A stretch of 28,855 bases of DNA from Chrysochromulina tobinii. Taxonomy: Eukaryota; Haptophyta; Prymnesiales; Chrysochromulinaceae. The DNA is taken from the NCBI GenBank assembly GCA_001275005.1, contig JWZX01003154.1:1-28855 (forward strand), written 5' to 3'. The translations under genes and the position numbers were made by a program. Below, one piece after another: positions 1 through 28,855 of the stretch (position 1 is its first letter; each line of letters starts with the position of its first letter). The notes beneath the pieces were generated by a model. The model was not told where the DNA came from, did no database searches, and was given only the letters and a program-made list of their open reading frames with translations.

Positions 1-1676
1 TGACGCGCGCGTGGTGCTTGTTCGAGCTCGTCAAGGCGCTCGCCAAGGGCGCGACGCTGCACGTGGTGCTCGCGCCCGCGGACGTGGATGGCTTCGAGGA
101 GCTGCTGACGAGGCGCTTTGGCGAGATTGCGGGCATCGTGGCGGGCATCGACGCGGCCGACGCGCAGATCACCATGGTCGAGGATCGCGACTACATCCTG
201 GCCGAGGTGGCGCAGCTCGAGGGCGGCATCGGCGCGGTGACGGCGACGGTGTGCGCGTCGCTTTGCGAGTGGCTCGCGGCGGAGGGCCGCGCGGCGCTGG
301 CGCGCATGCCGCGCGAGGAGCGGGCGACGTCGGCGCTGCAGGATCGGCTGGGGAGGCTGCTGCAGGCCCAGGGCAAGCTCGACGAGGCGGGCGTGCTGCT
401 CCGCGAGGCGCTCGAGGCGATGCGTGCGACGCTCGGCGATCGGCATCCGCACACCCTCGTCTCGATGGATAATCTGGGGGAGCTGCTGCACGACCAGGGC
501 CAGCTCGACGAGGCGGGCGTGCTGTACCGCGAGGCGCTCGAGGCGAGCCGTGCGACGCTCGGCGACCGGCATCCGGACACACTCGAATCGATTGGTAATC
601 TGGGGTCGCTGCTGCACGACCAGGGCAAGCTCGACGAGGCGGGCGTGCTGCTCCGCGAGGCGCTCGAGGCGAGCCGTGCGACGCTCGGCGATCGTCATCC
701 GGACACCCTCCGCTCGATTAATAATCTGGGGTCGCTGCTGCACGACCAGGGCAAGCTCGACGAGGCGAGCGTGCTGTATCGCGAGGCGCTCGAGGCGAGC
801 CGTGCGACGCTCGGCGATCGGCATCCGGACACACTCACCTCGATTAATAATCTGGGGTTGCTGCTGCTGGCCCAGGGCCAGCTCGACGAGGCGAGCGTGC
901 TGTACCGCGAGGACCTCGAGGCAAGCCGTGTGACGCTCGGCGATCGGCATCCGGACACCCTCACCTCGATTGGTAATCTGGGGGTGCTGCTGCATAACCA
1001 GGGCAAGCTCGACGAGGCGGGCGTGCTGCTCCGCGAGGCGCTCGAGGCGAAGCGTGCCACGCTCGGCGATCGGCATCCGAGCACCCTCGTCTCCATTAGT
1101 AATCTGGGGGGGCTGCTGCAGGCCCAGGGCCAGCTCGACGAGGCAGGCGTGCTGTACCGCGAGGACCTCGAGGCGAGCCGTGCGACGCTCGGCGATCGTC
1201 ATCCAGATACCCTCATCTCCATCGCCTATCTCGGGCGGCTCCTGCACGACCAGGGCCGGCTGGGCGAGGCCGAGACCTTGCTCCTCGAAGCACACAACGG
1301 CTGCGCCGCGACGCTCGCAGAGGGCCAGCGCACCCGGCTGCGCTCGCAAGCCTGGCTCGCAGACGTGCGCCGCGCGCAAGGCCGCATCGAGAGCGCCCGC
1401 GCGCTCGTGGATGCGCGCGTGCTCAGCACGGCGCGTGCGGCGCTGGGCCCGACGGTGGACACGACGCTGATGCTCGAGGCCGTCCACGCCCGGCTCGAGT
1501 GCGCGGCAGGCGGAGGGCTCAGCCCGCTGCAAGCGGCCCTCGAGCGCATGTGGACCGTCCTCGGGCCGGAGCACCCTGAGACGCGCCGCTGCGCGGTGGC
1601 GCTCTCGCAGGAGGAAGAGGCTGCCAGCCGTGCCAGGTCCCTGCATGGACACTTCCTGACGAAATGGACTGAGTGA
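1..1676 (+). CDS. Kinesin-light-chain-like TPR repeat protein, 5' truncated by window edge
   Basis: The reading frame is already open at base 3, so the true start lies outside the window. The visible protein starts T-R-A-W-C-L-F-E-L. An 'LTRAWCLFE' segment followed by an 'EDRDYI' segment is, as I recall, the usual N-terminal module of algal and protist TPR proteins of this kind. From about residue 112 (counted from base 18) come eight 42-residue repeats of the TPR_10/TPR_12 kinesin-light-chain type, with the pattern LGxLLxxQGxLDEAxVLxREALEAxRATLGDRHPxTLxSIxN. A further helical tail follows and ends at TGA 1674-1676. Such proteins are usually protein-binding scaffolds; no catalytic motif is visible. 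The repeats are almost identical at DNA level, so copy number probably changes by recombination. Family assignment is firm; the cellular partner is unknown. Confidence 0.85.
   Translation, partial: TRAWCLFELVKALAKGATLHVVLAPADVDGFEELLTRRFGEIAGIVAGIDAADAQITMVEDRDYILAEVAQLEGGIGAVTATVCASLCEWLAAEGRAALARMPREERATSALQDRLGRLLQAQGKLDEAGVLLREALEAMRATLGDRHPHTLVSMDNLGELLHDQGQLDEAGVLYREALEASRATLGDRHPDTLESIGNLGSLLHDQGKLDEAGVLLREALEASRATLGDRHPDTLRSINNLGSLLHDQGKLDEASVLYREALEASRATLGDRHPDTLTSINNLGLLLLAQGQLDEASVLYREDLEASRVTLGDRHPDTLTSIGNLGVLLHNQGKLDEAGVLLREALEAKRATLGDRHPSTLVSISNLGGLLQAQGQLDEAGVLYREDLEASRATLGDRHPDTLISIAYLGRLLHDQGRLGEAETLLLEAHNGCAATLAEGQRTRLRSQAWLADVRRAQGRIESARALVDARVLSTARAALGPTVDTTLMLEAVHARLECAAGGGLSPLQAALERMWTVLGPEHPETRRCAVALSQEEEAASRARSLHGHFLTKWTE
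351..1358 (+). repeat. Eight tandem 126-bp TPR-coding repeats
   Basis: Unit starts at 351, 477, 603, 729, 855, 981, 1107 and 1233. Units 2 to 7 differ at only a few positions each, while the first and last are more diverged, the usual pattern for an array that expands and contracts in its middle. The period is exactly three times 42, so the frame is kept. Confidence 0.9.
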
Positions 1677-1857
1677 GCACAGAGCTGATGATGAGGCATG
1701 AAAGGGTGACTGCATGGAGGGTCTGTATACGGTCGGGCTCGGTGTGTAGAGGTACATGAGAGCGCGTGAGAACGCCCTGTGGAAAGGCAAGGGGCTGGGA
1801 AAGGTCAGCTTATAGAGCTTCCGCGTCGGGTCGCCGTCGACGCCCTTCCTCGCCACG

Positions 1858-2882
1858 ATGAACACCCGCGCCTCTTCGAAGCGCGGTGCCATCGAGCCCG
1901 CCAAGCGCCAGGCATCGAAGCGCGCTCGACCTGCTTCCTGGGAGGAAGTGCGCGCCAACCAAACTTCATCGGATGACGACAGCGACGACGGCTCGGGCGC
2001 AGACGAGCTCGAGCTCCGGCTCTTCCTGGCGAAGACGATGCGCGCCGATCTTTGGCCACTTTCGCAGACCCCGCCCGCGCGGTCCGTCGCCCTCGACCGA
2101 GCTGGGCCCTGGGGCGCAGCCGCGAGCGGCGTCGTCATCCAGGACTGTGAAGAGAGCGCCAAAGGCAAGGGCGTCTTTGTCACGAGACCCATCGGCAGTG
2201 GATCCTTCGTCGGTCTGTATGTCGGCGAGGTCTGCACGCAGAGGATGCGCAACCTGCGCCACTACGACCGCCAAGGCCTCCATGCACCCACGGTGTACGA
2301 GCAACGAGATCTCGATGCTCGCATGGCACGACTGGACTCGCTCTCGGCCGACCAAGGAAAGCCAGCCGGTGGCTCACACAACGGCGGCGCGTACGTCTTC
2401 AGCCTGCTGCCCGAGGCGAGCGAGGCCGTCGAAAAGCACCTCGAAACGGCTGCGAATGACGAACTCCTCAGCTGCATCGACGCGGAGGACCCTTCGCGGT
2501 CGTCGTGGGGACGGTACACTGATGACCACTGATGAGCTCTGATTGCCTCCCTCATCAGGCGGGCGACGCACTTTGGGTCCCTACATGAACTGATGACCAC
2601 TGATGGCCACTGATGAGCACTGATTGTCACTGATGAGCACTGACGACCACCGATTGCGATGGCTGACCACTGAGAGCTTCCCTCATCAGGTACATCAACC
2701 ACGCGCCCGCGCACAGCACGAGATGCAACCTCGCCCCGAGGGTGGACTTTGGGAGGCAGCTCGTCTGGTTCGAAGCGAGCCGCGACATTGCCGTTGGCGA
2801 GGAGCTCAGCTTTGACTACGGGCCGGACTACAACGTGCCCTGGGCCGGCTCGGCCTCGGCCTCTCTCGTGACCGTTGCCTAG
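1858..2882 (+). CDS. SET-domain lysine methyltransferase (2 exons: 1858-2513, 2690-2882)
   Basis: Splicing 1858-2513 to 2690-2882 gives a 282-residue protein ending at TAG 2880-2882. The N-terminus (1-50) is basic, then acidic and serine-rich, consistent with a nuclear protein. The SET domain starts near residue 100 with SAKGKGVFVTR followed by SGSFVGLYVGE. It continues to RYINHAP (219-225), which corresponds to the family motif RFxNHSCxPN, and ELSFDYGPDY (258-267), which corresponds to ELTYDYG. These parts bind S-adenosylmethionine and hold the catalytic tyrosine. The splice junction falls inside the RYINH motif (cg|g), and joining the exons there restores it, which supports the intron call. 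No post-SET cysteine cluster is visible and the insert between the two halves is short. The usual NHS is NHA here. Substrate, histone or other, cannot be told from the sequence. The start at 1858 is the first ATG of the open frame. Confidence 0.8.
2514..2689 (+). other. Intron of the SET gene, CTGATGA-repeat type
   Basis: 176 nt, GT at 2514 and AG at 2688-2689. The body is a run of roughly 10-nt units of the type ACTGATGACC / ACTGATGAGC / ACTGATTGTC. The 3' end is CCCTCATCAG. An identical internal copy of that 3' end sits at 2550-2558, and just after it the segment TACATGAAC (about 2582-2590) resembles the start of exon 2 (TACATCAAC). The intron begins GTACA and the next exon also begins GTACA. 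Confidence 0.8.
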
Positions 2883-3248
2883 TAAGCTAGAGTATGGTAG
2901 TAGGGAGCCGTGCTTTTCCCTCGACATACCGCGTGACAGCTAAGTCTAGCCCGTACGTACGTACTTTTTGGCCTAGCCTCGGGCTCTCTCACGTGCATTC
3001 GGCTCTCGTGACGCCGTTGGATGGATGCCCGGTTCCGGCCTTCCGCCAATGATTGGGTTCCGTTGCACAATTGTTCCGGCTTCCGCTGTGACATTAAACC
3101 ACACGTTTCAGCAGAACTAAGTGATTGACACACATAAGGGCTAAGATGGGGAGCTTACTAAAACTCGTGTCGTGTGTATAATTTAGGTGAGCGGGCACCT
3201 AGCCGAGCGAACTCAAGACTAATGACTGCCCTTCAACCTTTCGTGGGC
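2883..3248. other. Convergent intergenic region, no gene seen
   Basis: 366 bp between the SET gene stop and the stop of the minus-strand kinase-like gene, lower in GC than its surroundings. It should hold both 3' UTRs. I see no coding signal or stable structure. Confidence 0.6.
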
Positions 3249-3830
3249 TTAGCTGAGGAGCCATCCGCCCAGCACGACCGCCGCGATAGCGAGGTTGTCA
3301 AACTCGCCGCCCAGCGCTTCGGCCACCGCCGCGAGCGCGGAAAGTCGCAGCCGAGCGAACGTCGACAAGTCGAAGGTGATGGAGAGGAAGGTGAAGATGA
3401 AGACGGCCGCGGTGCCAGCGACCGTCTTGCTGCCGTACCATGCTGGGTTGTAGGAGGGCCCCAGGAGCTGTGAGCACGCCTTTCCGACCACGGCACCAGC
3501 GGGGTCGGCAAAAAAGAGCGGCGCCAGTACAGAAGGCGGCAGCTCGAGGAAAAACCACGCAGAGACCAGGCAGAGGTAGACGGTGATCCCTACGTCTCGG
3601 GGCCGCGAGAAGCGGAATGGGGGCAGCGGCGAGAGGTTCCACGTCATCGCAATCGAGCTGCCGGCGACGAGCCACACAAATACCCTGGCGGGCAAGCTCC
3701 TGGAATTGAGCAGCATGATGCCGAGTCCGCAGCCTGCGTGGCACAGTTTCCGAGCCACGAAATTGTTGAGCGGTCCCAGCTCGAGTACCACGATCCAGAT
3801 CACGATCGAGAGCATGATGATGGAATCCAT
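3249..3830 (-). CDS. Phytol/dolichol kinase-type (VTE5/SEC59/CdsA-related) integral membrane protein
   Basis: 193 residues, ATG at 3830, TAA at 3249. Family landmarks appear in order: R-K-L-C-H (residues 27-31) matches the RKxxH motif of phytol and dolichol kinases. RDVGITVYL comes near residue 78. ADPAGAVVGKACSQ near 109 matches the Asp-containing nucleotide-binding loop. YGSKTVAGTAAVF matches the G-x-K-T-x-x-G segment, and EALGGEFDNLAIA matches the C-terminal ExxxxxxxDNL motif. Between them are hydrophobic segments suited to membrane spans. These enzymes use CTP to phosphorylate a polyprenol; phytol kinase salvages phytol for tocopherol in plastids. The protein is shorter than typical plant enzymes (about 300 residues) and lacks the first membrane spans and any targeting sequence, so an upstream exon may exist. 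An in-frame stop lies about 20 nt upstream of the ATG. The exact substrate (phytol, farnesol or dolichol) is open. Confidence 0.72.
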   Translation of the reverse strand: MDSIIMLSIVIWIVVLELGPLNNFVARKLCHAGCGLGIMLLNSRSLPARVFVWLVAGSSIAMTWNLSPLPPFRFSRPRDVGITVYLCLVSAWFFLELPPSVLAPLFFADPAGAVVGKACSQLLGPSYNPAWYGSKTVAGTAAVFIFTFLSITFDLSTFARLRLSALAAVAEALGGEFDNLAIAAVVLGGWLLS

Positions 3831-4124
3831 GACACAACAGCCGCGTAAGCTCGTTCACTGCGCAAGTGCCGAAGCCAAGCTGGGTGTTTGAGCAAGCAAG
3901 CCAGCAGGGAGGGACCAAAAGCTCGCGCCCTACGCGGCAAAAATACCCGGTACAGTTTGTCGAAGCGTCGCAGACGGCCGATCCTCACGACACCCCAAAC
4001 CCATGGATACTAACCTATTTGGTCTTGTGCGCGCGTTCTGGGAGACGAAACTGGCGACGATAGAAAGGAACGCCTCTTGACCCGCTGTGCCGGAAATCCA
4101 GCGGCGGTCCGCCCGGTCTTGCCG
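3831..4124. promoter_or_regulatory. Shared upstream region of the kinase-like gene and MAT1
   Basis: About 294 bp between two divergent start codons, so it must contain both promoters and 5' UTRs. I see no TATA box. It could also hide a first exon for either protein, since both look short at the N-terminus. Confidence 0.4.
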
Positions 4125-5160
4125 ATGGACCGCGTGCTCGAATTCGACCGCGATTACCGAAGACAGGTGCGCCGAGCATACTACCTGCTGCCTGAGGACT
4201 TTGCGAGCGCGCGCGAATACAACGACTACCTCGAGGAGTTTGAGGATCTCGTCGAAGAATTCATCAAGGAGGAGACAAGGCCGATGGCGCGACAGAAGCT
4301 CGACCGGCTGCGGATTCAGTGGGCGACACAGACGGCGCGCAACCTGGCCACGTACGACGGCGCGCGCATGCAACGCGCGGACGCGATCGAGCACGATCGT
4401 CTCGCGCAGGCTCGCGCCGCCCAGGAGCGCCGACTTGCCGAGGCCGAGGAGCAGCGATTGAAGGTTGAGAAGCGCAACGCGCTGCAGCAGGGCATCAGCG
4501 CCGGCAAGACGTCGGTGGAGCAGGCGCGCGCCGACCTGCGCGCGCATGCAGCCGCTTTCGCGGGCGACGCCGCAGCCAGGGCGGCCGCAGGCGTGCCACC
4601 GACTGCGTCCGGAGCGGCCGCGCAGCATGAGCAGCAGCAGCAGCAGCAGCAGCGCCGAGGAGAAGCCAGTGGCACGTACGTGCCCGCGGCGCCTGCCGGC
4701 AGCGCACGCGGCGCCAGCGGCGCGCCCATGCTCGTTCAGCCACTCGACCCGGCCGCGGCCAAAGCGGTGGAAGCGAGAGTACCTTCATTGATGGTACGCT
4801 CCCTGATGACCCCTGATTGCCATGAGTGTCCCTTGAGTGCATTTGAGTACCTTCCTTGATGGTACGCTCCCTGATGACCCCTGATTGCCCTGAGTGTCCC
4901 TTGATTTCATAATTGCCTCCCTCATCAGGTACGCTCCCTCCTGGCGAGCACGGAAGCGTACGAGGCGGACGCGGGCGCCCTGCAGCGTGTACGCAAGGCG
5001 GGCGGGTACGATGCGGACTTCTCCTCCGGATCTAGCGTGGATGTGCATGCAAGTGCTCACCACGGCGCCCTCCCTTCCCCACAGGTACGATGCGGACTTG
5101 TGGCGCGTACGCTACCGGATCGAGGCGGGGCTCTTGAGGCATCCAGCCGCGGTCTTGTGA
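4125..5160 (+). CDS. MNAT1: CDK-activating kinase assembly factor MAT1 (3 exons), RING not visible
   Basis: Exons 4125-4778, 4929-5005 and 5085-5160 join to a 268-residue protein ending at TGA 5158-5160. MAT1 holds CDK7-cyclin H together and ties this kinase to TFIIH. Residues 1-60 match the MAT1 core: RVLEFDRDYRRQVRRAYYL, then [22 protein letters not shown], very close to the family's [22 protein letters not shown]. A long charged coiled coil follows (about 60-130), then a low-complexity Ala/Gly/Pro linker with a seven-glutamine run. Exons 2 and 3 restore a MAT1-like C-terminus, RKAGGYDADLWRVRYRIEAGLL, comparable with the AGGY...RAL..GLF end of known MAT1. That match and the agreement of phase support both introns. 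Typical MAT1 has an N-terminal C3HC4 RING of about 50 residues; no such cysteine pattern is found upstream in any frame, so the RING is lost or lies on an undetected exon. Confidence 0.8.
4632..4652 (+). repeat. (CAG)7 run encoding polyglutamine in MAT1
   Basis: Seven perfect CAG codons inside the low-complexity linker. A pure codon run of this kind is a microsatellite and probably length-polymorphic. Confidence 0.9.
4779..4928 (+). other. MAT1 intron 1, 68-bp tandem duplication plus CTGATGA-type repeats
   Basis: 150 nt. A 68-bp unit starting GTACCTTC is present twice (from 4779 and from 4847). Each unit contains GGTACGCTCCCTGATGAC (4793 and 4861). Exon 2 itself begins GTACGCTCCCT at 4929, so the exon start occurs three times in a row. 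The 3' end is CCCTCATCAG, as in the SET intron. Phase 0. Confidence 0.85.
5006..5084 (+). other. MAT1 intron 2, flanked by a 16-nt direct repeat
   Basis: 79 nt. GGTACGATGCGGACTT occurs at the donor (from 5005) and again at the acceptor (from 5084). The intron therefore starts with a copy of the next exon's first 15 bases. The rest of the body is unrelated to the CTGATGA family and ends in a normal pyrimidine-rich CCTTCCCCACAG. Phase 2, and splicing gives the conserved MAT1 tail. Confidence 0.8.
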
Positions 5161-6659
5161 AGTGGCGTCATAGCGGGCTGATTGTGATGCACCGTGGCGT
5201 CATAGCGGGCTGAGCGATGCGCGCGCGCGAAAAGTGCGCGCACTCCATCCCGACTCCGGACCCCGAGATTACCCGAGACGCGAACGCCCTCTGTGTTACA
5301 TGCCGGGCGTACGAGACTCTCGAAGTCTCGAATCGATTCGTGAGGTCCGTCGCGTCGGTTGTCCAGCGTGCCGGGGTCGCGGCAATCCTGGCAATCGACT
5401 TACAATCGGTCATGACGTTTCGCGCGGGCCGGCGGTAGGTCGTTGGGCCACCCTCCCCGCGCCACTGGAGCGCGCCCCCCGGCGTGTAAGGTGCGTATAG
5501 GCGTAAAGTACCCGCGCCGTTTAAACGCCCGGCGAAACCGACCCGGGCGCGCGCAGCGCCCGGGGCATTGCGTTACGTTCGTCGAAACGTTTTCGCTTTT
5601 TCGCTTGGCTATTTGGCCTTTTTGGCGCAGGACGCGTGTCCCGCGCTCACCTCCACGCAGCTGAATTAAGAATTCCGGGCCGAACCGGCAACAGTCTACA
5701 GTAGGACAGCCACGCGGCACGACGCGTGGTGCACGGTATGCTGTATGCCGGAGCCGCTAGGCACTAGGGATTGCGTGAAGGTTACTCCGCGGAGAAAGTG
5801 CGCGCGCATCCGCGACTCGAAACTCTCACTTGCAGGCGCTGCTCTCAATGCTCGCGTCTCCGCTCGCCGGCCTCCCGCGCTCTGCCCTCTGGCTGTCTGG
5901 TTGTGTTCACATGGAGCGCGCATGCACACGCGGAGGCCTGAGCAACGCAGCCCTCTATCTGGCGGTGATCTGGCGGTGATCTCCGGAGGGCCCACGCGCG
6001 GCTCGGCCGTCCGGGCGTCGTATCGGCATCGCGCCCTCGCGGCCGTTACGTCGCGCCCTCGTGACCGCGTTGTCGTCGAATTGCACGTCGGGGCATGATG
6101 GGCATGGACTCGCTCAGGCGCGTCGTTCGACCCCTCCGATCTGCTGCGCCGTCGCCGAGCCTATCGTCTGTGCCGGGTTAGCGCCACACTAGCCTTGCCC
6201 CGATGCATGCAAGCGCTCAAGTCGGCGCCACGAGCCGTACACACATTCGGAGAGGCGCCCGACACACGAGGCCCCACGCGTTCCCCCCCCCCTCTGGTCA
6301 CGAAGACGTCACACCGCCGCACACACTTACGTTCCACAGCCCCCTGTCGGATTCACAGGGTATTCACAGGGGGCGCGCCAGTCCAGGGCGCCGAGTTGAG
6401 CGCGTGCATGCAGCCGAGGCCTCTCGCTCATCATGGCCACATCGGTGGCCCCTATCGTCTCGCCTATCGTCTCCCCACCCCGCCTTTCCTCTCGTCCTCT
6501 CCTACATATTCGTCAAAGGTCCGAATCTGGGCCGCCAGATCGTCGAGCTTCGTCAAGACCCCTGCGGCGGCGTGCCTACATGCCGGTACGCACCTGCGCA
6601 CCTACTCCGTACTGATCACGCAGAAAGGCAGCCGTTGGCCCAGCCGTTGGGCGCCCCGA
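5161..6659. other. 1.5-kb stretch without a supported gene
   Basis: All open frames here are short, have arginine-rich compositions typical of GC-rich shadows, and show no family I recognise. I see no tRNA, 5S or spliceosomal RNA pattern. It contains small inverted repeats, for example GCCCCCTGT (6339-6347) with ACAGGGGGC (6366-6374), and CGAGACT (5312-5318) with AGTCTCG (5324-5330). It also has a tandem TGGCGGTGATC pair near 5960-5980. It may hold a long 3' UTR of the U-box gene. Confidence 0.5.
5162..5213 (+). repeat. 20-bp direct repeat just after the MAT1 stop
   Basis: GTGGCGTCATAGCGGGCTGA occurs at 5162-5181 and 5194-5213 (period 32). It lies in the presumed 3' UTR. No function is evident. 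Confidence 0.85.
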
Positions 6660-7521
6660 CTAATGCCCCTCCTTGGTCTTCTTCATAAGGAAGTCCGGAC
6701 CCTTAGCGATGAAATCCTCAATCATGGAGCGGACTGTACGGTTGGGGCAGAGCTCCGAGGCATCGAGCGGCAGGTTGGTCGACGGGTCCGTCTTCTTATT
6801 CGACAGCCACTCGGTGATGGCATCGTAATCATACGTGACGCCATCTGGGGTCATCGCGGGCTGGCGCATGATGCACCCGGTGATCGGGCAGAGGAAATAG
6901 TCCGGCACATCTAAATCTGTGCGAGGAGCGGCGGCGGGAGCGGAGCGGGCACGGACGCGGTGAGGGAGGGATGAGGGAGTGGTGGCGGATGCGCGCGCCC
7001 GAGCGCCCACGAATGGCGTCGGCAGAGGGAGAGGGCGCAGGGGCAGTGTGCGGGCGGGCCTCGCCGCGCGCGCGCGCTGCCGCTACTGCCAGCGATTATG
7101 GGACGTCGTAGTGGGCACGTGCGTTTGGCGCACCGTCGATCGATTCAGGCACTGCAATCGGCGGCGGCCAGCTCTTCGCATTCCTGCCATTTTCTTGTGT
7201 CGCAGAGTTGGCGTCCACAAGCATCTGCTTGCCCGGGCCCAGTTGAGGTGGGCAGCGCAGCCACACCAGCTGGCCTCCAAGATTGGCCTGGAAACGGTCT
7301 CCGGGCCGCACGTTTACAGGAATGGTGACGGCGTACTTTTGGACGCTGCTCGGGCGCACGGGGATCTGCACATGCAGCGTCGAGCCCGCGGAGCTTCCGT
7401 GGGGCACAATAACCATCGTCAGCTGACCGTCGAGCGAGGCCTGGAACTGCTGGCCGGCACCGATGCCTGGCGGCACAGTGACTGCGAATGTCTGCATCAT
7501 CGAGCCGTTGCGGGATGCCAT
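6660..7521 (-). CDS. U-box E3 ubiquitin ligase with N-terminal PPG-GQ repeat module (2 exons)
   Basis: Exons 7521-7134 and 6916-6660 on the minus strand join to a 214-residue protein. Residues 10-95 hold two copies of a module of the form AVTVPPGIGAGQQFQASLDGQ and AVTIPVNVRPGDRFQANLGGQ, each followed by a second P-G strand. Such modules are common in protist proteins, often beside other domains. Exon 2 encodes a U-box: DVPDYFLCPITGCIM, then MTPDGVTYDYDAITEWL and LPLDASELCPNRTVRSMIEDF, matching the family's core without zinc ligands. U-boxes recruit an E2 enzyme and promote ubiquitin transfer. The intron (7133-6917, 217 nt) is inferred: donor GACG|GTGCGC, acceptor CTCGCACAG|AT, phases agree, and joining gives ESIDDLDVPDYF. 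Without splicing the first part ends at an in-frame stop soon after. An alternative is two separate genes, but the second has no good start. Confidence 0.75.
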
Positions 7522-7607
7522 GAGAGAGTGGGCACGATTGGGATGGGGGACGGCGCGCTTCCAGAGAGGAAGAGAAAAGACCTTCCGCCCTGTTCGCCTT
7601 CTTCCAA

Positions 7608-7635
7608 TCTTTCACACAGACCTTTGTGTGAAAGA
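7608..7635 (-). other. Perfect 11-bp hairpin upstream of the U-box gene
   Basis: TCTTTCACACA (7608-7618) pairs perfectly with TGTGTGAAAGA (7625-7635) around a 6-nt loop. It lies 87 bp upstream of the U-box ATG, probably in its 5' UTR or core promoter, where it could slow scanning ribosomes or bind a protein. Confidence 0.75.
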
Positions 7636-7803
7636 ATGCGTACCGTAAGAACCACCAGGTCACGCCTATCGAATGTGCTCCGGAAGCCAGCAGTGGAGGA
7701 CGGGAGTCGATGGAGATGGCGGAGGGGGATCCATCTAGAGGCGACACGTCATAAATGCTGACATACGTGCCCTCGGAGAACAGGTAGGTGAGAAGTAACG
7801 GGC

Positions 7804-7860
7804 CGATCTCGAGCCGATGAGCGCCACTCTTACGCCGAAGAGGAAATCGGCTCGAGATCG
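7804..7860. other. Perfect 15-bp inverted repeat with 27-nt loop
   Basis: CGATCTCGAGCCGAT (7804-7818) is the exact reverse complement of 7846-7860. It sits between the U-box gene start and the stop of the small protein at 8043, so on the minus strand it would be in the latter's 3' UTR. By chance a perfect 15-bp arm at this spacing is very unlikely. Confidence 0.8.
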
Positions 7861-8042
7861 ACCGTGGCGTCAAGCATAAAAAAGGGATAGGGGAAGAGGA
7901 AGAGGGGAGACATAGACTGAAGAGCTCGAGGCCGGTTGGCGCCGCGTCACGCTCGTTGAGATGACCAACACGAGAGATCAAGCCCTCGCTGCAGTCGCGT
8001 GAGCAACGCGGTAAGGATACCCTTTCTCTCGCGCCGTTCAAA

Positions 8043-8465
8043 TCAGCTCCCGCTCGCGTCCCCCTCCGCCAGTCGTCGCTTAGCAATTGCCAGCGCCTTC
8101 CGTTGAGCGCAACTCTTCTGCTTGCCACGCTTGCCCTTCTTCTTCTTGATGCCAGCCGTTACGCCGCCGCTGCCCTCCGCCATCTGCATCGAGATGTTCT
8201 CGTCGCCCGCCATCGCCTCATCATCGTCATCGTCATCAGCCTCGTGCGCCGCCGACGGCGCCCCCAGCTCGACACCGACAACACCCTCGCGGCCCATGAC
8301 GACGCCGCCGTCGCCGCCCTCAAGCGCTAGCGCAGCCTTGAGCGCAGCCTCGCTGCCGCTGCCGCCCGCGCCGTCGCCATCCCGCGTGGCACACCCTACA
8401 GGCACCCTCACACTCTGTTGCTCCCTCTCTGCGACCTGCGCCTGCGCCGCCGCTACGGCATCCAT
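8043..8465 (-). CDS. Small hypothetical protein, acidic middle and lysine-rich C-terminus
   Basis: 140 residues, ATG at 8465, TGA at 8043. I do not recognise a family with certainty. The first 75 residues are Ala/Gly/Val-rich. Then comes an acidic run with six consecutive aspartates (about 78-84), and a basic tail, IKKKKGKRGKQKSCAQRKAL followed by AIAKRRLAEGD. Acidic runs plus such a K/R tail are typical of nucleolar or ribosome-assembly factors, but this is only a resemblance. The ATG directly abuts a pentanucleotide repeat shared with the divergent RMDN-type gene. It could be real or partly fortuitous; the asymmetric charge pattern and clean start favour real. Confidence 0.55.
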   Translation of the reverse strand: MDAVAAAQAQVAEREQQSVRVPVGCATRDGDGAGGSGSEAALKAALALEGGDGGVVMGREGVVGVELGAPSAAHEADDDDDDEAMAGDENISMQMAEGSGGVTAGIKKKKGKRGKQKSCAQRKALAIAKRRLAEGDASGS

Positions 8466-8495
8466 GACTTGACTTGACTTGACTTGACTTGACTT
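8466..8495. repeat. (GACTT)6 microsatellite in a 54-bp divergent promoter
   Basis: Six perfect GACTT units fill more than half of the 54 bp between the minus-strand ATG (8465) and the plus-strand ATG (8520). TTGACT is also the core W-box recognised by WRKY-type factors, so it may be a binding-site array; this is an inference. Confidence 0.85.
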
Positions 8496-8519
8496 GCTTG
8501 TCTCGCCGCGGCCGCAATC

Positions 8520-9512
8520 ATGCGCCGACTCCTTCGGCCCCTCGTTTGCTGCAGCGCGCCGCCGCTACTCCGCGTCGCAACTCGTACGCTTCGCACAGCC
8601 GCCGCCATCGCCGTTCCAACACCTTCTGGTCTCTTCTCCTGCACCGCAGCCGCGTTGGCAGCTGCTGCCGCCACCGCCGCCACCTCCGCATTGACCCCTT
8701 CGCAGTCCAAGGCGGCCCCGCCGCCTACGGCCGAGGCTGACCGGCTCTTCGATGCCAACCAGTACGAGCCACTTGCCACGCTGTTGCGCGCGTCGCTCGC
8801 CAAAGCGCCCGATGATACCGAGCTGCTCTGGCGGCTCGCCCGGGTGTGCAAGAAGCTCGCAGATGAGGAGAAGCCCAAGTCAGCCGCAAAGCAGGCGCTC
8901 ATTCGGGAGGGCGTTCAGTCGTCTGAGCGCGCGCTCGCGCTGAAGCCAGATTGTGGGCCCGCGCACAAGTGGCAGGCCATCATGCTGTCCGAGGTGGGCC
9001 ACTTTGAGGGCACGACGACGACGATCAAAAACTCCTTTGTGGTGCGTGCGCACTTTGAGAAGGCGGTGGAGCTCTCTCCAAAGGACGCCACTTCGCGCCA
9101 TCTGCTCGGCCTGTGGTGCTTCGAAGTCGCCAAGGTGCGCGCACGCGTGCGTCGCATGCCGTGCTCGCCTGTGCTGCTGCTGCGCGCTCCATGCGACATG
9201 CTCACTGCTGGCGCTGAGCCCCCGCGCTCCCTCTCTCAATCGCAGCTCGGCTGGCTTGAGAAGAAGGCGGCCGCGGCGCTCTTCGCGACGCCTCCGACGG
9301 CGACTTTCGAGGAGGCGCTCGGCCACTTTGAGGCGGCCGAGGCCATAGATCCGGGCTTCTACCCGAAGAATCTACTCCTCATGGCAATGGCGCATGCCAA
9401 GCTAGGCCACAAGGCAGAGGCGGAGCAATGGCGCCAGCGCTGCCTCGCAGCAAAGCCGCGGACGCCCGAGGACGAGCAGACGCGCAAGGAGGCCGAAAAG
9501 TGGGTGCCATGA
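8520..9512 (+). CDS. RMDN: Regulator of microtubule dynamics (RMDN/FAM82)-type TPR protein, mitochondrial (2 exons)
   Basis: Exons 8520-9134 and 9246-9512 give 293 residues. The first 30 residues are rich in Arg/Leu/Ala with no acids (MRRLLRPLV...LLRVATRTLRT), a good mitochondrial presequence; residues 40-60 are Ala-rich and hydrophobic. The body is a close match to animal RMDN1-3: ADRLFDANQYEPLATLLR, ELLWRLARVCKKLAD, ALKPDCGPAHKWQAIMLSEV, IKNSFVVRAHFEKAVELSPK, LLGLWCFEVA, ALFATPPTATFEEALGHF, EAIDPGFYPKNLLLMAMAHA. RMDN proteins are TPR proteins linked to microtubules and, for RMDN3, to ER-mitochondria contact. The 111-nt intron (AAG|GTGCGC...TCGCAG|CTC) is a multiple of three with no in-frame stop, so the frame reads straight through. 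It is called an intron because the inserted 37 residues interrupt the conserved CFAVA-LxW junction. Confidence 0.88.
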   Translation: MRRLLRPLVCCSAPPLLRVATRTLRTAAAIAVPTPSGLFSCTAAALAAAAATAATSALTPSQSKAAPPPTAEADRLFDANQYEPLATLLRASLAKAPDDTELLWRLARVCKKLADEEKPKSAAKQALIREGVQSSERALALKPDCGPAHKWQAIMLSEVGHFEGTTTTIKNSFVVRAHFEKAVELSPKDATSRHLLGLWCFEVAKVRARVRRMPCSPVLLLRAPCDMLTAGAEPPRSLSQSQLGWLEKKAAAALFATPPTATFEEALGHFEAAEAIDPGFYPKNLLLMAMAHAKLGHKAEAEQWRQRCLAAKPRTPEDEQTRKEAEKWVP

Positions 9513-9951
9513 GGCCCCAGTGAGATTGGGGTCGGTAGTCGGGGGGCTGGGGCAAGCACTGTGTTACCTTAAGCCACTGTGTCGCCCCGGGCCGGGCCGG
9601 GGCCGCCGGGCGGCCGCGCGCGGCGCGCGGCGCGGGCGAGGCGCGGGGGGGTAACTTTACGTTACGCCGATCGGATCCGGCCGAGATCACATATCTCGAT
9701 TCATGTAGTCTCAGAGATCGAGGGATTTTGGCTAACGCAGGAGGCCCGCTGCGGAATCACGAACCGGTCCGTTGGGCTGGCGCGCAACGAGCGCGCAGGC
9801 GGAACCGCCGCACAGTCACGCACACGCAATGCACCCCCTACACAGAGCGTTGCCAATATAATACAGTTTGGTCTGTGTTCAGTGCCGCGCCACGCCATTT
9901 TGCCTCGGCGCGGCCATGTGATTACCACCCGCTATCGCGAATGCGACCGCT
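9513..9951. other. Intergenic, GC-rich, no gene seen
   Basis: 439 bp between converging stops of the RMDN-type gene and the COX-like gene. It contains an extreme G/C block (about 9588-9652) with short self-complementary runs, then less biased sequence. It should hold both 3' UTRs. Confidence 0.5.
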
Positions 9952-10489
9952 CTACTCGGCCGACTCCTTGGAGGCGCGCAGTGTAGCGTAGTATTTGTCG
10001 TACAAAGCCTTCTCCTGCGCGTGCGACATGCGCCACCAGAAGGCCATGAAGAGGCCGAGGGCGGTGGCCTCAACGGACATCTGGATGCCGAGCGACTGCG
10101 GACACGAGCCGATTCGGCGAGCGCGTCAGCCAAGAGACACAGAGCAGGGAGATAACAGGCAGCGGTCTTTGCATGGGCGCAGCGCCAGCAGCTATGGCTT
10201 GAGCCCAGGAGAGTCGTCGTCTGCGACGGATAATCACATTAATGTGACGGCCGACGCGTCAGGCGGCTGGCCGCGCGCTGCACGGGGCCCAAGAGATGGG
10301 GCGTCACCCAGCATCTCTGGCCCTCCAATTGAATCGCGTGTGCCGCAACGCCAAGGTGGAATGCGGCGGAGCGGCGCGGCGTAGAGTTGGGCGGCTGCGC
10401 ACCCGCGCACGGCCCGAGAACTCGGCCGCGTAGCGCACGCCCTTGAGGCGCAGCGCCGTCGCGTTCCTCAGTGCAGCAGCGAACATCAT
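9952..10489 (-). CDS. COX5C/COX6C-like small cytochrome c oxidase subunit (2 exons, tentative)
   Basis: Exon 2 (10095-9952) encodes 47 residues ending at TAG 9952-9954: SLGIQMSVEATALGLFMAFWWR followed by MSHAQEKALYDKYYATL. This matches the layout of plant COX5C and animal COX6C: one membrane span, then W-(K/R)-x-x-H, a charged stretch and a Y-rich segment. A candidate exon 1 (10489-10439) encodes MMFAAALRNATALRLKG and joins in phase through GTGCGC and TCCGCAG. The spliced protein is 64 residues, close to the usual length of COX5C. The exon-1 donor is a choice among several and is the weak point; the 343-nt intron is the longest in the window. The subunit would sit in the inner mitochondrial membrane. 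A pyrimidine-rich CTTTCAG 9 nt upstream of the ATG suggests a further 5'-UTR intron. Confidence 0.55.
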
Positions 10490-10706
10490 GACCAGGGACT
10501 GAAAGAGAAGGATGTTATGTGGGCCTGTGCAATCTGCTGTGGGGAAAAGTTGACGAGATTTGGCGGACTGTGCAGCGGGTTGGCCCCGTCGAAACGAATT
10601 GAAAGAAGGTGAAGTTAAACTGCTCTCACCGATGGTTCTCATCCCCCTGAGAACAAAATTCCGTCCTTCGCCACTCCTTCGCCCGCGCTTGCTTCTCAGC
10701 GCGCGC

Positions 10707-12595
10707 ATGTCGGTGTACAAAAAGGGAGACAAACGCGAGGACGACGAGCCGAAGAAGAATGAGTTAGAGAAGGGGCTCGACGCGCTCGGCAAGGGAATGG
10801 AGGACATGGCCAAGGGCATTTCCAGCCTCTTTGGCGGCGGCAGCAAGGACAAGAAGTGGGAGAAAAAGGGCGGCGGCCACACGCTCGGCACGGCTGCGGA
10901 CGCGGAGGCAGCACGCCAGGCGCGGATGGCATCACTCGATAAGGCGGGTGCGGCTTCGTCCTCCTCGACGCCGCGGCAGCCCGCGCGGCCGCCACCGCCA
11001 GCCGCCGCCGCCGCGATCGCTGCAGCGGAGGCACGTGCAGCCGGTGGCAACCAGCCAAGGCGGGCGCCTTCGGCGCCGGCGGCGCCGGCGGCGCCGGCGG
11101 CGCCGGCAGTCGAGCGTGGCCCATCGGGTGCCTCGGGCGGCTTCGCGGGGCCGGGCCGCACGACTCAGGCGCCCGAGGCAAAGTACGCGTCTGAGATCAA
11201 GATGCTGCAGGAGATGGGTTTCAGAGCCGACGCGGCGGTGCGCACGCTCGTCGCATGCAACGGCGACATCGAGCAGGCGGTGAGCGTGCTTTCGGCCGAT
11301 GAGAGTGCCGCATCGATGCCCGGTGGCGGCGGTGGCAGTGCCGCGGCGGCCGCGGTGGAGCGGATGGCGATGCTAGCGGAGGCGTCAGAGGCGAGCGCCG
11401 AGCACGCGCCCGCGCTCGGCATGGCGCTGGCGGGCATGCGCGGCGGCGGCGCATGCCTCGGCATCATCCGCAAGCTCATCGGCAACGTGCGCGACCATCC
11501 CGACGACCCCAAGTACCGCAAGGTGCGGTTGACGAACCCCAAAATCGCCGAGGCGCTCGGGGGGTTACTCGAGGGCCTCGCGCTGCTCAGCGCGTGCGGC
11601 TTTACGTTCGACGCCACGGGCGAGTACGCCGAAATGAGCGACGCGGGCGCGGGCGCCACGGCCGCCCTTGAGGCCGCGTGCACAGCGCTCGACGAGGCGA
11701 TCGCGTGCGCGGCCTCAGGAGGTCCACCGGTGCCCGTGGGCCCCTTCGACGTCAAGGTAATTGCCTGATGATGGCCTGCTGATGGCATGCTGATTGCAGG
11801 CTGATTGCGGCCTCGGGAGGTCCGCCCGTGCCCGCGGGTCCCTTCGACGCCAAGGTACTCGTGGCGCCCGAGGTCGGCTGATGATTGCATGCTGATGATT
11901 GCATGCTGATGAACGCATGCTGATGAACGCATGCTGATGGCCTGCCTGATTGCGCCCCTCATCAGGTGCTCGTGGCGCCCGAAGGCGGCGCCCCGATGCG
12001 CTTCGACGAGGTGGGCGATGACTTTTATCAGATCACGCCCGCCGAGGCCAAGGCGCTCCTCGACCTGGCGGCAGCCAAGCGCAAAGAGGAGGAGCAGTTT
12101 AAGACCCGCGAGACGCGGGAGCTCGAGGCAGCGCGTCGCAAGCGCGTGTATCGGAAAGCCATGATCCGCGTGCGCTTCCCGGATGGGGTGGTGCTTCAAG
12201 GCACCTTCAGCTCGAGCGCCACCGTGGGCGCCGTGCTTGCCTGGGTCGAAAGCTCGATGCGTGAGCCCGGCCATGCCTTTGAGCTCGCGATCGCGCGTGG
12301 GCAGCCGCTCAAGGAGCTCAGCGAGACGCTCGAGACGGCGCAGCTCTGCCCGGCCGCCCTGCTCAACTTCCGCTCGCCAAGTGAGGAGATGCTCCAGCCG
12401 CCGTACGTGCACGCGCAGCTCATGCAGCAGGCCCAGGTGCTCGGTCAGGAGCAGATCGAAATCCCACAGGGGCTCACGGTGGAGGAGGCGCGAGCGTGGC
12501 AGGAGGCGCGCGACGGCGCGCGCCGCACCAAGCCGTCGGCGTACGGGCGGCCGGGTGAAGGTGGCGAGGGGAGGAGGCCGCGCTGGATGAAGTGA
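10707..12595 (+). CDS. UBA-PUB-UBX domain p97/CDC48 cofactor (UBXN6/PUX type), 2 exons
   Basis: Exons 10707-11756 and 11966-12595 give 559 residues. The N-terminus is lysine- and glutamate-rich. A linker with four 9-bp APA-coding repeats follows (about 11078-11106). Residues about 158-197 form a UBA domain (KMLQEMGFRADAAVRTLVAC then NGDIEQAVSVLS). Residues about 235-310 form a PUB domain (GACLGIIRKLIGNV, then PKYRKVRLTNPKIAEALGGL and LLSACGFTF). Exon 2 carries a charged coil and a UBX domain (about 405-487: AMIRVRFPDGVVLQGTFSSS...LLNFR). PUB and UBX both bind the AAA ATPase p97/CDC48; UBA binds ubiquitin. The protein would thus bridge ubiquitinated clients to p97. Start 10707 is preferred; an in-frame ATG at 10632 would add 25 residues. 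The phase-0 intron separates PFDVK from VLVAPEGG. Confidence 0.88.
11757..11965 (+). other. Intron of the UBX gene with CTGATGA repeats and exon ghost
   Basis: 209 nt, GTAATT...CCCCTCATCAG, phase 0. It has two blocks of CTGATG-type repeats, 11764-11806 and 11877-11957. The second is a 14-nt tandem of CTGATGATTGCATG and CTGATGAACGCATG. Between the blocks lies a copy of the joined exon sequence (see the separate repeat entry). Confidence 0.88.
11809..11880 (+). repeat. Ghost copy of the uninterrupted UBX exon junction inside the intron
   Basis: Bases 11809-11857 repeat 11711-11759 at an offset of 98 with 43 of 49 bases identical. The copy then continues GTACTCGTGGCGCCCGAG, matching the start of exon 2 (GTGCTCGTGGCGCCCGAA at 11966). 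Read in the exon frame, four of the six differences in the first part are synonymous and two are Val to Ala. The copy therefore represents the gene as it would look with no intron at this place. Confidence 0.9.
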
Positions 12596-12765
12596 GGACA
12601 CCGTTGTGAGCCACACGACACGTGCTTGCGTGGCAATGCGGGGCAATGGCAATGTTCGGAGCAGGTTCTGGTGGCTAGGGTCACTGGAGCATCGGGGGGA
12701 ACACAATGAGTTACATGTTTGCAGAGAGTTCAGGTGTCCCGCAGAGCGTTGTGATTTGTTGATCA

Positions 12766-12820
12766 CTTGACTTGACTTGACTTGACTTGACTTGACTTGA
12801 CTTGACTTGACTTGACTTGA
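12766..12820. repeat. (CTTGA)11 microsatellite
   Basis: Eleven perfect CTTGA units, the same pentamer as at 8466-8495 in another register. It lies between the UBX gene stop and the Cys-rich membrane protein gene, 142 bp upstream of the latter's ATG. Confidence 0.9.
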
Positions 12821-12961
12821 CTGAACACGAGTTTCACAGCCTGGCGAGCTGGGCCGGCAGCCCTTGTTCCTTCGCGCGTTGCAGCTTGATCCCACGCGTG
12901 GGGTCCGCTCGCACCAAATTAGCGCTGGTAGCACTCCGACCTGTCCCCACGACAGGCGCGA

Positions 12962-13753
12962 ATGTCGGTTCTCCACCATCTTGGAGAGTGCTTTGAGGCG
13001 TGCAACCATACCAGTGGCTATTGTACCAGTGGCTATTGCGGTAGCGGCGGCGCATGCTGTCGCCAAGGGTTCAATTCCACGCCTGCCTTTGTGTGTGCGG
13101 GCCGGGGCTGTCCCCACGATCACTGCTGCATCGATTTGATCCTCCCGACTCCACCATTTCTACCTCCGCAACCATCGATGCCGCCGATGCTACCGCCTCT
13201 GGCCTTGGTCAAGGTTGCGCTCACGCCTGGTGCGCTAACGGGCATCATCTTGGGCGCGATCCTCTCGTGCGTGCTATGCGCGGTTGGCTTGGGCGTGAGC
13301 GTGAACCTCTACTTTCGACGGCAGTACGAAGCTTCGAAGATCCAAGCTTTGGCCGAAGTTGGCCAGACCGTCTCAGCACTCACGCAAGAGCTCGCAAGTT
13401 TGCAGACGAGATCTTCTGATATCGTGTCTGCTGCTTGGAGCGGCAGCAACCTTCGAAAGAGCAGCCGGAGCGGCGCGCGGCGGCTCACGGATGCCGAGAT
13501 TGATGACGTCTTCGCAGCGAGTACGCAGCTCGACGTCGAGTTCGATGAGGCAGCGTTGGAGAAGATGGTCGCCGAAGCGCTCGCAGCCGGCGACGAGGCG
13601 GTAACAGAGGAGGAGGCGACAGCAGGTGCGAAGGCGGCGGCGCAGGAGGAGGCGGCGCGGGTCGCAGGTGCCAGACCCTCTGCTGTCCAGGCAGGCGCAG
13701 GCGCGCCAGCATGGTCCATCGATTTCGATAAAGACGACGAGATCGTGGAATGA
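12962..13753 (+). CDS. Cys-rich ectodomain single-pass membrane protein, possibly missing a first exon
   Basis: 263 residues from ATG 12962 to TGA 13751-13753. Residues 9-57 carry about ten cysteines (GECFEACNHTSGYC, CGSGGACCRQGF, CAGRGCPHDHCCIDL). Cys motifs of the form YCGxGGACCRxG recur in algal surface proteins as far as I know. A proline-rich stalk (60-78) leads to one membrane span (about 88-115, LTPGALTGIILGAILSCVLC onward). A basic stop-transfer follows, then a cytosolic tail rich in Ala/Glu with a coiled-coil look. No signal peptide is present at this ATG, so an upstream exon encoding one is likely. An acceptor-like CCACGACAG at 12947-12955 would fit. The 15-bp in-frame duplication at 13009-13038 repeats TSGYC. 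Likely a cell-surface or endomembrane receptor-like protein; the ligand is unknown. Confidence 0.65.
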   Translation: MSVLHHLGECFEACNHTSGYCTSGYCGSGGACCRQGFNSTPAFVCAGRGCPHDHCCIDLILPTPPFLPPQPSMPPMLPPLALVKVALTPGALTGIILGAILSCVLCAVGLGVSVNLYFRRQYEASKIQALAEVGQTVSALTQELASLQTRSSDIVSAAWSGSNLRKSSRSGARRLTDAEIDDVFAASTQLDVEFDEAALEKMVAEALAAGDEAVTEEEATAGAKAAAQEEAARVAGARPSAVQAGAGAPAWSIDFDKDDEIVE

Positions 13754-14336
13754 CATTCTAGTATTCTAGATTCTACAATATATACTATACGTAAAGATAA
13801 GCATATCATCGACTCGCAATGATAGAGAAAGATAAGAGTGTTTTGGTTCGGCTACTGTCATGCTGTGACGCTGTGACCCCCAGGCCCAGCTCTGAACAGC
13901 TCTGCCTGAAACTGTTTCTCGGTCCACCACGCACCAGTCGTTCCTGCCGCGCTGCCGTCTCGCAGGCCGCCTCTGGGCGCGGTGGTGCATGAATACGGTT
14001 TTTTACGTCCGGGGCGCGGACAGGGCTGGAGAGAGCTACTTCCCTGCGTGCTGTTCAAAACCACGCACACGACCTCCCGTGCCTGCAGCTTACAACACGA
14101 CCAGGCATCCGTCGAACCGTCCTCACTTGAGTCTTGACTTGTCACTTGACTTGAAGCAAGCAAGCAAGCTGTTTATCTTAGTCGACTTTGCGCATATGAG
14201 TCTCAAATCACTCGAGCCATTCGAGCCCACCTGTGGAGGTGCGTCTTGCCGAGCGTGCAAAGAAACGTGAAGGTGAGCAAGCAAGCCGAGGCGAATCGCC
14301 CAAGAGGACGCTTTGGAGAAGACTTGTCCTTCGACA
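13754..14336. other. Intergenic between membrane protein gene and cytochrome c1
   Basis: About 580 bp. The first 50 bp are AT-rich (TTCTAGTATTCTAGATTC and following), fitting a 3' end signal. At 14126-14155 there is a degenerate run of CTTGA units followed by an AAGC repeat to 14169, the third occurrence of this pentamer in an upstream region. No coding signal found. Confidence 0.55.
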
Positions 14337-15416
14337 ATGCTGGTATTGCGCTTGCGGCGACCACATCACCCAGCCGCCGCCGCGCCCGCGCATCTGTAGC
14401 CCTCCGGCCCGCTCCTTCCGCGTGCTGATGCGCCATCCGGCTCTCACTCCACCGTCGCTCCCGCAAACAGGCTCGTATCGCCTCCCGTGCGGCGCTCCGG
14501 CGCCTCTCACATCCGAGCTTGGAGAGCTCTCTGCTGCCTTCGCTCGCCGCCGGTGTTACGGTCGCGGCGGCCACGTTTGGCTATGTTGCCGCGTCCGACG
14601 ATGTGATCCACCCGATCCCGCAGCCGTGGTCGCACACAGGCTTCCTCGACGCCTATGACGCCGCTAGGTGCAGACTCGCCCCCCTGCTCACAGCGTGTTC
14701 CCTCCTCAGCCCGCCGCGTGGCTCTGCACGTGGCAAGCGCCTGAGACTTGCTCTGCGCCCGCCGTGCTCGCAGCATCCGCCGCGGCCACCAGGTGTACAC
14801 GCAGGTGTGCGCCTCGTGCCACGGCCTCTCGCTCATCGCCTACCGCAACCTGGTGGGCGTGTGCTACTCTGAGGCGGAGGTCAAGACGATGGCCGAGGGC
14901 ATTGACGTCAAGGACGGCCCGAACGACGAGGGTGAGTACTTCGAGCGCCCGGGCAAACCCTCCGACTACATGCCCTCGCCCTACCCCAACGAGGAGGCCG
15001 CGCGCTTTGCCAACAACGGCGCGTATCCGCCTGACCTGTCGCTGATCGTCAAGGCTCGCCACGGCGGCGCTGACTACATTTTCGCGCTGCTGACGGGCTA
15101 CAAGGATGTGCCCGCGGGCATCGCGCCGCGCGAGACGCAGTACTACAACCCGTACTTTGCGGGTGGCTGGATCGGCATGCCGCCGCCGCTCAACGATGGC
15201 GCAGTCGACTATGACGACGGCACGGCCGCGACGGCCTCGCAGATGGCGAAGGATGTGTCCATCTTCCTCGCCTGGACGTCCGAGCCGGAGCATGACGAGC
15301 GCAAGCTCGCGGGATTCAAGGCGATGGTCGCGCTCACCATCATGTTCGGATTCACCTGGTACTACAAGCGCATGAAGTGGTCGCCGATCAAGAACCGCCG
15401 CCTCGAGCTGTACTAA
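14337..15416 (+). CDS. CYC1: Cytochrome c1, mitochondrial complex III (last two exons firm, first exon tentative)
   Basis: Firm exons are 14471-14667 and 14774-15416 (TAA). They encode a presequence-like part (ARIASRAALRRLSHPSLESS), a hydrophobic sorting segment, and HPIPQPWSHTGFLDAYDAA. The spliced junction reads SIRRGHQVY, followed by the heme c site VCASCHGL and GGWIGMPPPL with the axial Met. The C-terminal anchor is FKAMVALTIMFGFTWYYKRM followed by KWSPIKNRRLELY. This is the standard cytochrome c1 order. The protein passes electrons from the Rieske protein to cytochrome c. The intron 14668-14773 (106 nt) is supported by restoring the SIRRGxQVY motif. A plausible start is a micro-exon ATG-CTG at 14337-14342 spliced to 14471 (GTATTG...CGCAAACAG), in phase, giving MLARIASRAALRR and 281 residues. 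The heme motif is CxxCH, unlike the single-Cys form of Euglenozoa. Confidence 0.88.
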
Positions 15417-15847
15417 GCGCAAGCGCGTGCGTCCCGTATCCAACAGGAGGACGGGTGGGAAGGGCCACGGGATGATCGAGTGGGCGCGGTGTGCGCGCGG
15501 GAGACACGCCGCGCGTGAAGTCCGTATGGTGCTGGTAGGTCGCCTACTTAGCAGGCGCTCCTCCTGGCTGTGATGGCCGCGCCGCCGCAACGGAGTAACT
15601 CGCGGAGTTGCCTAGGCCGTGTGTCGATGCCGCGCGCGTCTGGTCAGCGCAGCCACTGAGCACTGTCGCACGGTTTGGTTTGTGTATTTGGAGTGTGCAT
15701 AAGTGTTAATGTGTGTATTAGTTTGTGGCACTCGCGTGTCACAACCCACAAACCGGCGTTTATCTCCGGATCGCGTCCCGGGACTCCCCGAGTTTGACTC
15801 CGCGCTCGAAATGATGGGTACGCGGCTGCGCCTCCCTCTCTACTGGG
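15417..15847. other. Intergenic, no gene seen
   Basis: 431 bp between converging stops of cytochrome c1 and the NOPCHAP1-like gene. GC falls near 15670-15720 (TTTGTGTATTTGG, GTGTTAATGTGTG), suggesting 3' end signals. Nothing else is supported. Confidence 0.5.
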
Positions 15848-16321
15848 TCACCTTACCGTCCTTGGCTTCTGAGCCCGATGTGACACCCTCTCGTCCTGCT
15901 CGGTTTCAGTACCGGCCGCAAGAAGCCTCCGCGTGGCGCTTTTCGACTTGTGTGCCGAGTCCACCGCTCCATCCGTCGCAGCAGCGGAACAACTACTAGA
16001 GTCAATCTCACTCACGAGTGTCTTGCCCGCTTTGCGCGCGGCGGCCATGGCCACGGTGGCTGTCCCAGCGCTCGGCACCTTCAAGGTGCTCAGGCCATCC
16101 GGCAGTTGCTGATCCTGCTGCTGCATTTCAAAGAGGCCGCACATGAGGTCCATCTCGATGTGCTGTGCATGTGGGTCCTCAAGATGCTCGATGGAGACGC
16201 TGGCGGGATCATTGGCATGCTGTGCCTCGAGCTCCGCGTTCGCAGCCTTCATGGCGGGCAGGAAGGCTGCCAGTCGACCCAGCAGTGCGCTTGGCGGTGG
16301 CATTGAGGACGACGACGACAT
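15848..16321 (-). CDS. NOPCHAP1: NOPCHAP1/C12orf45-like snoRNP assembly chaperone
   Basis: 157 residues, ATG at 16321, stop at 15848. Residues 12-70 match the NOPCHAP1 (DUF4598) core: LLGRLAAFLPAMKAANAELE, then VSIEHLED and HIEMDLMCGLFEMQ, aligned with animal LxRLxxFLPQMxxANExL...FNIENIDG...VIQMDVALFEMNQ. NOPCHAP1 links the snoRNP protein NOP58 to the R2TP/RUVBL complex during box C/D snoRNP assembly. Beyond residue 70 the sequence is low in complexity and ends in a basic tail; animal proteins are also poorly conserved there. A second ATG lies at codon 7. The gene is divergent from the Kelch gene with about 240 bp between starts. The family match rests on about 60 residues, recognised by eye. 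Confidence 0.72.
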   Translation of the reverse strand: MSSSSSMPPPSALLGRLAAFLPAMKAANAELEAQHANDPASVSIEHLEDPHAQHIEMDLMCGLFEMQQQDQQLPDGLSTLKVPSAGTATVAMAAARKAGKTLVSEIDSSSCSAAATDGAVDSAHKSKSATRRLLAAGTETEQDERVSHRAQKPRTVR

Positions 16322-16561
16322 TGTTGCTCGTGTTCACAATGCGAAACAAGTCAAATCAAGAAAACTGGAGTCAAGCGTGAACCGCCACAGCTCTGATCTC
16401 GAATATGGCACAATAGCGATCGCCACAAGGAAACTGCTCTGGACTTTCCAGGCAAATTTCGTTACGCCGAGCTGTTTCCAAAGTCGCTCGTTCTCGCTCA
16501 CTCGCTGTCGCTTGCTCGCTTGCTGCAGCTTGCAGCCGCCGACAGTTTCTGCTCTGGCAGC
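16322..16561. promoter_or_regulatory. Divergent promoter region with degenerate AGTCAA/TCAAG repeats
   Basis: 240 bp between two start codons. At 16345-16377 it carries spaced copies of CAAGTCAA, ATCAAG and AGTCAAG, the reverse complement of the CTTGACT repeats found upstream of other genes in the window. This may be the decayed relic of such an array or a set of factor-binding sites. Confidence 0.45.
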
Positions 16562-18805
16562 ATGCATGTCATCGTGCGTGTGCGTGATGTGCCCATCAAA
16601 ATCGACGTCGGGACCGGCAACCAGCGCCTCAAGTGGCTCGCGATGGTGGCGCTACAGCGGTACTTCGCGGCGACTGTCACTACCGACCCTGCACTTGGAA
16701 TCGGCATGATGATCTCGCACGCTGAAGTGGCCATCGGTATCATGGATGCGGAGGGCAACGAGCTTTCACCCAACAAGTCGGTGCGCGTCGCTCTAACCGA
16801 CGGCCAGGAGGTCTTTGCGCTGCTGCAGTCGGACGAGGTGGAGCAAACGACGATACCAAGCGCCAAGGGCACGTCCAAGTGGCTGATGATGCAGGGCGCG
16901 GCGCCAAGCAAGGTTATCATGACGGGTCCGTGCGTCACCTACGCGCTTGAGGGGCAGTCGAACTTCTTCATGCTCCAGGCGCGCGACACGTATGGCAACA
17001 TGTCGGGCAACGGCGGCGCAAAGTTCGACGTACGCGTGTCGCGGCCCGACTCGCTGACGAAGAAGCAGCTGGGGGAGACGCAGCCGGATGCACCGCCGGA
17101 GGTCATCGACCGCGGCGACGGCTCGTACCTCGTGCGCCTCTTGCACACTCGCAAGGGGCGGTACGAGATCAATGTGGATCTCGATGGTGAGCCCATCGCC
17201 GGATCGCCCTTTGCGACGGTCGCGGTCAAAACGTTTGTGCCGCCGATGATCAAGTGGCTCGTGCCACGCGTCAACGGTGGTGCCGAACCCGAGCCCTTCT
17301 CGCACGCCGCGGTCGTCACCTACGGCCGCTCGCTCGTCATCTTTGGCGGCCTGGCAGGCTCCACGTCCAAACAACACGCCCTGAACGGGGTGCACTCGAT
17401 ACACATCGAAAAGATGCGCTGGGAGCAGCCCAAGGTGATTGGCAAGCCGCCCTCGCCGCGCGGCGCGTGCAGCTCGTGCCTCGCGGGCCACCGGCTGCTC
17501 ATCTACGGAGGCGAGGTCGACAAGGGCGTGCTGACTGACGAATTCTGGGCACTCGATCTCGAGAGAGCCTCGTGGATCCCGATGAACATCAAAGGCGTGG
17601 CACCCGGTCCAGTCGCCTTCGGCGCGGCGGCATGCGTAGGCAACAAGGCCTACTTCTTCGGCGGCTCCGACGGCAAGCTGCCCACCAACCGTTTCCATGC
17701 ATTCAACATCGTCACCCAAATATGGGAGCCCCTCGACGACAACCCTGGCGGTCCGCGCCCATCGCCGCGCTTCGGTCACTCCCTGCTCACCGTCGAAGCT
17801 AATTTGGTCATGTACGGAGGGCGCGACATGCTGATGGGGTACAGCACGCTGGCCATCTATGACACGGCCACCAACATCTGGTCCACTCCCGCGACGCGCG
17901 GCGACATTTGCCGCGAGCGTGCCTTCCATTCGTCCTTCCTGTGGGGACGCAACGTGGTGGTCGCTCTCGGCAACGAAAAGGAGAATGAGTCCAACCAGAT
18001 GAACCTGCTGAATATGGACACGCTCTACTGGGAATCGTGGGATGGAAACATCGCGAGGCGCGGCGGAGCGTTCGGGCTGCTCGATGGCAAGCTGCTCGCG
18101 TGCGGAGGCGAGGAATCCAAGGAGAAGAAGAACAATCTCTCGCTGTTCAACATGGGCGGGTACATGATGTCCTTCGATGGCGTCGACGATGAAATCATGA
18201 TCCCGATGCTCCCGACCATCTGCGCAGAAAAGTACACGATCGAGGCGTGGGTGCGCCCTGCCAAGGTCGGCCCGATGAACATTTTTTGCCGCTCTGATGA
18301 GGGCTACCCTGGCAAAGCCTGGTCGCACCAGCTGCGGATCAACAATGAGGGCAAGTTCGAGCATTACGTCGAGGCGGACGAAAAGTTCTGCGTGTCGCAC
18401 ACGCTGTCCGTCGAGGCGGGCAAGTGGTACCACGTCGCAGGTTCGGCCTCGAGCGACGGTGAGCTCAAGCTCTTCGTCGATGGGCAGGAGGAGGGAACGC
18501 CTCAAGACATCGGTGGTCTGCGCCAGAAGCTCGACAGGTGGTTCATCGGGAGTGCCACGGGCGATGGGATGGGCTATTTCGAGGGCAACATCGGCGAGGT
18601 GCGCCTGTTCAACTATGCGCGCACCGAGGACGAGATCGCGGCCGAGAACCGCAAGATCCTCAACGGCACCGAGCGAGGCATAGTCGGCTACTGGAGAATC
18701 AACGAGGGGCCCGGGGCGATGGTCTTCGACTTCTCCTCGTACAACAATCCGGGCCCTATCAAAGGCGAGCCGAACTGGACGGCCAACCTCGTGCCAACCG
18801 CGTGA
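16562..18805 (+). CDS. Filamin repeat - Kelch propeller - LamG-like domain protein
   Basis: 747 residues from ATG 16562 to TGA 18803-18805, no intron. Residues 1-100 form an N-terminal part beginning MHVIVRVRDVPIKIDVGTGN that I do not assign. Residues about 112-222 form a filamin-type immunoglobulin repeat (DTYGNMSGNGGAKFDVRV, DRGDGSYLVRLLHTRKGRYE, DGEPIAGSPFATV). Residues about 243-530 contain five or six Kelch repeats (LVIFGGLAG, RLLIYGGEVD, AYFFGGSDG, LVMYGGRD, LLACGGEE), enough for a beta-propeller. Residues about 533-735 form a LamG-like concanavalin fold (MSFDGVDDEIMI, YTIEAWVRPA, GKWYHVAGSAS, LKLFVDGQEEG, GNIGEVRLFNYARTEDEI, YWRINEGPGAMVFDFS). No signal peptide is seen, so it is probably cytoplasmic. 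Similar architectures occur in protist cytoskeletal or flagellar proteins as far as I know; the role here is an inference. An upstream non-ATG extension is possible but unneeded. Confidence 0.88.
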   Translation: MHVIVRVRDVPIKIDVGTGNQRLKWLAMVALQRYFAATVTTDPALGIGMMISHAEVAIGIMDAEGNELSPNKSVRVALTDGQEVFALLQSDEVEQTTIPSAKGTSKWLMMQGAAPSKVIMTGPCVTYALEGQSNFFMLQARDTYGNMSGNGGAKFDVRVSRPDSLTKKQLGETQPDAPPEVIDRGDGSYLVRLLHTRKGRYEINVDLDGEPIAGSPFATVAVKTFVPPMIKWLVPRVNGGAEPEPFSHAAVVTYGRSLVIFGGLAGSTSKQHALNGVHSIHIEKMRWEQPKVIGKPPSPRGACSSCLAGHRLLIYGGEVDKGVLTDEFWALDLERASWIPMNIKGVAPGPVAFGAAACVGNKAYFFGGSDGKLPTNRFHAFNIVTQIWEPLDDNPGGPRPSPRFGHSLLTVEANLVMYGGRDMLMGYSTLAIYDTATNIWSTPATRGDICRERAFHSSFLWGRNVVVALGNEKENESNQMNLLNMDTLYWESWDGNIARRGGAFGLLDGKLLACGGEESKEKKNNLSLFNMGGYMMSFDGVDDEIMIPMLPTICAEKYTIEAWVRPAKVGPMNIFCRSDEGYPGKAWSHQLRINNEGKFEHYVEADEKFCVSHTLSVEAGKWYHVAGSASSDGELKLFVDGQEEGTPQDIGGLRQKLDRWFIGSATGDGMGYFEGNIGEVRLFNYARTEDEIAAENRKILNGTERGIVGYWRINEGPGAMVFDFSSYNNPGPIKGEPNWTANLVPTA

Positions 18806-19135
18806 GAGCTGAGAGCCGATGTGTGAGAGCCCGTGTGGAACTGCAGAGCTGTGCTCGTGCGGGTGAAATCCCTAGACGAGTTCAGAGAGCTGTGATTAAG
18901 CTGTGATGGTATGCTGTTCTAATCGCTGTGTGGAATGCGAGTACAAGAGCGGTTTCGTCGACGAACCACCCAGCCAGGACAGCGGGGAGATATCAAGCCG
19001 CGGAATCACAATTCTGGTAGTTCACAGCCCGCTCCTTAGTTCACAGTCGATTCCTATGGTGAAATGTGTCGTCATCGACCTTGCACCTTCGCGACGCCTG
19101 CAGTGGCGCCTTTGCACCGGTTTCATTCGTTTTGA
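18806..19135. other. Intergenic between Kelch gene and DUF1295 gene
   Basis: 330 bp, with small GAGAGC-type repeats just after the Kelch stop (18806-18835). It must hold a 3' UTR and a promoter. No further signal seen. Confidence 0.5.
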
Positions 19136-20158
19136 ATGGCGCCGCTCACGCTGCGACTCGCATTAGTCCTCACCCCAGCACTCGTCGCTGCATTCCACGC
19201 CGTCATAAAACCGACCATGATCACAAAGATGCCAGTACATTTTGCCCAAGACGGGAAGGTTGCGCTGGTTCCCCGCATGGCCAAAGTTGCACAACCTTCC
19301 TTAGTGTCTGGGCCGCAAATGATCCTCACTGGACCAACGGGCTTCTTGGCATGCTGGGCGGTGGCCGCAGCATCGTGTGCGCTTGCATTCGTGCGTCAAG
19401 CCTACGTATTCAGCCTTTCGTATGGGCTCGCGATGGCAGCCATTGGTGGTATTGCTTTGGCGATTCCTAGCAGCAGCATGCTGCTGTCTGCACATGCCGC
19501 GCTAGTATGCCTGTACGGCCTTCGACTCTTCGCCTTCCTGTTCTGGAGGCAGTTCGGCCAGGACTCGGGATGGGGTCGGCGCGTCGCTGCGCTCGACAAG
19601 ACACCGCGCCTCGAGCGCGTGCCGGTCATCTTGTCAACGTCACTCTTCTACGCGCTTCTGGCGTCGCCGCTGCTCTTCCACGTGCAGTCCGGCGGCTTCC
19701 GGTCGGCACCGTCGTCCGCAATAGCATCGGCTGGCTGCGTCGTCGCGGCCGTCGGCCTTGTGCTCGAGGCGGTTGCGGATCAGCAAAAGTCGCTCTTCAA
19801 GATTGCATTGAGGACTGCGGGAGCCGCCGATCGCCCTTTCACGGGAGGCGTGTACGCGTTTTCGAGGCACGCCAATTACCTCGGCGAGATCGTCTTCTGG
19901 GTGGGCGTGACGGTGGTGGGGCTGCCAGCCCTGCTCGCGCCGGGAGTGCGCTGGTATGCTCGGATTGCTCGTGCCTTTTCTATGGCCCTCGGACTGATTG
20001 GGATTGTCTTCATCATGACGTCCGCCACTAAGCGTCTCGAGGGGAAGCAGGCGACGAATGCGGCGACAGTCTGGCCCGTGCTGGGCAAGGATGGCGAGCT
20101 TGACTCGTACAAAAAGTACGTCGAGCGTTCCGGAGCGTTGGTGCCACGCTTTGGCTGA
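19136..20158 (+). CDS. DUF1295 / steroid 5-alpha-reductase C-terminal-like membrane protein
   Basis: 340 residues from ATG 19136 to TGA 20156-20158. The N-terminus MAPLTLRLALVLTPALVAAF looks like a signal peptide ending just before a Phe. This resembles the bipartite plastid targeting signal of algae with secondary red plastids. Several membrane spans follow (about 68-120 and 163-215). The diagnostic DUF1295 segment is present: GGVYAFSRHANYLGEIVFWV, matching the family's GxWxxSRHPNYxGE, the part homologous to the NADPH-binding C-terminus of steroid 5-alpha-reductase and isoprenylcysteine methyltransferases. Upstream LVLEAVADQQKSLFK also fits the family. The end, TKRLEGKQ...YKKYVERSGALVPRF, is the standard DUF1295 finish. 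The substrate is unknown; a lipid or isoprenoid double-bond reductase is a reasonable guess. Confidence 0.82.
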   Translation: MAPLTLRLALVLTPALVAAFHAVIKPTMITKMPVHFAQDGKVALVPRMAKVAQPSLVSGPQMILTGPTGFLACWAVAAASCALAFVRQAYVFSLSYGLAMAAIGGIALAIPSSSMLLSAHAALVCLYGLRLFAFLFWRQFGQDSGWGRRVAALDKTPRLERVPVILSTSLFYALLASPLLFHVQSGGFRSAPSSAIASAGCVVAAVGLVLEAVADQQKSLFKIALRTAGAADRPFTGGVYAFSRHANYLGEIVFWVGVTVVGLPALLAPGVRWYARIARAFSMALGLIGIVFIMTSATKRLEGKQATNAATVWPVLGKDGELDSYKKYVERSGALVPRFG

Positions 20159-20190
20159 TGATGGCTGATGATGTGGCTGATGATGGCTCC
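20153..20190 (+). repeat. CTGATGATGG repeats over and after the DUF1295 stop codon
   Basis: Three copies of GGCTGATGATG in 38 bp, beginning at the stop codon itself. The unit is the same CTGATGA motif that builds the repeat-type introns of SET, MAT1 and UBX, here outside any intron. Confidence 0.8.
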
Positions 20191-20958
20191 AGTTCAGCGC
20201 GCCCACGCACCGGTGATCGCTGGATCATGCGATGGGCTCACTATACAGCGCACGCGTTGGGGGTTCGGCTCCCGCGGAGCGCCGTGGTGAGCGCCGGGTT
20301 GACGCCTCCGAGAGAGTTCACTGCTGGAGTGACACACTCCGTGACGCCCGTGCAGTGACGCCGGGCAGTGTCGTCCCGGTGAACCTGAACGGGGTAATAG
20401 CAACATCGGGAATGTATCGGAGGGATGTGGGAAAGTCGGAAGGCAAGTGGGAGCCAAGCGCGGCGAGGGAGCCGTTCGGCTGAGCGCGTCGACTCTGTAC
20501 TTTAATTACGCACGGAGACGGGTCGGCTGGTGTGGATAGTGTGTGAATCTCTCCAGACGTGACGAGAAGCGCGAACAAGGCGGGAGTATGTTTGTACGCA
20601 CAACGGAGGTTTGTCCTGGCGCGCGGAGGGTGGCGGTTAGGCGTATGACGTATACCAAATTAATAATTATAGTTTATACCGGTCGACGGCCATCCGTTTC
20701 AGCGGTGCATATCCGCGAGTTCAAAATCAGGACCCCGCAAACTCTCGCGAGACAAACGGGACTCCGAGGAACCCTTACTTCTACCCTCGACAACACTGTC
20801 GTCTTGCCCCTCTGAGCACCCACGACCCAGGCTGCTCCCCGACCTCCCACAGCGAGGCCACAGCCTCTCCCACGCCCACACCCCACAGCCGGTATGAATG
20901 CCCCTGGCAGCAGCATGGAATATCAGGCAGCCTATACAGCGAGCGACGGCCGACGAGC

Positions 20959-20994
20959 CCCGATGATCGCAGCTGGCACGCGAAGATCATCGGG
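20959..20994. other. Perfect 10-bp hairpin downstream of GPX
   Basis: CCCGATGATC (20959-20968) pairs with GATCATCGGG (20985-20994) around a 16-nt loop. It lies 7 nt beyond the candidate SECIS in the GPX reading direction and could mark the transcript end or add to the SECIS fold. Confidence 0.7.
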
Positions 20995-21000
20995 ACATCC

Positions 21001-21075
21001 GCCGTGCGGTTCCTCGGAGGAGCACCCAGGCAATTGAGTCGCCTTAGGAGATGCCCCTCGTCATTTTGTCGCGGC
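21001..21075 (-). promoter_or_regulatory. Candidate SECIS element in the GPX 3' UTR
   Basis: Read on the minus strand, ATGA (21064-21061) is followed by one unpaired C and then GAGGGGCATC, which pairs over 10 positions (two G-U) with GGTGCTCCTC. CGA follows directly, giving the ATGA/CGA non-canonical core expected of a SECIS. The apical part contains an unpaired AA (21045-21044), then GGC and GCC that can form a mini-stem, as in form 2 elements. Below the core, GCCGCG can pair with CGCACGGC (2-nt bulge). It starts 114 nt after the GPX stop. The 15 nt between ATGA and AA is slightly more than the usual 10-13, so the call is tentative. Confidence 0.5.
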
Positions 21076-21177
21076 TACACAAAAGCTGCACTGCCCTTTC
21101 CATACGACTGCCATAGAGCGCATATCGAGTGAGAGAATCTTACTTGCCATATCTCGCGAGCACCCCGACACTCAAGC

Positions 21178-21756
21178 TCAGAGCGCCCCCGTCAGCGCAG
21201 CGCCGGCCTCAGCCAACTTCTTCGAGTCGAATCGTCCAGTAGGGAGACCCTCCTTGTCAAAGGTGAACACGCCGGCGAAATTCCAGCTAACATCCCCTGG
21301 GAAGGCGTCCTTGGCGAGAACCCATGCGGGATCCGCCTTTGCGCCATTGACATTCACCTTGGACATCAGGACGACGCCGCCACCATCGACGGGGAGGCTC
21401 TTTCCCGTAACAAACTCTCGCACTGCTTTAATGTCGGCGAGTTCCTGCCCACCGAACTCATCGGATGGGTATAGAAGGAAGTTGACTTTATCGCCAAGGT
21501 CCTTGTGCCACTGTGCCAGCTGCGTGTAGACGCGGCCCGTCGCACCTCACCTGGAGGCGACATTAACCATCAAGCAGGGCTTCCCAGAAAGGCTCTTCAG
21601 GTCGAGCGTGGTCCCATCCGATTTCTTGGCGGTCAATGAATACAGCGACTTGGCATTAGCCGAGACGAATGCTCGGACATTCCCGGTGGCAGCAAACGGC
21701 GCGACGCGGAGCGCGCTCGCCGACGCCACAGCCCCGATCAACACAAATCGAAGCAT
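21178..21756 (-). CDS. GPX: Selenocysteine-type glutathione peroxidase (in-frame TGA read as Sec)
   Basis: One uninterrupted frame from ATG 21756 to TGA 21178-21180, 192 residues if the in-frame TGA at 21549-21547 (codon 70) is selenocysteine. The context around it is NVASR-TGA-GATGRVYTQL, exactly where known GPX have NVASxUGxT..YTQL. The rest of the tetrad is present: Gln104 in FGGQE, Trp158 and Asn159 in SWNFAGVF. Both sides of the TGA are conserved GPX sequence (DGTTLDLKSLSGKPCLMVNV before, KVNVNGAKADPAWVL after), so this is not a pseudogene end. The N-terminus MLRFVLIGAVASASALRVAPF resembles a signal plus plastid transit peptide. The enzyme reduces hydroperoxides with glutathione or thioredoxin. 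A candidate SECIS lies in the 3' UTR. An intron at the AG|GTGAG seen here (21550/21549) was considered, but it would remove conserved residues. Confidence 0.85.
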
Positions 21757-21971
21757 TGGAAATTTCTATACAATTTCTTGAGGTTCTTGAGATCGCGGTT
21801 TCGCGGTCGGTGCGCGGCTGCGCGCTCCTGACGGAACCCGCGCTGTACTCTCGCTGCTTTACATCGCGAGAATCAGTTCTACCAACTGACGCCGTTTTCG
21901 CAACCCGATAACGAGACCATCAAATCATGCACGCCAACACAGCAGACCACGGTAGATCTCGACGAGCCGAC

Positions 21972-23222
21972 CTACTCGGGCTCATCTCTCTCGGTATCAT
22001 CGTCCATGCCCTCCTCGCCTCCGCCACAGGCCTCCATGATGGCCTCCATCGCGTCCGGGTCCTCCTCGCCGATCAAGGTCATGCTGCGGCCGCCGAGCGC
22101 GCCGCTGGCATGAACCCCCGTGGCGCGGCCGTCCTTCGCACGCCTCGTCGGGTTGTCGTCGAGACGCGTAGCAGCAAAGGCCTGGCGAAGCGCGCGCTCC
22201 TTGTCAGCCTCGGCGGCTTTCTCGCGCTCAGCCGCGGCAGCCGAGGCCGCCTCGAGGGTGGCGGCGACGTCGTCAAAGCCCTCCTCGCGCGCCACCGCGG
22301 AGGGCGCGCGCCCCCTCTTATCGAGCTCGTCCAAGAGGACACCGCGACCGCCTCCGGTGCGCCTCACCCCGCGTGCATGCAGCAGCACGCCCACCATCTG
22401 GACATGGCCTCCCGCGGCGGCGACGTGCAAGGGCGTCGCGCCCGTACTGTCCGCATTCGAGAGGTCCGCCTTCCACTCGGGCTTGACGATCTCGCGCGCT
22501 GTCTCGAGCGCTCTCGGCTCATCGCCACCGCGGCACGCGAGGTGCAGAGGCGTCTGACCGAGGTAGTTCGTCTTGCCCGTGTGCGCGCCGTGCTCGAGCA
22601 GCAGCCGGACGGTGGTTGCGTGACCGCCCGCGGCCGCCAAGTGCAGCGGGCGCTCCTCCGCGTTCGTCTCCGCCTCGAGCGGCGCACGAGGCAGCCGCAT
22701 CTCCGTGTTCAGGCTCAGAAGAAAGAGGACCGCCTCGGTGTGGCCCGCATGCGCCGCATGGTGGAGCGCCGTGAAGCCGAAGCTATCACGCGCGGTCGTG
22801 CGTGCGCCCGCCTTGAGCAGCGTGCGCAGCGTCGCGATGATCGCCTTGGGCCGATCCGCCTCGGCGATCGGTGCGGCGCTAGCGCCGACGGCGCCGTCAG
22901 CAAGGGCGACCTCTGGCTGCGCGTCGGCGAGTGCAGCCATGTGCAACGCCGAGCGGAAGGAGCGATCGCGCGCCTCCGGATCGGCGCCGCGCTTGAGAAG
23001 CGCCCCCACCGGTGCGGCGAGCGAGAGGCGAGAAAAGAAGTGCAGCAGTGTCCAGCCGTTGGCGTCGTCCTTGGCGTGCAGCAGGGACGGAAAGGCATCA
23101 ACCACGGCGAGCACAGCCGGCGCCTCGCCGCGCCGCGCTGCAGCAAACATGGAACTGATAAATCGTGCATCGATGTCGTCTTCCGGCGGCGCATCGGCGG
23201 CCGTATCGACGCGCTCAGGCAT
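21972..23222 (-). CDS. Ankyrin-repeat protein
   Basis: 416 residues from ATG 23222 to TAG 21972-21974. About six ankyrin repeats occupy residues 23-300. Clear ones include GWTLLHFFSRLSLAAPVGAL, RSALHMAALAD, FGFTALHHAAHAGHTEAVLF, ERPLHLAAAGGHATTVRLLL, LGQTPLHLACRGGD and TGATPLHVAAAGGHVQMVGV. The inserts between repeats are irregular. The C-terminal 110 residues are an Ala/Glu/Arg-rich helix and an acidic tail ending DDDTERDEPE. Ankyrin repeats bind proteins, and the partner cannot be inferred. The frame stays open to an earlier ATG at 23351, adding 43 residues (MEYLVCTFTAYKYTVHGRIL...). That extension is less biased in composition and probably 5' UTR, so 23222 is preferred. Confidence 0.83.
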   Translation of the reverse strand: MPERVDTAADAPPEDDIDARFISSMFAAARRGEAPAVLAVVDAFPSLLHAKDDANGWTLLHFFSRLSLAAPVGALLKRGADPEARDRSFRSALHMAALADAQPEVALADGAVGASAAPIAEADRPKAIIATLRTLLKAGARTTARDSFGFTALHHAAHAGHTEAVLFLLSLNTEMRLPRAPLEAETNAEERPLHLAAAGGHATTVRLLLEHGAHTGKTNYLGQTPLHLACRGGDEPRALETAREIVKPEWKADLSNADSTGATPLHVAAAGGHVQMVGVLLHARGVRRTGGGRGVLLDELDKRGRAPSAVAREEGFDDVAATLEAASAAAAEREKAAEADKERALRQAFAATRLDDNPTRRAKDGRATGVHASGALGGRSMTLIGEEDPDAMEAIMEACGGGEEGMDDDTERDEPE

Positions 23223-23441
23223 GTGTCTCAATGCTGAACGTGCGCCGAAAGAGGTGCGGGATAGCGAGGGACGTGCGCCCACACGGTCACGGAGAATGCG
23301 CCCGTGAACCGTGTACTTGTATGCCGTGAACGTGCAAACGAGATATTCCACAAAAAGTTGCTCTTCAACAACCCGCTCCTCGCTCTAATTTACGTGTACT
23401 CCCTCTTTTCCTTCGAACCCACGCAGCGCGTAACCTTAGTC

Positions 23442-25154
23442 TTAGGGTGCAGCAGCAGCAGGTGCGACACAAGGAGCGGGTGCTCCACGGAGCTTGGTAA
23501 TCTCGGCATTCGCGCACTGGAGTAGCCATCGGAGCTTGGCAACCTTCTGTTGCAATACGGCGGCCGACTCCTCGCGCTCGGGAGCCGGCGTGGCCCCTCC
23601 GGCGGCGGTGGTGGTGGTGGTGGTGGCTGCGCGCTGAGGCGTCAGCGCTGCTTCCCGCTGCGAGGGCGTCGGCGCTGCGAGCAGCGTGCCCGGCGGACCG
23701 TCGGTGAAGATGGGGGGTCCATGCTCATCTGGAGCCCAGAGCGACGCGAAGGAGGGTGCGTTGGCTGCACGCGCTCGGTTGATGCCCTCGATCTCGCTCT
23801 GGGTGAACGCACACGCAGCCGCAAGCACGGGGAACAAAGTGCCCCGCTCGGTCGGTGTCATGGCAAACCAGCGCAGCAGCACATTGCGAACGTATGCCAT
23901 GTCTGCGCCGCCGCCCTTCTCAATCGCCTTCATCCGAGCACTGAGCACGCGAACCTTCTGCGTGTCCTTTTCACGCGCCACCTCGAGCGCCGCCTTCGCC
24001 TCGCGCGTGCTCGCGAGCGTTCTCTCCAGATCACCGATGCGTCGTGCGAAAGTCGAAGTGAGTGCATCCGTGGAGCCGCTGCCTTGCTGCGCGGCCAGAA
24101 GCGTCGCCGTCGCCGTCACGGCACGTGCAGTCTCGTCCTCGTCGGGTCCCACGGCGACAGAGGCGTACCGGCGCTGTACCGGCAACGCGCCGCCGTTCCC
24201 ACTCGCTGTCGGCGGCGTGGGCTCGCTGCCGCTGCCCCTCTTGGCAAGCTCTGCGTCTTTCTTGGCCAGCATCTGCGCGGCACGCTTGCGCACGGCTTGC
24301 AACTCCTCCCGGTGCGTTTCGTAGACGGCCCGCAACCCCGCATCAAGCTCGCCGATAGCGTCGGCCAGGCACGCGCACGCGGCTTGGCGCTCGGCATCGG
24401 CACGCCGCTCTTGGGCGCGCGCCAAGTGCGCCGCTTGCGTGCGCGCTGCCTCACGCTCCACGGACACAGCGTGCTCGAGCGCGGTCAGATGTTCCTTCTC
24501 GAGCTTGGCACGCGCGCTCGCGGCGACCATGCGCTCGTCCCACCGAGCTGCCGACACCGCCTCCTCGATTGCGGCCGCCGTGGCAGTTGCCGTGGCGTTG
24601 GCATCGGCCACAGCAGCTGGCTTGGAGGCGGCTTCCTCGGACGGCGCGCTGGCGCGCTCCGCGCGCAAGGCCCGCTCGCGGTGCAGCTCGGCCGCTTGCT
24701 CCGTCACTTTGGCCATCAGCAGTGCCTCGCGCTTCCCAACAACGGCTGCGTCCTCGGCGGGCTTGGGCGGTGCATGCGGCAATGGCGGTGGTTGTGGTGG
24801 AGCTGCCGATGGAGCTGCCGTTGCGATGTACTTGCGGCGCTCGTCCTGCAACGTGGCAACGATCTGGCGTAAGCCTTGCGCCTCGCGCTGCGCATCATCG
24901 ACTTCTTGGCGCTGGTCCCGTAGTAACTCTTCGAGCCGTGAGAGCAGCAGCGCTGAGCCATCGCCAGCCTCCGACTTGGTGGCAGCCGCAATTCCCTGGT
25001 TCTGGTCGAGGATAGCACGCAAGCCAGCCCGCAACGTGAGAAGTTCGTTGCGCAACGAGGAGCTGGCCCCGGTGTCTGGCACCTCGGCTGCCAACCCAAT
25101 AGGGTCTGCTAGGAAACTCGCCGCGCTGGATAGGCTTGGCACCCAGCTCGCCAT
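23442..25154 (-). CDS. GRIP-domain golgin (coiled-coil Golgi tether)
   Basis: 570 residues from ATG 25154 to TAA 23442-23444. It starts MASWVPSLSSAASFLADPIG, similar to the short start of plant and animal golgins. Long coiled coils (about 35-110, 150-290 and 370-400) alternate with Ala/Pro-rich spacers. A GRIP domain lies at about 407-450: DMAYVRNVLLRWFAMTPTER then LFPVLAAACAFTQSEIEGI, with the conserved Tyr that binds ARL1-GTP and anchors golgins to trans-Golgi membranes. About 120 residues follow, including a run of threonines coded by a GGT-type repeat (near 23607-23625) and a final short coiled coil. An ATG at 25220 would add 22 residues; the MASW start fits the family better. The C-terminal extension past GRIP is longer than usual, since GRIP is normally near the end. 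Confidence 0.82.
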   Translation of the reverse strand: MASWVPSLSSAASFLADPIGLAAEVPDTGASSSLRNELLTLRAGLRAILDQNQGIAAATKSEAGDGSALLLSRLEELLRDQRQEVDDAQREAQGLRQIVATLQDERRKYIATAAPSAAPPQPPPLPHAPPKPAEDAAVVGKREALLMAKVTEQAAELHRERALRAERASAPSEEAASKPAAVADANATATATAAAIEEAVSAARWDERMVAASARAKLEKEHLTALEHAVSVEREAARTQAAHLARAQERRADAERQAACACLADAIGELDAGLRAVYETHREELQAVRKRAAQMLAKKDAELAKRGSGSEPTPPTASGNGGALPVQRRYASVAVGPDEDETARAVTATATLLAAQQGSGSTDALTSTFARRIGDLERTLASTREAKAALEVAREKDTQKVRVLSARMKAIEKGGGADMAYVRNVLLRWFAMTPTERGTLFPVLAAACAFTQSEIEGINRARAANAPSFASLWAPDEHGPPIFTDGPPGTLLAAPTPSQREAALTPQRAATTTTTTAAGGATPAPEREESAAVLQQKVAKLRWLLQCANAEITKLRGAPAPCVAPAAAAP

Positions 25155-25376
25155 GCCGGCCGCCGACGTTTGCGCGCCGCAAAAAAACACGCTTAGACCT
25201 TGCACGGAAAATCCGACCATTTACGGAAGGTCTCGAGACATGCCTGCCGGCAGAATGCACAATCTGCGCCATCTCTTCGGGGGTGCCCCTCGCTTCATTC
25301 ACGCTTCACCCCCCGGCTATTCTCGAGCGCCTCTCTCTCGGTCGTGTGGCCCAGCACCAGCACGGAGGTGGCGTTC

Positions 25377-25451
25377 GCGAACGCTGAACTGCAATACCAG
25401 GGCTTTCGCGCCTGAGTTCAGCGTGAGTTCAAGCCTGAGTTCAGCGTTCGC
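25377..25451. promoter_or_regulatory. Perfect 14-bp inverted repeat in the golgin/SFT2 divergent promoter
   Basis: GCGAACGCTGAACT (25377-25390) is the exact reverse complement of 25438-25451, with 47 nt between. The loop contains another direct copy of TGAGTTCAGCG (25413-25423). Three copies of one 11-bp word in alternating orientation look like binding sites or a small foldback. Confidence 0.75.
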
Positions 25452-25477
25452 TGCAGGATTTTAGCCAAGTCCGATCC

Positions 25478-26044
25478 ATGGGTACCTCGGCTAGCCGTGC
25501 CGCTGCTCCAGACATCGAGGAGCGAGAGTCTCTGCTGGGCGGCAGCTCGGCGGCGACACTCGGCTCACTCAAAGCCAAGCTCGGGCTCGGCAAGCGAGAG
25601 CCGCCGCCGGAGCCGCCCTGCCCGTGCCTGCCCGAGCTGTCCTATACGATGCGATTCGGTGGCTTCGTCTTTTGCTTCCTGCTAGGATGCTTGGTCTCGT
25701 TCACCTCAATGTCCTCGTTTGCTGGCGTGCTCCTTGGCCACCCAGGTCCGTTTGCTTTCAAGTACTCACTTGGGAATTTGCTCAGCCTCTTTTCATATTG
25801 CTTCCTCGTCGGGCCGAAGGCTCAATGCGCGGGCATGTTTGCGCCGCAGCGAAGAGTATCTACGCTCGCGTACCTCGGCTCGCTGGCCGCGACGTTGACG
25901 AGCGTGCTCTACCTGCGATCTTTCATCATCACGCTCTGCTGCATAGTGTTGCAGGCGGTGGCCATGGTGTACTACGCGATGTCGTACATTCCGTACGGGC
26001 ATACGATGCTCAACCGTGTGATCGGGATTGCCTTTGGAATGTGA
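25478..26044 (+). CDS. SFT2: SFT2-type vesicle transport membrane protein
   Basis: 188 residues, ATG 25478, TGA 26042-26044. A soluble N-terminus (1-55) is followed by four membrane spans at about 60-80, 90-115, 125-145 and 148-170. Family signatures are LSYTMRFGGFVFCF, FAFKYSLGNLLSLFSYCFLV followed by GPKAQ, TLAYLGSLAATLTSVLYLRS, and YYAMSYIPYGHTML near the end. SFT2 proteins work with Golgi SNAREs in retrograde transport from endosomes to the Golgi. The divergent neighbour is a GRIP golgin, also a trans-Golgi factor, so the shared promoter may link two genes of the same compartment; this is an inference. The last codons overlap a good donor (GAAT|GTGAGTAA), so an alternative C-terminal exon is possible, but the length already fits the family. 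Confidence 0.87.
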   Translation: MGTSASRAAAPDIEERESLLGGSSAATLGSLKAKLGLGKREPPPEPPCPCLPELSYTMRFGGFVFCFLLGCLVSFTSMSSFAGVLLGHPGPFAFKYSLGNLLSLFSYCFLVGPKAQCAGMFAPQRRVSTLAYLGSLAATLTSVLYLRSFIITLCCIVLQAVAMVYYAMSYIPYGHTMLNRVIGIAFGM

Positions 26045-26643
26045 GTAAAAAATTCCACCATCGTTAGGATGCGGGAGCTTCCGACGCGGCGCCGAGCGCC
26101 GACCGGGCGGCGGCGCGCCGGCGAGCCCCCGCGCCGAGCGGGCAGAGCGCGGAAACCGCCTACCGGACCATCATCTAACGTATACCGGATACGCGACCAG
26201 GTATACGCGACGCATGCCTGCGCGCTGCGCAACGGGCGAACTCGACAGTCATGGAAAGGAAGGGTAAAATATACATTGACCCCCGTGCTGTGCAGAGGGC
26301 CTGGGGTCCCCACATGCGTGTCGGGCGCGGCTGTGGGGGGCGTACAAGATACACGCCTCGTCCTCTGGGTGTCACATCATCCGCATGTGGCGCCGGGTAC
26401 GACATGCACACACCTGGAGAGATGCACGCGCGATCCAGATTATCCGATACGTAGAGGCCCATTCGAGGTGATCATGCACATGCGCATGCGGTCCGTGAAC
26501 ACACTCAGTGTTCGACTTGCAGTACATGAAGGGTAGGTTGTAACACGGTGGGCTGCGTGAGTCATGGTGGCCCCGGGCGTCCTCCTGCGCGACGAGCGCC
26601 ATCATACACTCGCCGAGCCGTAGCCCTGGCATGCCACCGCCGC
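26045..26643. other. 600-bp intergenic stretch, no gene seen
   Basis: Between converging stops of SFT2 and the small membrane protein. It has a very GC-rich block (26075-26130) and an 8-bp inverted repeat CGTATACC (26179-26186) / GGTATACG (26200-26207). No family found on either strand. Confidence 0.5.
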
Positions 26644-27036
26644 TTACATCTTCTTGTGCTTGCACAGGTACTCGTCATGTTGCGTCGAACCAGGGACCAT
26701 GCCGGGACTCCCGTACTCTGCGATCGGTTCACACGCGCCGTCGGATTGCGGTTCGGTGCACACGAACCACTGCTCGCCATCAACGGCAACCTCCTCGCCA
26801 ATCAGCACGCAGCCCTCCTCGACCACGTCGCCCTCCGGCGCTGGCGCCCAGTTCATCGTGTAGAAGGCCTCACGCTTCTTCTCGCGGTTTGAGTTCAGTA
26901 TCTTGAGGCCAGCCAGTGCCGCAACTGCCATGGGTGCTGCGATGGGAATCGCCATGGGCAAGACCATGGTCACGGGAAGCGGCGGTCGGGACGCGGCGTG
27001 CAAACAGTTCAGAGACGTCTGGATGTTGGCGCGCAT
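26644..27036 (-). CDS. Small putative organelle membrane protein with Cys-containing C-terminal domain
   Basis: 130 residues from ATG 27036 to TAA 26644-26646. The N-terminus (MRANIQTSLNCLHAASRPPL) has basic, hydroxylated residues and no acids, like an organelle targeting peptide. One membrane span follows at about 22-45 (PVTMVLPMAIPIAAPMAVAA). The C-terminal domain, about residues 60-130, is acidic: CVLIGEEVAVDGEQWFVCTE, then GACEPIAEYG and EYLCKHKK, with four cysteines. I do not recognise a named family. The composition and order suggest a small protein of plastid or mitochondrial membranes, and the ordered Cys/Trp pattern argues it is a real gene. It is divergent from the transporter gene with 190 bp between starts. 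Confidence 0.6.
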   Translation of the reverse strand: MRANIQTSLNCLHAASRPPLPVTMVLPMAIPIAAPMAVAALAGLKILNSNREKKREAFYTMNWAPAPEGDVVEEGCVLIGEEVAVDGEQWFVCTEPQSDGACEPIAEYGSPGMVPGSTQHDEYLCKHKKM

Positions 27037-27226
27037 CGTTGATGAGGACAACCGGGTTGGCTTTTAGGGGCGAATTTGCACTCGGTGCCGCAGATCCCGA
27101 GTTTTTGACGAAGCGTGACGAAACAATTGCCTCTGCGCGATGAAAACCGGTGGCCGTCAAACTCACAGAGGCAACGCAATATTCACACTCCACGCGACTC
27201 CAGAGTGATTATTGCGTTGTCTCGAA
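27037..27226. promoter_or_regulatory. Divergent promoter with two inverted repeats
   Basis: TTGCCTCTG (27127-27135) pairs with CAGAGGCAA (27166-27174). Immediately after, CGCAATATTCACACTC (27175-27190) pairs imperfectly with GAGTGATTATTGCG (27203-27216). The two adjacent foldbacks end 10 bp before the transporter ATG, so the second would be in its 5' UTR. Confidence 0.6.
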
Positions 27227-28294
27227 ATGTCTGCGGTGATCACCTCTCTCGCATCGTCTTTTGGCGTGATGCTTCTTGGCCTCTATGTCTCGAAAACGGG
27301 CTGGCTCAGCGACCCGCAACGAAAGGGCGTCGCGCTACTGTACAGTAGCGTGGTGTTCCCGACAATGGTCTTCAAGGGCGTAGCAGCCATCGACGTCAGG
27401 AGCATCGACATGAGCTTGGGACTCGTTGTGCTGCTCTCGAAGGCAGCGCTCGCGCTCATAGTCGTCGCGTATGGCGTACTCACGCTACGTGGGCCGCTCG
27501 GTGGCACCGGCGCGGCATTGGCGAATGCTGCCGCGTTCGCAATGGCCGCCTCACATTCATTTGATGTGACACTTGGCGTGCCGCTTGCGAAGGAGCTCTA
27601 TCCGTCGACCGAGGCGTATGTGTACCTAAATCAGTCCATCCAGCTAGTCATCATCAACCCGGTCCTGCTCATGCTCATGGACGTGGGCGAGGCATCCTCG
27701 AAGGGCAGCACAGCGAGCGGCACACAGGTGCTTCGCAAGGCAATGCTCGCGACGATGCGCAACCCGCTCGTTGTGCTGACGGCCGCGGGGATCGCTGCGA
27801 GCCAGATATTTCCGGCGGGTCTGCCCACGGTGCTGGCAGCGCTCGCAACGCAGGTGAGCCAGGCAGGCCCGTGTCTCGGCTTTCTCAGCCTTGGCTTCGC
27901 GCTCGGCGCGCTCGGCGGCACCACGCGCACCGAGGCGGCGCATGCCGCCGTCCTGTGTGGCGCGAAGCTCGCGCTGATGCCATGGCTGTACCGGAACGTT
28001 GCGGGACTCGTCGGCTGCACGCGGAGCGAAGGATTCCTCACGTTCCTCGGCGCGCTGCCCGCCTCCGCCTCAGTCTACTCGCTGTGCCTCACGCGCCAGC
28101 TCTCGCCGCGCGTCGTCGGTCCTCTCGTGCCGACGTCGATGCTGCTGAGCGTGGTGCTCGCGCTCGCACCGCTATTCCCGGGAGCGGCCGAGGCGCGCGT
28201 CGCCGAGCTCACGCTCGGTGCTACGGCAAGCGCGAGCGTGCTGGCCCTCGGTTTCCTCGCCATCTCTTTGCCGTCGCGGACCAAGGTGGATTGA
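27227..28294 (+). CDS. Auxin-efflux-carrier (AEC/PIN-like, GPR155 N-terminal type) membrane transporter
   Basis: 355 residues from ATG 27227 to TGA 28292-28294, about ten hydrophobic spans. The start MSAVITSLASSFGVMLLGLY followed by VSKTGWLSDPQRKGVALLYS is typical of AEC proteins, which begin with a span then GxxL...xxxLsxlvfxvxxPxLiF. Next come VFPTMVFKGVAA and SHSFDVTLGVPLAKELYPST. The latter, with YVYLNQSIQLVIINPVLLML, is closest to the transporter half of GPR155/LYCHOS-type proteins. A loop of about 25 residues (GEASSKGSTASGTQ) separates the two halves. The second half contains RNPLVVLTAAGIAASQIFPA and LGFLSLGFALGALGG. Substrates of non-plant AEC proteins are mostly unknown, so auxin transport should not be assumed. 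The preceding in-frame TTG would add five residues; ATG 27227 is preferred. Confidence 0.8.
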   Translation: MSAVITSLASSFGVMLLGLYVSKTGWLSDPQRKGVALLYSSVVFPTMVFKGVAAIDVRSIDMSLGLVVLLSKAALALIVVAYGVLTLRGPLGGTGAALANAAAFAMAASHSFDVTLGVPLAKELYPSTEAYVYLNQSIQLVIINPVLLMLMDVGEASSKGSTASGTQVLRKAMLATMRNPLVVLTAAGIAASQIFPAGLPTVLAALATQVSQAGPCLGFLSLGFALGALGGTTRTEAAHAAVLCGAKLALMPWLYRNVAGLVGCTRSEGFLTFLGALPASASVYSLCLTRQLSPRVVGPLVPTSMLLSVVLALAPLFPGAAEARVAELTLGATASASVLALGFLAISLPSRTKVD

Positions 28295-28855
28295 ACGCGC
28301 CGGTGCGTTTCGTTAATGGCGGTGCGTTTCGTTAATGGCGGACCTAGGTAGGTTGAACGCGCCGGGACGGGTGCCCGGCTAGGGGTGGGGGAGGAAGCGT
28401 GCGGGTGGGGCGGGTGGGGTGGCTGGGGCGCTGGTGGAGGGGACCCCGGCGGTGCGGGAGTGGTCTCAGAGGTCGATTTCTCGACCCCGACGGCCCCCGT
28501 AGCAACTAGTCGTAGACGGCGCCCGCGAGCCGCGTGCCCGCGTCGGCGTCACGCGCGCCGCCCCGCCCCCATCCGCCGGCGGTCCGGTCGCTGCGGCTCG
28601 AGTCGTGTGTGCAGTCGGTCCCGATCCGACATTCCGGGCCCGGTACGAGAGGTCGAGAGCTTCGCCCGTTCCGTCGCATAGAGGCGCGTTTATAGGTCGG
28701 TCTACTTGCGTCTTGCCGGTCTCGTAACACACGTGCCCGCCCCGAGAGCTCCCGAAGTTTAGCCTTAGGCTACGCCCTCGCCGCTCGCCCCGGTCGCCCG
28801 TCCGGCCAATGCGTCCGGCCCTCTCGGGGAGGGTCGGGGTGCGCGTGCGGGTGCG
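28295..28855. other. Window end: tandem repeats and GC-rich sequence, no gene seen
   Basis: GGTGCGTTTCGTTAATGGC is tandemly duplicated (28302-28320, 28321-28339), and TTGAACGCGCCGG occurs at 28291-28303 and 28353-28365, so a segment around the transporter stop was duplicated. The rest is G-rich, then C-rich, with frames I judge to be shadows. A TAGCCTTAGGCTA palindrome lies near 28760. Confidence 0.55.
28403..28419 (+). other. G-quadruplex motif
   Basis: Four G-runs (GGG, GGGG, GGG, GGGG) separated by single bases between 28403 and 28419, inside a larger G-rich tract (28382-28460). Loops of one base give the most stable class of G-quadruplex. It lies about 110 bp after the transporter stop. 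Confidence 0.7.

Follow-up and report, generated by a model that had tools for sequence, protein, structure and literature searches.

The origin of new introns is a long-standing question. DNA transposons are now the origin to which most introners are assigned, with target duplications that, where present, measure 3-9 bp (Gozashti et al. 2022, PMC9860276); in the survey of these elements low-complexity families were removed by hand, and similarity near both splice boundaries was required. In Daphnia, introns with direct repeats have been interpreted as products of repeated rounds of staggered double-strand breaks (PMC4202315). Breaks with 43-50 bp overhangs give rise to small tandem duplications of up to nearly the whole overhang, and joining by polymerase theta leaves microhomology and inserts copied from the flanks, sometimes as a patchwork (PMC8355091; PMC8654963). 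The introns described here resemble the introners of Gozashti et al. in that unrelated genes carry similar introns, a 5' splice site may derive from a target duplication, and the host is an aquatic protist; the duplications reported in that survey are shorter than ours. With the filters of the survey, the first of our two families would likely be missed.

Repeat-built introns in the window and in the genome

The window, i.e., the whole stretch of DNA analysed, comprises 28,855 nucleotides of contig JWZX01003154.1 of Chrysochromulina tobinii. An initial annotation had described repeat-built introns ending in CCTCATCAG in three genes (SET, MAT1 and UBX), and these were recovered at or near the positions given there. 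On the plus strand of the window CCTCATCAG is present in four copies (2550, 2681, 4920, 11957), all inside these introns, where composition predicts 0.1 per strand; the minus strand holds one copy, outside the three introns. CTGATGA occurs 18 times on the plus strand versus 1.0 expected, with 12 copies within the SET intron, MAT1 intron 1 and the UBX intron. The features are the following (a slash marks a junction):

1858-2513, plus strand: SET-domain gene, exon 1; joined to 2690-2882 it encodes 282 aa (Pfam SET, E 4.2e-14)
2514-2689, plus strand: SET intron, family 1, CTGATGAnnn units, ends in CCTCATCAG; removal restores WGR/YINH in the SET domain
4125-4793, plus strand: MAT1 exon 1; homologs P0144-P0150 with PF06391, residues equivalent to VPSLM in P0148-P0150
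4794-4928, plus strand: MAT1 intron 1, family 1, ends in CCTCATCAG; two tandem copies of exon copy plus element
4794-4804, plus strand: exon duplication GTACGCTCCCT, first copy, providing the predicted 5' splice site
4929-4939, plus strand: exon duplication GTACGCTCCCT, last copy, the start of MAT1 exon 2
5006-5084, plus strand: MAT1 intron 2, family 2; removal restores GG/YDADLW
5045-5068, plus strand: family-2 core GCATGCAAGTGCTCACCACGGCGC; as a pattern with one free base, 553 genome copies, reversed control 0
10707-11756, plus strand: PUB/UBA/UBX gene, exon 1; the spliced protein matches Pfam PUB, UBA and UBX
11757-11965, plus strand: UBX intron, ends in CCTCATCAG; interpreted as two successive insertions
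11757-11806, plus strand: UBX el1, first inserted stretch, CTGATGG/CTGATTG units
11807-11877, plus strand: uninterrupted exon junction, copied and trapped within the UBX intron (A' + B')
11878-11965, plus strand: UBX el2, second inserted stretch, CTGATGA units, ends in CCTCATCAG
11966-12595, plus strand: UBX exon 2, part of the spliced protein with the Pfam matches

Removal of the introns restores full proteins in SET, MAT1 and UBX. The SET intron contains two CCTCATCAG words, and the protein is restored when the second of them (2681-2689) serves as the splice site; the exon copy at the edge of this intron is just GTACA (5 bp, score 5), which is at chance level. MAT1 intron 1 had been placed from 4779 onward; its start was moved to 4794, since the VPSLM residues encoded by 4779-4793 have retained counterparts in the relatives P0148-P0150 and the duplication begins at 4794. 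The word GTACGCTCCC is found at 4794, 4862 and 4929. MAT1 intron 2, which had been regarded as ordinary and unrelated, indeed lacks CTGATGA, yet it is a member of another repeated family that bears the same footprint, here a direct duplication of 15 bp (5006-5020 and 5085-5099). In the UBX intron, A' (48 nt) differs from 11709-11756 by 6 mismatches, as does B' (23 nt) from 11966-11988 by 3. A comparison of orthologous positions, as proposed in the initial annotation, gave a divided result: proteins of more distant relatives are uninterrupted at the MAT1 and UBX sites (for UBX in P0124-P0126; the records for both genes may be transcripts), whereas the close relatives P0144 and P0146 (MAT1) and P0121 (UBX) carry an intron there.

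The excess of the words, for which a genome search had also been suggested, proved to be huge and to extend far beyond the window. The 53-Mb genome contains 3,915 copies of CCTCATCAG versus 144 of the reversed control, and 4,526 tandem CTGATGA pairs versus 3; the pattern CTGATGA-N40..70-CCTCATCAG gave 541 matches, overlapping ones counted apart, and its control none. Some family-1 loci are plainly expanded arrays (L010, L020). The intron-end/exon-start words of the introns at issue are CCTCATCAG/G and CCCCACAG/G, and CTGAT or CTGAC in the family-1 units is what we take to be a branch-point-like word. Intron sequence is thus shared by several unrelated genes beyond chance, which is the operational mark of introners; similarity near both splice sites, the other mark, was not found, because in introns with a duplication the intron start is a site-specific copy of exon sequence. 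The introner-like family of the initial annotation holds as genome-wide intron sequence common to unrelated genes. The mobile element that it implied is unsupported, since the duplications are long and variable, there is no fixed left-end sequence, some inserts skip the 3' end of the element, and the junctions show microhomology.

CTGATGA is also found in the hammerhead core and resembles box C; a hammerhead ribozyme or snoRNA was rejected, as no Rfam match appeared in the window at gathering cut-offs. Viral carriage was likewise set aside, the family-1 end being absent from viral contigs, a collection that may omit records close to this genome; the single viral match of the family-2 24-mer, at the very end of a 4,554-base record, is not interpretable.

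Evidence for splicing was obtained from the Lon gene in L022, where omission of 13 introns yields 641 aa with no stop, while the unspliced frames hold 48, 62 and 68 stops; the spliced prediction matches Lon of the PDB (3m6a, E 2.2e-155). The record P0001 (482 aa, from 2,054 bases) is 100% identical over nine Lon junctions and a tenth further on, and TCATCAG ends five of those nine. The genomic stretch holding the covered junctions is longer than the whole 2,054-base record. Splicing is therefore supported by this intron-free Lon record, which we infer to be a transcript. Frame tests over many sites were uninformative: a unique frame was present in 3 family-1 and 2 family-2 sites (shortest test window), one of the three family-1 sites kept the frame, and an open frame across the join was seen in 26 of 46 family-1 sites versus 26-28 with the join shifted, i.e., with no discrimination. 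The case for splicing consequently rests on Lon, UBX, MAT1 and SET.

Exon duplications and insert junctions

The duplications of flanking exon sequence, overlooked in the initial annotation, are the main clue to mechanism. Direct duplication is present in about half of the sampled sites of both families, which are otherwise unrelated. A score of at least 12 was reached in 87 of 178 CCTCATCAG/GT sites versus 2 of 887 swapped pairs for family 1, and in 30 of 52 sites versus 1 of 255 swapped pairs for family 2. Swapped partners were adopted as control because an earlier one, random AG/GT in the same loci (55 of 386 at score at least 9 in the family-2 analysis), was contaminated by repeats and real introns. 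Where a duplication exists, the first bases of the intron, mostly 10-50, are a local copy of the downstream exon, unique to the site. Lengths ranged from 11 to 48 bp, with a single one of 104 (median 22), in the 58 clean family-1 cases from 250 sites, three of which are too short (21-44 bp) for introns, and 10-41 bp (median 25) in the 36 simple family-2 cases from 59 sites. The duplication starts with GT in 49 of the 58 clean cases and without it in 9. No duplication at score at least 9 was seen in 72 of 178 family-1 GT sites and 20 of 59 family-2 sites; age could explain these, and so could another route.

Two layouts may be distinguished. In type A, the GT would come from the first exon copy, and branch point, pyrimidine tract and AG from the copied module; in type B, AG/GT would be formed by the end of copy 1, and copy 2 would supply the acceptor through its terminal AG. 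Examples of type B are an intron in L012 (minus strand, 5636), the frame of which is open without the insert and has stops with it, and one in L010 (minus strand, 8176), with an open frame from the upstream acceptor onward; L019 (plus strand, 7175) has the same layout.

The left end of the inserts and the number of units vary, with no fixed left-end sequence. Microhomology at the left junction averaged 1.89 bases versus 0.54 after shuffling (0 of 2000; 28 periodic of the 58 clean cases). A stricter set was chosen regardless of the 3' end, and of its 60 cases 11 doubtful ones (repeat-internal pairs) were dropped by hand; here the mean was 1.97 versus 0.52 (0 of 5000; 31 usable of 49). Ends other than the intron 3' end were seen in 31 of the 60 strict insertions, or 20 after hand check, and the right junctions of these inserts averaged 1.85 versus 0.61 (0 of 5000; 13 usable of 20 hand-cleaned). 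Before the hand drop the two means were 2.24 and 2.28; the median was only 1 base. Neighbouring introns are more alike (0 of 2000 permutations), with the similarity confined to about 1 kb, declining with distance and absent at 2 kb or more. In L168 and L149, exon pieces appear by eye to have been re-copied inside the inserts.

Origin of the inserts

We consider it probable that these introns are inserts with a shared splice-acceptor module, derived from repair of staggered exon breaks during which copying moved to a nearby intron as template and then returned. The exon would have been opened by paired nicks some 10-50 bp from each other, or by a staggered break of that width; an end would then pair by a few bases with a nearby CTGATGA-rich (or GCATGCAAGTGCTCACC-bearing) intron and copy it, perhaps slipping at times into the 10-nt repeats. 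On return to the exon, fill-in would duplicate the overhang, and products able to splice would be retained by selection. The order in which this happened is presumed, as are the break with its overhang and the polymerase involved. Directly visible are the exon copy that starts where the 5' splice site is predicted, the inconstant left end, the junction microhomology, the likeness of neighbours within about 1 kb, the other ends and the restoration of proteins. Of the traits expected of staggered-break repair, duplication of flanking exon (about half of the sites) and junction microhomology (relative to shuffled pairing) were found; as to an ancestral site lacking the insert, the uninterrupted proteins of more distant relatives and the trapped UBX junction stand beside the introns that close relatives carry at these sites.

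Excised intron RNA could instead have been retrotransposed, with reverse transcriptase priming at a nick before GT and beginning the copy at the CAG end of the RNA; a further nick at a distance of 10-50 bp would produce a variable target duplication, the exon copy becoming the 5' splice site. Target-primed reverse transcription gives a fixed 3' end, a variable or truncated left end, variable duplication and left microhomology, and the type A layout agrees with this. The genome contains 26 RVT_1 matches at E <= 0.001, for which no link to these introns was seen. This route would always place the intron 3' end at the junction, whereas type B and other inserts end away from it and have right junctions with microhomology; similarity is local, within about 1 kb, and exon pieces were re-copied inside two inserts. 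We therefore regard the RNA route as unlikely. Growth of minisatellites in old introns, in which 10-nt repeats expanded and the shared 3' end is acceptor consensus only, would agree with tandem units that are often uniform within one intron, with the clearly expanded arrays at L010 and L020, and with CTGATTG, pyrimidines and CAG as a plausible acceptor. Such growth can make neither exon duplications at intron edges, nor the trapped uninterrupted junction in UBX, nor a 24-base core common to 553 places; as sole cause it is contradicted by the duplications and appears quite improbable, while as a later step it is likely to have taken place.

A non-autonomous DNA transposon (a MITE-type introner), in which CTGATGA and TCATCAG would serve as short terminal inverted repeats while the duplication is made by a transposase, is the usual interpretation for many known algal introners (PMC9860276). 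Left CTGATGA and right TCATCAG are in fact reverse complements, and the spaced CTGATGA-CCTCATCAG pattern with its 541 matches would be in line with such ends. However, such an element should make duplications of one length, and those observed span 11-48 bp with a single case of 104 in family 1 and 10-41 bp in family 2. It should also have two defined inverted-repeat ends, where only 7 bp are seen here, with varying left end and unit number. Moreover, the right end is absent in type B inserts, and family 2 has the same footprint without, by eye, such inverted repeats. We disfavour this explanation as very improbable.

Several observations do not sit easily with template-switching repair. The exact CAG/GT end of type A, which was the end searched for, would need selection or AG/GT microhomology, and an intron-RNA template would give it directly. 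Locality would account for spread within a gene, not for the reach of a family to many contigs. The SET duplication is at chance level, and the median microhomology is 1 base. The search showed no Pol theta gene combining helicase and polymerase, nor did an empty allele turn up in a close strain.

In its broadest form, to which we would give an even chance, the repair model implies introner families without any transposon: introns numbering several thousand, and belonging to two or more unrelated families, would have invaded the genome through repair of staggered breaks, in which template switching copies the splice-acceptor modules of neighbouring introns and the exon duplication serves as donor site. 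The introns would then be self-spreading repair patches. The exon duplications, which are long and vary in length, together with the microhomology and the copying from nearby, suggest that the two abundant families carry a footprint of break repair instead of transposition. If so, two separate explanations, introner families and the break repair described for Daphnia, would be united, repair alone could mass-produce introns where a genome already has good acceptor modules, and surveys dropping low-complexity introns or expecting short target duplications would have missed a class.

Comparison with described systems

An introner reported from Chrysochromulina sp. has 4-bp duplications, its own 5' splice site and a co-opted 3' splice site, the reverse of the present introns (PMC9860276). 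The introner elements of Amoebophrya are similar as repeated introns with direct repeats of variable length at the exon borders, but these repeats measure 3-5 nt, inverted repeats (8-20 nt) are present as well, and the splice sites are non-canonical (PMC7789003). Intron gain by tandem duplication of an AGGT-bearing segment (reviewed in PMC3443670) recalls type B, where the splice sites are two copies of an AG-bearing segment; in our introns the copies are parted by a copied repeat, and the type A acceptor comes from the insert. The paired-nick and theta systems concern animal cells and worms in the laboratory, where no introns were made (PMC8355091; PMC8654963). With the staggered-break gains of Daphnia the present introns share direct repeats and a similar size of the new introns (mean 77.7 bp in Daphnia). 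In Daphnia the exon-matching repeats measure 4-12 bp, and the AT-rich inserts are mostly of unknown source (PMC4202315); our introns have longer duplications, and what was inserted derives from two families, each present in hundreds to thousands of copies.

Gene structures and intron families

Four introns of the window were considered, which belong to two repeated families; family 1 consists of tandem units of the CTGATGA type and ends in CCTCATCAG, family 2 has a core of 24 bases.

2514–2689, + strand: SET intron, family 1
4794–4928, + strand: MAT1 intron 1, family 1
5006–5084, + strand: MAT1 intron 2, family 2
11757–11965, + strand: UBX intron, family 1

Removal of 2514–2689 restored a SET domain (Pfam E 4.2e-14), and removal of 11757–11965 a PUB/UBA/UBX protein, 63% of whose length aligns at 97% identity with a gene model from Chrysochromulina (jgi/Chrpa1); the related protein records P0124–P0126 are continuous across this junction. 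Without 5006–5084, MAT1 reads as in its relatives. The start of MAT1 intron 1, which the initial annotation had placed at 4779, was moved to 4794, since the relatives P0148–P0150 retain residues matching VPSLM, encoded by 4779–4793. Near relatives P0121 (97%), P0144 (98%) and P0146 (88%) stop just beyond the same UBX or MAT1 boundaries, in apparent intron; thus, close populations have introns there too. The inner structure of the MAT1 intron (4794–4928) seems to differ among populations. A record from another population (P0145) runs into this intron, with an apparent longer trapped exon copy.

On the + strand of the window CCTCATCAG occurs four times, always inside the SET, MAT1 or UBX intron, with 0.1 expected, in agreement with the shared 3' end noticed originally; the single occurrence on the − strand lies outside these introns. 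Genome-wide counts covered 53.15 Mb in 2,253 contigs, with a GC content of 0.640 in 21 long stretches; the published C. tobin assembly comprises 59 Mb in 3,472 contigs with 63.4% GC, and introns average one per gene (excerpts of PMC4580454). The expectation that family 1 words are unusually frequent in the genome held: CCTCATCAG was found 3,915 times (144 for the reversed word as control), CTGATGANNNCTGATGA 4,526 times (control 3), and CTGATGA-N40..70-CCTCATCAG 541 times (control 0), each of several overlapping matches at one site being counted.

Family 2 surfaced when direct duplications without CTGATGA words were sought. MAT1 intron 2, taken initially for an unrelated ordinary intron, belongs to it; the layout is GCATGCAAGTGCTCACCACGGCGC, pyrimidines, then CCCCACAG. 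The core with one free base was present 553 times genome-wide and CTCACCACGGCGC-N4..34-CCCCACAGGT 537 times (controls 0). Family 2 is unrelated to family 1. One core (L169:4495–4518) lies at the extreme end of a 4,554-base record filed as viral, which may be a mis-joined contig.

Other repeats in the window are three CTGATGATG-like units at 20150–20190, around a gene's stop codon and with no intron visible there, arrays of the 5-base unit CTTGA at about 8465–8497 and 12765–12822, and a repetitive reading frame at 1–1676 with units of about 126 nt, resembling tetratricopeptide repeats by eye.

Predicted splicing of a Lon protease gene

A Lon protease gene on another genomic stretch (L022) holds many such introns. 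Removal of 13 of them gave 641 amino acids with no stop, compared to 48, 62 and 68 stops in the unspliced frames, and the predicted protein matches solved Lon structures at residues 80–497 and 553–638 (3m6a, E 2.2e-155). Protein P0001 (482 amino acids, on a JGI record of 2,054 bases) is 100% identical over nine junctions, five of them of introns ending TCATCAG, and over one further downstream. Since about 2.9 kb of genomic sequence runs from its first residue through the last of these nine introns, more than the record's length, the record cannot contain them; most simply, it would be a transcript.

Exon duplications, junctions and probable local copying

In many introns the bases from the 5' splice site onward copy the start of the downstream exon. 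Scores of at least 12 were obtained in 87 of 178 family 1 sites followed by GT, compared to 2 of 887 swapped-partner pairs (five rounds of swapping), and in 30 of 52 family 2 sites (1 of 255 pairs); the sample is non-random, the stretches having been picked around listed matches, mostly of family 1 or 2. No clear duplication was seen in 72 of the 178 family 1 GT sites and in 20 of 59 family 2 sites. Clean family 1 duplications (58 of 250 sites, tandem copies and scores below 11 removed) measured 11–48 bp, with one of 104 and a median of 22, and 49 of the 58 begin with GT; family 2 duplications (36 simple cases of 59 sites) measured 10–41 bp, median 25. Duplication and insert lengths were inversely related in the clean set (Spearman −0.54), 45 of its introns being 67–110 bp long, possibly owing to a length limit on splicing. 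The donor site of the 58 clean cases follows GTRCGC instead of the usual GTRAGT, position +4 being C in 36 of them, +5 being G in 34 and +6 being C in 33. After CCTCATCAG, 21 of 250 sites (L001–L128) have GC and 7 have GA, several with duplications beginning GC or GA; judged from these bases, non-GT donors may be in use at some family 1 sites.

For junctions, the repeat period served to predict the donor's next bases, and the final bases of the exon copy were scored for matches to them. The left junction had a mean of 1.89 matching bases (28 periodic of 58 clean cases; shuffled pairing 0.54, 0/2000). A second set, chosen irrespective of the 3' end, held 60 strict insertions, 29 with and 31 without the TCATCAG end; 11 of the 31 were doubtful (seven repeat-like duplications, three AG-ended, one likely on the opposite strand).

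Matching bases at insert junctions in the second set (0/5000 in every row)
Junction and set; mean; shuffled; usable
Left, all 60; 2.24; 0.53; 37
Right, 31 without TCATCAG; 2.28; 0.54; 18
Left, 11 doubtful dropped; 1.97; 0.52; 31 of 49
Right, 11 doubtful dropped; 1.85; 0.61; 13 of 20

The median after this drop was 1 base.

Family 1 sites on the same contig strand were more alike than those on different ones, both with tandem copies kept (104 sites, 21 long stretches) and without them (90 sites), each at 0/2000 permutations. By two measures, the excess persisted for pairs at least 500 bp apart (7 and 1 of 2000), was marginal at 1 kb (94 and 64) and was gone at 2 kb (1263 and 499). Five sites in L019 have the variant GCACTCCTCATCAG in common; in L168 and L149, re-copied bits of adjoining exon precede the module (by eye).

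Origin of the introns

An insert plus an exon copy would make intron ends in two ways. In type A, the first exon copy would supply GT and the insert AG; in type B, the two copies would supply both sites, AG|GT at the close of the first and the acceptor AG at the close of the second. Examples of type B are L012 (−) 5636, where the reading frame runs through the site only when the insert is left out, L010 (−) 8176, where it is open onward from an upstream acceptor, and, by layout, L019 (+) 7175. One reading of the UBX intron combines both types in turn (exon A, insert, A'+B', insert, exon B); A' and B' adjoin with no intron in between, the exon being captured there in its uninterrupted state.

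The mobile element implied at the outset is not supported: a DNA transposon would be marked by duplications of fixed length and by fixed ends, and neither is seen. Reverse transcription of intron RNA would suit type A; it fits neither type B, nor the right-hand microhomology, nor the short range of the resemblance. Repair of staggered breaks with template switching to a nearby intron fits all four, provided that selection retained only spliceable products. Against break repair stand the family 1 and family 2 sites that have no clear duplication; moreover, type A introns end precisely at CAG|GT, for which it must call on selection or on AG|GT microhomology, the spread of copies to other contigs is outside its account, and frame tests over many sites gave no information either way. 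Matches to A-family DNA polymerases lie on two contigs of the genome, and a single POLQ_helical match lies on another contig; these do not establish a complete Pol theta.

PMC9860276, PMC7789003 and PMC8469720, which mention introners together with Chrysochromulina, haptophytes or microhomology, contain no account of such family 1 introns in the sections available; the large introner survey left out low-complexity families by design (PMC9860276). From excerpts of PMC8355091 and PMC8654963, paired nicks with overhangs of 43–50 bp lead to small tandem duplications, and theta-mediated joining leads to microhomology and to local or patchwork inserts.
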